64,000 bases of DNA. It comes from Microbacterium sp. (GTDB lineage: Bacteria; Actinomycetota; Actinomycetes; Actinomycetales; Microbacteriaceae). The number at the start of each line of letters is the position of its first letter. Within the stretch, counting starts at the first letter, position 1. The notes under the pieces were generated by a model. The model saw only the letters and a program-made list of their open reading frames with translations, was not told the DNA's origin and did not search any database. Made by a program: the position numbers and the translations under genes. The stretch spans positions 115,521 through 179,520 of the forward strand of contig NZ_JAPSLI010000001.1 of assembly GCF_031180975.1 (NCBI RefSeq), written 5' to 3'. This document shows, one piece after another, positions 1 through 64,000 of the stretch.

Positions 1-111
<111 letters not shown>

Positions 112-178
112 CGAGACTTCTCTTTCAGCACGAGACGGCACGCATGCCGGGCTGTCTCATGCTGGAAGAGAAGTCTCG
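112..178. terminator. Long hairpin downstream of hisS
   Basis: The left arm CGAGACTTCTCTTTCAGCA is mirrored by TGCTGGAAGAGAAGTCTCG after a short central region. The arms are about 29 nt with only a few mismatches. It begins about 28 bases beyond the hisS stop on that strand, so it can act as the operon terminator. There is no clear T tract, and arms this long could also be a mobile repeat. Confidence 0.6.
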
Positions 179-205
179 CGGCTTAGGCGGGGGCGGGGGC
201 GAGCG

Positions 206-1528
206 TCAGGTCAGGGGTTTGAGGTCGGAGGTGCCCGGGACGTCGCCGGCGCGCACCGACGCGAAGGCGGTGTAACCGTCGGCGGCGGCCCGCTCCAGCA
301 GCCCCTTGAAGTTCTTGTTGCGACGCTCCAGGCGTACCCGCCCGCCGTCCGGCAGGGAGCGCAGCAGCGCCGCCTTGTGTGCCAGCAGCTCGGCGACCGG
401 CACGTCGGCGTCGTGCACGAGGACGACGGCGGGTGCGGCATCCGCCTCCCGCTCGGCGACGAGGTCGACGATCCGCTCGAAGCCGATCGAGAAGCCGACC
501 GCCGGCACCTGCTGGCCGAGGAACCGGCCGATCATGCCGTCGTAGCGGCCACCGCCGCCCAGCGAGTAGGCGACCGACGGGTGGGCGAGCTCGAAGATCG
601 TGCCTGTGTAATACCCCATCCCGCGCACCAGGAACGGGTCGAACACGAGCGGGATCTCCCCCTCGGATGCCGTGGCGCGGGCGGCCGCGACGGCCTCTCC
701 CAGCGCGACGAGGTGCCCGACGATGTGATCCGGCGCGTTCTCGGGCAGCGCCTTGCGGATCTGCCGCTCGCCGTACGTGTTGTACTCCATCGTCTGCGGC
801 CGGGCGAGGAAGGCCGCGAAGGCGTCCACGGCGCCTTCTGAGCTGGGTCCCTGAGCCTGTCGAAGGGCACGCTCGCGCAGCTCGGCCGTCACGCCCTCCG
901 CCCCGATCTTGTCGAGCTTGTCGATGGTGATCAGCACGCCGGGGCGTTCGTCCTCGGTGAACCCGAACGATTCCAGCATCCAGTCCAGCACCCGGCGGTC
1001 GTTCACCCGCACCTGCCCGCCCTCGAGACCGAGTGCGTCGAGGGTGTCCAGCGAGGCGGCGAGCAGCTCGGCCTCCGCGCGGGCCGAGTCGTCGCCCATG
1101 ATGTCGATGTCGCACTGCACGAACTGGCGGTAGCGGCCCTTCTGCGGGCGCTCCGCGCGCCAGACCGGTCCGATCTGGATGGAGCGGAACACGGTGGGCA
1201 GCTGACCCCGGTTGCTGGCGTAGAAACGCGCCAGCGGCACCGTCAGGTCGTAGCGCAGGCCCAGATCCGAGAGTGCGGCGGGGTCGTCGGCGGCCTCGCG
1301 GATGGCATCCGCATCGAGCCCGCGGCGCAGGATGTTGTACGAGAGCTTCTCGTTGTCGCCGCCGATGCCGGCGTGCAGGCGGTCGTACTCCTCCACCACC
1401 GGCGTCTCGATCTCGTCGAAGCCGTGCGCGCGGTAGCGCTCGCGGATGACGGCGAGCACACGCTCGCGCCGGGCCTTGTCAGCGGGGAGGAAGTCGCGCA
1501 TGCCGCGCGGCGGGTTCACGGTTGCCAC
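206..1528 (-). CDS. hisS: Histidine--tRNA ligase
   Basis: Class II aminoacyl-tRNA synthetase that charges tRNA-His in the cytoplasm; 440 residues, slightly longer than usual. The N-terminus PPRGMRDFLP is the classical HisS opening, followed by the motif 2 region (VFRSIQIGPVWRAERPQKGRYRQF) and GYYTGTIFE, then a C-terminal anticodon-binding domain. Start is GTG, placed 6 nt after a -10-like GAAGAT, which suggests a leaderless mRNA. Residues about 221-228 (ALRQAQGP) are encoded by a copy of the dispersed repeat CCCTTCGACAGGCTCAGGGACCC, so the gene carries a short repeat-derived insertion in a surface loop. Confidence 0.97.
   Translation of the reverse strand: MATVNPPRGMRDFLPADKARRERVLAVIRERYRAHGFDEIETPVVEEYDRLHAGIGGDNEKLSYNILRRGLDADAIREAADDPAALSDLGLRYDLTVPLARFYASNRGQLPTVFRSIQIGPVWRAERPQKGRYRQFVQCDIDIMGDDSARAEAELLAASLDTLDALGLEGGQVRVNDRRVLDWMLESFGFTEDERPGVLITIDKLDKIGAEGVTAELRERALRQAQGPSSEGAVDAFAAFLARPQTMEYNTYGERQIRKALPENAPDHIVGHLVALGEAVAAARATASEGEIPLVFDPFLVRGMGYYTGTIFELAHPSVAYSLGGGGRYDGMIGRFLGQQVPAVGFSIGFERIVDLVAEREADAAPAVVLVHDADVPVAELLAHKAALLRSLPDGGRVRLERRNKNFKGLLERAAADGYTAFASVRAGDVPGTSDLKPLT
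845..867. repeat. Dispersed 23-bp repeat inside hisS
   Basis: Reads CCCTTCGACAGGCTCAGGGACCC on the minus strand and is translated in frame. Related, more degenerate copies occur at 42471-42527. I recall this element as common in Microbacteriaceae genomes, mainly between genes; that was not checked here. Confidence 0.7.
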
Positions 1529-1534
1529 CCGTCC

Positions 1535-1540
1535 ATCTTC
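1535..1540 (-). promoter_or_regulatory. -10-like GAAGAT of hisS
   Basis: The hexamer ends exactly 6 nt before the GTG start, so the predicted transcript begins at or next to the start codon. No Shine-Dalgarno sequence is needed. Confidence 0.4.
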
Positions 1541-1591
1541 CCAGGTCGCTCCGCCCGGCCTCGAATCGCACGGGTCGGGCGACCACGGCCG

Positions 1592-2245
1592 TCACTGCTC
1601 GGCGGCGCGCACCTCGTCCTCGAGCCGGCGCAGCCGCTCGCGGAGCGCGCGCTCGGCGTCCCAGCCGTTCAGATGCGCCTGCGCGACGAGTGCGAGCAGT
1701 GCGTCGCCGAGCTCGGCCTCCGAGGCCGGAGCGGCGGGCTGCCCGGCCGGTGCGTCGACGACCCGCGCAGCGCGGCCGAGGAGCTTCTGCGCGAGAGCCA
1801 GAGCGGGCATTCCTCGCGGCACCCCGTCCAGCACGCTGCGCCGCTCGCGCTTCTCGGCGGCCTTCGCCGCGTTCCAGTGCACGAGCACTTCCTCGGGGGT
1901 GGTGGCCACGGCGTCGGCGAAGACGTGCGGATGCCGTCGCACCATCTTCTCGGTCAGCCCGCGGGCCACGTCGTCGATGTCGAACGGCGCCTCGGGGTCC
2001 TGCGCAGCGATGGCCGCGTGGAACAGCACCTGCCACAGCAGATCGCCGAGCTCCTCTCGGAGCTCGGCGCGAGAGCCGTTCTCGACCGCGTCGATCACCT
2101 CGTGCGCCTCTTCTACGAGGTACGGGACCAGGTCGCGGTGGGTGATCCGCTGCGACCACACGCACCGTTCCCGCACCGCCCTCATGGTCTCGGCGGCGTC
2201 GCGCAGCGGGTCGTGCTCCACGGGTGCGGTCATGTCGGCCCTCAC
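1592..2245 (-). CDS. mazG: MazG nucleoside triphosphate pyrophosphohydrolase
   Basis: Hydrolyses NTPs and dNTPs to the monophosphate plus PPi as a housecleaning enzyme. The 217-residue protein carries the MazG signature: a WSQRITHRDL segment, then YLVEEAHEVIDAVE with the metal-binding EE..E pattern, and a DLLWQVLFHA helix. GTG at 2245 overlaps the nhaA stop (GTGA), implying coupling; ATG at 2233 is the alternative start. It precedes hisS on the same strand, but hisS has its own promoter-like hexamer. Confidence 0.9.
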   Translation of the reverse strand: MRADMTAPVEHDPLRDAAETMRAVRERCVWSQRITHRDLVPYLVEEAHEVIDAVENGSRAELREELGDLLWQVLFHAAIAAQDPEAPFDIDDVARGLTEKMVRRHPHVFADAVATTPEEVLVHWNAAKAAEKRERRSVLDGVPRGMPALALAQKLLGRAARVVDAPAGQPAAPASEAELGDALLALVAQAHLNGWDAERALRERLRRLEDEVRAAEQ

Positions 2246-3408
2246 TCGCTCGCAGCGGAGACCTGGCGGTACCAGCGTGCGCGGAGCGACACGAAGACCG
2301 CGGCGAGGGCGAGGGCGATCAGCGAGCCGCCCAGCACGCCGAGGATCGCCTGATCGCGGATGCCGGCGTCGTCGGCGAACGCCAGGTTCGCGAGCAGCAG
2401 CGACACGGTGAAGCCGATGCCGCCGAGCGTGCCCGCGGCGATGAGGTCGGCGAACACCAGCCCCGGCGCCGTGCCGCGAGGACGGATCAGCATGCTCACC
2501 CAGCCGAACAGCCCGATGCCGATGATCTTGCCGACGGGCAGCGCGATCACGATCCCCCAGAACGCCGGGGACAGCTCGCGCGGCGAGACCGAGGGGATGA
2601 CCACGAACGCCGCGACGAACGCGAACACCGGCAGGATGAAGCCGTTCACGGTCGGCTCGAGGGCGTGCCGCACGCGTTCGGCCGGCACCGGCGCCATGAC
2701 CAGCCCGAGCATCACGCCGGCGATCGTGGCGTGGATGCCCGATGCCGCTACGAGCCCCCAGGTGAGCACGCCGACCAGTCCCATGGTGACGGCGATCCCG
2801 AGGTGACCCGACGCGTGCAACCAGCGGCTCAGCAGCCAGAACACGGCGACGCAGACCACCGCGAGCAGGAACAGCAGCCAGTCGACGTCGTGCGCGAACA
2901 GCACGGCGATGAAGATGATCCCGATGATGTCGTCGAGGATGGCGAGAGCGAGCAGGAACACCCGCACTCCGGAGGGCAGGCCCCTGCCGAACATCGCCAG
3001 CACGCCGAGCGCGAAAGCGATGTCGGTGGCGGTGGGGATGGGCCAGCCACCGGCGGTCTCGGGTCCGCCCGCGATCATCAGGTAGACCGCGATCGGCACG
3101 ATCACGCCGCCGGCCGCGGCGATGGCCGGCTGGACGGCCTTTCGCACCGAATTCAGTTCGCCGTGGGTCAGCTCGTGCCGCAGCTCGATCGCCACCACCA
3201 GGAAGAAGATCGCCAGCAGTCCGTCCGAGACCCAGTGCGCCACGGACAGGTCCAGGCCCGTGCCCGGGATCGCGATGTGCGCGTGCAGCACTGCGGCGAG
3301 CGCGTCGTGGGTGGGGATGTTCGCCAGCAGCAGACCGAGTCCGGCGGCGGCGAGCAGGAGGAACGCGGGGAACTGCTGACCGCGGAGAGGGTTGGCCGAG
3401 ATGCGCAT
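2242..3408 (-). CDS. nhaA: Na+/H+ antiporter NhaA
   Basis: Electrogenic sodium/proton antiporter of the cytoplasmic membrane for pH and Na+ homeostasis, about 388 residues with some 11-12 hydrophobic segments. Family hallmarks include the region around TATDIAFALGVLAMFG, carrying the paired aspartates of ion binding, and LAILDDIIGIIFIAV with a further conserved DD pair. The track ORF runs to 5430, but everything upstream is the antisense of ppc. I prefer ATG 3408 because TAGCAT lies 7 nt upstream; ATG 3417 would overlap that hexamer. Confidence 0.93.
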   Translation of the reverse strand: MRISANPLRGQQFPAFLLLAAAGLGLLLANIPTHDALAAVLHAHIAIPGTGLDLSVAHWVSDGLLAIFFLVVAIELRHELTHGELNSVRKAVQPAIAAAGGVIVPIAVYLMIAGGPETAGGWPIPTATDIAFALGVLAMFGRGLPSGVRVFLLALAILDDIIGIIFIAVLFAHDVDWLLFLLAVVCVAVFWLLSRWLHASGHLGIAVTMGLVGVLTWGLVAASGIHATIAGVMLGLVMAPVPAERVRHALEPTVNGFILPVFAFVAAFVVIPSVSPRELSPAFWGIVIALPVGKIIGIGLFGWVSMLIRPRGTAPGLVFADLIAAGTLGGIGFTVSLLLANLAFADDAGIRDQAILGVLGGSLIALALAAVFVSLRARWYRQVSAASE

Positions 3409-3415
3409 CTCCCCC

Positions 3416-3421
3416 ATGCTA
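3416..3421 (-). promoter_or_regulatory. -10-like TAGCAT of nhaA
   Basis: TAGCAT on the minus strand, 7 nt before ATG 3408. It lies back-to-back with the ppc promoter about 54 bp away, making a compact divergent promoter region. Confidence 0.4.
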
Positions 3422-3474
3422 GGTGCACCCGGCGGTGCGGCGTCATGCGGGGAGGGGCCCCGGGCCGACCAGGT

Positions 3475-3480
3475 TAGTCT
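3475..3480 (+). promoter_or_regulatory. -10-like TAGTCT of ppc
   Basis: TAGTCT followed by exactly 6 nt and then the GTG start. There is no purine-rich ribosome-binding sequence in the gap, consistent with a leaderless transcript. Confidence 0.5.
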
Positions 3481-3486
3481 CGGAAC

Positions 3487-6183
3487 GTGACCCCCGCACA
3501 CTCCTTCACCGAGCCCACGAACACCGAGGCCATCCGCGTCATCACCCGCTTCGAGGCGTCGAACGGCATCCCCGATGCCATGCGCGCCGACGTGCGGATG
3601 CTGGGCGGGCTGCTCGGCCAGGTCCTGCGCGAGTCCGGTACGCCGGGCCTGTTCGAGGACGTCGAGCGTCTGCGCCTGGCTGCCATCCAGGCCGCGGATG
3701 CCGAGAGCGACGAGGCCTTCGAGCGCGCCGCCGCCATCGCCGAGTCGTTCACGATCGAACGAGCCGACGAGGTCGCCCGCGCCTTCACCTGCTACTTTCA
3801 CCTGGTGAACCTCGCCGAGGAGCACCAGCGCGTGCGGGTGCTGCGTGAGCGCGCCGGCCGGCCCGATTCGTCGTCTCGCTCGTCGACGCGGATGCCGGAC
3901 ACCGTCGCCAGCGCGTTCGCGCAGCTGCGCGACGAGGTCGGCGAGGACGAGGCAGAGCGCCGGCTGCGCGGCCTCCGCTTCCACCCCGTCTTCACCGCGC
4001 ACCCCACCGAGGCCCGCCGTCGGGCGGTGTCGAGCAGCATCCGGCGCCTGTCCGAGCTGCTCACTCAGCACGACACGGCCAGCGAAGGCGGCGCCGAGCA
4101 GCGCCGCGCGCGGCGGCGGATGCTGGAGGAGATCGACACGCTGTGGCGCACCGCGCCGCTGCGCGCGCAGAAGCCGACGCCCACCGACGAGGTGCGCACC
4201 GTGATGGGCGTGTTCGACGAGACCCTGTTCACCACGGTCCCGCACGTGTACCGGCGGATCGACGACGCACTCCGCGGCGAGGCGTCGGGTGCCAGCGCGC
4301 CGGTCGTCCCGGCATTCGTGCGCATCGGCTCGTGGGTCGGCGGCGACCGGGACGGGAACCCGTTCGTGACGGCATCCGTCACCAGGGAGGCGGCCGACAT
4401 CGCGGCCGACCACGTGTTGCGCGGCCTGGAGCGCGCCCTCGACCGCATCGGCCGCACCCTCACCCTCGACGTCGAGAGCACCCCGCCCAGCGGCGAGGTG
4501 GAGGAGCTGTGGCGGCGTTTCGAGCAGGCCGAGCCCGGCCTCGCGGCCGACATCGCCAAGCGCTCGCCCGGTGAGCCGCACCGCCGGCTGGTGCTGTCGT
4601 TCGCGCACCGCGTGCATGCCACGCGCGTCGGCGCGTCGGGCGGGTACGGCGCCCCTGAGGAACTGATCGATGAGCTGCGCACGGTGCAGCGCTCGCTGGT
4701 CGCCGCTGGCGCACCGCGGCACGCGTTCGGCGGCCTGCAGCACCTCATCTGGCAGGTGGAGACGTACGGCTTCCACCTCACCGAGCTCGAGGTCCGCCAG
4801 CACTCCAAGGTGCACGCGCAGGCGCTCGCCGAGATCGAGGCGGGCGGCCCGCTCAGCGCCCAGACCGAGGAGGTGCTGGAGGTGTTCCGCGCCATCGCGG
4901 ACATCCAGCGCCGGTACGGTCTGCGCGCCGCCGGGCGCTACGTGGTGTCGTTCACCCAGTCCGCCGCCGACCTGGCCGCCGTCCACACCCTGGCGCGGCA
5001 CGCGCTCGGCGACGACGCCCCGGTGCTGGACGTCGTGCCGCTGTTCGAGACGTTCGCCGACCTGCAGGCGGCCCCCGGCATCCTGGCCGAGGCGGTGCAG
5101 TTCCCGCAGTTCCGGGCCCGGATGGCCGAGACCGGCAACCGCCTCGAGGTCATGCTCGGCTACTCCGACTCGTCGAAGGACGTCGGACCCGTGGCCGCGA
5201 ACCTGGCGCTCTACGAAGCACAACGCAAGATCGCGCAGTGGGCGAAGGAGTCGGGCATCGAGCTCACCCTGTTCCACGGCCGGGGCGGGGCCCTCGGGCG
5301 CGGCGGCGGGCCGGCGAACTCGGCGATTCTCGCCCAGCCGCCGCACTCGGTCGACGGGCGGTTCAAGCTCACCGAGCAGGGCGAGGTGATCTTCGCCCGC
5401 TACGGCGAGCCGGCGATCGCGATGCGCCACATCGACCAGGTCGCGGCCGCCACCCTGCTGGCATCCTCGCCGACCGTGGAGCAGCGCACCAGCGGCGCGG
5501 CAGAGCGCTACGCCGAGATCGCGCGCATCATGGACGCCGCATCGCGGGAACGGTTCTTCTCCCTCGTGCGCGCCGACGGGTTCGCCCCGTGGTTCGCGAC
5601 CGTCACGCCTCTCGAGGAGATCGGGCTGCTCGCGCTCGGTTCGCGCCCTGCCCGACGCGGACTCTCGGTGGAGTCGCTGGAGGACCTCAGGGCGATCCCG
5701 TGGGTGTTCGCGTGGACGCAGGCGCGCATCAATCTGGCCGGCTGGTTCGGTCTGGGCTCGGCGCTGGAGGCCGTCGGCGACGAGCCGGCCCTCCGCGAGG
5801 CGTACCGGGAATGGCCACTGCTGCGCACCATGATCGACAACGTCGCGATGAGCCTGGCGAAGACGGACGAACGCATCGCGCGCCGCTACCTCCAGCTCGG
5901 CGACCGCGACGATCTCGCGCAGCTTGTGCTCGACGAGCTGCAGCTCACGACGCGATGGGTCGTCAGCCTCACCGGCGGCGAGCAGCTGCTGCAGAACAAG
6001 CCGATCCTGCAGCGCGCCGTGCAGCTGCGCACGCCGTACGTCGACGCCCTGTCGCTGTTGCAGCTGCGGGCCCTGCGCGCCCTGCGATCGCAGGCTGAGG
6101 AGCCCGCCGAGGACCCCGAACTGCAGCGCCTGCTGCTGCTCTCGGTGAGCGGCGTCGCGGCCGGACTGCAGAACACCGGCTGA
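3487..6183 (+). CDS. ppc: Phosphoenolpyruvate carboxylase
   Basis: Anaplerotic cytoplasmic enzyme making oxaloacetate from PEP and bicarbonate. At 898 residues it has the normal length. The active-site histidine motif FTAHPTEARRR, the VGGDRDGNPFV region and the glycine-rich loop FHGRGGALGRGGGP are all present and the reading frame is intact. GTG start. It is followed after about 120 bp by gdhA, so a PEP-to-oxaloacetate supply enzyme sits beside an ammonium-assimilating one. Its opposing enzyme PckG is encoded at 30.8 kb. Confidence 0.98.
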   Translation: MTPAHSFTEPTNTEAIRVITRFEASNGIPDAMRADVRMLGGLLGQVLRESGTPGLFEDVERLRLAAIQAADAESDEAFERAAAIAESFTIERADEVARAFTCYFHLVNLAEEHQRVRVLRERAGRPDSSSRSSTRMPDTVASAFAQLRDEVGEDEAERRLRGLRFHPVFTAHPTEARRRAVSSSIRRLSELLTQHDTASEGGAEQRRARRRMLEEIDTLWRTAPLRAQKPTPTDEVRTVMGVFDETLFTTVPHVYRRIDDALRGEASGASAPVVPAFVRIGSWVGGDRDGNPFVTASVTREAADIAADHVLRGLERALDRIGRTLTLDVESTPPSGEVEELWRRFEQAEPGLAADIAKRSPGEPHRRLVLSFAHRVHATRVGASGGYGAPEELIDELRTVQRSLVAAGAPRHAFGGLQHLIWQVETYGFHLTELEVRQHSKVHAQALAEIEAGGPLSAQTEEVLEVFRAIADIQRRYGLRAAGRYVVSFTQSAADLAAVHTLARHALGDDAPVLDVVPLFETFADLQAAPGILAEAVQFPQFRARMAETGNRLEVMLGYSDSSKDVGPVAANLALYEAQRKIAQWAKESGIELTLFHGRGGALGRGGGPANSAILAQPPHSVDGRFKLTEQGEVIFARYGEPAIAMRHIDQVAAATLLASSPTVEQRTSGAAERYAEIARIMDAASRERFFSLVRADGFAPWFATVTPLEEIGLLALGSRPARRGLSVESLEDLRAIPWVFAWTQARINLAGWFGLGSALEAVGDEPALREAYREWPLLRTMIDNVAMSLAKTDERIARRYLQLGDRDDLAQLVLDELQLTTRWVVSLTGGEQLLQNKPILQRAVQLRTPYVDALSLLQLRALRALRSQAEEPAEDPELQRLLLLSVSGVAAGLQNTG

Positions 6184-6217
6184 TCGTCGGCCGTGCGGCC
6201 CCGGCGGATCGTGCCGC

Positions 6218-7669
<1,452 letters not shown>

Positions 7670-7681
7670 CCCGTCATCCGG

Positions 7682-7736
7682 CATCCGTCGCGAAGTGCCG
7701 TCGTCCCGCTGGGATCTCGGCACTTCGTGACGGATG
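7682..7736. terminator. Bidirectional terminator after gdhA
   Basis: CATCCGTCGCGAAGTGCCG (7682-7700) pairs with CGGCACTTCGTGACGGATG (7718-7736), a 19-bp stem with one non-Watson-Crick position and a 17-nt loop. It lies between convergent gdhA and the gamma-carbonic-anhydrase-like gene and can serve both. Confidence 0.75.
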
Positions 7737-7750
7737 GAGGAGCGGATGCC

Positions 7751-8347
7751 TCAAAGCTGGCGGTCGGCGGCGTGCCGCGCCAGCGACGACCCGTACCGCT
7801 CAGTGAGCTGCACCATCAGGTCGGGCGTCTCCCGGTCGACGCCGAAGACATGGCCGGGGAAGTCCAGCTCGGGTTCCGCCGCGGCGATCTCCTCGGCCTG
7901 ATCCGGCGAGAACAGCCGCACCGGATCGCCCACGGCGACCCAGCCGATCGGCAGCACGGTCCCTTCCGGCAGCACGGCACGGCGCATCACGATCGCGTTC
8001 ACGCGGATCTCGCAGTGCGCACCGACCAGCGCGCCGTTGAACACCCGGGCGCCCGAGGCGAAGAACACCTCCTCGCCGACGGTCGCGCCCGCGATGCTCG
8101 CGAGGGTTCCGATGAGGGTGTGGTCGCCGATGTGCACGGCGTTCGCCGCGGTGGCCCTGATCAGCGCGTTCTCCATCACGATGACGTGCTCGCCGAGGGT
8201 GATCGGTCCGCCCTCCGCGGTGATCACGGCGCCGTGCAGCACCTGGCAGTTCGGCCCGATCTCGACGTCGCCGGAGATCACGGCGGTCGGGGCGACGACG
8301 GCGGTGTCGTGGATCCGGGGCCGAGCCCCGAGGTGCTCGTACAACAT
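7751..8347 (-). CDS. Gamma-carbonic-anhydrase-like hexapeptide-repeat protein
   Basis: A 198-residue left-handed beta-helix protein. Repeated hexapeptides (IHDTAVVAPTAVISGDVEIGPNCQVLHGAVI) fill the first two-thirds. Metal-ligand-type histidines are less regular than in classical gamma carbonic anhydrases, so catalysis is not assured; related proteins are called gamma-CA family or PaaY-like. Despite the resemblance to PaaY, it lies far from the paa genes. The C-terminal helix (residues about 150-198) is usual. TAGTCT sits 6 nt before the ATG. Confidence 0.75.
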   Translation of the reverse strand: MLYEHLGARPRIHDTAVVAPTAVISGDVEIGPNCQVLHGAVITAEGGPITLGEHVIVMENALIRATAANAVHIGDHTLIGTLASIAGATVGEEVFFASGARVFNGALVGAHCEIRVNAIVMRRAVLPEGTVLPIGWVAVGDPVRLFSPDQAEEIAAAEPELDFPGHVFGVDRETPDLMVQLTERYGSSLARHAADRQL

Positions 8348-8353
8348 GCCGCC

Positions 8354-8359
8354 AGACTA
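8354..8359 (-). promoter_or_regulatory. -10-like TAGTCT of the gamma-CA-like gene
   Basis: Same hexamer and same 6-nt spacing as the ppc promoter, here on the minus strand. Confidence 0.45.
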
Positions 8360-8696
8360 GTCCCGCCCGATAGCCCGTGCGCAGTCTTTCTGGCGTGCGG
8401 TGTTTCTGGCGTGCGCGTGCGGAGTGCGCGTGACGAATCCCGGATCGACCGGCGCATGCCCGGCGTGTCGCGCGGCGACACGCCGTCGGGCGCGCATGTC
8501 GTCCGGGATCTCCGCCACCCGGTATCCCGGGGTCGGCGCCGAGGGCTCCCGCACCACGTGCGCTGCAGATTCCGGCATCCGCGCCACCGATCGATGCAGC
8601 GGATGCCGGAAACTGGCGCAGACACGTGACGACGAGCCCGACGGATGCCGGAAACTGGCGCACACGCGCGACGCCCAGCGCGGCGGATTCCGCCGT
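8360..8696. repeat. Repeat-rich gene-free region
   Basis: No credible gene. It contains a perfect palindrome at 8461-8485 (11-bp arms around CGGCGTGTCGC). It also has an inverted pair TTCCGGCATCCG / CGGATGCCGGAA at 8570-8611, and a direct repeat CGGATGCCGGAAACTGGCGCA starting at 8600 and 8642 (period 42). Parts recur elsewhere: 8571-8608 matches 53354-53391, and 8467-8481 matches 30583-30597. Confidence 0.7.
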
Positions 8697-11600
8697 CTAC
8701 GCGGTCGTCTTGACGGGCTCCGGGAACAGCGCGGTGAACAGGTTCCCGACCCACTCCAGCAGGTCCGGGCCGTCCGGGCCGGGCATCGGCACGACCAGGG
8801 CCTCTCCCCCGCCGACCAGCTTCGCCTTCGGGTACAGCCGCTGCAGACGCACCTTCATGGAGTCCTCGAAGCGCGCCGGGGCGACCCGCAGGTTCGACCC
8901 CATCGCCACCACGTCGGTGAGACCCGCGCGCGCGGCCCGGCGCCGCAGGCGCGCCACCTTCACCAGGGTCACGACCTCCTCCGGCGGCGTGCCGTACCGG
9001 TCGGTGAGCTCCTCCACCACCAGGTCGATCGCGTCGTCCGCCGCGGATGCCGTGGCCGACGACGACAGCTTCTGGTAGGCCTCCAGGCGCAGCCGTTCGC
9101 TGTCGATGTAGTGCTCGGGGATGCGCGCATCCACCGGCAGTTCCAGACGCAGCTCGGCATCCGTCGCGGTGTCCTCGCCGCGGAAGGTCGCCACGGCCTC
9201 GCCGATCATCCGCAGGTACAGGTCGAAGCCGACGCCCGCGATGTGGCCGGCCTGCTCCGCGCCGAGCAGGTTGCCCGCGCCGCGCAGCTCGAGGTCCTTC
9301 AGCGCCACCTGCATGCCGGAGCCGAGGTCGTTGTTCACCGCGATGGTCTGCAGCCGGTCGGCGGCCGTCTCGGACAGGGGCCTCATGTCGTCGTACAGGA
9401 AGTACGCGTACGCGCGCTCGCGTCCGCGGCCGACGCGTCCGCGCAGCTGGTGCAGCTGCGACAGACCGTACTTATCAGCGCGGTCGATGATGATCGTGTT
9501 GGCGTTGGAGATGTCCAGGCCGGTCTCGATGATCGTGGTGGACACCAGCACGTCGTACTTGCGCTCCCAGAAGTCGTCGACGACCTGCTCCAGCTGGTGC
9601 TCGCCCATCTTGCCGTGCGCGACCGCGATGCGCGCCTCCGGCACGAGTTCGGCGAGTTCCGCGGCCACGCGCTGGATCGACTGCACCCGGTTGTGCACGA
9701 AGAACACCTGTCCCTCGCGGAGGATCTCCCGGCGGATCGCCGCCGCGATCTGCTTGTCGCTGCGCGGCCCGACGAACGACAGGATCGGATGCCGGTCCTC
9801 CGGCGGCGTCTGGAGGGTGGACATCTCCCGGATGCCGGTGACCGCCATCTCCAGGGTCCGCGGGATCGGCGTGGCGCTCATCGCCAGGATGTCGACGTTG
9901 GTCTTCAGCTTCTTCAGGGCGTCCTTGTGCTCGACGCCGAACCGCTGCTCCTCGTCGATGATGAGCAGGCCGAGGTCCTTGAACCGCACCTGCTCGGTGA
10001 GGATGCGGTGCGTGCCGATCACCATGTCGATCGAACCGTCCAGCAGACCCTGCACCACCTGGCGGGCCTCCTTGTCGGTCTGGAAGCGCGACAGCGAGCG
10101 CACCTTCACCGGGAACCCGGCGAAACGCTCGGTGAACGTCTCCAGGTGCTGCTTCACGAGCAGCGTGGTCGGCACCAGCATGGCGACCTGCTTGCTGTCC
10201 TGGATGGCCTTGAACGCTGCGCGCACGGCGACCTCGGTCTTACCGAACCCGACGTCGCCCGACAGCAGCCGGTCCATCGGGATCGGCCGCTCCATGTCGG
10301 CCTTGATCTCGTCGATGGTCTGCAGCTGGTCGGGGGTCTCCGCGAACGGGAACGCCTCCTCCAGCTCTCGCTGCCACGGGGTGTCCGGTCCGAACGCGTG
10401 CCCCTTGGCGCTCATCCGCGCCGAGTAGAGCTTGACCAGCTCGACGGCGATGTCGCGCACCGCCTTGCGCGCCCTGCCCTTGGCCGCGGCCCAGTCGCTG
10501 CCGCCCATCTTCGACAGGGTCGGCGCCTCGCCGCCGACGTACTTCGACAGCAGATCGAGCTGGTCGGTGGGCACGAACAGCTTGTCGCCCGGATAGCCGC
10601 GCTTGGACGGCGCATACTCCAGCACCAGGTACTCGCGGGTCGATTTCACGGCATTGCGGCCGCCGCTGGACACCTCGCGCTTGGTCAGTTCCACGAACCG
10701 GCCGATGCCGTGCGTGGTGTGCACGACGAAGTCGCCGGGCTTCAGCTGCAGCGGGTCGACGACGTTGCGGCGGCGGGATGCGAGCTTCTTGACGACGCGC
10801 TGGTCGCCGCCGATCGTGCGCCCGTAGAACTCGTTGTCGGTGAGCACCGCCAGCCGGGCGTCCGCGACCTGGAAGCCGGACTCGACCGACCCGGTGACGA
10901 GGGTGGCGACACCCGCCTCGGGCGCCTCAGCGAGGTCGTCGACCATGCGCGCGGCGATGCCGCGGTCGCTGAGCACGTCGCGGGCGCGTTCCACCAGTCC
11001 GTGCCCCGACGCGATGACGACGACGCGCCAGCCCTCCCGCAGCCGCCCGTCGACGAACGAGATCGCCCCGTCGACGTTGCCGTGGAAGGACGGGATGATG
11101 GACGCGCCGAGGTTCGCGGCATCCGCGTCGTCGATGGCGAAGGGGCTCAGCCGCCACCACACGCCGTCACGGTCGCGGACGATCTCCCGCAGCCGCGCGA
11201 TGGAGAGGAAGTCGCCGGCGCCGAGGTCGATGGGCGCGGACGCCCCCGAGGTCGCCGCGCTCCACGCCGCGTCCAGGAACTCGCGGTTCGTCTCGCCCAG
11301 GTTCTGTGCGCGCGCACTGGCCCGCTCCGGGTCGACGACCGCGGCGGCCGTCCCCTCGGGCAGGTACTCGGCGAGGCTCACGAGCGGCCCGGCGACGGCG
11401 GGGAGCAGCGACTCCATACCCTCCACGGGGATCCCCTGGGCCATCTTCTCCAGCATCCCGGAGATCGCGGGGAAGCCGCCGACGAGCTGCGCGGCGCGCT
11501 CGCGCACCTCGGGGGTGAGCAGCAGCTCCCGGCTGGCGGGCAGCTCGACGACGTCGATGTCGCCGGGCAGCGAGCGCTGGTCGGCGACCGAGAACGCGCG

Positions 11601-12230
11601 GATCTGGTCGATCTCGTCGCCGAAGAACTCCACCCGCACCGGGTGATCGGCTGTCGGCGGGAAGACGTCGAGGATGCCGCCGCGCACCGCGAACTCGCCG
11701 CGCCGCGACACCATGTCCACCCGGGAGTACGCCCGTTCGACGAGGCTCTCCACGGCCTGCTCGAGTTCGGTGCCGCGTACTCCGACGCGCAGCTCGAGAG
11801 GAGCCGCGTCGCCGAGGTTCGCCGCCAGCGGCTGCAGGGCCGCGCGGACCGATGCGACGACGACGAGCGGGCGGCTGCCGTCCCACGTGGCGATGCGGCG
11901 AAGCGTCTCCAGGCGGCGGCCGACGGTGTCGGGGCTGGGGCTGAGCCGCTCGTGCGGCAGCGTCTCCCAGGCGGGGAAGGTCAGGATCTCGGCGTCGGCG
12001 AGGTAGCTGCCGAACGCCGCGGCGACGGTCTCGGCCCGGCGTCCGGTCGGGGTGACGACGAGAGCGGATGCCGGCAGGCCGGCCTGTCCGCGCCGCTCCA
12101 GGAGCCCGGCGATGACGGGCACGTCGAGTCCGTCCACGACGGAGATGTCGGCGTCGGTCTTTGCCCAGGCGAGCGCGTCACGGTACAGGTTCGCCTCTTC
12201 CAAGGCGCGCAGAATCCCCGGAACAGTCAC
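8697..12230 (-). CDS. mfd: Transcription-repair coupling factor Mfd
   Basis: Superfamily 2 DNA translocase that displaces stalled RNA polymerase and recruits UvrA. The 1177 residues are of normal length. The order is a UvrB-like N-terminal module, an RNAP-interacting CarD-like domain (around GDFVVHTTHGIGRFVELTKRE), the translocase with Walker A GDVGFGKTEVA and the DEEQRFG box, then the TRG region and C-terminal domain (RLELPVDARIPEHYI). The GTG start lies 6 nt after TAGACT, a hexamer that overlaps the end of the rarD stop codon. Confidence 0.97.
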   Translation of the reverse strand: MTVPGILRALEEANLYRDALAWAKTDADISVVDGLDVPVIAGLLERRGQAGLPASALVVTPTGRRAETVAAAFGSYLADAEILTFPAWETLPHERLSPSPDTVGRRLETLRRIATWDGSRPLVVVASVRAALQPLAANLGDAAPLELRVGVRGTELEQAVESLVERAYSRVDMVSRRGEFAVRGGILDVFPPTADHPVRVEFFGDEIDQIRAFSVADQRSLPGDIDVVELPASRELLLTPEVRERAAQLVGGFPAISGMLEKMAQGIPVEGMESLLPAVAGPLVSLAEYLPEGTAAAVVDPERASARAQNLGETNREFLDAAWSAATSGASAPIDLGAGDFLSIARLREIVRDRDGVWWRLSPFAIDDADAANLGASIIPSFHGNVDGAISFVDGRLREGWRVVVIASGHGLVERARDVLSDRGIAARMVDDLAEAPEAGVATLVTGSVESGFQVADARLAVLTDNEFYGRTIGGDQRVVKKLASRRRNVVDPLQLKPGDFVVHTTHGIGRFVELTKREVSSGGRNAVKSTREYLVLEYAPSKRGYPGDKLFVPTDQLDLLSKYVGGEAPTLSKMGGSDWAAAKGRARKAVRDIAVELVKLYSARMSAKGHAFGPDTPWQRELEEAFPFAETPDQLQTIDEIKADMERPIPMDRLLSGDVGFGKTEVAVRAAFKAIQDSKQVAMLVPTTLLVKQHLETFTERFAGFPVKVRSLSRFQTDKEARQVVQGLLDGSIDMVIGTHRILTEQVRFKDLGLLIIDEEQRFGVEHKDALKKLKTNVDILAMSATPIPRTLEMAVTGIREMSTLQTPPEDRHPILSFVGPRSDKQIAAAIRREILREGQVFFVHNRVQSIQRVAAELAELVPEARIAVAHGKMGEHQLEQVVDDFWERKYDVLVSTTIIETGLDISNANTIIIDRADKYGLSQLHQLRGRVGRGRERAYAYFLYDDMRPLSETAADRLQTIAVNNDLGSGMQVALKDLELRGAGNLLGAEQAGHIAGVGFDLYLRMIGEAVATFRGEDTATDAELRLELPVDARIPEHYIDSERLRLEAYQKLSSSATASAADDAIDLVVEELTDRYGTPPEEVVTLVKVARLRRRAARAGLTDVVAMGSNLRVAPARFEDSMKVRLQRLYPKAKLVGGGEALVVPMPGPDGPDLLEWVGNLFTALFPEPVKTTA

Positions 12231-12236
12231 CGGACG

Positions 12237-12242
12237 AGTCTA
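12237..12242 (-). promoter_or_regulatory. -10-like TAGACT of mfd
   Basis: TAGACT with a 6-nt gap to GTG. It includes the rarD stop codon, so mfd can be transcribed independently of the gene just upstream. Confidence 0.45.
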
Positions 12243-13133
12243 GTCACCACCGCCGACACGGGGGCTGCGGGTGCGACGGAAACCATCGGCGGCGAGGATC
12301 GCGAGTGCGACGGCGAGGATGCCGTACACGATCAGGTCCGCGCCTTGCATGCGCTCCCCCAGCAGCAGCGCCACCACCACCAGCAGGACCGGCTCCGCGT
12401 AGCTGAGCAGCCCGAACACCGGCATCGACAGCATCGAGGATGCCGCCAGGTACAGGGTCATCGCCAGGGCGCTGGCGAAGCCGATGCCGAGCAGGGCCGC
12501 CAGTTCCGCGCCGGGCAGCGGTCCGGGTGCGGCGGTGGCGAGGAACAGCACCGCGACCGGCAGCATCGCGGCCGTCTCCGCGCCGAACACGATCGGCGCG
12601 TCGAGGCCGAAGCGCTGGCGCAGCACGAAGTAGAGGGTGTACGGGATGCAGATCACCAGCGTGACCCAGGACAGCTCCGGTGTCCCGGCGAGCTTCACGG
12701 CGACGGCGACCGCCGCCATGGCCACCACGAGCCACTGCATCCGGCTGACGTGATGGCGCATCAGGAACCGCCCGCCCAGCACGAGGCAGATCGGCAGCAG
12801 CAGGTAGCCGAGCGAAGCGTCCAGCGCGTGGCCGTGCATGGGCGCCCACATGAACAGCCACAGCTGCACGCCCACGATGCCGGCCAACAGGAGCGCGAGC
12901 AGCGGCATCCACCACCGCGAGCGCAGCCGTCGCCACAGCACCAGCAGCGCGAGCCGCGCCCCGGGGTGGACCAGCGCGGCGGCATAGCACAGCAGCGTGA
13001 TGAGCACCCGCCACGCGAACACCACTTCCGCGGACGACGAGACCAGCCCGGCGAGGTAGAAGATGCCGCCGAACAGCGCCGACGCGATCAGTGAGACGGC
13101 CACGCCACGCGGCGATGAGTGCTGCACCGGCAC
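12240..13133 (-). CDS. rarD: RarD/EamA-type drug-metabolite transporter
   Basis: Ten-helix DMT-superfamily inner-membrane transporter of 297 residues. It resembles RarD in the diagnostic stretch where a GxxLxFxWA element (VQLWLFMWAPMHGHALDASLGY) is followed by RMQWLVV, and in SYAEPVLLVVVALLLGE near the end. RarD substrates are not established. The GTG start has a good SD (AAGGAGG). It ends 9 bp before mfd on the same strand. Confidence 0.8.
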   Translation of the reverse strand: MPVQHSSPRGVAVSLIASALFGGIFYLAGLVSSSAEVVFAWRVLITLLCYAAALVHPGARLALLVLWRRLRSRWWMPLLALLLAGIVGVQLWLFMWAPMHGHALDASLGYLLLPICLVLGGRFLMRHHVSRMQWLVVAMAAVAVAVKLAGTPELSWVTLVICIPYTLYFVLRQRFGLDAPIVFGAETAAMLPVAVLFLATAAPGPLPGAELAALLGIGFASALAMTLYLAASSMLSMPVFGLLSYAEPVLLVVVALLLGERMQGADLIVYGILAVALAILAADGFRRTRSPRVGGGD

Positions 13134-13211
13134 GGCCGTCCTCCTTGGTCGTCACGGCCGGCGGCCGCTGTACGGACAAGCCTACGCGGCGGCGGGAGGG
13201 GTACCGCTCAC

Positions 13212-13217
13212 TACGCT
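13212..13217 (+). promoter_or_regulatory. -10-like TACGCT of the GNAT gene
   Basis: TACGCT, then GGTGCG, then ATG: the same 6-nt spacing seen at other genes here. It supports ATG 13224 over the longer track ORF. Confidence 0.45.
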
Positions 13218-13223
13218 GGTGCG

Positions 13224-13790
13224 ATGCGCCCCGTGACCCTGCACACCGAACGGCTCGTCCTCAGCATCCCCACCGGCGACGACGTGGATGCGATCACGGC
13301 CGCCTGTCAGGATCCGGAGGTGCCGCGCTGGACCACCGTGCCGAGCCCGTACACCCGCGAACACGGCGAGGAGTTCGTCGAGAAGGTCGCAGCGTGGTGG
13401 GACGAGGGAGCGGAGACCGTGTGGGCGGTCCGCCGCGACGGCGAGCTCGCCGGCATGATCGGGCTGCACCGCATCACCGAGCACCCGCACGGCGGCGACG
13501 CGGAGATCGGCTACTGGGGCGTCGCGCGGTTCCGCGGTCAGGGCGTGATGACCGAGGCAGCCCACGCGGTGGTGAAATGGGCGTTCGGCGAGCTCGGGCT
13601 GGTGCGGTTGGGCTGGCGGGCGGTCGTCGGCAACGTGCCGTCTGCGCGCACCGCGCGCGCCGTCGGATTCCGCTACGAGGGGACGCTGCGGCAGGGGCTC
13701 ACCAGCCCGCGCGGCCGGGACGACGGCTGGATCGGCGGCCTGCTGGCATCCGACGACCGCACCCCGGTCGACTGGCCGGTGCTGTCCTGA
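13224..13790 (+). CDS. GNAT family N-acetyltransferase (RimJ/RimL-like)
   Basis: A 188-residue acetyl-CoA-dependent acetyltransferase. LHTERLVLSIPTGDD is the usual RimJ/RimL-like N-terminus. IGYWGVARFRGQGVMTEAAHAVVKWAF contains the acetyl-CoA pyrophosphate loop (RGQGVMTEA), followed by NVPSARTARAVGFRYEG. The acceptor (protein N-terminus, small molecule or other) cannot be told from sequence. The 35 extra residues of the track ORF extend through the promoter-like hexamer and are rejected. Confidence 0.85.
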   Translation: MRPVTLHTERLVLSIPTGDDVDAITAACQDPEVPRWTTVPSPYTREHGEEFVEKVAAWWDEGAETVWAVRRDGELAGMIGLHRITEHPHGGDAEIGYWGVARFRGQGVMTEAAHAVVKWAFGELGLVRLGWRAVVGNVPSARTARAVGFRYEGTLRQGLTSPRGRDDGWIGGLLASDDRTPVDWPVLS

Positions 13791-13832
13791 CTCGAACCGG
13801 CCCGGGTCGTTCCCGAAGTCGGATGCCGGTGG

Positions 13833-13838
13833 CAGGAT
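13833..13838 (+). promoter_or_regulatory. -10-like CAGGAT of the Fpg/Nei gene
   Basis: CAGGAT, 6 nt, ATG. It matches the -10 pattern only at positions 2 and 6; the fixed spacing is the main support. Confidence 0.3.
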
Positions 13839-13844
13839 GAACCC

Positions 13845-14708
13845 ATGCCGGAGATGCCGGAGGTCCAAGGCCTGGTCGACTTCCTGTCCGCCCGCGCGAC
13901 GGGACGCACCATCACGCGCGTCAGCGTGGGCGCGATCGCGGCGCTGAAGACGTTCGACCCGCCCGTGCACGCGCTGCAGGACGCCACGGTGACCGCTGCG
14001 GCCCGGTACGGGAAGTTCGTCGACCTGGCGTGCGGCGACGGCCTGCACCTGGTCTTCCACCTCGCCAAGGCCGGCTGGCTGCGCTGGTACGACGAGCTGC
14101 CGAAGACCCTCATCCGCCCCGGCAAGAGCCCGATCGCCGTCCGTGTCGCGTTGAACGACGGGTCCGGGTTCGACCTCACCGAGGCCGGCACCAAGAAGTC
14201 GCTCGCGGTGTACGTCGTCCGCGACCCGCAGGAGGTCCCCGGCATCGCTCGGCTCGGACCCGACCCGCTCGACCCGGGGTTCACGCGGGAGGCGTTCGGC
14301 GGGATGCTGGCAGGCAAGCGCACCCAGATCAAGGGGCTGCTGCGGGATCAGGCAGTGATCGCGGGGATCGGCAACGCGTACTCCGATGAGATCCTGCACG
14401 CGGCGAGGATGTCGCCGTACGCGATCGCCGCCAACCTGGCCGAAGACGACGTCGACCGGCTCTACGAGGCGATGCAGACGACGCTGACGGATGCCGTGAA
14501 GGCCGCCTCCGGCAAGCCGCCCGCCGATCTGAAGGACGCCAAGCGCGCCGGCTTCCGCGTGCACGCCCGGCGGGGCGAGGCGTGCCCGGTGTGCGGGGAC
14601 ACCGTCCGCAGCGTGTTCTTCGCCGACCGTTCGCTGGAGTACTGCCCCACCTGCCAGACGGGCGAGAAGCCCCTCGCCGACCGCCGGCTGTCCAGGCTGC
14701 TGAAGTGA
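13845..14708 (+). CDS. Fpg/Nei family DNA glycosylase
   Basis: Base-excision DNA glycosylase/AP lyase for oxidised bases, 287 residues. The N-terminus MPEMPEVQ supplies the catalytic Pro1 (after Met removal) and Glu2. The beta-hairpin lysine lies in ARYGKFVDL, the helix-two-turn-helix in LRDQAVIAGIGNAYSDEILHAA, and a C-terminal CPVC...CPTC zinc finger closes the protein. MPExPEV favours Fpg (MutM) over Nei, but lineage-specific actinobacterial paralogues exist, so no symbol is given. Confidence 0.9.
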   Translation: MPEMPEVQGLVDFLSARATGRTITRVSVGAIAALKTFDPPVHALQDATVTAAARYGKFVDLACGDGLHLVFHLAKAGWLRWYDELPKTLIRPGKSPIAVRVALNDGSGFDLTEAGTKKSLAVYVVRDPQEVPGIARLGPDPLDPGFTREAFGGMLAGKRTQIKGLLRDQAVIAGIGNAYSDEILHAARMSPYAIAANLAEDDVDRLYEAMQTTLTDAVKAASGKPPADLKDAKRAGFRVHARRGEACPVCGDTVRSVFFADRSLEYCPTCQTGEKPLADRRLSRLLK

Positions 14709-14760
14709 TCGACGGCGCCTTCCGCATGCACGGGAATGAAAACCGATCCCGCGCGTTGAG

Positions 14761-14766
14761 TACACT
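14761..14766 (+). promoter_or_regulatory. -10-like TACACT upstream of the FMN riboswitch
   Basis: Placed about 13 nt before the conserved 5' edge of the RFN element, where the transcript should start. No clear -35 match at the expected spacing. Confidence 0.4.
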
Positions 14767-14778
14767 CGGAGCATCAAC

Positions 14779-14913
14779 GTGCTCCGGGGTCGGTGAGAAT
14801 CCGAACCGGCGGTGACAGTCCGCGAACGCCTGCCACAGGCGCCGATCCGGTGGAAATCCGGAACCGACGGTGATGCGAGCAACCGCTCGCTAGTCCGGAT
14901 GAGAGGCAGCACG
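14779..14913 (+). promoter_or_regulatory. FMN riboswitch (RFN element)
   Basis: Has the conserved RFN blocks in order: GGGGTCGGTGAGAATCCGAACCGGCGGTGACAG, the variable stem (CGCCTGCCACAGGCG), GGTGGAAATCCGGAACCGACGGT, and TAGTCCGGATGAGAGGCAGCAC. It precedes ribD by about 53 nt. Because ribD has an SD-type start (GACGGAGGACGACGG), FMN probably limits translation of the rib operon, although termination cannot be excluded. Confidence 0.95.
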
Positions 14914-14966
14914 CAGCGCGACCGCGCTCGTTCGGCGATCCCCGGAGCCTCGACGGAGGACGACGG

Positions 14967-15995
14967 ATGACAGTGACCGGGGCCGAACGCGACGCCATGT
15001 CGCGTGCGCTGGCGCTCGCACTGCACGGACCGCGCGGCGTCAACCCGCAGGTCGGGGCCGTCATCCTGTCCCCTGCCGGCGAGATCCTCGCCGAGGGCTG
15101 GCACCGCGGCGCGGGCACCCCGCATGCCGAGGTCGACGCACTCTCTCGGCTTGCCCCCGACCAGGCACGGGGTGCGACGGCCGTCGTCACCCTTGAGCCG
15201 TGCAATCACACCGGGCGCACCGGGCCGTGCGCGCAGGCCCTGATCGATGCCGGCATCGCCCGCGTGGTGTACGCGTTGGACGACCCCGGCGCGGCGTCCG
15301 GCGGCGGAGCCGATCGTCTGCGCGCCGCGGGCGTCGACGTGGTCGCGGGCGAGCAGGCCGGCGACGCGCACGCGGTCATCGCGGACTGGCTCGAGGTGCA
15401 GCGCCTGGGCCGCCCGCATGTCATCGTCAAGTGGGCGCAGAGCCTCGACGGCCGCGCCGCGGCATCCGACGGCAGCAGCCAGTGGATCACCGGACCCGCC
15501 GCACGGGCCGACGTGCACCGCCGCCGGGCGCAGGCCGACGCCATCGTCGTCGGCACCGGCACCGTCCTCGCCGACGACCCCGCGCTCACCGCGCGCGACG
15601 GCGAGCGTCTACTGCCCGTTCAGCCCGTCCCCGTCGTGATCGGGACGCGCCCGGTGCCGACGGAGGCGGCACTGCGGCGGCATCCGCACGCCCCGCTGCT
15701 CTACCCGCACCACGACCTTGCCGCAGTGCTCGCCGACCTGCGCGAGCGGGGCATCCAGACCGTGTTCGTGGAGGGCGGGCCCACGCTGGCCAGCGCGTTC
15801 ATCGCCGCAGGCCTCGCCGATACGATCCTCGCCTACATCGCCCCCGTGCTGCTCGGCGGCGACCGGCTCGCGCTCACCGACATCGGCGTCACCACCATCG
15901 CCGACGCCCGCCGCCTCACCGTCGCCGAGTGGCTGCCGCTCGGCGAGGACCTGCTCGCGATCGCACACCCCGCCGGACGGGAAGAAGGAGCCTGA
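14967..15995 (+). CDS. ribD: Bifunctional riboflavin deaminase-reductase RibD
   Basis: Carries out the pyrimidine deamination and ribosyl side-chain reduction steps of riboflavin synthesis; 342 residues. The N-terminal zinc deaminase shows HAEVDAL and LEPCNHTGRTGPCAQ. The C-terminal dihydrofolate-reductase-like domain begins near RPHVIVKWAQSLDGR and includes VEGGPTLASAFI. It is the first gene of the riboswitch-controlled operon, and its TGA shares a base with the ribE ATG. Confidence 0.97.
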   Translation: MTVTGAERDAMSRALALALHGPRGVNPQVGAVILSPAGEILAEGWHRGAGTPHAEVDALSRLAPDQARGATAVVTLEPCNHTGRTGPCAQALIDAGIARVVYALDDPGAASGGGADRLRAAGVDVVAGEQAGDAHAVIADWLEVQRLGRPHVIVKWAQSLDGRAAASDGSSQWITGPAARADVHRRRAQADAIVVGTGTVLADDPALTARDGERLLPVQPVPVVIGTRPVPTEAALRRHPHAPLLYPHHDLAAVLADLRERGIQTVFVEGGPTLASAFIAAGLADTILAYIAPVLLGGDRLALTDIGVTTIADARRLTVAEWLPLGEDLLAIAHPAGREEGA

Positions 15996-16645
15996 TGTTC
16001 ACCGGAATCATCGAGGAGATCGGCGAGATCGCCGCCATCACCCCCGCGGGTGACGGCTGGCGGCTCACCGTCCGCGCACCGAAGGCGGCATCCGACGCCG
16101 TACACGGTGAGTCGATCGCCGTGTCCGGCGTGTGCCTCACTGTCGTCGACTCCACCGCCGACACCTTCGCCGCCGACGTCATGAAGCAGACGCTCGACGT
16201 CTCGGCTCTGGGAGACGTCGCCGTCGGCTCGCGCGTCAACATCGAGAAGGCGATGCCGGTGGGCGCGCGCCTGGGCGGACACATCGTGCAGGGCCACGTC
16301 GACGGCGTCGGCGTCGTGCAGGAGGTGCGCCCCGGCGACCAGTGGCGCGTGCTGCGCATCGGCATGCCCGCCGACCTCGCCCCGCTCGTGGTCGACAAGG
16401 GCTCGATCAGCGTCGCAGGCACGTCGCTCACGGTCAGCGCCGTCAGCCCCGCACCTTCGCACGGCGCGGGCGTCCAGGCGAGCGCGCACTGGTTCGAGGT
16501 GTCGCTGATCCCCGAGACCCTGGAAACCACCACCCTCGGCGCCCTCGCCCCCGGCGACCGCGTCAACCTCGAGACCGACGTCCTCGCCCGACACGTGGAG
16601 CGCCTCCTCGCGTTCCGCACCGCTCCGGAAGGAGGCTCCCGATGA
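15995..16645 (+). CDS. ribE: Riboflavin synthase alpha chain
   Basis: Dismutates two 6,7-dimethyl-8-ribityllumazines into riboflavin and the pyrimidine precursor. The 216 residues hold two lumazine-binding barrels: MFTGIIEEIG with GESIAVSGVCLTV in the first, GHIVQGHVDGVG with GSISVAGTSLTV in the second. The track shows it at the end of an ORF from 15200; the true ATG overlaps the ribD stop. Its own stop overlaps the ribBA ATG. Confidence 0.97.
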   Translation: MFTGIIEEIGEIAAITPAGDGWRLTVRAPKAASDAVHGESIAVSGVCLTVVDSTADTFAADVMKQTLDVSALGDVAVGSRVNIEKAMPVGARLGGHIVQGHVDGVGVVQEVRPGDQWRVLRIGMPADLAPLVVDKGSISVAGTSLTVSAVSPAPSHGAGVQASAHWFEVSLIPETLETTTLGALAPGDRVNLETDVLARHVERLLAFRTAPEGGSR

Positions 16646-17913
16646 GCCTTGCCACCATCCCCGAGGCCCTCGACGCGCTGCGCGCCGGCCGGCCCATCAT
16701 CGTCGCGGACGACGAGAACCGCGAGAACGAGGGCGACGTGATCCTGTCGGCCGAGCTCGCCACCCCCGAGACGGTCGCCTGGCTGGTGCGCTGGTCGTCG
16801 GGCTTCATCTGCGCGCCGATGCCCGCCGACCTTGCCGACAGCCTGAACCTGCCGCCGATGGTCGAGACGAACGAGGACGCCCGCTCCACCGCGTACACGG
16901 TGAGCGTGGATGCCGCCGAGGGCATCACCACCGGCATCAGCGCCGCCGACCGGGCCCGCACCCTCAACGTGCTCGCCGACCCGAACTCGACCGCCACCAG
17001 CATCATCCGCCCCGGACACGTGCTCCCGCTGCGCGCCGTGGACGGCGGCGTGCGCGAACGCAGCGGCCACACCGAGGCGGCGGTCGAGCTCATGCGCCTC
17101 GCCGGACTGCATCCGGTCGGCGCGATCGCCGAGGTCGTGGCGGACGACGGCAGCATGATGCGCCTGCCTGGCCTGATGGAGCTCGGCGAGCGCGACAACG
17201 TCCCGGTCATCACCATCGAACAGCTCATCGCGTACCTGAACGTGCACGAACCGCTGGAGCCGAAGGCCCCCCGCTCGCACCCGCGCCGCCGCGTCAGCCT
17301 GCGCGCCGACGCCACCGTGCCCACCGAGCACGGCACGTTCCGCTTCCTGGCGTACAAGGACCGCGTCACGGGCACCGATCACATCGCGGTCGTCTCCGGC
17401 GAGCCGGGCGAAACGTCGCTGGTTCGGGTGCACTCGGAGTGCCTGACCGGCGAGGCGTTCGGATCGCTGAAGTGCGAATGCGGCCCGCAGCTGCAGGCCG
17501 CGCTGGACGCGATCGAACAGGACGGCGGCGTTGTGATCTACATGCGCGGCCACGAGGGTCGCGGCATCGGCTTGATCAACAAACTCCGCGCGTACAGCCT
17601 GCAGGAGGACGGCCTCGACACGGTCGACGCCAACCTCGCCCTCGGCCTTCCCGCCGACGCCCGCGAGTACGCCGCTGCGGCCGGCATCCTCGCCGACCTG
17701 GGCATCTCGAAGGTGCGCCTGCTGACGAACAACACCGACAAGGTGAGCAAACTGCGCGAGCTCGGCCTGGACGTCGTCGAGCAGGTGCCGCTGATCGTGG
17801 GCGTCGGCCCCAACAACCACCAGTACCTCGAGACCAAGCGTGACCGCATGGGCCACATCATCGGCGAGACCGAGTTGGCCGAGGCGCTCGCACAGCGAAA
17901 GGATCGCGCATGA
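16642..17913 (+). CDS. ribBA: Bifunctional DHBP synthase / GTP cyclohydrolase II
   Basis: Supplies both early precursors of riboflavin. Residues about 1-200 are 3,4-dihydroxy-2-butanone-4-phosphate synthase (DDENRENEGD acidic loop, RPGHVLPLRA). Residues about 210-423 are GTP cyclohydrolase II, with zinc cysteines in HSECLTGEAFGSLKCECG and the GHEGRGIGL motif. ATGA junctions on both sides indicate translational coupling. Confidence 0.97.
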   Translation: MSLATIPEALDALRAGRPIIVADDENRENEGDVILSAELATPETVAWLVRWSSGFICAPMPADLADSLNLPPMVETNEDARSTAYTVSVDAAEGITTGISAADRARTLNVLADPNSTATSIIRPGHVLPLRAVDGGVRERSGHTEAAVELMRLAGLHPVGAIAEVVADDGSMMRLPGLMELGERDNVPVITIEQLIAYLNVHEPLEPKAPRSHPRRRVSLRADATVPTEHGTFRFLAYKDRVTGTDHIAVVSGEPGETSLVRVHSECLTGEAFGSLKCECGPQLQAALDAIEQDGGVVIYMRGHEGRGIGLINKLRAYSLQEDGLDTVDANLALGLPADAREYAAAAGILADLGISKVRLLTNNTDKVSKLRELGLDVVEQVPLIVGVGPNNHQYLETKRDRMGHIIGETELAEALAQRKDRA

Positions 17914-18383
17914 GCGGCGCGGGAGCACCGAAGCAGGGCGACATCGACGCGAAGGGCATGCGGGTCGTGGTGGTCGCCGGCACCTGGCATGAAACCATCA
18001 CGGACGGGCTCATCGCCGGCGCGCAGCATGTGCTCGACGAGGCCGGTGCGTCGCACTCGCTGGTGCGGGTGCCGGGGTCGTTCGAGCTCGCCGTCGCCGC
18101 GCAGGCGGCGTTCGCGGGCGGCGCGGACGCGGTGGTCGCGCTCGGCGTGATCATCCGCGGCGGAACCCCGCACTTCGAGTACGTCTCGTCGGCGACCACC
18201 GACGGCCTCACCCGGGTGTCGCTGGATGCCGGGAAGCCGGTCGGCTTCGGGGTGCTCACCCTCGACGACGAGAAGCAGGGCCTCGACCGGGCGGGGCTGC
18301 CCGGCTCGAAGGAGGACAAGGGCGCGGAGGCGGCGGATGCCGCGCTGCGCACCGCTCTGGTGGTCCGCGAACTCCACGCCTGA
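17910..18383 (+). CDS. ribH: 6,7-dimethyl-8-ribityllumazine synthase
   Basis: Penultimate step of riboflavin synthesis; 157 residues, typical of the icosahedral or pentameric enzyme. Substrate-binding elements are visible: the aromatic position in AGTWHETI, VPGSFELAVAAQ, and the catalytic-loop histidine in GVIIRGGTPHFEYVSSATTDGL. It overlaps the ribBA stop by ATGA and is the last gene of the operon. Confidence 0.97.
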   Translation: MSGAGAPKQGDIDAKGMRVVVVAGTWHETITDGLIAGAQHVLDEAGASHSLVRVPGSFELAVAAQAAFAGGADAVVALGVIIRGGTPHFEYVSSATTDGLTRVSLDAGKPVGFGVLTLDDEKQGLDRAGLPGSKEDKGAEAADAALRTALVVRELHA

Positions 18384-18390
18384 CCCGTCG

Positions 18391-18460
18391 CGGTCGTTGA
18401 GGGCGCCCGCTTTCGTAGTCGTTGAGCGAGCACGCGCGCAGCGCGAGCGAGACGAAACAG
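18391..18460. repeat. Dispersed GTCGTTGAGCGAG...GACGAAACR repeat
   Basis: A truncated copy (CGGTCGTTGAG, 18391-18401) is followed by a fuller one at 18415-18460 (GTCGTTGAGCGAGC...GCGAGCGAGACGAAACAG). Related copies lie in the E2 gene (42184-42315) and paaD (58603-58692). Here it sits between genes, downstream of ribH. Confidence 0.7.
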
Positions 18461-18498
18461 GCTATGAAGCCGTAGTGCCGCGCGGGAGGGCCACGGGA

Positions 18499-18504
18499 TA
18501 CGCT
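18499..18504 (+). promoter_or_regulatory. -10-like TACGCT of the small membrane protein gene
   Basis: TACGCT-GAGGGC-ATG; same hexamer and gap as the GNAT gene. Confidence 0.45.
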
Positions 18505-18510
18505 GAGGGC

Positions 18511-18870
18511 ATGGAGACCCTGCGCCAGATCGTCGTGTTCGTCCACCTCATCGGCTTCGCCACGCTGTTCGGCGCGTGGGCGGTCGAAGCGTTCGGAGGT
18601 CAGCGCCGCTTCACCCGCCTGATGCAGATCGGCCTCGCGATCGCCGGCGTGGCCGGGCTCATCCTGGCGGCCCCGTGGGGCCTGGCCGAGGGCGCCGACA
18701 TGAACTACGCCAAGATCGGCACCAAGCTCGTCGTGCTCCTGATCATCGGGGCGCTGCTCGGCATCGGCTCCGCCCGTCAGCGCCGGGGGGACGCGGTCGC
18801 TCCGGCACTGTTCTGGGGCGTCGGCGTGCTCACCCTGCTGAACGCCGGCATCGCCCTGCTCTGGGGCTGA
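18511..18870 (+). CDS. Small membrane protein of unknown function
   Basis: 119 residues with four probable membrane helices: QIVVFVHLIGFATLFGAWAVEAF, MQIGLAIAGVAGLILAAPWGLA, IGTKLVVLLIIGALLGIG and ALFWGVGVLTLLNAGIALLWG. No catalytic or binding motif is visible. I recognise it only as a conserved actinobacterial integral membrane type. The 5' end is fixed by the leaderless-type promoter. It converges on the hydrolase gene, with 1 bp between the stops. Confidence 0.7.
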   Translation: METLRQIVVFVHLIGFATLFGAWAVEAFGGQRRFTRLMQIGLAIAGVAGLILAAPWGLAEGADMNYAKIGTKLVVLLIIGALLGIGSARQRRGDAVAPALFWGVGVLTLLNAGIALLWG

Positions 18871-18871
18871 C

Positions 18872-19654
18872 TCAGGCGTCCGACAGGTACTCCAGCTGCG
18901 CGCGTGCGGACGCCTCCGCCGCGAACCGGATCCGCCCGTCGACCTCCGGGTAGACCACGTCCACGACCGCGCTGACCGTGTCGTCGTCCGCCGAGGCCGC
19001 CCGTCCCAGGGTGCGCAGCGCGGCTTCGATCTCGTCCAGCCGCGCGCGGCGATGCGCGAGCAGCTCGTCGCATATCGCCCGCAGGCTGGGCAGCCGCTCG
19101 CCGTGAGCGGGGAGCACCGTCACATCGCCGAGCGCCCGCAGCCGCTCGAGGGTACCGAGGTAGTCCCCCAGCGTGCCGGTGTCGGCGATCACCGTGGTGC
19201 CCCGCCCGAGGATGGTGTCGCCGGTGAGCACGCTGGTCCCCTCGTCGTCGCGCAGCACGAAGCACACCGAGTCGGCGGTGTGTCCCGGGGTGGCGAGCAC
19301 CTCGATCCGGCATCCGCCTGCCTCGATCGCCTCGCCGTCGGCGAGCGGCTCCGCCTCGGCGACCAGTGCGCGGTCCGCCGCCCGCACCGGCGCCCCCGTG
19401 CGCTCGTGCAGGGCCGTGGCCGCTTCGACGTGGTCGAGATGGTGATGGGTGAGCAGGATGAGCTCGACCGGCCCGACCGCCAGTACGCGGTCCAGATGCG
19501 CGTCGTCCGCCGGCCCGGGGTCGACCACGACCGCGGACGGCGACGACGGATGCCGGATCACCAGCGTGTTCGTGCCGTCGAGCGTCATCGGACCCGGGTT
19601 CGGTGCCAGCACCCGCGTGACGAGCGAGCCCCATCGGTCGGTTCTGTCCGTCAT
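18872..19654 (-). CDS. Metallo-beta-lactamase-fold hydrolase (LACTB2/glyoxalase II-like)
   Basis: 260 residues. The metal motif THHHLDHVEAA (HxHxDH), the downstream ligands in LATPGHTADSV and LTGDTILG, and PAHGERLPS fit the MBL fold. The C-terminal region resembles the winged-helix domain of LACTB2-like hydrolases. The substrate is not predictable (thioester, RNA or other). Start ATG 19654 has an SD (AAGGA); the extra 20 residues of the track ORF are unlikely. Confidence 0.85.
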   Translation of the reverse strand: MTDRTDRWGSLVTRVLAPNPGPMTLDGTNTLVIRHPSSPSAVVVDPGPADDAHLDRVLAVGPVELILLTHHHLDHVEAATALHERTGAPVRAADRALVAEAEPLADGEAIEAGGCRIEVLATPGHTADSVCFVLRDDEGTSVLTGDTILGRGTTVIADTGTLGDYLGTLERLRALGDVTVLPAHGERLPSLRAICDELLAHRRARLDEIEAALRTLGRAASADDDTVSAVVDVVYPEVDGRIRFAAEASARAQLEYLSDA

Positions 19655-19743
19655 CCCGGCGTCCTTCCTCGTCTGCCGCGGCTTCGCCTGCCAGCATAGG
19701 CGTCGGGTCCGCACCGAACGGCCCGCATCGGATCCAAGGAGGC

Positions 19744-20595
19744 ATGGTGGAGTTCGGCGACTGGCGGCCGCACACGGTCCGCAGCCAGGAGACGGTCGAC
19801 GCGACGCGAGTGGCGGGTCTGGCCGCGATCCTCGACGACGGCCTGCCCGCGCCTGAGACCGGCGAGCCGCTGCCCGCGTTGTGGCACTGGGTGGCGCTGC
19901 CGCGCTGGGCCGGCTCGGGCGAGCTCGGTGTCGACGGGCACCCGCGACGCGGCGGGCTCCTGCCGCCCGTCGATCTGCCGCGCCGGATGATCGCCGGTGG
20001 CGAGGTGACGATGTACCGCCCGCTCCGCGTCGGCGAGACCGTGCGGCGCGAGTCGCACGTCACCGCCGTACAGCGCAAGCACGGCAGGTCCGGTCCCTTC
20101 GTCCTCGTCTCGGTCGGCACCCGCATCGCGGGCGAGGACGGCGATTCTGCGCTCACCGAACGTCTCGACCTCGTCTACCGCGAAGCGCCGCGCGACCCGG
20201 CATCCGATCGGCTGCCCACCGACGCCGTCCCCGCCCCGCCACTGCACCGCGACGACGATGGCTGGATGCTGCGCACCGACGCGACACTGCTGATGCGGTT
20301 CTCTGCACTGACCGCGAACGCCCACCGCATCCACTACGACTGGCCGTACGCGACCGAGGTGGAGGGCTACCCGGGGCTGGTCGTGCACGGCCCCCTCCAG
20401 GCGGTCGCCCTGGCCGAGACACACCGACTGGACGGCGGGCGTCCCCCGGCCCGGGTCGGGTACCGTGCGAACGCTCCGCTGTTCTGCGGGCAGGGCGCGC
20501 GCCTGCGGCACGAGGCCACCGCCGACGGCATCCGTCTCTCCCTCGTCGCCGACGGCGCGGGCCGGCCGGGTTTCGTCGTGCATCTTCACGGATGA
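19744..20595 (+). CDS. FAS1-like dehydratase / HTD2-type acyl-CoA hydratase
   Basis: 283 residues with a double hot-dog organisation. The first half is the FAS1-like dehydratase N-terminal domain (PPVDLPRRMIAGGEVTMYRPLRVGE). The second carries RFSALTANAHRIHYDWPYATEVEGYPGLVVHGPL, typical of HTD2 and mesaconyl-C4-CoA-hydratase-like enzymes. It probably hydrates or dehydrates a short acyl-thioester; no neighbouring pathway defines the substrate. Start ATG has an AAGGAGG SD at good distance. Confidence 0.8.
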   Translation: MVEFGDWRPHTVRSQETVDATRVAGLAAILDDGLPAPETGEPLPALWHWVALPRWAGSGELGVDGHPRRGGLLPPVDLPRRMIAGGEVTMYRPLRVGETVRRESHVTAVQRKHGRSGPFVLVSVGTRIAGEDGDSALTERLDLVYREAPRDPASDRLPTDAVPAPPLHRDDDGWMLRTDATLLMRFSALTANAHRIHYDWPYATEVEGYPGLVVHGPLQAVALAETHRLDGGRPPARVGYRANAPLFCGQGARLRHEATADGIRLSLVADGAGRPGFVVHLHG

Positions 20596-20620
20596 ACGCC
20601 GGCACGTCCCGACCCGCCAC

Positions 20621-20626
20621 TATGAT
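20621..20626 (+). promoter_or_regulatory. -10-like TATGAT of the ABC importer operon
   Basis: TATGAT is close to the consensus -10 and would give a leader of roughly 105-110 nt. No matching -35 is evident. The leader has no riboswitch fold that I recognise. Confidence 0.4.
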
Positions 20627-20739
20627 CGAGCCATCGCCGGCAGGCGCGCGTCGATGAGGCAGTGCGCGCCACCGCGGCGCCGCCGACCGGCGACGCAGCC
20701 CGGCTCGCATACCCGTCCTCGCCGTCGATCGGAGCAACC

Positions 20740-21915
20740 ATGCGCAACGTCCTTCGCACCGCAGTCGTCCTGTCCGCCTCCGCCCTCGTCCTCGCCGGGT
20801 GCAGTTCGACCGACGGGGGCGGTTCCGGCGACGCCGCCGAGGGCCTGAAGGGCACCGGCAGCGGCGAGAGCTGCACCATCGAGGGGACCGTCCCGGTCGG
20901 CGCCGCGCTGAGCCTCACCGGCGGCGCCGCCAGCTACGGCGAGTCGCAGCAGAAGGGTCTCGAGCTCGCACTCGAGGAGCTGAACGCCGCCGAGGGCGTG
21001 AAGTACGACCTCACCGTCGAGGACGACGGTACCGACCCGCGCCAGGCCATCAGCGTGTTCGAGGGCTTCGTCTCCGACGGCGCGAGCGTCATCATCGGAC
21101 CGACCCTGTCGAACACCGCCTTCCAGGCGCAGCCCATCGCACAGGAGGCCGGCGTGCCCGTGCTCGCGGTCTCGAACACCGCCACCGGCATCACCGAGCA
21201 GGGCGACTTCATCTTCCGCGACTCGCTCACCGAGGCGCAGGTCATCCCGCAGACCATCGAGGCGGCGACCGAGAAGCTCGGCCTCGAGAAGGTCATCGTG
21301 ATGTACAGCAACGACGACGCGTTCACCGAGTCCGGGTACAAGGTGATGCAGTCGTCGCTCGAGGATGCCGGCGTCGAGGTGCTCGACACCCTGACGTTCT
21401 CGGTGAAGGACACCGACTTCCGCAGCCTCCTCACCGCCGCCAAGGAGCAGAACCCCGACGCGATCGTGGTCTCCGCCCTGATCGAGGCCGCCATCCCGCT
21501 CGTCACGCAGGCGCGCGAGCTGGGGCTCGACCAGCCGATCATCGGCGGCAACGGCTTCAACAACCCGCAGCTGATGAAGGACGCCGGCGACGCGGCGGAA
21601 GGCGTCATCGTGGGTGCCGCCTGGAACTCCGCCTCCGAGAGCCCCGAGAACACCGCGTTCATGAAGGCGTTCGAGGAGAAGTTCGGCGCCGGTCCCGACC
21701 AGTTCGCCGCACAGGCGTACACCGGCTTGAAGATCATCGACCACGCGGTGCGGGCGAACTGCTCCGCCGAGCGCGCCGACATCCAGAAGGGCCTGTCCGA
21801 GGTGAAGGACCTCGCCACGCCGCTCGGCTCGATCAGCATCAACGAGAACCGCGACGCCGAGCACGAGGCGGTCGTGCAGATCGTCGAGGACGGCAAGTTC
21901 GCCGTTCTGGACTGA
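20740..21915 (+). CDS. livJ: ABC importer substrate-binding lipoprotein (branched-chain amino acid type)
   Basis: 391-residue periplasmic-binding-protein-like lipoprotein. The signal peptide MRNVLRTAVVLSASALVLAGC ends in a lipobox (LAGC), so Cys21 is probably lipidated. The mature part is a type I receptor fold (VPVGAALSLTGGAASYGESQQKGLELALEELNA). The ligand may be a branched-chain amino acid, but this class also binds amides, aromatics and organic acids. First gene of the operon. Confidence 0.88.
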   Translation: MRNVLRTAVVLSASALVLAGCSSTDGGGSGDAAEGLKGTGSGESCTIEGTVPVGAALSLTGGAASYGESQQKGLELALEELNAAEGVKYDLTVEDDGTDPRQAISVFEGFVSDGASVIIGPTLSNTAFQAQPIAQEAGVPVLAVSNTATGITEQGDFIFRDSLTEAQVIPQTIEAATEKLGLEKVIVMYSNDDAFTESGYKVMQSSLEDAGVEVLDTLTFSVKDTDFRSLLTAAKEQNPDAIVVSALIEAAIPLVTQARELGLDQPIIGGNGFNNPQLMKDAGDAAEGVIVGAAWNSASESPENTAFMKAFEEKFGAGPDQFAAQAYTGLKIIDHAVRANCSAERADIQKGLSEVKDLATPLGSISINENRDAEHEAVVQIVEDGKFAVLD

Positions 21916-21943
21916 CCCCGCTCTCGGCTGAGGGGCCACTCCC

Positions 21944-22819
21944 ATGCAGCAGCTGCTGAACGGCCTGTTCCTCGGCTCGATCTACGCGTTGTTCGCCATC
22001 GGCTTCACGCTGGTGTTCGGCATCCTGGATCGGCTGAATCTCGCCCACCCCGCCGCGTTCGCCGCCTCGGCGTTCGTCGGCATCTGGCTCACCGACAGCC
22101 TCGACCTGCCCATCGGGCTGGTCCTGGTGATCGTGTTCGTGTTCGGCGCCGTGCTGGGCCTGCTCATCGAGCGGATCGCGTTCCGCCCGCTGAAGGACCG
22201 CCCCGACGCGCACTTCGCAGGGCTGATCTCGTCGATCGCGGTAGGCGGCATGCTCATCGCGCTGCTGCAGGCGGCGTTCGGACCCAACACCCGGCGCTTC
22301 CCGGCCGGAACGTTCCCGGACGGCAACGTCGAGTTCGCCGGGCTCACCGCCGGCTACCTGCAGCTGCTGATCCTCGCCGTCTCGCTGGGGCTGATGATCG
22401 CCCTGACCGTGCTCGTCAGCCGCTCGTCGCTCGGGCGCTCCATGCGCGCAGTCGCCGAGAACCCCGCCGCCGCGCGTGTGCTGGGCGTCAACGTCGAGCG
22501 GGTCACCGCCATCACGTTCGCGATCTCCACCGCGCTCGGTGCGGTGGCCGGTGTGCTGTTCGCGCTGAACGTGAACAGCGCACAGCTCGGCATGGGCGGC
22601 GCCATCGAGCTGAAGGGCCTCGCCGTGATCATCGTCGGCGGGATGGGCTCGCTCCCCGGCGCGCTGATCGGCGGGATCATCCTGGGCATCGCCGAGGTCT
22701 TCGCCATCCAGTACATCGGCACGAGCTGGCGCGACCTGATCGCTTTCGCCCTGCTCTTCGCGATCCTGCTGCTGCGTCCGCAGGGGCTGTTCGGCAAGCG
22801 CAAGGTGCGTGAGGTGTGA
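21944..22819 (+). CDS. livH: ABC importer permease LivH
   Basis: 291-residue membrane subunit with about eight helices. The opening LLNGLFLGSIYALFAIGFTLVFGILDRLNLAH and the cytoplasmic loop RAVAENPAAARVLGVNVERV (the ATPase-coupling EAA-like region) are typical of LivH. Its TGA overlaps the ATG of the next gene. Confidence 0.93.
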   Translation: MQQLLNGLFLGSIYALFAIGFTLVFGILDRLNLAHPAAFAASAFVGIWLTDSLDLPIGLVLVIVFVFGAVLGLLIERIAFRPLKDRPDAHFAGLISSIAVGGMLIALLQAAFGPNTRRFPAGTFPDGNVEFAGLTAGYLQLLILAVSLGLMIALTVLVSRSSLGRSMRAVAENPAAARVLGVNVERVTAITFAISTALGAVAGVLFALNVNSAQLGMGGAIELKGLAVIIVGGMGSLPGALIGGIILGIAEVFAIQYIGTSWRDLIAFALLFAILLLRPQGLFGKRKVREV

Positions 22820-24525
22820 TGCTGCTCAGCGAGTCGACCCTCGTCTTCATCGCCCTGAACGGCGTCTTCGCCTATTCGTTCTACGCGGTGCTCGTCGCCG
22901 GGCAGCTCAGCCTCGCCCAGGCCGGTTTCGCCGGCATCGCCGCCTTCACGGCCGCAACCATCACTCCGGCGCCGACGCAGTGGGGGCCCGTCCCGACGCT
23001 GCTCTTCGCGATGGCGGTCGGGATGCTGGTCGGCGCGCTGGCCGCCGTCATCCTGGGCCTGCCCACCATGCGGCTGCGCGGAGTGTTCCTGGCGATCGCG
23101 ACGCTCGGCTTCGCGGAGGCGATCCGCATCTTCATCCTGAACGCCGAGTGGACCGGCGGGGCGCAGGGGATGCCGGTCCCGAAGATCATCACGCCGCTGA
23201 TGGCGTGGATCGTGCTCGCCGTCGTCGCGTACTGGTTCTGGCGACAGGGCCGCTCCCGGTACGGGCGCGCGCTGGAGGCGATCAGGGAGGACGAGCTCGC
23301 CGCCCGCTCGATCGGCATCAACGTCGGTGGCCACCGGCTCAGCGCGTTCGTCGCCGCCGGCGTCCTGGCCGGTCTGTACGGCGTGATGTGGGCGTACTAC
23401 CTCCGTCTCATCGCCCCCGAAGACTTCGCGTTCGACAAGGCCATCGACGGCCTGGTCACCGCGGTCGTCGGCGGCACCGCGAACTTCTTCGGTCCGATCC
23501 TGGGCAGCGGCTTCCAGACGCTGATCCCCGAGATCCAGCGCGCGATCGGGATCGAGGCCGGCTGGATCCGGCCGTTCCTGTCCGGTCTGCTGCTGCTCCT
23601 GGTCATCCTGTACCTGCCGGGCGGCATCGCCAGCCTGATCCCCCGCCGCCGCCAGCGCATCGACGTCGCCGCGCTCGACACCGGCGCCGTCGTCGCCGGG
23701 CGTGTGCACCCCGCGAAGGGTGAGGTCGTTGCGGAACTGAACGGCCTGGGCAAGGAGTACGGCGGGGTGCACGCGGTGCGCGGCGTCGAACTGACCGTGC
23801 GCAGCGGTGACGTGGTCGGCCTCATCGGGCCCAACGGCGCCGGTAAGACGACCCTGGTGAACATGATCAGCGGGCTCATCCCGCCCTCGACGGGCACCGC
23901 GACCGTACTCGGCGTTCCGGTCGGTCGCACGCCCGTGCACCGCATCGCTGCCGCGGGAGTGACCCGCACGTTCCAGCACTCCAAGCTGTTCAACCGGCTC
24001 ACCGCGCTGGAGAACGTGCTGATCGGGGCGCACCTGGTCGCCAAGCCGACGTTCCTGCGCCGGCTGCTCTGGCTGCCCTCCGCCCGCCGCGACGAGCGCC
24101 TCGCCCTCGAACACGCAGCCCGCTGCCTGCGCCGGGTCGGACTGCTCGACAAGGCCGACGTCACCGCGAAGGCGCTGTCGTACGGCGACCAGCGCCGGCT
24201 CGAGATCGCCCGTGCGCTGGCCGCCGACCCGTCGCTGCTCATCCTCGACGAGCCCGCCGCGGGCATGAACCACGTCGAGGCGGAGGGCCTGTCCAGCCTG
24301 ATCCGCTCCCTCGCCGCCGACGGCCTGACGATCATCTTCATCGAGCACAACGTCGGCATGGTGCTCGACACGTGCGACAGCATCGTGGTGCTCAACTTCG
24401 GCGAGGTGCTCGCCGAGGGCTCCCCTGCCGAGATCGCCGCGGACGAGCGGGTCATCGAAGCGTACCTGGGGTCTGCCGACTCGGACTCCGGCGCCTCGGA
24501 ACCGCACACCGAGGGGAGGGACTGA
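22819..24525 (+). CDS. livM/livG: ABC importer permease-ATPase fusion (LivM-LivG)
   Basis: 568 residues from ATG 22819 joining two usually separate subunits. Residues about 1-275 are the LivM permease (LVAGQLSLAQAGFAGIAAFTAA, AIREDELAARSIGINV). After a short linker (about 276-300), the LivG ATPase follows, with Walker A GPNGAGKTTL, signature ALSYGDQRRLEIARAL, Walker B LLILDEPAAGM and the H-loop IEHNVGM. The signature is SYGDQ rather than LSGGQ, which is normal for LivG. No frameshift separates the halves. Confidence 0.93.
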   Translation: MLLSESTLVFIALNGVFAYSFYAVLVAGQLSLAQAGFAGIAAFTAATITPAPTQWGPVPTLLFAMAVGMLVGALAAVILGLPTMRLRGVFLAIATLGFAEAIRIFILNAEWTGGAQGMPVPKIITPLMAWIVLAVVAYWFWRQGRSRYGRALEAIREDELAARSIGINVGGHRLSAFVAAGVLAGLYGVMWAYYLRLIAPEDFAFDKAIDGLVTAVVGGTANFFGPILGSGFQTLIPEIQRAIGIEAGWIRPFLSGLLLLLVILYLPGGIASLIPRRRQRIDVAALDTGAVVAGRVHPAKGEVVAELNGLGKEYGGVHAVRGVELTVRSGDVVGLIGPNGAGKTTLVNMISGLIPPSTGTATVLGVPVGRTPVHRIAAAGVTRTFQHSKLFNRLTALENVLIGAHLVAKPTFLRRLLWLPSARRDERLALEHAARCLRRVGLLDKADVTAKALSYGDQRRLEIARALAADPSLLILDEPAAGMNHVEAEGLSSLIRSLAADGLTIIFIEHNVGMVLDTCDSIVVLNFGEVLAEGSPAEIAADERVIEAYLGSADSDSGASEPHTEGRD

Positions 24526-24526
24526 G

Positions 24527-25255
24527 ATGGCGGAGCCACTGCTCAGCGTGAAGGATCTCAGCGTGTCGTACGGGCGCGTCGAGGCCGTACGCGGGGTGAC
24601 GTTCGACGTCGCCGCGGGTTCGCTGGTCACGCTCGTCGGCGCCAACGGCGCCGGCAAGTCGTCGATCATCAACGCCGTCTCCGGCCTGGTACGGCCCTCG
24701 CACGGCACGATCCTCTTCGACGGCCAGGACATCACCCGCACGAAGTCGCACCGGCTCGTCCCCCGCGGCCTGGTGCAGGTGCCGGAAGGTCGCCAGGTGC
24801 TGGCCACGATGACGATCGCCGAGAACCTGCAGATGGGCGCGCGCACCCTGCCCCGGCGCGACGCGGCTGCCGCGATCGACGAGATGTACCAGCGCTTCCC
24901 CGTGCTCGGCGAGCGCCGCGCCCTCCCGGCGGGGTCGCTGTCGGGCGGCGAGCAGCAGATGCTCGCCATCGCCCGCGCCATGCTGGCCCGTCCCCGCCTG
25001 GTGCTGATGGACGAGCCGTCGATGGGTCTGGCGCCGAAGATCGTCGACGGCGTGTTCGCGGTGATCGACGAGATCCGCGCGTCCCGTGCGACGGTGCTGC
25101 TCGTGGAGCAGAACGCCCGGCGGGCGCTGCAGGCGGCCGACGAGGGGCACATCCTGCAGAACGGTGAGATCGTGCGCTCCGGCGCGTCCGCCGACCTGCT
25201 CGCGGACGACGACATCATCCAGGCCTACCTCGGCACGGGCAGGGCGAAGGAGTGA
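24527..25255 (+). CDS. livF: ABC importer ATPase LivF
   Basis: 242-residue second ATPase. Walker A GANGAGKSSI, Q-loop region (QVPEGRQVLATMTIAENL, the characteristic LivF PEGR), signature SLSGGEQQMLAIARA and Walker B LVLMDEPSMGLAP are all intact. The stop overlaps the GTG of lldD, so the dehydrogenase is probably translated with the importer. Confidence 0.94.
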   Translation: MAEPLLSVKDLSVSYGRVEAVRGVTFDVAAGSLVTLVGANGAGKSSIINAVSGLVRPSHGTILFDGQDITRTKSHRLVPRGLVQVPEGRQVLATMTIAENLQMGARTLPRRDAAAAIDEMYQRFPVLGERRALPAGSLSGGEQQMLAIARAMLARPRLVLMDEPSMGLAPKIVDGVFAVIDEIRASRATVLLVEQNARRALQAADEGHILQNGEIVRSGASADLLADDDIIQAYLGTGRAKE

Positions 25256-26481
25256 GCGCACCGGAGCGCCGACGCGTGCGGCGGCGCATCCCCACCTGGA
25301 GTGCGGTCGCGCCGCTGCTCGGGTTCCGCCGGCCGGTGCTCGACCCGGTGGAGCGTCGGCTGCGCAGCGCCCTGACGGTGAAGGACCTCGCCCGCGTGGC
25401 ACGCCGCACCACCCCACGCTCCGTGTTCGACTACGTGCACGGCGCCGCCGAGGACGAACTGAGCCTGCGCCGAGCCCGCGCGGCGTTCGCCGCCGTCGAG
25501 TTCGAGCCTCGCGTGCTCCGCGACGTCACGGCCGTGGACACCTCGACGACGATCCTGGGCCGTCGCGCCGCGTTCCCGCTGATCCTGGCACCCACCGGCT
25601 TCACCAGGATGATGCACCACGAGGGCGAGATCGCGGTGGCGCGCGCGGCCGCCCGCGCCGGCGTGCCGTACACGCTATCCACGATGGGCACCACCTCGCC
25701 GGGCGAACTGCGCCGCGCCGTGCCGGACGGCGAGAACTGGTTCCAGCTGTACCTGTGGAAGGACCGCGAGGGCACGCTGAAACTGATCGACGATGTGCGC
25801 ACCGCCGGCTACGACACGCTGGTGCTCACCGTGGACACCCCGGTGGCCGGCAACCGGCTGCGCGACGCCCGCAACGGTCTCACCATCCCGCCGTCGCTGA
25901 ATCTGCGCACCATGTGGGACTTCGCGACGCACCCGGCGTGGTGGGTCAACGTGCTGACCACCGACCCCATCGAGTTCGCCAGCCTGCGCTCGTTCGACGG
26001 GACCGTGGCCGAGCTGGTGGCGAAGATGTTCGACCCGGCTCTCAGCTTCGCCGACCTCGCCTGGCTGCGCGAACGATGGGAAGGCAGGCTGGTGGTCAAG
26101 GGCATCCAGTCCGTCGACGACGCGAAGCAGGTGGTGGATGCCGGTGCCGACGCCCTCGTGGTATCCAACCACGGCGGGCGACAGCTCGATCGCGCCCCGA
26201 CTCCGCTACGTCTGTTGCCCCGGGTCGCCGACGCGGTGGACGGACGCGCGCAGGTGTTCCTCGACACCGGCATCCTCTCCGGCGCCGACGTGCTGGCCGC
26301 CGTCGGGCTGGGCGCCGACGCGTGCATGGTCGGCCGCGCCTACCTGTACGGGCTGATGGCCGGCGGCGAGCGCGGAGTCGATCGGATGCTGGAGATCATG
26401 CGCGCGGAGGCCGTCCGCACGATGCAACTGGCCGGGGTTTCGGCGATCGCGGAACTGCGCGGACGGGTGCGCCTGGACTGA
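25252..26481 (+). CDS. lldD: L-lactate dehydrogenase (quinone), LldD type
   Basis: FMN-dependent alpha-hydroxy-acid dehydrogenase; 409 residues including the N-terminal extension (about 45 residues) seen in the Corynebacterium LldD. Active-site and FMN elements are LAPTGFTRMMHHEGE, NWFQLYLWKDRE, LVVKGIQSVDDAK and the catalytic SNHGGRQLD. It probably oxidises L-lactate to pyruvate at the membrane, feeding electrons to menaquinone. GTGA overlap with livF is unusual company and raises the question of what the importer carries. Confidence 0.9.
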   Translation: MSAPERRRVRRRIPTWSAVAPLLGFRRPVLDPVERRLRSALTVKDLARVARRTTPRSVFDYVHGAAEDELSLRRARAAFAAVEFEPRVLRDVTAVDTSTTILGRRAAFPLILAPTGFTRMMHHEGEIAVARAAARAGVPYTLSTMGTTSPGELRRAVPDGENWFQLYLWKDREGTLKLIDDVRTAGYDTLVLTVDTPVAGNRLRDARNGLTIPPSLNLRTMWDFATHPAWWVNVLTTDPIEFASLRSFDGTVAELVAKMFDPALSFADLAWLRERWEGRLVVKGIQSVDDAKQVVDAGADALVVSNHGGRQLDRAPTPLRLLPRVADAVDGRAQVFLDTGILSGADVLAAVGLGADACMVGRAYLYGLMAGGERGVDRMLEIMRAEAVRTMQLAGVSAIAELRGRVRLD

Positions 26482-26616
26482 CTCCGCCGCTTCCGCGCAG
26501 GCCCTCCCACAGAACGGTGCCGCGCAGAACCCCCCTTGACCCAGGCTCCACGGCTCGCTAGACCGGAGATCGCCTCTCGGGTCCGTCCCGGGAGGACGAG
26601 ACAAGGAGGTACCACC

Positions 26617-27459
26617 ATGGACTGGTCCGAAGCCGGCGCCGGGATCGGCGAGATGCTCGCGAATCTGGGGCGCTTCGTGCTGCAGCTGCTCGTGTTCCTC
26701 GTCATCCTGCTCATCGGATGGCTGATCGCCAAGAGCGTGTCGAAGGCGCTCGAGTTCCTGTTCAAGAAGATCGGATTCCAGCGGCTGCTCGACAGAGCCG
26801 GGATCACCAGACTGCTCGCCCCCACCGGCATCGACCCGCTGACGCTGATCGTCAAGCTGGTGTTCTACTTCATCCTGTTGATCGCACTCTTGCTCGCGCT
26901 CGGCGCGTTCGGACCGAGCAACCCGGTCGCCGGCATCGTCGAATCGATCATCGCGTGGCTGCCGCGGGTGTTCGTCGCCATCGTGATCGTCATCGTGGTC
27001 GCGGCGATCGCCAACTTCGTCGGCGACATCATGCGCCCGGCCCTCGCGAAGTTCCGGTTCGGTGCCGTCCTGACCAGGATCGTGACCATCTCGATCGTGG
27101 CCATGGGAGTGATCGCCGCCCTCAACCAGGTCGGCGTCGCCGTCACCGTGACGATGCCGATCCTCATCGCCGTGCTCGCCACCCTCGCCGGCATCGCGAT
27201 CGTCGGCATCGGCGGCGGCCTCATCCGCCCCATGCAGTCGCGGTGGGAGAAGTGGCTGGGCACCATGGAGTCCGAGTTGGCGACGGCATCCGTCTCCTCG
27301 GGGGCACCGTCGTCGAGGGGCTCGATGCCGTCGGCATCCGCTCCGCAGGCGACGGCATCCAGCGACCCCGGTGTCCCGCCGTCGGCCCCGCCCTCTCCGC
27401 CGCCCGCGCCCGGCACGCCGCCGGCGCCGCCGGCGCCCCCGGTGCCTCCGCAGGCCTGA
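26617..27459 (+). CDS. Mechanosensitive-channel-like membrane protein with proline-rich tail
   Basis: 280 residues. About five hydrophobic helices (FVLQLLVFLVILLIGWLIA, LIVKLVFYFILLIALLLALG, WLPRVFVAIVIVIVVAAIANFVGDIM, IVTISIVAMGVIAAL, MPILIAVLATLAGIAIVGIGGGL) resemble the TM-helix repeats of small MscS-related proteins, but no MscS beta domain follows. The last 55 residues are a low-complexity Ser/Ala/Pro tail. A textbook SD (AAGGAGGT) precedes the ATG. Function unknown; possibly structural or mechanosensing. Confidence 0.75.
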   Translation: MDWSEAGAGIGEMLANLGRFVLQLLVFLVILLIGWLIAKSVSKALEFLFKKIGFQRLLDRAGITRLLAPTGIDPLTLIVKLVFYFILLIALLLALGAFGPSNPVAGIVESIIAWLPRVFVAIVIVIVVAAIANFVGDIMRPALAKFRFGAVLTRIVTISIVAMGVIAALNQVGVAVTVTMPILIAVLATLAGIAIVGIGGGLIRPMQSRWEKWLGTMESELATASVSSGAPSSRGSMPSASAPQATASSDPGVPPSAPPSPPPAPGTPPAPPAPPVPPQA

Positions 27460-27478
27460 GCCGCTGAGCCACCCACGG

Positions 27479-27516
27479 ACGCGGCCCTCCTCCCCCTGCC
27501 GGGAGGAGGGCCGCGT
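27479..27516. terminator. Bidirectional terminator
   Basis: ACGCGGCCCTCCTCCC and GGGAGGAGGGCCGCGT form a perfect 16-bp stem with a 6-nt loop between two convergent genes. Confidence 0.85.
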
Positions 27517-27528
27517 TCGTACACGACG

Positions 27529-28581
27529 TCACGGGCGCTGCAGCGTGCCGGCGAAGTCGGCTGTCATCGTGCGCCCGACGCCGTCCAGGCTGACCAACCC
27601 ACCGTACGGCAGGATCCACTGCGGACGTGTGTGCCCGAAGGGCACGCCGACGCAGACGACGGCATCCGGGTTGTAGCGAGCCAGCGCGGCGAGCACGACG
27701 TCGCGCTGGGCCCGACGCAGCTCCGCTCGCTCGAACGCGTCCGGGCGGACGTCGAATCCGCTCACCGGCGGGCGCGCCACGACGACGCCGGCGACCGCCG
27801 CGAGCAGTCCTCGCTCGCCGAAGGCGCGCAGCTGCTCCGCCACGGCCGAGGCGGGAGTGAGCCGTTCGCTGGTCTCCAGCAGCAGGATGCCGCCGCGTAA
27901 CTCGTCATTGGACGGCAGGCGATCGGCGAGTGCGAGCTGCACCAGCACCTCCAGGCATCCGCCCCAGGTGTGCGCGGTGACACGGCGGGCGGGCCCCGCC
28001 CAGGTCCACGGCTCGGCCGGCTCGCGGTCGCCGAACGCGGTGAGCGCGTCCGGGCTGTCCCAGTGCCGCCCGAAGTCCTCGGACTCGCCCGGTTCGGTGA
28101 CTTCCAGCACCCCGCCGTCCAGCAGCGCCGCGCGCAGGGACCACAGGTGGACGTCGTCGACGCCAGGACCCGCTCCCAGATGCACCTGGGTGGAGCCGCC
28201 GTGGAAGCCGGCGATGCCGTGGCGCCACAGCCAGTTCAGGATGTTGGTGTTGTCGCTGTATCCCAGGAACGGCTTCGGGTCCGCGGTCGCGAGCGCCGCA
28301 TCCAGGTGCGGGGTCACGAGGATCTGATCGGAGCCGCCGATCGTGGCTAGGATCGCTCGGATGTGCGGGTCGCCGAAGGCGGCGTTGATGTCGGCCGCCC
28401 TCGCCTCCGGTGTCGCATCCAGCCGACGCGTGGTCGGGTACTCGACCGGCACCAGGCCGGTGATGTCGGCGAGCCGCTGCATGGCCTGCGCGTGGACGGC
28501 CGGTCCGGCGGCAGGCGCCGCGAACGCCGGGGAGAGCACCGCGACGCGGTCGCCGGGTCGTGCCTTGGGTGGGAGCAGCAT
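27529..28581 (-). CDS. S66 family peptidase (LD-carboxypeptidase/MccF-like)
   Basis: 350-residue serine peptidase. The nucleophile lies in FLGYSDNTNI; the catalytic Glu/His regions match LLLETSERLTPAS and VGVPFGHTRPQW. The N-terminus RPGDRVAVLSPAF is typical of the family. Length and motifs fit MccF-like members, which cleave microcin C7-type acyl-adenylates, better than classical murein LD-carboxypeptidases, but both share this fold. No signal peptide, so it acts in the cytoplasm. Confidence 0.85.
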   Translation of the reverse strand: MLLPPKARPGDRVAVLSPAFAAPAAGPAVHAQAMQRLADITGLVPVEYPTTRRLDATPEARAADINAAFGDPHIRAILATIGGSDQILVTPHLDAALATADPKPFLGYSDNTNILNWLWRHGIAGFHGGSTQVHLGAGPGVDDVHLWSLRAALLDGGVLEVTEPGESEDFGRHWDSPDALTAFGDREPAEPWTWAGPARRVTAHTWGGCLEVLVQLALADRLPSNDELRGGILLLETSERLTPASAVAEQLRAFGERGLLAAVAGVVVARPPVSGFDVRPDAFERAELRRAQRDVVLAALARYNPDAVVCVGVPFGHTRPQWILPYGGLVSLDGVGRTMTADFAGTLQRP

Positions 28582-28587
28582 CCGTCC

Positions 28588-28593
28588 ATCCCA
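28588..28593 (-). promoter_or_regulatory. Possible -10 (TGGGAT) of the S66 gene
   Basis: TGGGAT ends 6 nt before ATG. Weak hexamer; listed because the spacing matches the others. Confidence 0.25.
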
Positions 28594-28669
28594 TCACAGC
28601 GGCGGCGGACAGGCGGCGCATAACCGGCACGGAGGAAGATGGAGGGGTCCCCAGCAGAACGAGGTCCCC

Positions 28670-30544
28670 ATGTCGCGCACGGCGCCCCCACGCCGCCGCG
28701 GACGCGGTGCGCAGGAAGGTCCGCGCGCCACGTTCCGTCAGCTCCTCCCCTTCCTGTTCGAGCACAAGAAGGTGCTCGCGCTCGTCGCCGCCCTGAGCGT
28801 GATCGGCGCGCTCGCGTCGCTTGCGCAGCCGTTGCTGGTCGGGCAGGTCATCGAGCGGGTCCAGCGCGGCGAGACGCTCGGGATGCTGGTGCTGCTGCTG
28901 GTCGCGTTCGTGATCCTGGCATCCGTCATCTCCGGCTACCAGCACTACCTGCTGCAGCGCACGGGCACCGCCGTGGTGCACTCCAGCCGGCGCCGGCTGA
29001 TCGCCCGCATCCTGCACCTGCCGGTCGCCGAGTTCGACGCACGCCGCACCGGCGACCTCGTCTCGCGGGTCGGCACCGACACCACCCTGCTCTACGCGGT
29101 GCTGACGCAGGGTCTTGCGGATGCCGTCGGCAGCGCGGTCCTGTTCGCCGGTGCACTGGTCGCGATGCTGTTGATCGACCCGCTGCTACTCCTGCTGATC
29201 GTCGTGGTGATCGGCGGCTCCGTCGTGGTCGTCGTCGTGCTCAGCGGGCGCATCCGCACGGCATCCGCCGCGCAGCAGGAGAAGGTGGGCGAGCTCGCCT
29301 CCGGTGTGGAGCGGGCGGTCAGTTCGATCCGCACGATCCGCGCGTCCGGCGCGACGGAGCGGGAGACACAGGCTGTGACCGGGCTCGCCGCCGAGGCGTA
29401 CAGCCTGGGCGTGCGGATCGCGAAGATCTCGTCGCTGGTGGTGCCGGTCGCGGGCATCGCACTGCAGCTGTCCCTGCTGGTCGTGCTGGGTGTGGGCGGG
29501 TTCCGGGTCGCGGCCGGCACGATCTCGATCGCGTCGCTGGTGACGTTCATCATGTTCCTGTTCATGCTGGTGATGCCGCTGGCGACGACGTTCGGCGCCA
29601 TCACGTCGGTCAATCAGGCGCTGGGCGCGCTGGGGCGCATCCAGGAGATCCTCGACCTTCCGGAGGAGACGGCAACTGACGAGCCCGACGGCGACGCGGT
29701 CGAGGCGCCGGTCGTGGGTGCGCCGGCCCTGGAGTTCCGAGACGTGCGGTTCCAGTACCCGGAGAACGTCGTCGCGGCGCGCGACGCCGCCGCACGCGAA
29801 GCCCGCACGCTGCTCGCCGATGCGCACGTCGAGGCGGATGCCGCCCCGGAGCAGTCGGCCCAGCGGGAGGTGCTGCGCGGCGTCACGTTCGCGGTGCCCC
29901 GGGGAGCCAGGGTGGCCCTGGTCGGACCGAGCGGCGCCGGCAAGAGCACGGTGCTGAGCCTGATCGAGCGGTTCTACGACCCGACGGGCGGGTCGATCCG
30001 GCTCGCCGGGCACGAACTGCGGACGTATCTCCGTGACCGGCTGCGGGCGCACTTCGGTTACGTCGAGCAGGACGCCCCCACGCTCGCCGGTACCCTGGCC
30101 GACAACCTGCGGCTGGCGGCACCAGATGCGACGGATGCCGACTGCGAGCGCGTGCTGCGGGCCGTGAACCTGGGCGACGTGCTCGAGCGCGGCACGCTCG
30201 GCCTGCAGACTCCCGTGGGAGAGGACGGTGTGATGCTGTCCGGCGGCGAGCGTCAGCGGCTCGCCATCGCCCGCGCGCTGTTGACCGAGGCGCCGATCCT
30301 GCTGCTGGACGAGTCGACGTCATCCCTCGACGGGGTGAACGAGCAGCGCATGCGCGCCGCGATCGACGCCGTGGCAGAGGACCGCACCCTGCTGGTGATC
30401 GCGCACCGACTGTCCACGGTCGTGGACAGCGACCTCATCGTGGTGCTCGAGGACGGCGTGGTGGTCGGCCAGGGCACGCACGACGAACTCGTCGAGAACG
30501 TGCCCCTGTACCGCGACCTCGCGCGCCACCAGCTGCTGGCCTGA
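28670..30544 (+). CDS. ABC exporter half-transporter (permease fused to ATPase)
   Basis: 624 residues. Six membrane helices occupy residues about 25-320 and the nucleotide-binding domain about 345-615. Walker A GPSGAGKSTV, signature MLSGGERQRLAIARAL, Walker B ILLLDESTSSLD and H-loop IAHRLSTV are intact. A roughly 33-residue Ala/Glu-rich insert (about 364-398) lies between the first two NBD strands, upstream of Walker A, and is not usual. Such half-transporters form dimers and export lipids, peptides or drugs; substrate unknown. The start is ATG 28670, not the longer track ORF. Confidence 0.9.
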   Translation: MSRTAPPRRRGRGAQEGPRATFRQLLPFLFEHKKVLALVAALSVIGALASLAQPLLVGQVIERVQRGETLGMLVLLLVAFVILASVISGYQHYLLQRTGTAVVHSSRRRLIARILHLPVAEFDARRTGDLVSRVGTDTTLLYAVLTQGLADAVGSAVLFAGALVAMLLIDPLLLLLIVVVIGGSVVVVVVLSGRIRTASAAQQEKVGELASGVERAVSSIRTIRASGATERETQAVTGLAAEAYSLGVRIAKISSLVVPVAGIALQLSLLVVLGVGGFRVAAGTISIASLVTFIMFLFMLVMPLATTFGAITSVNQALGALGRIQEILDLPEETATDEPDGDAVEAPVVGAPALEFRDVRFQYPENVVAARDAAAREARTLLADAHVEADAAPEQSAQREVLRGVTFAVPRGARVALVGPSGAGKSTVLSLIERFYDPTGGSIRLAGHELRTYLRDRLRAHFGYVEQDAPTLAGTLADNLRLAAPDATDADCERVLRAVNLGDVLERGTLGLQTPVGEDGVMLSGGERQRLAIARALLTEAPILLLDESTSSLDGVNEQRMRAAIDAVAEDRTLLVIAHRLSTVVDSDLIVVLEDGVVVGQGTHDELVENVPLYRDLARHQLLA

Positions 30545-30711
30545 ACGGGCGCACCCCTGCGCCCGCTGAGCCCGCTTCGCGCGTCGCGCGGCGACACCCC
30601 GGGTACCCGCCGCACCGCGCGGCGACACCCCGGGTACGCGTCGACACCCCGAGGCACTGACGCCCGCACCCCGGGGTGTCGACGGAAACCCGGGGTGTCC
30701 GCACACGGCAT
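30545..30711. repeat. Direct and inverted CGACACCCCGGGT repeats
   Basis: CGCGCGGCGACACCCCGGGTAC occurs at 30585-30606 and 30616-30637 (period 31). A partial third copy follows (CGCGTCGACACCCCGAGG). Two copies lie in opposite orientation: CCCCGGGGTGTCGACG at 30669-30684 and CCCGGGGTGTCC further on. There is no gene here. Spacing and orientation do not fit a CRISPR array. Confidence 0.7.
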
Positions 30712-30728
30712 CCCCCCGCGACAGCACA

Positions 30729-30799
30729 AAGACGCGACGGCGGGATGCCGGGACCACTCAGCCATGATTCGTCCCTGACATCCCGCCGTCGCGGGTCTT
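30729..30799. terminator. Terminator-like hairpin with long loop
   Basis: AAGACGCGACGGCGGGATG pairs with CATCCCGCCGTCGCGGGTCTT: 19 paired bases with a 2-nt bulge and about 31 nt of loop. It lies between the convergent ABC exporter and pckG genes. Confidence 0.65.
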
Positions 30800-30811
30800 G
30801 AAGTGCGAGTG

Positions 30812-32683
30812 TCAGCCCGCAGTGCTCAGGCGGTACCGCAGCGCCTCCAGCTCGCTGCGCAGAGCGGCGGGAAGACGGTCGCCGAAGATGCCGTAGAACT
30901 CCTCGGTCGAGTCCGCCTCGCGCTGCCAGGCGTCGACGTCGATGGAGAACAGCTCGGCGAGGTCCTCCTCCGGAATGTCCAGACCGTCGAGGTTCAGGTC
31001 CTCGATTCGGGGCAGACGACCGATCGGGCTGTCGACGGCGTCGACCTCACCCGAGATGCGGCGGATGATCCAGTCGATCACCCGTGCGTTGTCACCGAAA
31101 CCGGGCCACAGGAAGCGCCCGTCCTCGCCGCGACGGAACCAGTTGACCTGGAAGATCCGCGGAGCGCGGTCGAAGCGCAGCGTCCGGCCGACCTTGAGCC
31201 AGTGCGCGAAGTAATCGCCCATGTTGTAGCCGCAGAACGGCAGCATGGCGAACGGGTCACGACGCAGCTCGCCGAGCTTGCCTTCCGCAGCCGCGGTGCG
31301 CTCGGACGAGATCGTCGATCCCAGGAACACACCGTGTGTCCAGTCGGTCGCCTCGACCACAAGGGGCACGTTCGTGGCGCGACGACCACCGAAGAGGATG
31401 ACGTCCAGCGGCACACCCTCGGGCGACTCCCAGTCCTCCGCGATCTGCGGGCACTGGGCGGCCGCGACCGTGAACCGCGAGTTCGGGTGCGCGGCGGGCC
31501 GGCCGGACTCGGGGGTCCACGGGTTGCCCTGCCAGTCGGTGAGCTGCGCCGGCGGGGTGTCGGTGAGGCCCTCCCACCACACGTCGCCGTCCGGGCGGAG
31601 CGCGACGTTGGTGAAGATCGTGTTGCCCCACAGCGTCTCGACGGCGGTGACGTTGGTGGACTCGCCGGTGCCCGGTGCCACGCCGAAGAAGCCGGCCTCG
31701 GGGTTCATCGCGTACATGCGGCCGTCCTCGCCCGGACGGATCCAGACGATGTCGTCGCCGAGGGTCTCGACCTTCCAACCAGGGATGGTGGGGCGGAGCA
31801 TGGCCAGGTTCGTCTTGCCGCACGCCGACGGGAACGCCGCAGCGACGTGGTACGCGCGCCCCTTCGGGTCGATGACCCGGATGAGCAGCATGTGCTCAGC
31901 GAGCCAGCCCTCGTCACGGGCGATCACCGAGGCGATGCGCAGGGCGAAGCACTTCTTGGCGAGGATGGCGTTGCCGCCGTACCCGGAGCCGAAGGAGTAC
32001 ACCTCGAGCGTGTCGGGGAAGTGCACGATGTACTTCTCGTCGTTGCACGGCCACTCCACGTCCTGCTGGCCCGGCTCGAGGGGCGCGCCGACGGAGTGCA
32101 CGGTCTTGACCCACGGGGCGCCCTCGGCGATCTGCCGGGTGACGGCGTCGCCGACGCGGGTCATGATGCCGATCGACGCTACGGCGTACGCGCTGTCGGT
32201 GACCTGCACGCCGATGTGCGAAAGCTTGCCGCCCACCGGCCCCATCGAGAACGGCACGACGTACATCGTGCGTCCGCGCATCGAGCCCTTGAACAGGCCG
32301 TTCAGCGTCGTGCGGATCTCGGCCGGGTCGGCCCAGTTGTTGGTCGGACCGGCGTCCTCCTCCTTCTCGGAGGCGATGAAGGTGCGCGCCTCGGTGCGGG
32401 CGACGTCGCTCGGGTGCGAGCGCGCCAGGTACGAACCGGGCCGCCACTCGGGGTTGAGCTTGATCAGCTTGCCCTCGTCCACGAGACCGCGCAGCAGCGC
32501 GTCGTTCTCGGCGCGCGAGCCGTCCACCCAGTGGATGCGGGCCGGCTCGGTCAGCGCCGCGATCTCGTCGACCCAGGCACGCAGCTCGGCCATCGCCGGA
32601 GTGTCATACGTCGGGGCAGCTCCGAAGGTGCGCGCGGGCGCGACGGACAGGACGCGGGGGACGTAGGTCTCGGCGATGGCCAT
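30812..32683 (-). CDS. pckG: Phosphoenolpyruvate carboxykinase (GTP)
   Basis: Converts oxaloacetate and GTP to PEP and CO2, the first committed step of gluconeogenesis from organic acids. 623 residues, normal for the GTP-dependent class. The P-loop-like kinase-1a motif with its reactive cysteine is [13 protein letters not shown]; other hallmarks are [26 protein letters not shown] and the guanine-binding region [20 protein letters not shown] 32683 has an SD (AGAAGGAG). It is divergent from the RamB-type regulator gene across 105 bp, a likely shared control region. Confidence 0.97.
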
Positions 32684-32723
32684 GTCTGCTCCTTCTGAGG
32701 GGGTATGAATCCATGGTGACGGA

Positions 32724-32749
32724 GATTTTGCCCGCCTTATCGCCAAATC
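32724..32749. promoter_or_regulatory. Dyad in the pckG-ramB divergent region, candidate RamB operator
   Basis: GATTTTGC-N10-GCCAAATC forms an inverted repeat with one mismatched pair, in an AT-richer patch of the divergent intergenic region. RamB-family regulators bind related T-rich/GCAAA sites in corynebacteria. Its role here is inferred only from position and symmetry. Confidence 0.4.
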
Positions 32750-32776
32750 GGAGCTAAAGAAGTCCGAATCTTTCGC

Positions 32777-32782
32777 TACCAT
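32777..32782 (+). promoter_or_regulatory. -10-like TACCAT of the ramB-type gene
   Basis: TACCAT, 6 nt (CAAGGA), ATG. The AAGGA directly abuts the ATG, too close to act as an SD, favouring a leaderless start. Confidence 0.45.
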
Positions 32783-32788
32783 CAAGGA

Positions 32789-34231
32789 ATGGCAAGCAGC
32801 GCACTGGAACTGACCACCCTGGGGCACCGCATCCGGCACCACCGGACCGCGCGTGGGATGACCCTCGACGAGCTCGGCGCCCAGGTGGGCATCGCCGGCT
32901 CCCAGCTGAGCCTGATCGAGAACGGCAAACGTGAACCGAAACTGTCGCTGCTGCAGGCCATCGCCACGGCGACAGGCACCGACGTCGCCGACCTCATCTC
33001 CGGTGAGCCGCCGAACCGCCGGGCGGCGCTCGAGATCGAACTCGACCGCGCCCAGGCGAGTCCCGTCTTCCGGCAGCTCGGCATCGCCCCGGTCCGCGTG
33101 ACGAAAGGCATGAGCGACGAGACCATCGAGTCGATCCTCGGGCTGCACCGGGAGCTGGAGCGCCGGGAGCGAGAGGCGATCGCGACACCGGAGGAGGCGC
33201 GTCGCGCCAACACCGAGCTGCGCCTGAAGATGCGCGAGCACGACAATTACCTGCCCGACATCGAGAAGCTGGCCGAGAAGCAGCTGAAGGCGGCGGGGCA
33301 CGTGTCCGGCGCGCTCACGCACCGCACGGTGAGCATCATGGCCGAGCGCCTCGGTTTCGAGCTGCTCTACGTCGACGACCTTCCGCACTCGACGCGTTCC
33401 ATCACCGACCTCGAGAACGGACGCATCTACCTGCCCCCGGCATCCATCCCGGGCGGTCACGGGCTGCGGTCCATGGCTCTGCAGGCGATGGCCCACCGTC
33501 TGCTCGGTCACACCCGCCCCACCGACTACGCGGACTTCCTGCAGCAGCGCCTGGAGATCAACTACTTCGCCGCGTGCTGCCTGATCCCCGAGACGGCGGG
33601 AGCGGCCTTCCTGCAGCAGGCGAAGAAGGACAAGAACCTCGCGGTGGAGGACTTCCGCGACGCGTTCGGCGTGACCCACGAGGCGGCCGCCATGCGGCTG
33701 ACCAACCTCATGACCCACCACCTCGACATGCGCCTGCACTTCCTGCGCGTGGACGAGAACGGGGCCATCACGCGGGTGTACGAGAACGACGACCTCCCGC
33801 TGCCGATGGACATCACCGGTGCCGTGGAGGGCCAGCCGGCGTGCCGCAAGTTCTCGGCCAGGGCGGCGTTCACCCAGCGCAACCGCACCACCGAGCACTA
33901 CCAGTACACCGACACGCCGGCCGGCACCTACTGGTGCTCGACGCAGACGGGTTCGTCCAGCGACGGCGGTTTCTCGATCACCGTGGGCGTGCCGTTCGAC
34001 GACGCCCGATGGTGGCGCGGGCGCGAGACGACGCATCGCGCCCAGTCGACCTGCCCCGACGAGTCCTGCTGTCGCCGAGCTCCTGCCGAGGCGAGCCGCC
34101 GCTGGGAGGGCAAGGCGTGGCCGAGCGCGCGGGTGCACACACACATGTTCTCCCCGCTGCCCCGCGGCGCCTTCCCGGGCGTCGACGACAGCGAGGTGTA
34201 CGCGTTCCTGGATCGCCACGCGGTGGAGTGA
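32789..34231 (+). CDS. ramB: RamB-type XRE transcriptional regulator
   Basis: 480 residues. The N-terminal helix-turn-helix ([32 protein letters not shown], residues about 19-50) is followed by a middle ImmA/IrrE-like domain ([18 protein letters not shown], without a clear HExxH), and a Cys-containing C-terminal ScfR/DUF2083-type region ([19 protein letters not shown]). This matches RamB, the corynebacterial and mycobacterial regulator of acetate and glyoxylate-cycle genes. Divergence from pckG fits control of carbon flow at the PEP node. Confidence 0.85.
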
Positions 34232-34292
34232 GCCCGCGGCGGCCGACATCGCGCGCCCGCCGTGGTGGGCTGTGGGACCGAACCGGATGCCG

Positions 34293-35075
34293 TCAGCGCG
34301 GCCGGATCGTGAGCGTCTGCGACGACGTGCCGAGCGGCCCGGCCAGGTCACCGAGGACGGACTCGGTGACTCCCACGCCATCCGGGCCGAACGACACCGA
34401 CGTGTCGAGGGCGAGCCACTCCCCCTCGGGCTCGCGGAACATGCTCGCGGTCAGGTCGACGTTCGGGTACAGCGCCTGGCGCGGGTCGATCCTGGTGGCG
34501 ATTCCGTTGGCGAAGTCCACGGCACCGAGCAGTCGCGCCCGCGCTGACACGGGCTCGTCGTCCAGCAGCGGCACGCGCGGGCGCAGCCACACGCGCGAGC
34601 GTCCGGGCTCCACGAAGTCCCGCCGCACGTCGATGGAGCGCACCGCTCCTCCGGCCCAGATGTCGCCCGGCGACCACGTCGGCAGGACGTCGATGGCGGG
34701 CATCTCGGGAAGCGGACTGCCGGCGATGGCACCGGTGTCGGAGCGCTGCAGCATCCAGGCCCGCATCGTCACCGCCGCCCGTCCCGCATGGGTGACGGTC
34801 GCCTCGACCAGCTCGATCGTGCGACCGGGGCGCACGACCCGCAGCGCGACGTCGAACGCGGACATCGGGATGACGCCGAGGATGTCGTAGCTCGCCCTTG
34901 CGAGCGCCAGCGGCGCGTCCGCACGCCGCGCGGCATGATCCTGCTCGACCAGATGGGCGAGCAGCCCCAGCACCGGCGCGATGTGCTGCTCGTCAGGGTT
35001 CCACGCACCGCCGACGTGCGCGGTGGGCTCGAAGGAGGCGGCGGACAGGCGTCGGAAGTAGGGCACGGGCATCAT
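34293..35075 (-). CDS. Acyl-CoA thioesterase-like protein (TesB-like double hot-dog)
   Basis: 260 residues. [41 protein letters not shown] and [22 protein letters not shown] mark the first hot-dog half; the second includes [33 protein letters not shown]. The arrangement fits the thioesterase family. Substrate chain length is unknown. The longer track ORF adds an unsupported N-terminus; two ATGs in tandem (35075/35072) are the likely start. Confidence 0.75.
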
Positions 35076-35118
35076 TCTGCCAACCCGCGCGCCCCCACTA
35101 GCGGCCTCGACGAGTCCG

Positions 35119-36156
35119 CTAGTCGCTCCCCGTGAACCGCGCGTAGCGAGCGAGAGCGGATGCCACGGCATCCGCGTCCACACCCGGCTCGAGTGCGTCC
35201 ACGCCGCCCGACGCGGACCAGGTGCCGACGACCCTGCCGCCGGCGACCAGGATCGGGCGGACCATCCCGTTCTTGCCGGGGCCGACGGCGTCCGATCGCT
35301 CCGGCGGGCACACGACGGTGCGGTCGGCGTACGAGATGTAGTACTCCTCGAACGCGCCGAGCGCGAACACCGTGTGCTCCGGCCGCGACCGCCGGGGCGC
35401 ACGTACCGCAGCGAACACACCATCCTCGATCTGGATGACGCGATCGGCGGCCCGCTCGACGGCCTCGCGGGCGGTGCCGAGGGTGAGGCCCGACCACCAG
35501 GCGAAGTCGGCCGCGCCGGCGGGGCCGTGCCCGTCGATGTAGCGCACGAAGAACTCGGAGAGCGGATCCGACGGCGTGGCGGGGTCGCGCACCCACTCCT
35601 CCGTCAGCATGAACAGCTGGTCGCGGCTCACCGCGCCCGCCCGCTCGATCACCGGCCCCTGGCAGATCACGCCGTCGAAGGTCAACGCCGCCAGCAGGTG
35701 CACGCCGCGCTGACCGCGCGGGTCGATGCCGGCATCCGCCCACGCCGCGAACGCGTCGGCCCGGCTGAGGCCGCCGTCGCGCAGCCGCGGCCGGATCACC
35801 CGCTCCGCGGTGGAGAGCAGGTCGGAGTCGATGCCGAGCTGACGGTGCCGCGCGGCGGCCTGCCGCCGTTGGCGCTCGGCGGTGACCGACAGCATCCAGC
35901 CGAGGTCGCGCGCGGGAACGATGTGCAGGGTGCCGCGCATCGTCCAGGCGCGGACCAGATCCCCGCGCGCGAACGCGGCGTCCAGCTGCACGATCGTCGG
36001 CGAGCCCGCGCTGCGCGCCGCGAGCGCCCAGCGGCCGGCCAGGAAGTCCTGGCTCTGCACCGCGAGCATGTGCGTCGCGGCATCCGCCACGGTCCGCGCC
36101 GGCGCGGTGAGGCGATGCGAACGGAGGCGCCCGGCGAGGAGCGCGGCATTCTTCAT
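35119..36156 (-). CDS. AlkZ-like winged-helix DNA glycosylase family protein
   Basis: 345 residues of the HTH_42 (YcaQ/AlkZ/AlkX) family, built from tandem winged helices. The MLAVQSQDF segment contains a QxQ motif at the position where AlkZ-type enzymes carry catalytic glutamines for unhooking bulky or cross-linked N-alkyl purines. The subfamily (AlkZ or the YcaQ/AlkX type) cannot be decided by eye. ATG 36156 is preferred because CAGGAT sits 6 nt upstream; the track start at 36189 is upstream of that. Confidence 0.75.
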   Translation of the reverse strand: MKNAALLAGRLRSHRLTAPARTVADAATHMLAVQSQDFLAGRWALAARSAGSPTIVQLDAAFARGDLVRAWTMRGTLHIVPARDLGWMLSVTAERQRRQAAARHRQLGIDSDLLSTAERVIRPRLRDGGLSRADAFAAWADAGIDPRGQRGVHLLAALTFDGVICQGPVIERAGAVSRDQLFMLTEEWVRDPATPSDPLSEFFVRYIDGHGPAGAADFAWWSGLTLGTAREAVERAADRVIQIEDGVFAAVRAPRRSRPEHTVFALGAFEEYYISYADRTVVCPPERSDAVGPGKNGMVRPILVAGGRVVGTWSASGGVDALEPGVDADAVASALARYARFTGSD

Positions 36157-36162
36157 GCCACC

Positions 36163-36168
36163 ATCCTG
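36163..36168 (-). promoter_or_regulatory. -10-like CAGGAT of the AlkZ-like gene
   Basis: Same hexamer and 6-nt gap as the Fpg/Nei gene at 13.8 kb, another DNA glycosylase. Confidence 0.3.
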
Positions 36169-36205
36169 CCGGGCGCCTCCGACGTTCACATCAGGCGCGA
36201 CCCGC

Positions 36206-37678
<1,473 letters not shown>

Positions 37679-37795
37679 GTGCGTCCTTGCATGGGTGTTC
37701 GGGCGCCGTCGGGGGTACCAGCGCGATGAGGTGGGTGAGGCGGATCCGCCCCGTTAAGGGTATTCGCTGTCGGGAGTGGTTGCGACACGCCCGTC

Positions 37796-37801
37796 TACGA
37801 T
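37796..37801 (+). promoter_or_regulatory. -10-like TACGAT of the first DUF202 gene
   Basis: TACGAT-GAGGGC-ATG, identical gap sequence to the gene at 18.5 kb. Confidence 0.45.
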
Positions 37802-37807
37802 GAGGGC

Positions 37808-38164
37808 ATGCGACGTTTCCCCCGGTCCGTGTACGAGCGCGGCGAGGAGCCTGATCCGCGGTTCTCGCTCGCCAACGAGCGGACCTTCCTCGCATGGACG
37901 CGCACGGGCCTCGCGCTGATCGCCGGCGGTGTGGCGCTGGAGGTTCTCGGCCTCGATCTGCACGCGGGACTGCGGACGGCTGCGTCGCTCGTGCTCATCG
38001 TCGCCGGCACCGCGGTGGCGCCGCTGGCGTTCTGGGAGTGGATGCGCACGGAGCGGGCGCTGCGCGAGTCGCAGCCGCTGCCGGGCGCCTACTCCGGGGT
38101 GGTCCTCGCGGTGGTGGTGCTCGTCATCGGCCTGCTGGTGACCGGCGGCATCCTGTGGCGATGA
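37808..38164 (+). CDS. DUF202/YidH-family membrane protein
   Basis: 118 residues with three membrane helices. It opens with the family hallmark FSLANERTFLAWTRTGLALIAGGVALE. The function of DUF202 proteins is not established. It overlaps the next gene by ATGA, and that gene encodes a second DUF202-type protein, so the two probably form a pair. Confidence 0.85.
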   Translation: MRRFPRSVYERGEEPDPRFSLANERTFLAWTRTGLALIAGGVALEVLGLDLHAGLRTAASLVLIVAGTAVAPLAFWEWMRTERALRESQPLPGAYSGVVLAVVVLVIGLLVTGGILWR

Positions 38165-38511
38165 ACGGCCCCGCGGACGCAGGCCTCCAGCCCGAGCGCA
38201 CCGAGCTGGCCTGGCGGCGCACCGCTCTCGCGATCGCCATCGGCTCGCTGCTCTCACTGCGCATCTTCCCGGCCGTGCTCCCCGCCGAGATCGCGGCCTG
38301 GGGGTTCGCGCCCGGCGCGGTCGGGGTGGCGGCCGCCCTGGCACTGTGGATCGCCGGTCGGCGTCGACGGGTGCGGTTCCTCGACACGATGACCGGCGCC
38401 CTGCCCCCATCGGGCACCCCGGGTGGGGCCGCGCTCTTCGGGCTCAGCGCGCTGTGCGTCGGGTTCGGCATCGTCGCGCTCGGCGTCGTCGTCGGCGCCG
38501 CCGCCCGGTGA
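38161..38511 (+). CDS. Second DUF202-family membrane protein
   Basis: 116 residues. PERTELAWRRTALAIAIGSLLSLR is the abbreviated DUF202 signature, followed by two more helices (FAPGAVGVAAALALWIAG, GLSALCVGFGIVALGVVVGAA). The acidic/aromatic signature differs from its upstream partner (ELAWRRT versus TFLAWTRT), as in other tandem DUF202 pairs, suggesting a hetero-oligomer. Confidence 0.85.
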   Translation: MNGPADAGLQPERTELAWRRTALAIAIGSLLSLRIFPAVLPAEIAAWGFAPGAVGVAAALALWIAGRRRRVRFLDTMTGALPPSGTPGGAALFGLSALCVGFGIVALGVVVGAAAR

Positions 38512-38531
38512 GACCGGCGCCCGGCCGGCCG

Positions 38532-38537
38532 TAGGCT
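38532..38537 (+). promoter_or_regulatory. -10-like TAGGCT of the HAD gene
   Basis: TAGGCT-GAGAGC-ATG; 6-nt gap. Confidence 0.45.
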
Positions 38538-38543
38538 GAGAGC

Positions 38544-39194
38544 ATGGCCCACAGCATCCGCGCCCGCGCCGTCCTGCTGGACATGGACGGCACCCTCGTC
38601 GATTCGACCGCCGTCGTGGAGCGGCTCTGGCTGGAGTGGGCGAAGCCGCACGGACTCGACGAGGCGCGGGTCCTCGAGGTGGTGCACGGGCGCCAGGGAC
38701 ATCAGAGCATGGCGATTCTGCTGCCTGAGCGCGACCACGCCATCAACCTGGTCGAGAACCAGCAGATGCTGGCGCGGGAGAGCTCCGACGTGCACGGGGT
38801 GGTGGAGATCACCGGCGCCGCGGCCCTGCTCGAGGCACTCGCCGACGTGCCGCACGCGATCGTGACCTCCGCGAACGTCGAGCTGATGACCGCCCGGATG
38901 TCGGCCGCCGGGCTGTCGCTGCCGCATCTGACCGTCACCGCCGAGAACGTGTCGGCGTCCAAGCCCGACCCGGAGGGGTTCCTGCTCGCGGCGCAGCAGC
39001 TCGGTGTCGCGCCGGCGGACTGCGTGGTGTTCGAGGACTCCGAGGCCGGCATCCAGGCCGCCAAGGCCGCGGGGATGCGGGTCATCGGCGTCGGCACAGG
39101 ATCCGTGGCGCACTCCCCCGATCACACCGTGGCGGACCTCTCCGGCATCCGGATCACGACAGCCGAGGACGGCGTCGTGATCGACCTGCCCTGA
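38544..39194 (+). CDS. HAD-IA phosphatase (sugar-phosphate type)
   Basis: 216 residues with all four HAD motifs: LLDMDGTLVDST (nucleophile Asp, acid-base Asp), IVTSAN, the KPDPEGF lysine, and VVFEDSEAGIQAA. The cap and DSEAGIQAA resemble the DOG1/GPP group that dephosphorylates sugar or glycerol phosphates. The exact substrate is not predictable. The stop lies 6 bp from that of the convergent Lrp-type gene. Confidence 0.85.
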   Translation: MAHSIRARAVLLDMDGTLVDSTAVVERLWLEWAKPHGLDEARVLEVVHGRQGHQSMAILLPERDHAINLVENQQMLARESSDVHGVVEITGAAALLEALADVPHAIVTSANVELMTARMSAAGLSLPHLTVTAENVSASKPDPEGFLLAAQQLGVAPADCVVFEDSEAGIQAAKAAGMRVIGVGTGSVAHSPDHTVADLSGIRITTAEDGVVIDLP

Positions 39195-39200
39195 CCGCGG

Positions 39201-39638
39201 TCAGCTTCTCGAGAAGTCCTCGAAGATCAGCGTGGTGCGCGTCGAGCGCACCGACGGGATGGCCTGGATGTCCTCCAGTACGATGCGTCGCAGATCCCGT
39301 GCGTCCCGCGCGCGCACCAGCAGGATCACGTCGAAGTCGCCGCCGACGAGTGCCATGTGCTCGACCTCGGGGATGGCGCGCAACCGCTCCTGCACGTCCT
39401 GCCAGGTGGCCTGCTCGATCGCGAGCATGATGTACGCCGACGCGTGGTGCCCGAGCAGCACGGGGTCGGTGCGCACGGTGTAGCCGGTGATGACCCCGGT
39501 CTCGGTGAGGCGCTTGATGCGGGCGTGCGCGCCCGCCCGTGAGATGTGCACGGCGTCCGCGATGGCCGTCATCGACGACCGCGCATCGCGGCGCAGCTCG
39601 GCCAGGATCGCCTCGTCCACCTCGTCGAGCTCAGCCAT
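39201..39638 (-). CDS. Lrp/AsnC-type transcriptional regulator
   Basis: 145 residues. The N-terminal HTH (DEVDEAILAELRRDARSSMTAIADAVHISRAGAHARIKRL) is followed by a RAM ligand-binding domain (VEHMALVGGDFDVILLVRARD). It is divergent from the branched-chain 2-oxoacid dehydrogenase operon, the same arrangement as BkdR, an Lrp-type activator of bkd genes in pseudomonads. A perfect dyad lies 17 bp upstream of its ATG. Confidence 0.88.
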   Translation of the reverse strand: MAELDEVDEAILAELRRDARSSMTAIADAVHISRAGAHARIKRLTETGVITGYTVRTDPVLLGHHASAYIMLAIEQATWQDVQERLRAIPEVEHMALVGGDFDVILLVRARDARDLRRIVLEDIQAIPSVRSTRTTLIFEDFSRS

Positions 39639-39654
39639 GACTCCCCTTCGATCC

Positions 39655-39670
39655 GTCAGCAAATGCTGAC
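39655..39670. promoter_or_regulatory. Perfect dyad, probable Lrp-type operator
   Basis: GTCAGCA-AA-TGCTGAC has 7-bp perfect arms. It lies just upstream of the regulator ATG and about 120 bp from bkdA, where autoregulation and control of the dehydrogenase operon could meet. Confidence 0.5.
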
Positions 39671-39791
39671 ACTCTGATCTCATCAAGCGCAAGCAGAGAG
39701 CAAACGTCCACATTCGCCAGCCGACTCTTGGACGACTGCGTCCCGGGGGCGCATCCTGTCATCATCACGTTCGGCGAGGAAGGCGGACACG

Positions 39792-40895
39792 ATGCGGCAC
39801 GAAGAACTGCTCCCGCGCGACGCACCGGTGCGGCTCATCGACGAGACCGGCACCACCGTCGATGACGATCACTACGCGCTGCCCGACAACGGCACGCTGC
39901 TGCGCGCCTACCGCGGGCTCGTCGAGGGGCGCCGCTTCAACGACCAGGCCAGCGCGCTGGTGCGGCAGGGGCGGCTGGCGGTGTACCCGTCGTCGCACGG
40001 ACAGGAGGCCTGCCAGGTCGGCGCGGCGCTCGCGCTGAGCGACGGCGACTGGCTGTTCCCCACGTACCGCGACGCGGTCGCCATCATCGGTCGCGGCGTC
40101 GCGCCGGCCGATGCGCTGGTGCTGCTCAAAGGCGACTGGCACTCCGGCTACGACCCCGCCACACACCGGGTCGCGCCGCAGGCCACCCCGCTGGCCACGC
40201 AACTGCTGCACGCGGTGGGCTTCGCGTTCGCCGCCCGGCACCGCGGCGAGGACACCGTCGTGCTGGCGCTGTGCGGCGACGGCGCTACCAGCGAGGGCGA
40301 CTTCCACGAGGCGCTCAACTTCGCCGCCGTGTTCCACGTACCGGTGGTGTTCTTCGTGCAGAACAACGAGTTCGCGATCTCGGTGCCGTTGTCGCGGCAG
40401 ACGGCGGCGCCCTCGCTCGCGCACAAGGCGATCGGATACGGGATGCCGGGGCAGCGCGTCGACGGCAACGACGTCGCCGCCGTGCTGGCCGTGCTCGGCG
40501 AGGCCGTGGACCGCGCCCGCTCGGGCGGCGGCCCTTCGCTCGTGGAGGCGCACACGTATCGGATGCAGGCGCACACCAACGCCGACGACGACACGCGCTA
40601 CCGCTCGCGCGACGACGTGCGGGCGTGGGAGCAGCGCGACCCGCTGCTCCGGCTGCGCGCCCACCTGCGCGGCGCCGGTCTGCTCGACGATGCCGCCGAG
40701 GAGCGGATCGGGGCGGATGCCGAGCGGCAGGCCGCCGCGCTGCGAGACGCGCTGAACACGGATGCCGAGCACGACCCGGAGGACCTGTTCCGGTTCGTGA
40801 CGACCGGACGCTCCCCCCAGCTGGAGGAGCAGTGGCGGATGCTGCACGACGAACTCCGTAGGGCGAGTGCCGCGGAGACGGGAGGGACGCGATGA
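39792..40895 (+). CDS. bkdA: Branched-chain 2-oxoacid dehydrogenase E1 alpha
   Basis: 367-residue thiamine-diphosphate subunit of the decarboxylase. The ThDP motif runs from LALCGDGATSEGDFHEALNFAA to FVQNNEFAIS (GDG...NN). The phosphorylation-loop region YRMQAHTNADDDTRYRS matches bkd-type rather than pyruvate-type E1alpha. It overlaps the E1beta start by ATGA. An SD (GGAAGG) precedes the ATG. Confidence 0.9.
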   Translation: MRHEELLPRDAPVRLIDETGTTVDDDHYALPDNGTLLRAYRGLVEGRRFNDQASALVRQGRLAVYPSSHGQEACQVGAALALSDGDWLFPTYRDAVAIIGRGVAPADALVLLKGDWHSGYDPATHRVAPQATPLATQLLHAVGFAFAARHRGEDTVVLALCGDGATSEGDFHEALNFAAVFHVPVVFFVQNNEFAISVPLSRQTAAPSLAHKAIGYGMPGQRVDGNDVAAVLAVLGEAVDRARSGGGPSLVEAHTYRMQAHTNADDDTRYRSRDDVRAWEQRDPLLRLRAHLRGAGLLDDAAEERIGADAERQAAALRDALNTDAEHDPEDLFRFVTTGRSPQLEEQWRMLHDELRRASAAETGGTR

Positions 40896-41923
40896 CGCTC
40901 GCACACGACGACATCGGTCTGGAGCAGGCCATCTCCAGGCCGTACGTCCAGACCCTGACGATGGCCGGGGCACTCAACCTGGCCCTCGCCGACGCGCTGC
41001 GGGAGGACCCCGAGGTCGTGGTCTTCGGCGAGGACGTCGGCGCCCTCGGCGGAGTGTTCCGCGTCACCGATGGACTGACGGCTCGGTTCGGGGACCGCTG
41101 CTTCGACACCCCTCTCGCAGAGTCCGGGATCGTGGGCACCGCCGTCGGGATGGCCATGAACGGCATGCGCCCCGTGGTGGAGATGCAGTTCGACGCGTTC
41201 GCGCTGCCGGCGTTCGAGCAGATCGTCAGTCACGTCGCGAAACTCGGCAACCGCACTCGCGGGGCGCTGCGGATGCCGCTCGTGATCCGCATTCCGTTCG
41301 GTGGGGGCATCGGCGGCGTCGAGCACCACTGCGACTCGTCGGAGGCGTACTACGCGCACACGCCGGGACTCACCGTGGTGAGCCCGTCCAGCCCGCAGGA
41401 CGCCTACTCGCTGCTGCGCGCGGCGATCGCCTCACCCGACCCCGTCGTCTTCCTGGAGCCCAAGAAGCTGTACTGGACGAAGGGCGAAGTGGACACGTCG
41501 GTGACGGCGGCGATCGGTCGGGCGCGTGTGGTCCGCGACGGGACCGACGTCACCCTGCTCGCCTACGCGGCCATGGTGCCGGTCGCGCTGGAGGCAGCCG
41601 AGATCGCGGCATCCGAGGGGCGCAGCGTGCAGGTGGTCGACATCCGCACGCTGTCACCGTTCGACGACGCCACCGTGATCGCGGCGGTGCGATCGACGGG
41701 GCGCGCGGTCGTCGTCGCGGAGGCACCCGGGTTCGCGAGCGTGGCCTCCGAGATCCAGGCGCGGGTGTCGGAGCGGTGCTTCGAGTACCTCGAGGCGCCG
41801 GTGCGGCGGGTGACCGGCTTCGACACCCCGTACGCGCCGCCCAAGCTCGAGCACTGGTACCTGCCCGATGCCGACCGCGTGCTCGACGCGATCGACTCGC
41901 TGCACTGGGAGGACGAAACGTGA
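40892..41923 (+). CDS. bkdB: Branched-chain 2-oxoacid dehydrogenase E1 beta
   Basis: 343 residues. The transketolase-like pyrimidine-binding half begins TMAGALNLALADALREDPEVVVFGEDVGALGGVFRVTDGL; the C-terminal half carries VQVVDIRTLSPFDDATV. It pairs with E1alpha to decarboxylate the oxoacids of valine, leucine and isoleucine. The track also shows an out-of-frame ORF across it that continues into E2. Its stop overlaps the E2 GTG. Confidence 0.92.
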   Translation: MTLAHDDIGLEQAISRPYVQTLTMAGALNLALADALREDPEVVVFGEDVGALGGVFRVTDGLTARFGDRCFDTPLAESGIVGTAVGMAMNGMRPVVEMQFDAFALPAFEQIVSHVAKLGNRTRGALRMPLVIRIPFGGGIGGVEHHCDSSEAYYAHTPGLTVVSPSSPQDAYSLLRAAIASPDPVVFLEPKKLYWTKGEVDTSVTAAIGRARVVRDGTDVTLLAYAAMVPVALEAAEIAASEGRSVQVVDIRTLSPFDDATVIAAVRSTGRAVVVAEAPGFASVASEIQARVSERCFEYLEAPVRRVTGFDTPYAPPKLEHWYLPDADRVLDAIDSLHWEDET

Positions 41924-43437
41924 GCACCGCGACGACGCGGGTGTTCCGACTGCCCGATCTCGGCGAGGGCCTGACCGAGGCGGGCCTCGTGCAGTGGCTG
42001 GTGCAGGTCGGCGACACCATCCGCACCGACCAGCCGATCGCCGAGGTGGAGACCGCGAAGAGCGTCGTCGAGCTGCCCGCGCCCTTCGCCGGAGTGGTCA
42101 CCGCGCTGCACGGCGAACCCGGCGACACGATCGCCGTCGGCTCTCCCGTGCTGGAGGTCGCGGATGCCGTCGCCGCCCCTTCCTCGTCGCTGAGCGAGCC
42201 CGGCTCCCCACCCCGGTCGTCGGCCGAGCCCGGCTCCCCTCCCCGGTCGTTGAGCGAGCGCGGCTCCCCTCCCCGGTCGTTGAGCGAGCCCGGCGAAGCC
42301 GAGCGAGACGAAACGCCCCAACCTCACGCAGCTTCCGAAAAGGAGACCTACCGCACGGAGGAGCGCGCCGGCTCGGGGAACGTGCTCATCGGCTACGGCA
42401 CGTCCGAGGGCGCGACAAGGGGACGACGGCGGCGGGCTCGGTCGGGCCCTTCGATCCCCACGCCCCCGTCGGGCCCTTCGACGAGCTCAGGGACCCAAGG
42501 GGTTCCGTCGACAAGTTCAGGGCCCCAAGAGCCGCGACGGCCCGTCGCGGTGCGCTCGCCGCTCGTGCGGCGCCTCGCCCGCGATCTCGGGCTCGACCTG
42601 CACGCGATCACCCCGACGGGCGCCGACGGCGCGATCACGCGCGGCGACGTTCTCCGCGCAGCGGTCGACAACGCCGTGGACGGCGTGGCGGCGGGATCCG
42701 CTGCCCCGGCGCGACCCGTCGAGGACGGGACCCTCGACGGACTCGAGGTGCGCTCCCGCGAGCGCATGACCCCGCTCCGCAAGGCCGTGACCGCGAAGCT
42801 GACCCGCAGCCGCTCGGAGATCCCCGAGGCGACCGTGTGGGTCGACGTCGACGCCACCCGGCTGTGGCAGCTGCGCGCCGAGATGGCGACCGACGACGTC
42901 AAGGCGCCCTCGCTCACGGCGCTCGTCGCCCGGTTCGCACTCATCGCTCTCGGCGACTTCCCCCTGCTGGCCTCGCGGCTCAGCGAGGACGGCGAGGAGA
43001 TCATCTCGTTCGACGGGGTGAACCTGGGCGTCGCGACCGACACACCGCGTGGCCTGCTGGTGCCGGTGCTGCCGCGCGCACACGAGCTGAGCGTGCAGGA
43101 GCTGGACACCGCCCTGCGCGGGCTCGCCGAGACCGCCAGGACCGGAACCCTGCCGCCCGAGCGGCTGCGAGGATCGACCTTCACGCTGAACAACTACGGC
43201 GGGCTCGGCGTGGACGGATCGGCCGCGATCATCAACCACCCGGATGTCGCGATCCTCGGCATCGGTCGGATGATCGAGCGCCCCTGGGTGGTGGAAGGCC
43301 AGATCGTCCCGCGCCGCATCGCCCAACTGTCGCTCGTGTTCGACCACCGGGTGTGTGACGGCGGCTACGCCGCCGGCTTCCTCCGCCGAATCATCGAGCT
43401 CATGGAGCATCCGCTGCGCGCGTACGGTCGCATCTGA
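41920..43437 (+). CDS. bkdC: Dihydrolipoamide acyltransferase (E2) with repeat-built linker
   Basis: 505 residues. One lipoyl domain (residues 1-80, lipoyl lysine in EVETAKSVVE), an E1/E3-binding domain (about 208-245, SPLVRRLARDLGLDLHAITPTGADGAI) and a catalytic domain ending with the HRVCDGG active site. The region between the first two domains (about 89-203) is largely encoded by dispersed repeats: four roughly 30-bp units read as SLSEPGSPPR-like blocks, then two CCCTTCGACGAGCTCAGGGACC-type copies (PSTSSGTQ). No E3 (lipoamide dehydrogenase) gene follows; it must be elsewhere. Confidence 0.92.
   Translation: MSTATTRVFRLPDLGEGLTEAGLVQWLVQVGDTIRTDQPIAEVETAKSVVELPAPFAGVVTALHGEPGDTIAVGSPVLEVADAVAAPSSSLSEPGSPPRSSAEPGSPPRSLSERGSPPRSLSEPGEAERDETPQPHAASEKETYRTEERAGSGNVLIGYGTSEGATRGRRRRARSGPSIPTPPSGPSTSSGTQGVPSTSSGPQEPRRPVAVRSPLVRRLARDLGLDLHAITPTGADGAITRGDVLRAAVDNAVDGVAAGSAAPARPVEDGTLDGLEVRSRERMTPLRKAVTAKLTRSRSEIPEATVWVDVDATRLWQLRAEMATDDVKAPSLTALVARFALIALGDFPLLASRLSEDGEEIISFDGVNLGVATDTPRGLLVPVLPRAHELSVQELDTALRGLAETARTGTLPPERLRGSTFTLNNYGGLGVDGSAAIINHPDVAILGIGRMIERPWVVEGQIVPRRIAQLSLVFDHRVCDGGYAAGFLRRIIELMEHPLRAYGRI
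42184..42315. repeat. Tandem repeats in the E2 linker
   Basis: Four consecutive units start TCGTCGCTGAGCGAG, TCGTCGGCCGAG, TCGTTGAGCGAG and TCGTTGAGCGAG. Each of the first three runs to CTCCCCNCCCCGG with a period of 30-33 bp; the last ends in the full GAGCGAGACGAAACG tail of the dispersed element. The frame is kept because the unit is a multiple of three. Confidence 0.8.
42471..42527. repeat. Two degenerate TTCGAC(A/G)AGCTCAGGG repeats in the E2 linker
   Basis: GGGCCCTTCGACGAGCTCAGGGACCCA followed by GGTTCCGTCGACAAGTTCAGGGCCCCA. Same family as the copy in hisS, read here in a different frame and orientation as PSTSSGTQ / PSTSSGPQ. Confidence 0.7.
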
Positions 43438-43458
43438 CCGTCCGTGCACGACATGAGA

Positions 43459-43487
43459 GGAGGCCGGGGGGTCGTCCCCCGGCCTCC
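43459..43487. terminator. Terminator between bkdC and the MHS transporter gene
   Basis: GGAGGCCGGGGG and CCCCCGGCCTCC make a perfect 12-bp stem with a 5-nt loop between convergent genes. Confidence 0.85.
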
Positions 43488-43497
43488 TCCGTTCTGA

Positions 43498-44826
43498 TCA
43501 GCGTGCCGCGGTGCTGTGCGCGCGGACGTCGACGCTGTGCGTGTCGAGCGGTACGCCCCGCGTCTCCTTCACGACCGAGACCGCCACGAGCGAGATGATC
43601 GTGATCACCAGCACGTAGACACCGATCGACCACGACACCCCGGTGTTCTGCAGGAGCAGCTGGGCGATCAGCGGCGCGAACGCACCACCGAGGATCGCGC
43701 CGAGCGCGTAGCCGATCGAGACGCCGGAGTAGCGCACGTCGGCCGGGAACATCTCCGCGTACAGCGCGGACTGCGGCCCGTACGACAGCCCGAGTCCGAT
43801 GGTCAGCACGAACAGCGCGATGAAGAACAGCGCCACGTTCCCGCTGTCGATCAGGAACCACATCGGGATCGCCCACACCGCGATCAGCGCGTAGCCGATC
43901 TGGAAGGTGCGCACCCGGCCGAGCCGGTCGGACAGCCAGCCGCCCGCCATCGTGAAGATCAGCCACCCGAACGACGCGAGCGTCGTCATGAGCAGTGCGG
44001 TGGGCTGCGGCATCCCGACCACCGTCGACACGTAGGTCGTGAAGAAGGCGATCAGCAGGTAACCGGCGGCGTTGTTGGCGATGAAGATCAGCGCCGTGAG
44101 CAGCACCTCGCGGCCGTGGTGCCGGAACAGGATCGCGAGCGGTGCCGAAGACTCCCGCTTGCGCTCCAGCAGCTCCTTGAAGATGGGCGATTCCTCCACC
44201 GCGCGGCGGATGATGTAGCCGACCACGATCAGGACGATCGAGAACAGGAACGGCAGCCGCCAGCCCCACGCCAGGAACGCCTCCTCGGTCATGCTCGACC
44301 GCAGCACCCACATCGTGAAGGTGGCCAGGATCATGCCGATCGGCACGCCGATCTGCGGGAACGCGCCGAACAGCCCGCGCCGCCCGACGGGAGCGTGCTC
44401 GACCGACATCAGGGCCGCGCCACCCCATTCGCCGCCGGCCGAGAAGCCCTGCAGCACCCGTAGGAAGACGAGCATGACGGTCGCCATGATGCCGATGTCG
44501 GCGTAGGTGGGCAGGACGCCGATGAGCGAGGTCGCCAGCCCCATCAGGATCAGGGTCAGCACCAGCATCCGCTTGCGACCGAGCTTGTCGCCGAGGTGAC
44601 CCGCGATGACCGCCCCCAGCGGACGGAACAGGAACGAGATGCCCAGCGAGGCCCAGGAGGCGATCTGCCCACCCGTCTCGCCCAGCGGAGCGAAGAACAG
44701 TCCGCCGAACACGAGTCCGGCAGCCTGCGCGTAGATGAAGAAGTCGTACCACTCGATCGTCGTGCCGACGAGGGTGCCGGCGAGGACCCGGCGCTCTTCG
44801 CGCCGGCGTTCGACAGTGTTGGCCAT
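43498..44826 (-). CDS. MHS-family MFS transporter, candidate phenylacetate permease
   Basis: 442 residues, twelve membrane helices. The metabolite:H+ symporter hallmarks are GTTIEWYDFFIYAQAAGLVFG at the N-terminus, the GDKLGRKRMLVLTLILMG loop (motif A) and RVLQGFSAGGEWGGAALMSVEH. MHS members carry carboxylates such as shikimate, citrate, 2-oxoglutarate or aromatic acids. The gene is divergent from the paa genes and has a PaaR-type operator near its promoter, so phenylacetate or a related acid is the best guess. Confidence 0.85.
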   Translation of the reverse strand: MANTVERRREERRVLAGTLVGTTIEWYDFFIYAQAAGLVFGGLFFAPLGETGGQIASWASLGISFLFRPLGAVIAGHLGDKLGRKRMLVLTLILMGLATSLIGVLPTYADIGIMATVMLVFLRVLQGFSAGGEWGGAALMSVEHAPVGRRGLFGAFPQIGVPIGMILATFTMWVLRSSMTEEAFLAWGWRLPFLFSIVLIVVGYIIRRAVEESPIFKELLERKRESSAPLAILFRHHGREVLLTALIFIANNAAGYLLIAFFTTYVSTVVGMPQPTALLMTTLASFGWLIFTMAGGWLSDRLGRVRTFQIGYALIAVWAIPMWFLIDSGNVALFFIALFVLTIGLGLSYGPQSALYAEMFPADVRYSGVSIGYALGAILGGAFAPLIAQLLLQNTGVSWSIGVYVLVITIISLVAVSVVKETRGVPLDTHSVDVRAHSTAAR

Positions 44827-44853
44827 GAGAACTCCATTGTTCGGGTAGGGCTG

Positions 44854-44871
44854 ACTGAACGACCGGTCAGT
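44854..44871. promoter_or_regulatory. PaaR/TetR-type operator at the MHS transporter gene
   Basis: ACTGAACGACCGGTCAGT is an 18-bp near palindrome. It lies 28 bp upstream of the transporter ATG, at or just after the predicted start of transcription. Confidence 0.65.
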
Positions 44872-44879
44872 AAATCAGG

Positions 44880-44885
44880 AGATTA
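44880..44885 (-). promoter_or_regulatory. Possible -10 (TAATCT) of the MHS transporter gene
   Basis: TAATCT on the minus strand places the transcript start beside the operator at 44854-44871. Confidence 0.35.
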
Positions 44886-44926
44886 CACCAGCGGAGCCGC
44901 CTGCGCACGGGTGCACGCCGAGATGC

Positions 44927-44955
44927 TTGCGACGGACTCGTCACGATGTCATGAT
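44927..44955 (+). promoter_or_regulatory. Promoter of the paaJ operon
   Basis: TTGCGA (44927-44932), 17-bp spacer, CATGAT (44950-44955). The predicted start falls inside the operator at 44954-44979, as expected for repression. Confidence 0.45.
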
Positions 44956-44979
44956 TTACTGACCGATGGGTTGGTAAAT
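44954..44979. promoter_or_regulatory. PaaR/TetR-type operator at the paaJ operon
   Basis: ATTTACTGACCGATGGGTTGGTAAAT is an imperfect 26-bp palindrome sharing the TTTACTGACCG half with the other two sites. Confidence 0.65.
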
Positions 44980-45038
44980 GACGCGCCACGATCGCTGACG
45001 ATCGCCCACCTGCACGTTCCACGCAATGGAGATGGATC

Positions 45039-46226
45039 ATGACGGACGCCTTCCTGGTCGGCGGTGTGCGCACCCCCGTGGGGCGATACGGCGGCGCGCT
45101 CGCCGGCGTACGGCCCGACGATCTCGCGGCCCTCGTGGTGCGTGCGGCCGTGGACCGCGGCGGGGCTCCAGACGATGCGATCGAGGAGGTCATCCTCGGC
45201 GCGGCCAATCAGGCCGGCGAAGACAACCGCAACGTGGCGCGCATGGCTGTGCTGCTGGCCGGTCTTCCTGACGAGGTCCCTGGCATCACCGTCAACCGGC
45301 TGTGCGCCTCCGGCATGTCGGCCATCGCGCTGGCGGCGCAGGCGATCCGCGCCGGTGACGCCGACCTCATCGTGGCGGGCGGCGTGGAGTCCATGACCCG
45401 CGCCCCGTGGGTACAGGCCAAACCGGAGCGGCCCTGGGCGAAGCCGGGCGAGGCGTTCGACACCTCCATCGGGTGGCGCTTCACCAACCCGCGGCTGCGC
45501 GAACGCGACAAGGCGACGTTCTCGATGCCGGAGACCGCCGAAGAGGTCGCGCGACGCGACGGTGTCACGCGCGAAGAGGCCGACGCGTTCGCGCTGCGCA
45601 GCCAGCAGCGCGCCATCGCGGCGACCGACGCCGGCCGCTTCGACGCCGAGATCCTCGCAGTGCCGACCCCGAAGGGCGAGGTCACGGTCGACGAGGGTCC
45701 GCGCCGTGACACCAGCCTCGAGGCGCTCGCGGCGCTCCGTCCGGTCGTACCAGGAGGCAGCGTCGTGACGGCCGGCAATTCCAGCTCGCTCAACGACGGC
45801 GCCTCCGCCGTGCTGGTCGCCAGCGCCGAGGCGGTGCGCCGTCACGGTCTCACTCCTCGGGCGCGCATCGTCACCTCGACGTCCGCCGCGCTCGCTCCAG
45901 AGATCATGGGCCTGGGCCCGGTGCCGGCGACAGAGCGTGCACTGCGCCGCGCCGGGCTGTCGGTCGCCGACCTGGGCGCCGTGGAGCTCAACGAGGCGTT
46001 CGCCACCCAGTCTCTCGCCTCGATCCGCCGCCTCGGACTCGATCCCGAGATCGTCAACGCCGACGGCGGTGCGATCGCGCTCGGGCATCCCCTGGGCTCG
46101 AGCGGATGCCGGATCGTGGTGACCCTGCTCGGACGCATGGAACGCGAAGGAGCGGGACTCGGTCTGGCCACCATGTGCGTCGGCGTGGGGCAGGGCACCG
46201 CGATGATCCTGGAGCGGGTGGCATGA
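45039..46226 (+). CDS. paaJ: 3-oxoadipyl-CoA/3-oxo-5,6-dehydrosuberyl-CoA thiolase
   Basis: 395-residue thiolase. The nucleophilic cysteine lies in NRLCASGMSAIALAAQ; the other catalytic residues are in NEAFATQSLA, NADGGAIALGHPLGSSG and the final cysteine of MCVGVGQG. As first gene of a paa operon it should release acetyl-CoA from the ring-cleavage products of phenylacetate. SD (GGAG) before the ATG; its stop overlaps paaF. Confidence 0.9.
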   Translation: MTDAFLVGGVRTPVGRYGGALAGVRPDDLAALVVRAAVDRGGAPDDAIEEVILGAANQAGEDNRNVARMAVLLAGLPDEVPGITVNRLCASGMSAIALAAQAIRAGDADLIVAGGVESMTRAPWVQAKPERPWAKPGEAFDTSIGWRFTNPRLRERDKATFSMPETAEEVARRDGVTREEADAFALRSQQRAIAATDAGRFDAEILAVPTPKGEVTVDEGPRRDTSLEALAALRPVVPGGSVVTAGNSSSLNDGASAVLVASAEAVRRHGLTPRARIVTSTSAALAPEIMGLGPVPATERALRRAGLSVADLGAVELNEAFATQSLASIRRLGLDPEIVNADGGAIALGHPLGSSGCRIVVTLLGRMEREGAGLGLATMCVGVGQGTAMILERVA

Positions 46227-46963
46227 CCGGCCCGCTGCTCATCGAGCGCGCCGACGATCGGGTCGTGGCGATGCTGAACCGCCCCGACAAGCGCAACGCC
46301 ATCGACCAGGACACCATCGACGCGTTGCACGCGCTGTGCGCGGAGCTGGAAGCCGCCCCGCGGACGCTCATCCTCACCGGCGCGGGCGGCGTGTTCGCCT
46401 CGGGCGCCGATATCGCCCAGCTGCGCGAGCGCCGCGCCGAGGATGCCCGGCGCGCGATCAACGCGACCGCGTTCATCCGCGTCAGCGAGCTGCCGATGCC
46501 CGTGATCGCCGCCCTCGAGGGGTACGCGCTCGGCGGCGGAGCGGAGCTCGCCTATGCCGCCGACATCCGCATCGCCTCCGCCACCCTGAAGATCGGCAAC
46601 CCCGAGACCGGGCTCGGCATCATCGCGGCCGCGGGCGCCACCTGGCGGCTGCCCGAGATCGTCGGGGGTGCGCGCGCCGCGGAGCTGCTGCTCACCGGCA
46701 GGGTGCTCGACGCGGACGAGGCGCTCGCGTGGGGGTTGATCTCGGGCATCCATCCCGCGGACGGCCTGCTCGCCGCCGCGCACGCCATCGCCGACCGGAT
46801 CGCCGCGAACGATCCGCTCGCCACCCAGTACACCAAGCGGGCGCTGCGCGCGCCGCGCCATGAGCACCCGGTGATCGAGCGGGAGCTGCAGGCCGAGCTG
46901 TTCGACAGCGCCGAGAAGATGCGACGCATGACGGAGTTCCTGGAGCGGAGGGCCCGCAGATGA
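46223..46963 (+). CDS. paaF: Enoyl-CoA hydratase (PaaF-like)
   Basis: 246-residue crotonase-fold enzyme. Oxyanion-hole segments are GVFASGADIAQL and ALEGYALGGGAELAYAADIRIA. Glutamates appear in GNPETGLGIIAAAGATWRLPEIVG, suggesting true hydratase activity (2,3-dehydroadipyl-CoA to 3-hydroxyadipyl-CoA). ATGA overlaps on both sides place it within the paa operon. Confidence 0.87.
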   Translation: MTGPLLIERADDRVVAMLNRPDKRNAIDQDTIDALHALCAELEAAPRTLILTGAGGVFASGADIAQLRERRAEDARRAINATAFIRVSELPMPVIAALEGYALGGGAELAYAADIRIASATLKIGNPETGLGIIAAAGATWRLPEIVGGARAAELLLTGRVLDADEALAWGLISGIHPADGLLAAAHAIADRIAANDPLATQYTKRALRAPRHEHPVIERELQAELFDSAEKMRRMTEFLERRARR

Positions 46964-47817
46964 GCGCACCCGAATCGGTCGGTGTCCTCGGCGGCGGGCG
47001 GATGGGCGCCGGCATCGCGCACGCCTTCCTGCTGGCCGGCGCGTCGGTGACGATCGTGGAGCGTGACGCGGCGAGCGCCGATGCCGCCGCGCAGCGCGTC
47101 GCGGAGAGCATCCGCCGCTCCGCCGAGCGCGATCCGTCCCTCGACGGGCAGGCGACGGCGGGCCGGCTGCGCACCGGCACGGATGCCGCGCTGTTCGCCG
47201 GTCACGGGCTCGTCGTCGAGGCCGTGCCAGAGGACCGCGCGCTCAAGGAGGAGGCCCTCGCCCGTGCGGAGGCCGTGCTGGGCGCGGATGCCGTGCTGGC
47301 GACCAACACGTCGTCGATCTCGATCGACGACCTGGCCGCGGGCAGGCGGCGCCCCGAGCGCTTCCTGGGACTGCATTTCTTCAACCCGGTTCCGGCGTCG
47401 GCGCTGGTGGAGATCGTGCGCGGCGCGGCGACCGACGAGCGAGTGCTCGACGCGGCACGCTGGTGGGTGCGGGCCCTGGGCAAGACGCCGATCGTGGTGC
47501 GCGACTCCCCCGGCTTCGCCTCCTCACGGCTGGGGGTGATGCTCGGCCTGGAGGCGATCCGGATGCTGGAGGAGGGCGTCGCGACCGCCGCGGACATCGA
47601 CACGGCGATGACCCTCGGCTACCGGCATCCGGTCGGCCCACTGAAGACCACCGACATCGTCGGCCTCGACGTGCGGCTCGGCATCGCCGAGGAGCTCGCC
47701 CGGGAGCTGGGCGACCGCTTCGAACCGCCCGCGCTGCTGCGCCGCATGGTCGCCGAGGGGCGGCTGGGCCGCAAGACGGGCCAGGGTTTCTACGAATGGG
47801 ATGAGGAGAACCGATGA
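46960..47817 (+). CDS. paaH: 3-hydroxyacyl-CoA dehydrogenase (PaaH)
   Basis: 285 residues. The Rossmann fold begins SVGVLGGGRMGAGIAHAFLLAGASVTIVERD (Glu/Arg region for NAD). The catalytic histidine lies in FLGLHFFNPVPASALVEIV, and the C-terminal domain has TLGYRHPVGPLKTTDIVGLDV. It should oxidise 3-hydroxyadipyl-CoA. It overlaps both neighbours by ATGA. Confidence 0.92.
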   Translation: MSAPESVGVLGGGRMGAGIAHAFLLAGASVTIVERDAASADAAAQRVAESIRRSAERDPSLDGQATAGRLRTGTDAALFAGHGLVVEAVPEDRALKEEALARAEAVLGADAVLATNTSSISIDDLAAGRRRPERFLGLHFFNPVPASALVEIVRGAATDERVLDAARWWVRALGKTPIVVRDSPGFASSRLGVMLGLEAIRMLEEGVATAADIDTAMTLGYRHPVGPLKTTDIVGLDVRLGIAEELARELGDRFEPPALLRRMVAEGRLGRKTGQGFYEWDEENR

Positions 47818-49925
47818 CCGAGTACCTCCCGAGCTACGTGCAGAGCCAGTGGTGGGCCCCGGACCCGGCCCACATGCCCCAGAGCGCGTCTGAGAGCCGC
47901 GCCACCGAGGTGCGGGACGCCTCCACCGGCGAGGTGATCACCCGCGTCTCCACCGACGGCCTGGATCTCGCCGCCGCGCTGGAGTACGGCCGCACCGTGG
48001 GACACGCCAGCCTCGGCGCGCTCACCTTCCATCAGCGCGCGGTGCTGTTGAAGCAGTTCGCGCTGGCGCTCACCGAGCGCAAGGACGAGCTGTACGCCTT
48101 GTCCGCACGGGCCGGGGCGACCAGGACCGACTCCTGGGTCGACATCGACGGCGGCATCGGAGTGCTGTTCTCGTACTCGGGCAAGGGTCGCCGGGAACTG
48201 CCCAACAGCCGCGTGTACGTCGACGGCGCGGTGGAACCGCTGTCGAAGGACGGTTCGTTCCTCGGCCGCCACGTGTACACCACGCTGCCCGGCATCGCCG
48301 TGCAGATCAACGCGTTCAACTTCCCGGTCTGGGGTTCGCTCGAGAAGCTCGCCCCCGCCTTCCTCGCCGGGATGCCGACCCTGGTGAAGCCCGCCACTCC
48401 CACCGGGTACGTGACCGAGGCGATGGTGCGCATCCTCGTCGAATCAGGGCTGCTCCCCGACGGGTCGCTGCAGCTGGTCAGCGGCAGCGTGCCGACGCTG
48501 TTCGAGCACCTGCGTCTGGGCGACCTGGTCGCGTTCACGGGCAGCGCCTCCACCGCCGAGAATCTGCGCAGCCACCCGGCGGTGCAGACCGGCGGAGTGC
48601 GGTTCACCGCCGAGACCGACTCGATCAACGCATCCGTCCTCGGCACGGATGCCGTCGCCGGCACGCCCGAGTTCGACGCGTACGTCCGCCAGCTCGTGGT
48701 GGAGATGACCAGCAAGGCCGGGCAGAAGTGCACAGCGATCCGGCGTGCGATCGTCCCGGCGGCGTCCGCCGACGACGTGGTCGAGGCCGTGCGGGCACGG
48801 CTCGCGGAGAAGACCCTGGTCGGCGATCCGCGCGCCGAGGGCGTCACGATGGGCCCGCTGGCCTCGACTGCGCAACGCGACGAGGTGCTGCGTCAGGTGC
48901 AGCGCCTGACCGCGGGCGGGGGCCGGATCGTGCTCGGCTCGACGGACGCACCCGAAGTGCGGCGGGCGGACGGCACGACCGGCCCGGCGGACGACGGCGC
49001 GTTCGTCGCCCCGATCCTGCTGCGCTTCGACGACGCGGATGCCGACGCCGTGCACACCGTGGAAGCGTTCGGCCCGGTGTCGTCGCTGATCACCTACGAC
49101 ACGATCGACCAGGCCGCCGACATCGTCGCGCGCGGCGGCGGTTCGCTGGTCACCAGCGTCGCGACGCACGACCCCGTGCAGGCCGTGGAGCTCGCCACGC
49201 GCATCGCGCCGTTCAACGGCCGGGTGCTGCTGCTCGACCGCGACGACGCCCGATCCTCGACCGGCCACGGCTCCCCGCTGCCGACCCTCGTGCACGGCGG
49301 CCCCGGCCGTGCGGGCGGCGGCGAGGAGCTGGGTGGTATCCGCGCCGTGCTGCATCACATGCAGCGCACGGCCGTGCAGGGGTCGCCGTCGATGCTGACG
49401 GCGCTCACCGGGGTCTGGCACGCCGGGTCCGCGGCGAACTCCGGCGGACGGCATCCGTTCCGAAAGTCGCTGTCCGAGCTGCGCATCGGCGACCAGGTGG
49501 TCTCGCCCTCCCGCGAGGTCACTCTGGAGGACATCGAGACGTTCGCCCACTTCACCGGCGACACCTTCTACGCCCACATGGACGAGGAGGCGGCAGCGGC
49601 GAACCCGTTCTTCCCCGGCCGGGTCGCGCACGGCTACCTGCTGGTGTCGTGGGCCGCCGGACTGTTCGTCGATCCAGAACCCGGGCCGGTGCTGGCCAAC
49701 TACGGGCTCGAGAACCTGCGCTTCATCACGCCGGTCTCCCCCGGCGACAGCATCCGCGTCGAGCTGACCGCCAAGCAGATCACGCCGCGCGAGACCGACG
49801 AGTACGGCGAGGTGCGCTGGGACGCGGTCATCCGCAACCAGAAGGACGAGATCGTCGCGACCTACGACGTACTCACCCTGGTGAGCAAGGAGCCGGCCGC
49901 CGCCACAGAGGCGGTGCCGGCATGA
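47814..49925 (+). CDS. paaZ: Bifunctional ring-opening enzyme PaaZ
   Basis: 703 residues with two catalytic parts. Residues about 1-520 are an aldehyde dehydrogenase (NFPVWGSLEKLAPAFLAGMPTLVKPAT; catalytic cysteine in KAGQKCTAIRRA). Residues about 540-695 are an R-specific MaoC-like hydratase (FAHFTGDTFYAHMDEEAAAANPFFPGRVAHGYLL). Together they hydrolyse oxepin-CoA and oxidise the resulting semialdehyde. Both halves look active, so no separate aldehyde dehydrogenase is required. Confidence 0.94.
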   Translation: MTEYLPSYVQSQWWAPDPAHMPQSASESRATEVRDASTGEVITRVSTDGLDLAAALEYGRTVGHASLGALTFHQRAVLLKQFALALTERKDELYALSARAGATRTDSWVDIDGGIGVLFSYSGKGRRELPNSRVYVDGAVEPLSKDGSFLGRHVYTTLPGIAVQINAFNFPVWGSLEKLAPAFLAGMPTLVKPATPTGYVTEAMVRILVESGLLPDGSLQLVSGSVPTLFEHLRLGDLVAFTGSASTAENLRSHPAVQTGGVRFTAETDSINASVLGTDAVAGTPEFDAYVRQLVVEMTSKAGQKCTAIRRAIVPAASADDVVEAVRARLAEKTLVGDPRAEGVTMGPLASTAQRDEVLRQVQRLTAGGGRIVLGSTDAPEVRRADGTTGPADDGAFVAPILLRFDDADADAVHTVEAFGPVSSLITYDTIDQAADIVARGGGSLVTSVATHDPVQAVELATRIAPFNGRVLLLDRDDARSSTGHGSPLPTLVHGGPGRAGGGEELGGIRAVLHHMQRTAVQGSPSMLTALTGVWHAGSAANSGGRHPFRKSLSELRIGDQVVSPSREVTLEDIETFAHFTGDTFYAHMDEEAAAANPFFPGRVAHGYLLVSWAAGLFVDPEPGPVLANYGLENLRFITPVSPGDSIRVELTAKQITPRETDEYGEVRWDAVIRNQKDEIVATYDVLTLVSKEPAAATEAVPA

Positions 49926-50311
49926 GGGCGATGATGCAGCGGGATGCCGCCTCTGCCGCGCTCGGCATGGTCGTCGAGCAGGACGAGCCGGGTCGCGCGG
50001 TGGTGTCGATGCGGGTCCGAGAGGACATGCTGAACGGTTTCGCGATCACCCACGGCGGACTCGTGTTCACACTGGCCGACACGGCGTTCGCGATCGCCTG
50101 CAACGAGGACGAGCGGATCACGGTCGCCGCCGGCGCCGACATCACATTCCTGAAATCCACGCGGGCAGGGCAGACCCTGACCGCGACGGCCGTCCGCCGC
50201 ACCGTCACCGGTCGGACGGGCCTGTACGACGTGACGGTCGCGGACGAGACCGGCGACGTGGTCGCCGAGTTCCGCGGCCGCTCGATCACCACCAACCGCC
50301 CGGTGGAGTGA
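49922..50311 (+). CDS. paaI: Hydroxyphenylacetyl-CoA thioesterase PaaI
   Basis: 129-residue single hot-dog thioesterase. ITHGGLVFTLADTAFAIACNE contains the HGG motif with the conserved acidic residue of the PaaI family. It clears dead-end CoA esters during phenylacetate breakdown. ATGA overlap with paaZ. Confidence 0.9.
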   Translation: MRAMMQRDAASAALGMVVEQDEPGRAVVSMRVREDMLNGFAITHGGLVFTLADTAFAIACNEDERITVAAGADITFLKSTRAGQTLTATAVRRTVTGRTGLYDVTVADETGDVVAEFRGRSITTNRPVE

Positions 50312-50343
50312 CACCCCCACCCTCACCCGAAGGGAACGCACCG

Positions 50344-51648
50344 ATGTCGACGATGACCGGCCCTGCACTCTCCGCCCTCGACCCTGCCGAGCGGCTGTCC
50401 CGCTCCGAGCTCGAGGCGCTGCAGCTGGAACGGCTGCAGTGGACCGTGCGGCACGCGTACCGCAACGTGCCGCACTACACCCGCGCGCTCGACGAGGCGG
50501 GGGTGTCGCCCGACGACATCCGCTCCCTCGCCGACGTCCGCCGTCTGCCGTTCACCACCAAGGAGGACCTGCGGCGCAACTACCCGTTCGGCATGTTCGC
50601 GGTGCCGATGGCCGACGTGCGCCGCGTGCACGCCTCCTCCGGCACAACGGGCCGCCCCACCGTGGTCGGGTACACCGAGACGGACCTGTCGAACTGGGCG
50701 GACCTCATCGCCCGGTCGCTGCGCGCCTCCGGCATCCGACCGGGGATGAAGGTGCACAACGCCTACGGGTACGGCCTGTTCACCGGCGGTCTCGGAGCGC
50801 ACGCCGGCGTGGAGCGGCTGGGAGCCACCGTGATCCCGGTGTCGGGCGGCCAGACAGCACGGCAGGTGCAGCTCATCCAGGACTTCGAACCCGACGCGAT
50901 CCTGTGCACCCCGAGCTACCTGCTCACCATCGCCGACGCCATGGAGGCGGCGGGCATCGACCCGACCTCGACCTCGCTCAAGGTGGCGGTGCTCGGCGCC
51001 GAGCCGTGGACCAACGAGATGCGCACCGAGCTGGAGGGCCGCCTCGACATCGACGCCGTCGACATCTACGGTCTGAGCGAGGTGATGGGCCCTGGTGTGG
51101 GCAACGAATGCGTGGAGACGAAGGACGGCCCGCACATCTGGGAGGACCACTTCCTCCCCGAGATCGTCGACGAGGACGGCCGGCCGGTGCCGGACGGGGA
51201 GATGGGTGAGCTGGTGTTCACCTCGCTGACCAAGCAGGCGTTCCCGGTGCTGCGCTACCGCACCCGCGATCTCACCCGGCTGCTGCCGGGCACCGCCCGC
51301 CCCGCGATGCGGCGCATCGAGAAGATCACCGGGCGCAACGACGACATGATCATCCTGCGCGGGGTGAACATCTTCCCCACGCAGATCGAGGAGATCGTGC
51401 TCGGGATCGAACAGCTCACGCCGCATTTCGTGATCGAGCTCACCCGCGAGGGCCGGCTGGATGCCATGACGGTGCGCATCGAGCGGCACCCGGCGCTGGA
51501 GCGCGACGTGTGCGAGGCGGCCGCCGCGGTGCTCGCTCAGCGCATCAAGACGCACATCGGGTCGAGCGTCGCGGTACAGGTGGAGGAGCCGGGGGTCCTG
51601 CCCCGCAGCGAGGGCAAGTACAAGCGGGTGTACGACCTGCGGAAGTAG
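50344..51648 (+). CDS. paaK: Phenylacetate--CoA ligase
   Basis: 434 residues. Activates phenylacetate with ATP and CoA, the pathway entry. The AMP-binding signature HASSGTTGRPTVVGYT, the acceptor region DIYGLSEVMGPGVGNEC and the C-terminal GRNDDMIILRGVNIFPTQIEE are all typical. ATG 50344 fits the family N-terminus; an SD-like GAAGGGAACG precedes it. Last gene of the first paa block; the convergent dhaM ends 16 bp beyond. Confidence 0.95.
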   Translation: MSTMTGPALSALDPAERLSRSELEALQLERLQWTVRHAYRNVPHYTRALDEAGVSPDDIRSLADVRRLPFTTKEDLRRNYPFGMFAVPMADVRRVHASSGTTGRPTVVGYTETDLSNWADLIARSLRASGIRPGMKVHNAYGYGLFTGGLGAHAGVERLGATVIPVSGGQTARQVQLIQDFEPDAILCTPSYLLTIADAMEAAGIDPTSTSLKVAVLGAEPWTNEMRTELEGRLDIDAVDIYGLSEVMGPGVGNECVETKDGPHIWEDHFLPEIVDEDGRPVPDGEMGELVFTSLTKQAFPVLRYRTRDLTRLLPGTARPAMRRIEKITGRNDDMIILRGVNIFPTQIEEIVLGIEQLTPHFVIELTREGRLDAMTVRIERHPALERDVCEAAAAVLAQRIKTHIGSSVAVQVEEPGVLPRSEGKYKRVYDLRK

Positions 51649-51664
51649 GTCCGCGCGACGGGCG

Positions 51665-54178
51665 TCAGCCCAATGCGTCGGATGCCACCGCACGCGCCTC
51701 CTCCGCCGTACCGGCGGCGACGGCGGCGTCCGCCGCGCGCACGCAGTCGTCGACGGACAGCGCGCCCAGCGCCAGGGACACCCTGCCCAGGGCACGCGGG
51801 GTCATGGACAGGCTGGTCACGCCGAGCCCGACGAGCACCGGCGCCAGCCGAGGATCCCCCGCGGCCTCGCCGCACACCCCGACCGGTGCGCCGACGGCCT
51901 GCCCGGCGGAGCCGACGGCGGCGATGAGGCGCAGCACCGCCGGCTGCCATGGGTCGTTCAGTTCGCCCAGTGCCGGGTGCATCCGATCGGCCGCCATCGT
52001 GTACTGGGCGAGGTCGTTCGTGCCGATGCTCGCGAAGTCGACGACCTGGAACAGCTCCTCCGCCATCAGTGCGGCCGCCGGCGTCTCGATCATGACGCCC
52101 ACCCGCGGCAGCCCGGCCGCGCGAGCCGCCTCGGCGAAGCGCGAGGCCTCGTCGACGGTGGCGATCATCGGCGCCATCACCTCGACCTGCGCGCCCTCGG
52201 ACTCGGCCGCAGCGGCGAGGGCGCGCAGCTGGTCGTGCAGCAGCGCCGGCTGACGGAGCCCGACCCGCACACCCCGCACGCCCAGGGCGGGGTTCTCCTC
52301 GTGCCCGGCAGCGACGAACGGCAGCGGCTTGTCCGCACCCGCATCCAGCGTGCGGACCACGACCCTGCGCCCGGCGAAAGCCGCGAGCACGGGGCGGTAG
52401 GCCGCGATCTGCTCGCCGACGTCGGGCGCCGCAGCGCGCCCGAGGAAGCAGAACTCGGTCCGAAACAGCCCGACGCCCTCCGCTCCGGCATCCGCGGCGA
52501 CCGCGGCGTCCTCCGCCCCGCCCACGTTGGCGAGCAGCGGCACCGGAGTGCCGTCGACGAGACGCCCCGGCGGCCGGAACGGCGGCGGCTCGGCGGCCGC
52601 TCGCGCTTCGGCGATCGCGTCCGCGGACGGCTCGACGCCGACCTCCCCGCTCTCACCGTCGACCAGAATCGTCGCGCCGTCGGGGATGCCGAGCGCACCG
52701 GGCACCGCCACCACCGCGGGCAGCCCGAGAGCCCTCGCGATGATCGCGGCGTGAGACGTCGGTCCGCCCTGCTCGGTCACCAGCGCCGCGCACCGACTGT
52801 GCGCGAGCGCCGCGGTGTCGGCCGGTGACAGATCGGCGGCGACGAGCACGAACGCGTCGTCGCGCTGCGGGATGCCGCCCGCCGCGACGCCGAGCAGCTC
52901 GGCCACGATGCGGTCGCGCACGTCGCGGATGTCCGCCGCACGCTCGCCGGTGCGGCCGCCGATCGTCTCGAGCGCCGCCGCCTGCTCGGATGCCACCTCC
53001 CAGACCGCCCGTGCGGCGGTCACGCCTTGCGACCGGACGCGCTCCGCCGCCTCCGACATCAGGTCGGGGTCGGATGCCAGCATCCGCGTGGCGTCGAGGA
53101 TGGCGCGCGTCTCGCCGTGGGCGGCCTCGGCGCGATCGGCGAGACGCTTGGCGACGGCCGAGGACGCCGGCGCGATCCGTGCGGCCTCGGATTCGCGGTC
53201 CGCGGCGGGCACCGTCCCGCCTGCGGGAGGCTCCCCGACGGGCGTGGCGAGACGCACCACCGGGCCGACCGCCACGCCAGGGCTGACCCCGCGACCGCGG
53301 AGCACGGCGCCGGCGGGCACCCGAGGGTCCGCGCGCGCGTACGCGCCGGCGTCTCCGGCATCCGCGCCATCGATCGACGCAGCGGGTGCCGTGTCCTGCC
53401 GCGCGTCCGGTGCCTCCGGCGTGGCGACCAGTTGCTCACCGAAGCCCTCCTCGAACAGCGCGGCGATGCGCGCGACGGCCGCCTCCGCATCGTCGCCCGC
53501 GGCGCGCAGCTGCACCTCGTCGCCGCCGCGGACGCCGAGCGTGAGCAGACGCGACAAGCTTCCCGCCGAGGCCTCCGGGCCGGCGGGGAGGCGCCGGAGG
53601 CGGACCCGCGCACCGCGGGCGGCATCCGCGATCAGGGCCGCCGGCCGGGCGTGGATGCCGAGCGCGTTACGCACCCGGACCGTCCGCACAACTTCCGGCG
53701 CGGCGTCGGCGGGTGGCTCCGTCGCCGTCTCCGGGATGCCTGGCATTGCGGCGGTGTCCCCGCCGAGCTGGGCGGCCTTGGCTTCGAGGGCCGAGGCCGC
53801 CTCGCCGGCGACCGTATCGAGGTCGGCGCCGCCGGATGCCGACACCATCGCCGCCAGCAGGCCCTCCACGAACGGCGCGGGCACCAGCCGCACCGGAACG
53901 TCGCTCGTCCGCAGCTCGAGAGCGAGCTCCGCGCTCATCACGGCCGAGCCGAGATCCATGAGCACCAGCACGCCGTCGCACTCGGCCGCGAGGTCGTCGA
54001 TGGCGCCGGCGACCAGCAGCGCATCCGTGCCCAGGACCGCCGCACCGTCGGCATCCATCCCGGCGCCCGCGGCGAGCCGCAACGGCACGGCGTCGCCGGG
54101 CACCATCTGCAAGGCGAGCTCGCTCGCCGCCTCCGCGAGCCGGGAGCTGTGGGAGACGGCGACGACCCCGATCATCAT
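51665..54178 (-). CDS. dhaM: DhaM phosphotransfer protein with full HPr and Enzyme I
   Basis: 837 residues. Order: EIIA-type domain (1-125, phosphohistidine His10 in AVSHSS), HPr (about 163-250, His176 in LGIHARPA), then a complete Enzyme I (about 292-837). EI features include His476 in GGPTSHAAIIA, FRTEFCFLGR, DAGADKPLPF and Cys769 in GVCGEAAGDP. E. coli DhaM has only a partial EI, so this version should autophosphorylate from PEP and phosphorylate DhaL-ADP without the general PTS. The HPr-EI linker (about 263-275) is encoded by a 38-bp dispersed repeat. The ATG overlaps the dhaL stop. Confidence 0.93.
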   Translation of the reverse strand: MMIGVVAVSHSSRLAEAASELALQMVPGDAVPLRLAAGAGMDADGAAVLGTDALLVAGAIDDLAAECDGVLVLMDLGSAVMSAELALELRTSDVPVRLVPAPFVEGLLAAMVSASGGADLDTVAGEAASALEAKAAQLGGDTAAMPGIPETATEPPADAAPEVVRTVRVRNALGIHARPAALIADAARGARVRLRRLPAGPEASAGSLSRLLTLGVRGGDEVQLRAAGDDAEAAVARIAALFEEGFGEQLVATPEAPDARQDTAPAASIDGADAGDAGAYARADPRVPAGAVLRGRGVSPGVAVGPVVRLATPVGEPPAGGTVPAADRESEAARIAPASSAVAKRLADRAEAAHGETRAILDATRMLASDPDLMSEAAERVRSQGVTAARAVWEVASEQAAALETIGGRTGERAADIRDVRDRIVAELLGVAAGGIPQRDDAFVLVAADLSPADTAALAHSRCAALVTEQGGPTSHAAIIARALGLPAVVAVPGALGIPDGATILVDGESGEVGVEPSADAIAEARAAAEPPPFRPPGRLVDGTPVPLLANVGGAEDAAVAADAGAEGVGLFRTEFCFLGRAAAPDVGEQIAAYRPVLAAFAGRRVVVRTLDAGADKPLPFVAAGHEENPALGVRGVRVGLRQPALLHDQLRALAAAAESEGAQVEVMAPMIATVDEASRFAEAARAAGLPRVGVMIETPAAALMAEELFQVVDFASIGTNDLAQYTMAADRMHPALGELNDPWQPAVLRLIAAVGSAGQAVGAPVGVCGEAAGDPRLAPVLVGLGVTSLSMTPRALGRVSLALGALSVDDCVRAADAAVAAGTAEEARAVASDALG
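53354..53391. repeat. 38-bp repeat within dhaM, second copy at 8571-8608
   Basis: TCCGGCATCCGCGCCATCGATCGACGCAGCGGGTGCCG matches the intergenic copy at 35 of 38 positions by hand alignment. Confidence 0.75.
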
Positions 54179-54830
54179 CCGGCGATGGCGTCGGCGAGGG
54201 CGCGGAACAACAGGGCGGTGGAGGCCGCGCCAGGGTCGAGATGGCCGGCGCTGCGCTCACCGAGGTAGCTGGCACGTCCCTTCCGCGCGACCAGCGGTGC
54301 GGTGGCATCCCGGCCGGATTCCGCGGCGTCCGCCGCGCTCAGCGCCGCCTCGGCGAGATCGCCGCCGTCCCCGAGCGCGGCGTCGAAGGCGTCGACAGCC
54401 GGCGCCATGGCGTCGAACAGCGTCTTGTCGCCGGCTTCCGCCTTGCCGCGCGCGACGATGCCGTCCAGGCCTGCCCGCAGCGCGGAGGCGAGACCGGCGC
54501 CGTCCAGTTCCGCGGCCGCGCCCGCCGTCATCCCCATCCGCAGGAAGAACGTGCCGTACAGCGGTCCGCTCGCGCCGCCGACCGAGCTCACCAGCGTCAT
54601 CCCGACACTCTTCAGTAGCTCGTCGCAGGTCGAGGCTGATCCGGCATCGATCTTGGCGACGGCGGCCGTCATCCCCCTGGCCATGTTCGCACCGTGGTCG
54701 GCGTCGCCGATCGCGGAGTCCAGCTCGGTGAGCCACTCGCGCTTGTCGGTGACCGCGTCCCGGAACCGGTGCACCCAGTCGGTGAGCACCGCCGTGTCGA
54801 TGGTGTCTGGCATCTCGTCCTCCGCCCCGG

Positions 54831-54834
<4 letters not shown>
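54175..54834 (-). CDS. dhaL: Dihydroxyacetone kinase subunit DhaL
   Basis: 219 residues from GTG 54834. ADP-bearing subunit that passes phosphate from DhaM to dihydroxyacetone. The Mg-nucleotide aspartates are in [32 protein letters not shown] and DPGAAST mark the nucleotide pocket. The start overlaps the dhaK stop (GTGA); ATG 54813 is the alternative. Confidence 0.93.
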
Positions 54835-55826
<992 letters not shown>

Positions 55827-55974
55827 ACTCGATCTCCCTTGATCCGGGCCGGCGAGGGATCTCCTCGCGGACGCGAGATGTGCGAACGTCATACGTCCAA
55901 GCCGAATCTGCTCGGGCGGGCACCGAAAGTCAATACGCTCCGGGCTCGGCGGCCGCGTTGGCGCGCTGACCGCC

Positions 55975-55980
55975 TAGCCT
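55975..55980 (+). promoter_or_regulatory. -10-like TAGCCT of the 139-residue gene
   Basis: TAGCCT, 6 nt, GTG. Confidence 0.45.
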
Positions 55981-55986
55981 GGTGAG

Positions 55987-56406
55987 GTGATCACACGAGA
56001 GCTCGCCAGGGATCTCCGGGATGCCGGGCTCGTGTGGCATCCGGCGGCCGGCGATCGGTTCCAGCTGGATCTGCCCGAGCATGTGGAGCTCGACGTGGAG
56101 GCCGACATCTTCACCGTCAGCGACATGACCATCGAGGCGCGGCAGACGCCGACCGGAACGATCCTCGCGTTCAACGGCACCACCGAGTGGGCGCTGGACT
56201 CGGTGACGATCGCCGACGCGGTCTGGCTGCCCGACGAGGAGCAGCTGCGCCGCCTGCTGGGCGGAACGTTCCGCGCCCTGCGGCGCGTCGGCGACACGTT
56301 CGTGGTCGAGATCGAAGTGCTCGGCGAGGACATGTCGTTCGAGCATCCCGACCCGGACGAGGCCTACGGCAAGGCGCTCCTCGCCCTGCTGCGCCGCGCC
56401 CAGTGA
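55987..56406 (+). CDS. Conserved protein of unknown function
   Basis: 139 residues, soluble, acidic. It has no catalytic motif I recognise. The pattern ELARDLRDAGLVWHPAAGDRFQLD...VFTVSDMTIEA...GTTEWALDSV...WLPDEEQLRRLLG recalls small actinobacterial proteins often labelled pilus assembly CpaE-like, but there are no pilus genes nearby and I would not adopt that name. It lies between dhaK (divergent) and paaA. Confidence 0.6.
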   Translation: MITRELARDLRDAGLVWHPAAGDRFQLDLPEHVELDVEADIFTVSDMTIEARQTPTGTILAFNGTTEWALDSVTIADAVWLPDEEQLRRLLGGTFRALRRVGDTFVVEIEVLGEDMSFEHPDPDEAYGKALLALLRRAQ

Positions 56407-56447
56407 CCGGCTGACACCCGCATCAGTCCGGGCGGAAAAGGGCGGGG

Positions 56448-56477
56448 TTGCTTGCGGCGACCGAACGGTGCGAGAAT
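56448..56477 (+). promoter_or_regulatory. Promoter of the paaABCDE operon
   Basis: TTGCTT (56448-56453), 18-bp spacer, GAGAAT (56472-56477). The predicted transcript start falls inside the operator just downstream. Confidence 0.4.
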
Positions 56478-56478
56478 A

Positions 56479-56496
56479 ACCTAACGATCGGTCAGT
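56479..56496. promoter_or_regulatory. PaaR/TetR-type operator at paaA
   Basis: ACCTAACGATCGGTCAGT, followed by AAAC. The CGGTCAGTAAA half is shared with the site at 44854. It lies 20 bp before the paaA ATG. Confidence 0.65.
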
Positions 56497-56515
56497 AAAC
56501 CGCCGTGGGGAGTCG

Positions 56516-57487
56516 ATGATGACCAGCACCGCAGACCTCGCGATCGCTCAGGGTCCGGACGACCAGGAGCGCTTCGACGAACTCATCGCGCACGAGCAGC
56601 GCATCGAGCCGCGTGACTGGATGCCGGAGGCGTACCGCAAGACGCTGATCCGGCAGATCTCCCAGCATGCGCACTCCGAGATCATCGGGATGCAGCCGGA
56701 GGGCAACTGGATCACCCGGGCGCCCAGCCTGAAGCGCAAAGCGATCCTGATGGCGAAGGTGCAGGACGAGGCCGGCCACGGGCTCTACCTGTACTCGGCC
56801 GCGCAGACCCTGGGCATCACCCGCGAGGAGATGATGCAGCAGCTCATCTCGGGCAAGGCGAAGTACTCCTCGATCTTCAACTACCCCACCCCGACCTGGG
56901 CGGACATGGGAGCGATCGGCTGGCTCGTCGACGGCGCCGCCATCTGCAACCAGGTGCCGCTGTGTCGCGCCTCGTACGGTCCGTACGGACGCGCCATGGT
57001 GCGCATCTGCAAGGAGGAGTCGTTCCACCAGCGACAGGGCTTCGAGATCCTGCTCACCCTCATGCAGGGCACCGCCGAGCAGCGCGAGATGGCGCAGGAT
57101 GCCGTCAACCGGTGGTACTGGCCGAGCCTGGCCATGTTCGGTCCGCCCGACGACCAGTCCCCCAACTCCGCGCAGTCGATGGCGTGGAAGATCAAGCGGT
57201 TCTCCAACGACGAGCTGCGCCAGCGCTTCGTCGGGATGCTGGTGCCGCAGGCCGAGATCCTCGGCGTCACCCTGCCTGACCCCGAGCTGCGCTGGGACGA
57301 GGAGGCCGGCCGCTGGCACATGGGCGAGATCGACTGGGACGAGTTCTACGAGGTCCTGCGTGGCAACGGCCCCTGCAACGCCGAGCGGCTGGAACGCCGC
57401 CGCACCGCGCACGAAGAAGGCGCTTGGGTGCGGGAGGCGGCGGCCGAGTACGCCCGGCGTCGGGCCCGTCGAGCGGAGGCGGCGTGA
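56516..57487 (+). CDS. paaA: Phenylacetyl-CoA epoxidase catalytic subunit PaaA
   Basis: 323-residue di-iron oxygenase subunit. Iron-ligand helices include [16 protein letters not shown] (ExxH) and [18 protein letters not shown] (ExxH), the second bacterial multicomponent monooxygenase-like pair. It forms the 1,2-epoxide of phenylacetyl-CoA together with PaaC. Two in-frame ATGs (56516, 56519) follow a GGGGAG SD. Confidence 0.96.
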
Positions 57488-57774
57488 TGAACGAGGACGT
57501 CTGGCCACTGTGGGAGGTGTTCGTGCGCGCGAACCGGGGCTTGAGCCATGTGCACGTCGGTTCCCTGCACGCCCCGGATGCCGAGATGGCGCTGCGCAAC
57601 GCGCGTGACCTGTACACCCGCCGCGGCGAGGGCGTCTCGATCTGGGTGGTGCCGACGGATGCCGTCACGACCAGCGACCCGGATGACAAGGACGCGTTCT
57701 TCGAGAGCCCGGAGGGCAAGAACTACCGGCACGCGGTGTACTACACCGCGTCCGAGGGGGTGCCGCACCTGTGA
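57487..57774 (+). CDS. paaB: Epoxidase subunit PaaB
   Basis: 95 residues. WPLWEVFVRANRGLSHVHVGSLHAPDAEMALRNARDLYTRR is the typical PaaB start; it bridges PaaAC dimers. The ATG shares a base with the paaA stop and its stop overlaps the paaC GTG. Confidence 0.95.
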   Translation: MNEDVWPLWEVFVRANRGLSHVHVGSLHAPDAEMALRNARDLYTRRGEGVSIWVVPTDAVTTSDPDDKDAFFESPEGKNYRHAVYYTASEGVPHL

Positions 57775-58595
57775 CCGGGCAGCCCCACGACGTGCACGTC
57801 TCGGTCGACGAGCTCCACCTCAGCGCCGAGCTCGCCGGCGAGGGCGGCCGCGCGCCTTCGGCCGACGTCGCCGAGTACGCGCTGTGGCTGGGCGACGACG
57901 CCCTGATCCTGTCGCAGCAGCTCGGCGAGTGGATCTCGCGCGCCCCCGAACTGGAGGAGGACGTCGCCCTCGCGAACATCGCTCTCGATCTGCTCGGGCA
58001 CGCCCGGTCGCTGCTGCGCTACGCCGGCTCGTGGGACGGCCACACCGAGGACGACCTGGCGTACTTCCGCGACGAGCCCGAGTTCCGGAGCAGCTGGCTC
58101 GTCGAGCAGCCCAACGGCGACTTCGCGCAGACGATCGCACGCCAGTTCGCGGCATCCGCCTACATGTTCGAGCTGTACTCGGCGCTGCGCTCGTCGACCG
58201 ACCCCGTCTTCGCAGCCATCGCCGGGAAGGCGCTGAAGGAGGTCGACTACCACCGCGACCACGCCGTGCAGTGGGTGCTGCGCCTCGCGGGCGGCACCGA
58301 GGAGTCGCGGAGGCGGATCATCCGCGGTCTCGCCGACATCTGGCCGTACGTCGCCGAACTGTTCCGCGACGAGCCGCTCATCGACCGGCTCGACGGCATC
58401 GCCGTGCGCCCGTCCTCGCTGCGTGCGGGGTTCGACGCCGTCGTGGACGCGGTGTTCGCGGAGGCGGAGCTGGAGACACCCGGGGTCGGTGACTCCTCGG
58501 CCGGTGGCCGGCGCGGAGCGCACGCCACGCCCTTCGGTCACCTGCTCGCCGAGATGCAGGTGCTCGCGCGACGGCATCCGGGGGCGACATGGTGA
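57771..58595 (+). CDS. paaC: Epoxidase structural subunit PaaC
   Basis: 274 residues, all-helical ferritin-like fold without a full iron site. Recognisable segments are YALWLGDDALILSQQLGEWISRAPELEEDVALANIALDLLGHARSLL and KEVDYHRDHAVQWVLRLAGG. It pairs with PaaA. GTG start in GTGA overlap. Confidence 0.95.
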   Translation: MTGQPHDVHVSVDELHLSAELAGEGGRAPSADVAEYALWLGDDALILSQQLGEWISRAPELEEDVALANIALDLLGHARSLLRYAGSWDGHTEDDLAYFRDEPEFRSSWLVEQPNGDFAQTIARQFAASAYMFELYSALRSSTDPVFAAIAGKALKEVDYHRDHAVQWVLRLAGGTEESRRRIIRGLADIWPYVAELFRDEPLIDRLDGIAVRPSSLRAGFDAVVDAVFAEAELETPGVGDSSAGGRRGAHATPFGHLLAEMQVLARRHPGATW

Positions 58596-59188
58596 CCCCG
58601 ACCCGGTCGTTGAGCGAGGAGCGCAGCGACGAGACGAAACGCACCCGCACCCCCCGGTCGTTGAGCGAGGAGCGCAGCGACGAGACGAAACGCGCCCGCC
58701 GGCACGAAGCACGGACCATCGCGGCATCCGTCCTCGACCCCGAGGTGCCGGTGCTGACGATCGATGACCTCGGGGTGCTCCGCGCCGTGGAGGTCGATGA
58801 GCGCGACGGCCGCGAGCACGTGCGCGTAGACATCACCCCCACCTACAGCGGATGCCCCGCGATGGACGCCATCCGGTACGACGTGGTGCTCGCGCTCACC
58901 GCGGCCGGCTTCGACGACGTCGAGGTGCGGCTGGTCCTCTCCCCGGCCTGGACCACGGACTGGATGAGCGAGGACGGCCGGCGCAAGCTCGCCGAGTACG
59001 GCATCGCCCCACCCAACGGACGCGCCGCCGTGCGGCAAGGACCCATCCGCCTCGCACTGAGCGTGCGCTGCCCCCGGTGCGGCTCGCTCGACACCCGCGA
59101 GGTCTCCCGCTTCGGTTCCACGTCGTGCAAGGCACTCTACGAGTGCCGGGCATGCCTGGAGCCGTTCGACCACTTCAAGGTGATCTGA
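58589..59188 (+). CDS. paaD: PaaD iron-sulfur maturation-type protein with repeat-derived N-terminus
   Basis: 199 residues. The core (about 38-199) has the DUF59/MIP18-like domain DPEVPVLTIDDLGVL...TPTYSGCPAMDAI and a C-terminal cysteine cluster (RCPRCGSLDTREVSRFGSTSCKALYECRACLEPFD), as in E. coli PaaD (about 165 residues). Residues 5-35 are two copies of RSLSEERSDETKR, encoded by two identical 39-bp dispersed repeats. GTG 58592 also makes a GTGA junction with paaC, so either start includes the repeats. Confidence 0.93.
   Translation: MVTPTRSLSEERSDETKRTRTPRSLSEERSDETKRARRHEARTIAASVLDPEVPVLTIDDLGVLRAVEVDERDGREHVRVDITPTYSGCPAMDAIRYDVVLALTAAGFDDVEVRLVLSPAWTTDWMSEDGRRKLAEYGIAPPNGRAAVRQGPIRLALSVRCPRCGSLDTREVSRFGSTSCKALYECRACLEPFDHFKVI
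58603..58692. repeat. Two identical 39-bp repeats at the 5' end of paaD
   Basis: CCGGTCGTTGAGCGAGGAGCGCAGCGACGAGACGAAACG at 58603-58641 and 58654-58692, separated by 12 bp. The 39-bp length and 51-bp period keep the reading frame. Confidence 0.9.
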
Positions 59189-60354
59189 TGGCGCTGTTCC
59201 GGCTCCCCGAGGCTGCCCCGGCTGCGGCGCCGCGGCTGCCCGCCGGAGAGGTGCGGCACCGGGCGCGCTTCCACACGCTCGAGGTGACCGACGTGCGGCG
59301 CCTCACCGACGACGCCATCGAGGTGACCTTCACCGTCCCGCCCGACCTCGTCGATGACTACCGGTACCTGCCCGGCCAGTACGTCGCCCTGCGGGTGCAC
59401 CTGGACGGTGCGGAGGTGCGCCGCTCGTACTCGTTGTGCCGCCCGCCCGCCCCGGCGGCCGAGGGCGAGAGCACCACGCTGAGCGTCGCCGTCAAACGCG
59501 ACGAGGGCGGTCTGTTCTCGACGTGGGCGCAGACCGAACTGAAGCCCGGTTTCCCCATCGACGTGATGAGCCCGCAGGGCACCTTCACGTCCGGCCTGGC
59601 GCAGCTCGACGGCGCGCACGTCGTCGGGATCGCCGCAGGCTCCGGCATCACGCCGCTGATGTCGCTCGCGCACGATCTGCTGACGGCATCCGACACCACC
59701 CGCTTCACCCTGCTGTACACCAACCGCTCCACCAGCGACGTGATGTTCCTCGAGGAACTCGCCGAGCTCAAGGACCGCTACCCCACGCGGCTGGTGCTGC
59801 ACCACGTGCTGTCACGCGAGCAGCGCACCGCACCGTTGCTGTCGGGGCGGATCGATGAGAAGAAGCTGCGCACGATCCTCGACCCCCTGATCCTGCCATC
59901 GACCGTCGACGAGTGGTTCCTGTGCGGTCCGTTCGCCCTGGTCGACCTGTGCCGCGAGGTGCTCGCCGATATCGGCGTACCGCACGAGCACATCCGCTTC
60001 GAGCTGTTCACCACCGGTGACGCCCCGACAGAGCGCGGGCCGCGCCCGGTGACGGTGCACAAGGGCGAGAAGACGTACCGGATCGAGATCAGCCTCGACG
60101 GCGTCTCGTCCACGGTCGAGAGCCCGGTCGACGCGCACGAATCCGTGCTGAACGCGGCGCTGCGGGTACGTCCCGACGCGCCGTTCGCCTGCTCGGGCGG
60201 CGTCTGCGGCACCTGTCGTGCCCGCGTATTGGAGGGCAGCGTCACCATGACCGAGAACTATGCACTCGAGCCCGACGAGATCGAACGCGGGTACGTGCTC
60301 ACCTGCCAGTCCCACCCCACCAGCGACCGTCTCGTGGTGGACTACGACGTCTGA
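59188..60354 (+). CDS. paaE: Epoxidase reductase PaaE
   Basis: 388 residues. Flavin domain with RRSYSLCRPP, NADPH domain with GIAAGSGITPLMSL and FLCGPFALVDLC, and a C-terminal plant-type [2Fe-2S] ferredoxin with ACSGGVCGTCRARVLEG plus a final cysteine in VLTCQSH. It delivers electrons from NADPH to PaaA. ATG overlaps the paaD stop. Confidence 0.96.
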   Translation: MALFRLPEAAPAAAPRLPAGEVRHRARFHTLEVTDVRRLTDDAIEVTFTVPPDLVDDYRYLPGQYVALRVHLDGAEVRRSYSLCRPPAPAAEGESTTLSVAVKRDEGGLFSTWAQTELKPGFPIDVMSPQGTFTSGLAQLDGAHVVGIAAGSGITPLMSLAHDLLTASDTTRFTLLYTNRSTSDVMFLEELAELKDRYPTRLVLHHVLSREQRTAPLLSGRIDEKKLRTILDPLILPSTVDEWFLCGPFALVDLCREVLADIGVPHEHIRFELFTTGDAPTERGPRPVTVHKGEKTYRIEISLDGVSSTVESPVDAHESVLNAALRVRPDAPFACSGGVCGTCRARVLEGSVTMTENYALEPDEIERGYVLTCQSHPTSDRLVVDYDV

Positions 60355-60370
60355 TCCGAAGGAGCCTGGG

Positions 60371-61141
60371 ATGATCGACCTCCGCATCGCCGACGACGTC
60401 GCCCATGTGACGCTCAACGCCCCCGACAAGCTGAACGCCCTCGATGAGCAGGCCCTGCACGGCCTGGACGCCGCCTACAACGAGGCCGAGTCGGCCGGCG
60501 TACGGGCGCTGGTGCTGCGCGGCGAAGGACGCGCGTTCTGCGCCGGGCGGGACATCTCCGACGTCGACCCCCGCGACGACGACGTGATCGGCTACCTGGG
60601 TGGGCTCGTCACGCCGCTGCTGAAGCGGATGTCGGTGTTCCGCGCCCCCACGTTCGCCGTCGCGCACGGTGCGTGCCTGGGCGTCGGGCTCGGACTGCTC
60701 ATCGCGACCGACGTCGTGTACGTCGCGGAGTCCGCGAAGATCGGTTCGCCGTTCGCCGCGCTGGGCGCCACGCTCGACTCCGGCGGGCACGCGCTGTTCC
60801 TGGATCGTCTCGGCGCGCACCGCACCCTCGACCTCATCTACACCGGGCGTCTCATGTCGGGAGCCGAGGCCGTGGCATCCGGCCTGTTCTCGCGGGTCCT
60901 GGCCGACGACGAGGTGCGGCAGGCCACCGAGGATGCCGCCGCCGCGGCCGCCCGCGGGGCGACGCAGGCGTTCCTCGCCAGCAAGCAGCTGGTCGCGCGC
61001 ATCCGCGACGAGCGGCTCGCGCTGTGGGATGCCGTCGAGATCGAGAACGCCGCACAGGCGGCGCTCTGCGACACCGACGACTACCGGGAGGGGTTCGCGG
61101 CCTTCCAGCAGAAGCGGAAGCCGCAGTTCCGGGGACGCTGA
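60371..61141 (+). CDS. paaG: Enoyl-CoA hydratase/isomerase, probable PaaG
   Basis: 256-residue crotonase-fold protein. Oxyanion-hole parts are AFCAGRDISDV and HGACLGVGLGLLIATDVVYVA. Where hydratases carry a second glutamate it has LGATLDSGGHALFLDRLG, an aspartate as in PaaG-type isomerases, so ring-epoxide to oxepin isomerisation is plausible. Position at the end of paaABCDE and an AAGGAG SD support this. A generic enoyl-CoA hydratase remains possible. Confidence 0.75.
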   Translation: MIDLRIADDVAHVTLNAPDKLNALDEQALHGLDAAYNEAESAGVRALVLRGEGRAFCAGRDISDVDPRDDDVIGYLGGLVTPLLKRMSVFRAPTFAVAHGACLGVGLGLLIATDVVYVAESAKIGSPFAALGATLDSGGHALFLDRLGAHRTLDLIYTGRLMSGAEAVASGLFSRVLADDEVRQATEDAAAAAARGATQAFLASKQLVARIRDERLALWDAVEIENAAQAALCDTDDYREGFAAFQQKRKPQFRGR

Positions 61142-61153
61142 CACGTCGGCGCC

Positions 61154-61195
61154 GGCAGGCGGATGTCGGCAGGCCGATGTCGGCAGGCGGATGTC
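61154..61195. repeat. Three 14-bp tandem repeats
   Basis: GGCAGGCGGATGTC, GGCAGGCCGATGTC, GGCAGGCGGATGTC in direct succession, then a partial fourth (GGCGTGCGG). They occupy the short gap between the paaG-like stop and the ligase promoter. Confidence 0.85.
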
Positions 61196-61207
61196 GGCGT
61201 GCGGTGC

Positions 61208-61213
61208 GAGAAT
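61208..61213 (+). promoter_or_regulatory. -10-like GAGAAT of the DNA ligase gene
   Basis: GAGAAT, 6 nt, ATG. It directly follows the tandem repeats. Confidence 0.35.
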
Positions 61214-61219
61214 GCCCGC

Positions 61220-62743
61220 ATGATGCTCTCCGAGCTGGTCGCCACGTCCGAACAGGTCGGGGCCACGTCCTCGCGCCTGGCGAAGGTCGAGGCCCTCGCG
61301 CGCCTGCTGGAACGCGCGGAGCCCGACGAGATCGCCCCGCTCACCGGCCTGTTGCTCGCGGCGCCCCGACAGGGTCGGCTCGGCGTCGGCTGGCGCGGCA
61401 TCGCCGCCCTCGCCGTCGAGCAGGCGTCCGACCCCACGCTCACGATCGGTGACGTCGATCGGGCTCTGGATGCGCTGGCGACGGCATCCGGCACCGGCTC
61501 CAACGCCGCCCGCTCGGGTCTGCTCCGCGATCTCGCCGCCCGCGCCACCGCCGACGAGTGGGACTTCCTGGCCAGGGCGATCCTCGGCGAGCTGCGGACG
61601 GGCGCGCTGTCCGGGGTGCTGGTCGACGCGATCGCCCGCGCCTCGGGCCGAGCCCCGGCAGCGGTGCGGAGGGCCGCCATGCTCTCCGGCGACCTCGGCG
61701 AGACGGCCCGGCTCGCGCTCACCGGCACGACGGAGGAGCTGAACGCCGTGGGGCTGGTGGTCGGACGGCCGGTGCTGCCCATGCTCGCCGCCACCGCCGC
61801 GACGCCGACCGCCGCCCTGGCGATCACCGGCGAGGCATCAGTGGAGTACAAGCTCGACGGCGCACGCATCCAGGTGCACCGCCACGGCGACGAGGTCGGC
61901 GTGTTCACCCGCAGCCTGGCCGACATCACGCACCGCGTGCCCGAGATCGTCGAGATCGTGCGGGGTCTTCCGGCGAACGACCTGATCCTCGACGGTGAGA
62001 CGCTCTCGCTCGACGAGGATGGGGGGCCGCGCCCGTTCCAGGACACCATGTCGCGGTTCGGTGCGGACGTGTCGCGGCAGCTGCTGTTGCGCCCGTGGTT
62101 CTTCGACGTGCTGCATGTCGACGGCCGCGATCTCATCGACGAGCCGCTGTCGGTGCGGCTCGCGGAGCTCGAGCGCATCGCCGGCGAGTGGCGGATGCCG
62201 GGCATCGTGACCGCCGACGCGGACGCGGCCGAGCGCTTGTCCCGCGAGGCTCTCGCCGCCGGCCACGAGGGCGTGGTCGTGAAAGCCACGGACTCTCCGT
62301 ACACCGCCGGACGCCGCGGGAAGTCGTGGGTGAAGGTGAAGCCGGTGCTCACCTACGACCTGGTCGTACTCGGCGCGGAGTGGGGGTCGGGGCGACGCCG
62401 CGGCTGGCTTTCCAACCTGCATCTGGGCGCGTACGACCCCTCCGGCGAGTTCGGCGAACCGGGCGGGTTCGTCATGGTCGGCAAGACGTTTAAAGGGCTC
62501 ACCGACGAACTGCTGCGCTGGCAGACCGAGACCTTCCCCGCGTACGAGACACACCGCACGGGCGGCGCCGTGCTGCTGCGCCCCGAGATCGTCGTCGAGA
62601 TCGCGATCGACGGCGTGCAGCGCTCACCGCGCTACCCGGGCGGGATCGCGCTGCGGTTCGCGCGCGTCAAGGGGTACCGCCGCGACAAGTCGGCGGCCGA
62701 CGCCGACACGATCCAGACCCTGCGCGCGCTGCTGCGCGGGTGA
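61220..62743 (+). CDS. ligB: ATP-dependent DNA ligase
   Basis: 507 residues, the actinobacterial LigB size. The nucleotidyl lysine is in VEYKLDGARIQVHR (KxDG). Later motifs are LILDGETLSL, WFFDVLHVDG, EGVVVKATDSPY and KSWVKVKP, so the nucleotidyltransferase and OB domains are complete. The N-terminal helical domain (1-200) is standard. It probably acts in repair beside the essential NAD-dependent ligase. The start follows the promoter-like hexamer; the longer track ORF runs back into the repeats. Confidence 0.94.
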   Translation: MMLSELVATSEQVGATSSRLAKVEALARLLERAEPDEIAPLTGLLLAAPRQGRLGVGWRGIAALAVEQASDPTLTIGDVDRALDALATASGTGSNAARSGLLRDLAARATADEWDFLARAILGELRTGALSGVLVDAIARASGRAPAAVRRAAMLSGDLGETARLALTGTTEELNAVGLVVGRPVLPMLAATAATPTAALAITGEASVEYKLDGARIQVHRHGDEVGVFTRSLADITHRVPEIVEIVRGLPANDLILDGETLSLDEDGGPRPFQDTMSRFGADVSRQLLLRPWFFDVLHVDGRDLIDEPLSVRLAELERIAGEWRMPGIVTADADAAERLSREALAAGHEGVVVKATDSPYTAGRRGKSWVKVKPVLTYDLVVLGAEWGSGRRRGWLSNLHLGAYDPSGEFGEPGGFVMVGKTFKGLTDELLRWQTETFPAYETHRTGGAVLLRPEIVVEIAIDGVQRSPRYPGGIALRFARVKGYRRDKSAADADTIQTLRALLRG

Positions 62744-62778
62744 GGTCGACCGGTCAGTCGGTCAGGCGCGGGCGGCGG

Positions 62779-63288
62779 TCAGGCCGAGGGAGCCAGGCCC
62801 TGGTCCTCCTCGATGACCGTGCCCTTGTACGACCACGGGAAGTTGATCCACAGATCGGTGTCCTTCCAGGCGTAGTCCGGCTGGATGACGGTGGTGGGCT
62901 TGGTGTAGATGGTGACCGAGCGGACGTCGGCGCCCTTGTCCTTCAGCAACTGCACGGCGAGGGCGAGCGTGCGGCCGGAGTCGGCCACGTCGTCGACGAG
63001 CAGCACGCGGCGGCCGTCCAGGTACGCCATGTCGAGCTCCGGCGGCAGCACCTCAGGGGCGTCCAGCACCGTGCCGATGCCGGTGTAGAACTCGACGTTG
63101 ATCGCGCCGCAGTTCTTCGCGCCCAGTCCGTACGCGATGGCGCCGGCCGGCAACAGGCCACCGCGCGCGATGGCGACGACCACCTCCGGCACGAAGCCGC
63201 TGTCGATGATCCTGCGCGCCAGATCGCGCGTCGCCTCGCCGAAACCGTCCCAGGTGAGCGTCTCGCGCTCGATCACTGCATCCGTCAC
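62779..63288 (-). CDS. Phosphoribosyltransferase (hypoxanthine/xanthine type)
   Basis: 169 residues. The PRPP loop is VLLVDDVADSGRTLA; VVAIARGGLLPAGAIAYGLG forms the pyrophosphate loop. Resemblance is to bacterial purine-salvage Gpt-like enzymes, but the base preference cannot be assigned. GTG 63288 is chosen because GAGAAT lies 6 nt upstream; the 55 extra residues in the track extend over the divergent promoter region. Confidence 0.8.
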   Translation of the reverse strand: MTDAVIERETLTWDGFGEATRDLARRIIDSGFVPEVVVAIARGGLLPAGAIAYGLGAKNCGAINVEFYTGIGTVLDAPEVLPPELDMAYLDGRRVLLVDDVADSGRTLALAVQLLKDKGADVRSVTIYTKPTTVIQPDYAWKDTDLWINFPWSYKGTVIEEDQGLAPSA

Positions 63289-63294
63289 CCCTCG

Positions 63295-63300
63295 ATTCTC
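63295..63300 (-). promoter_or_regulatory. -10-like GAGAAT of the phosphoribosyltransferase gene
   Basis: GAGAAT-CGAGGG-GTG; same hexamer and gap as the ligase gene on the opposite strand. Confidence 0.35.
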
Positions 63301-63412
63301 GCCTACCCACCCGCTTCGCGCGAGCCACGGCCCCAACACGCCCGGGAATGCGGTAAAAACGTATGAGGGATGCCGCCACCCGACTTCCGGTATCCTCCCG
63401 AGGTTCCCTTCC

Positions 63413-64000
63413 ATGTGCCGACTCTTCGCCTTCGTCTCACCCGACCGCTCCACCGCCGAGCGCGAACTCGGGGACAGCGGAATGGAGAGCCTCCGGTCTC
63501 TCGCGCGTCTGCACGGAGACGGATGGGGATGGGCCGGGGTCGCCTCCCCGGGCGATCACCCCGTGCTGCGCAAGGCCGCCAGTTCCGCGGCATCCGATCC
63601 CGCCTTCGCCGACACCATGGGCCGCAGCGTCCGCGCCGCCGTCGCCCACCTGCGCTGGGCGACGTCCGGGTTGCCGGTGCGCCCCGAGAACGCGCACCCG
63701 TTCTCGTCGGGGCGTTTCGCCTTCGCGCACAACGGGTCGCTGAAGCCGATCGGGCTGATCCGCGGCATGCTGACCTCGGAGCAGCTCGCCGGCCTCGAAG
63801 GCGACACCGACAGCGAGATGTACTTCACGCTCATCCGGGAACGCGTCGCCGCCGGCGTCCCTCTCGCCGAGGCGGCACTCGAGGTCGCTCGCCTGCTCCG
63901 CGAGGCGTATCCGCTGGCCAGCCTGAACGCACTGATCCTGGACCGCGATCAGCTGGTCGTCGTGCACGCCTGCGCGCTCAGCATCCTCTCCGACGACGAC
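63413..64000 (+). CDS. Class II glutamine amidotransferase, truncated by window end
   Basis: Absent from the ORF track because it runs off the edge; 196 codons are visible. The N-terminal cysteine nucleophile follows Met1 (MCRLFAFVS). Further family motifs are HGDGWGWA, VAHLRWATSG, FAHNGSL and GDTDSEMYF. This matches the YafJ/EgtC-like group, which releases ammonia from glutamine or cleaves gamma-glutamyl bonds. The length and any second domain are unknown. Confidence 0.85.
   Translation, partial: MCRLFAFVSPDRSTAERELGDSGMESLRSLARLHGDGWGWAGVASPGDHPVLRKAASSAASDPAFADTMGRSVRAAVAHLRWATSGLPVRPENAHPFSSGRFAFAHNGSLKPIGLIRGMLTSEQLAGLEGDTDSEMYFTLIRERVAAGVPLAEAALEVARLLREAYPLASLNALILDRDQLVVVHACALSILSDDD

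Follow-up and report, generated by a model that had tools for sequence, protein, structure and literature searches.

The repeat at positions 8571-8608 of the window (the whole 64,000-nucleotide stretch of Microbacterium sp. DNA analysed here) is best read as a member of a family of dispersed palindromic elements that has a cognate gene, whose protein would act in tract replacement. We give this reading a probability of about one half. By computation, the elements form a family with a characteristic placement, flank one type of gene, occur as genome-specific dispersed sets, keep their positions across species, and show clustered tract changes. One widespread protein family is thereby tied by position to palindromic repeats. 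Palindromic repeats with a cognate gene are already known, and an unrelated protein as the partner is what is new here.

Structure of the palindromic element

The first-pass annotation reported a 38-bp repeat at 8571-8608 and 53354-53391, and these coordinates are correct, with 35 of the 38 bases identical. The 38-mer pattern occurs twice in the window versus 0 times in 100 dinucleotide shuffles. Gene positions agree with the annotation that one copy is intergenic and the other coding. The copy at 8.57 kb has a gamma-class carbonic-anhydrase-like gene (7751-8347, minus strand) on one side and mfd (8697-12230, minus strand) on the other, and the second copy is within dhaM (51665-54178, minus strand), in the linker between the HPr-like and EI-like parts. 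The half-copies said to follow as direct repeats near 8.6 kb are also present, as GGATGCCGGAAACTGGCG occurs again 42 bp downstream.

The full element is longer than the 38-mer, which is its core (8571-8608, by sequence match), and measures about 80 bp. It spans 8551-8630, where the covariance model matches from end to end (contig C13, 124071-124150, of the genome that contains the window, G000; E 3.2e-17; 45-copy alignment). The element comprises four GCNNCA half-sites, outer left, inner left, inner right' and outer right', around the centre CATCGATCGATG. The motif is thus present four times per element, in two direct and two inverted orientations about a palindromic centre. The consensus of the aligned copies can be sketched as TCACACGTGcGC[NN]CAgTTTCCG-GCATCCGC[NN]CATCGATCGATG[NN]GCGGATGC-CGGAAACTG[NN]GCGCACACGTGTGA. 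Most copies have a mismatch at the inner NN pair, with GC on one side in most. This one-sided GC served to orient the copies, and counts of element polarity are therefore not independent evidence.

Extra half-units trail some copies with a period of 41-43 bp, as at C13:435805-436070 in G000. In the window, an extra right half-unit, GGATGCCGGAAACTGGCGCACACGCGCGAC, is found at 8643-8672 (plus strand), repeating the first in direct orientation 42 bp further on. Five tandem element copies with a period of about 166 bp occur next to serC in another genome (G047, C1:1793789-1794365, loci L176/L195).

The second window copy, inside the dhaM linker, spans 53334-53413, and its core and outer GCNNCA sites are recognisable but decayed. 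The linker is hypervariable in length across relatives. Since it measures 35-66 aa in these and 55 aa in G000, no insertion can be claimed for this copy, and a clean insertion was rejected.

Distribution and placement

The genome-wide search that the annotation proposed found further copies, both in G000 and in its relatives, the absence of which would have refuted the annotation's idea. The foldable repeat is a real dispersed family. A 160-bp query gives 38 alignments in G000 at E<=1e-3, which fall in 17 places including the window's two. The core pattern, with up to three mismatches, has 17 matches per strand versus 0 for a reversed-pattern control. The half-site GGATGCCGGAAACTGGCG, again with up to three mismatches, has 70 matches versus 2 in the reversed control, the weaker ones including common coding words. 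Across the genus, the covariance model (E<=1e-3) detects the element in 80 of 369 Microbacterium genomes. The scan scores at most 12 candidates per genome over both strands, and its copy numbers are therefore minimum values in which each strand is counted. The carriers identified by name are Microbacterium aerolatum NBRC 103071 and the MAG RM46_bin.026.

The 41 classifiable copies comprise 20 convergent, 1 divergent and 20 codirectional placements, mostly at 3' ends after stop codons. The convergent excess is modest (p 0.03 against the window's own intergenic gaps of at least 80 bp, 4 of 22 of which are convergent), and the shortage of divergent sites is the clearer signal.

Element positions are largely inherited. 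Judged by the flanking proteins, G000 and its relative G030 have the same placement at parE/parC, purD, a response regulator/glycosylase pair, guaB and upp, and a further genome (G033) has the G000 placements at guaB and upp. The site at the 3' end of mfd is occupied in both G000 and G030. The mfd interval of other species is without the element, and several hold other palindromes there. Divergent members retain the palindrome and have different arm letters. A dedicated recombinase beside the copies was considered and rejected, as the neighbours in G000 are ordinary housekeeping genes, except for the gene at guaB.

Partner gene and its flanking palindromes

In many carriers, a pair of elements at guaB, spaced about 1.2 kb apart, encloses a single gene. 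In G000 this gene lies at the 3' end of guaB (C11:113634-114614), encodes 327 aa, and is flanked by two elements. A tblastn search of the genus separates a close family (family A), with an identity of about 41% or more in 68 genomes, from paralogues at 31-39%, the boundary being set at a visible gap in the genus identities.

The association between gene and palindrome is strong. A close-family gene is present in 34 of the 49 genomes with at least four element matches versus 34 of 320 others. The Fisher p of 7e-18 is uncorrected for phylogeny and too small because species share ancestry, and several copy-number thresholds were tried for this co-occurrence. Fifteen genomes with at least four element matches are without an intact gene, and 26 gene carriers are without a model-recognised element.

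Physical linkage is stronger evidence than co-occurrence. The upstream flank aligns with the downstream one at SW>=20 in 43 of 58 close-family genes, the other 15 being without matching flanks, in 18 of 30 paralogues, and in 0 of 45 window genes. When flanks are swapped between genomes, 4 of 88 paralogue pairs and 37 of 170 family A pairs match, the second rate being raised by an element family that several of these genomes have in common. Among homologues from other genera of the order, 22 of 37 had matching flanks (a count that includes L350, with a long tandem repeat region, and L347, with no palindrome score) versus 0 of 144 swapped pairs. The cut-offs (flanks at SW>=20, >=25 and >=24; palindrome score >=13) were chosen by eye in the course of the exploration.

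Four further family genes in G000, at C10:180483-181427, C10:225735-226598, C14:35959-36906 and C17:23680-24633, each have their own matching palindromes (4/4). In many flanking elements a single motif recurs in both direct and inverted orientation. The palindrome on the upstream side is about 150-300 bp from the gene start, and the other follows the gene. Sampling of the order found the protein superfamily in 135 of 198 genomes and in 52 of 72 genera. In several family genes (L243, L250, L258 and others) the match is interrupted or ended by an in-frame stop, and some of these may be pseudogenes. Searches of the open-access literature returned no description of this association of repeat and gene.

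Partner protein and proposed mechanism

The partner protein is about 325 aa long and has an AbiEi-like N-terminus. PADLOC AbiEi models recognise 35 of the 39 sequences in the alignment (best 1.7e-18), with a match spanning residues 24-149 in the G000 protein, and Pfam AbiEi models match the family only weakly. The C-terminal part beyond the AbiEi-like region comprises about 170 aa. The residues D239, E250, D252, G253, K256, Y257, E275, K276 and R278 are invariant in all 39 sequences, and by this residue pattern the C-terminal part is probably PD-(D/E)XK nuclease-like. The acidic and lysine residues among them, D239, E250, D252, K256, E275 and K276, would correspond to the active-site residues of that superfamily. 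Pfam, NCBIfam and PDB gave no match for a nuclease fold in this part. No viral relatives of the protein were found. The neighbours of the partner gene at guaB encode GuaB and a membrane protein, and no nucleotidyltransferase (AbiEii-like) gene is among them.

AbiEi-family antitoxins bind inverted repeats and autoregulate, and the AbiEi-like protein Rv2827c binds four inverted repeats (PMC7319586). By this precedent, binding of the four-site palindrome by the AbiEi-like N-terminal part is plausible. The PD-(D/E)XK-like C-terminal part would nick or cut the DNA at the element, and repair from another copy would replace tracts. Such replacement would spread and homogenise the letters of the copies within a genome, their positions being largely inherited. 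Recurring conversion would account for the fact that, where species share an element at one gene end, each copy has the letters of its own genome. Binding, nuclease activity, and a part of the protein in conversion or in spread to new sites are thus what we infer as the mechanism.

For a large group of AbiEi-like proteins whose C-terminal part is uncharacterised, this proposal supplies a concrete hypothesis of binding and cleavage. A single protein and a single DNA fragment would be enough to test where many of the intergenic palindromes of these bacteria come from. If binding and cutting were borne out, the system would be categorically new. More tentatively, and at somewhat less than even odds, a repeat-plus-enzyme system unrelated to REP/RAYT may extend across this actinobacterial order, with AbiEi-like/nuclease-like proteins, four-site palindromes, sets of their own in each lineage, and conversion by cutting and repair without a classical transposase.

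Genome-specific sets and change in place

Ten palindromes, each from a different genome, were combined into a single query for a search of the same ten genomes, and each genome matches only its own segment among the matches listed. Eight of the ten genomes have dispersed copies beyond the flanking two, and G230 and G043 have more than 50 strand-counted matches each. G243 has the flanking pair only, and G150 has one copy only. In the close family, closer proteins go with closer palindromes (Mantel r 0.25, 0 of 2000 permutations), a link that is visible mainly above 60% protein identity.

At the compared locus, G267 and G268 have 98.9% identity. They carry a related palindrome family, not the window's own. 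Ten copies were found in each, and their coordinates pair one to one. The copy upstream of the gene has 13 differences in 35 bp. Another has 12 differences in its central 120 bp, packed in about 50 bp, versus 0.6% in the flanks. The other compared copies have 0-1 central differences, with about 1% change elsewhere. The packed differences suggest tract replacement, which may have come about by gene conversion or by template switching at the palindrome. No copy was identified as the donor of the replaced tracts.

The annotation had suggested a possible third small mobile element family. A dispersed family is indeed present, and active mobility is not borne out, since positions recur across species and all ten copies found in G267 and G268 are common to both. 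No insertion polymorphism was seen among the ten copies of this one close pair. Target duplications were not identified either, the empty intervals at mfd and guaB being too diverged to define ends.

These results bear on the strongest alternative, which we consider doubtful and yet worth serious attention. Here the gene and its two palindromes would be a small transposon of an unrecognised type, with the palindromes as its ends and the protein as its transposase, and the dispersed palindromes would be MITE-like derivatives left or mobilised by it. Matching repeats bracket the gene in many genomes, and the gene lies at guaB in many species and elsewhere in others, for example with two copies in G017. 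The guaB 3' interval is without the gene in many species, and one copy of the element lies inside dhaM. All of this suits a transposon, which also explains the origin of new sites better than the conversion model, which gives no account of it. Against a transposon, different species have family copies at orthologous gene ends, the G267/G268 pair has all ten found copies in common, no target duplication was identified, and most copies are sited like REPs and not randomly.

MITEs and IS ends are small dispersed repeats that match the sequences bracketing a coding unit. The elements described here are similar in that small dispersed repeats match those that bracket a gene. In contrast, neither a target duplication nor a fresh insertion was found, and copies are often at orthologous places.

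Comparison with AbiE systems

The AbiE type IV toxin-antitoxin system and Rv2827c (PMC7319586, PMC3985639) share with the present family the AbiEi-like N-terminal part and the inverted repeats upstream of the gene. Four repeats are bound by one protein in Rv2827c, and the same is predicted here. The present family differs in that its repeats lie on both sides of the gene and are dispersed in the genome, in its extra C-terminal part of about 170 aa, and in that no AbiEii-like gene is seen beside the family gene at guaB.

This likeness raises an unlikely explanation, less probable than a transposon, in which the AbiEi-like protein would repress its own gene from the flanking palindrome, and the dispersed palindromes would serve other genes as operators or as control sites at their 3' ends. 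AbiEi-family antitoxins autoregulate through inverted repeats (PMC7319586), one palindrome precedes the gene start by about 150-300 bp, and copies are retained at the same gene ends in related species. However, the dispersed copies are at 3' ends and not at promoters (1 of 41 divergent), a second palindrome lies downstream of the gene, and tandem arrays of up to five copies and the dhaM copy are unlike operators.

Hairpins and REP-like repeats

It is improbable that the elements are ordinary terminators, or hairpins that stabilise 3' ends, with selection on RNA as the cause of their likeness. The elements can form long hairpins, their placement is convergent and at 3' ends, and divergent members keep the palindrome despite other arm letters, as expected of such structures. 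In contrast, the extra covariation is weak (84.7% of cells paired versus 83.8% in shuffles, and 12 double-changed pairs versus 7.7), and the inner NN is mismatched in most copies. An RNA hairpin under selection was rejected as the main explanation, as covariation barely exceeds the shuffles. Terminators also leave the palindromes around one protein family, the genome-specific letters, and the copy in a coding linker unexplained. Rfam gave no match above threshold, and a mir-3130 hit far under the cut-off was taken as chance.

REP, BIME and REPIN sequences with RAYT, and GTAG REPs, are intergenic palindromes that form species-specific families and flank their cognate gene (PMC3733652). The elements here likewise are short palindromes, mainly intergenic, at convergent or unidirectional sites, with occasional copies in genes, and they too form species-specific families that flank a cognate gene. 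They differ in having no HUH/Y1 transposase and an AbiEi-like partner in its place, and in consisting of about 80 bp with four motifs, no GTAG or CGTC tag, a conserved centre, and variable arms. They are thus like REP/RAYT in their working and are not a member of it, because both the tag and the tyrosine transposase are missing. The annotation had pointed to a REP-associated tyrosine transposase (RAYT, PF01797). The search for it has 0 matches in G000 and does find it in 5 of 14 control genomes. The REP-like repeats described as CGTC-tagged or untagged (PMC3733652) are likewise palindromic without a linked tyrosine transposase, and the present element differs from these in its linked protein family and in lacking a CGTC tag.

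It is very improbable that the elements are a REP/BIME family whose RAYT either falls outside the searched family or has been lost from G000, even though size, placement and species-specific families are REP-like (PMC3733652). G000 has no PF01797 match, the repeats flank the genes of another protein family in the way that REPs flank RAYT genes, and the 45-copy alignment has no conserved GTAG or CGTC end.

Other repeats and words in the window

A different palindrome adjoins the element just to its left, at 8437-8509. It reads ATCCCGGAT...GGCGTGTCGCG/GGCGACACGCC...TCCGGGAT and may be another repeat family of the same architecture. Its core is GGCGTGTCGC, and similar GGCGTGTCGC cores are found at the same interval in other species.

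The most over-represented hexamer in the coding sequence of the window is GGATGC/GCATCC, with 161 occurrences versus 61.5 expected from synonymous-codon shuffles. A DNA-uptake-like role of this word was considered and rejected. GGATGC does not define the element, because the elements of other genomes have other letters there. The excess is present in all frames and has no strand bias. Before TCC, the alanine codon is GCA in 31 of 61 cases, versus about 7% overall in the window.
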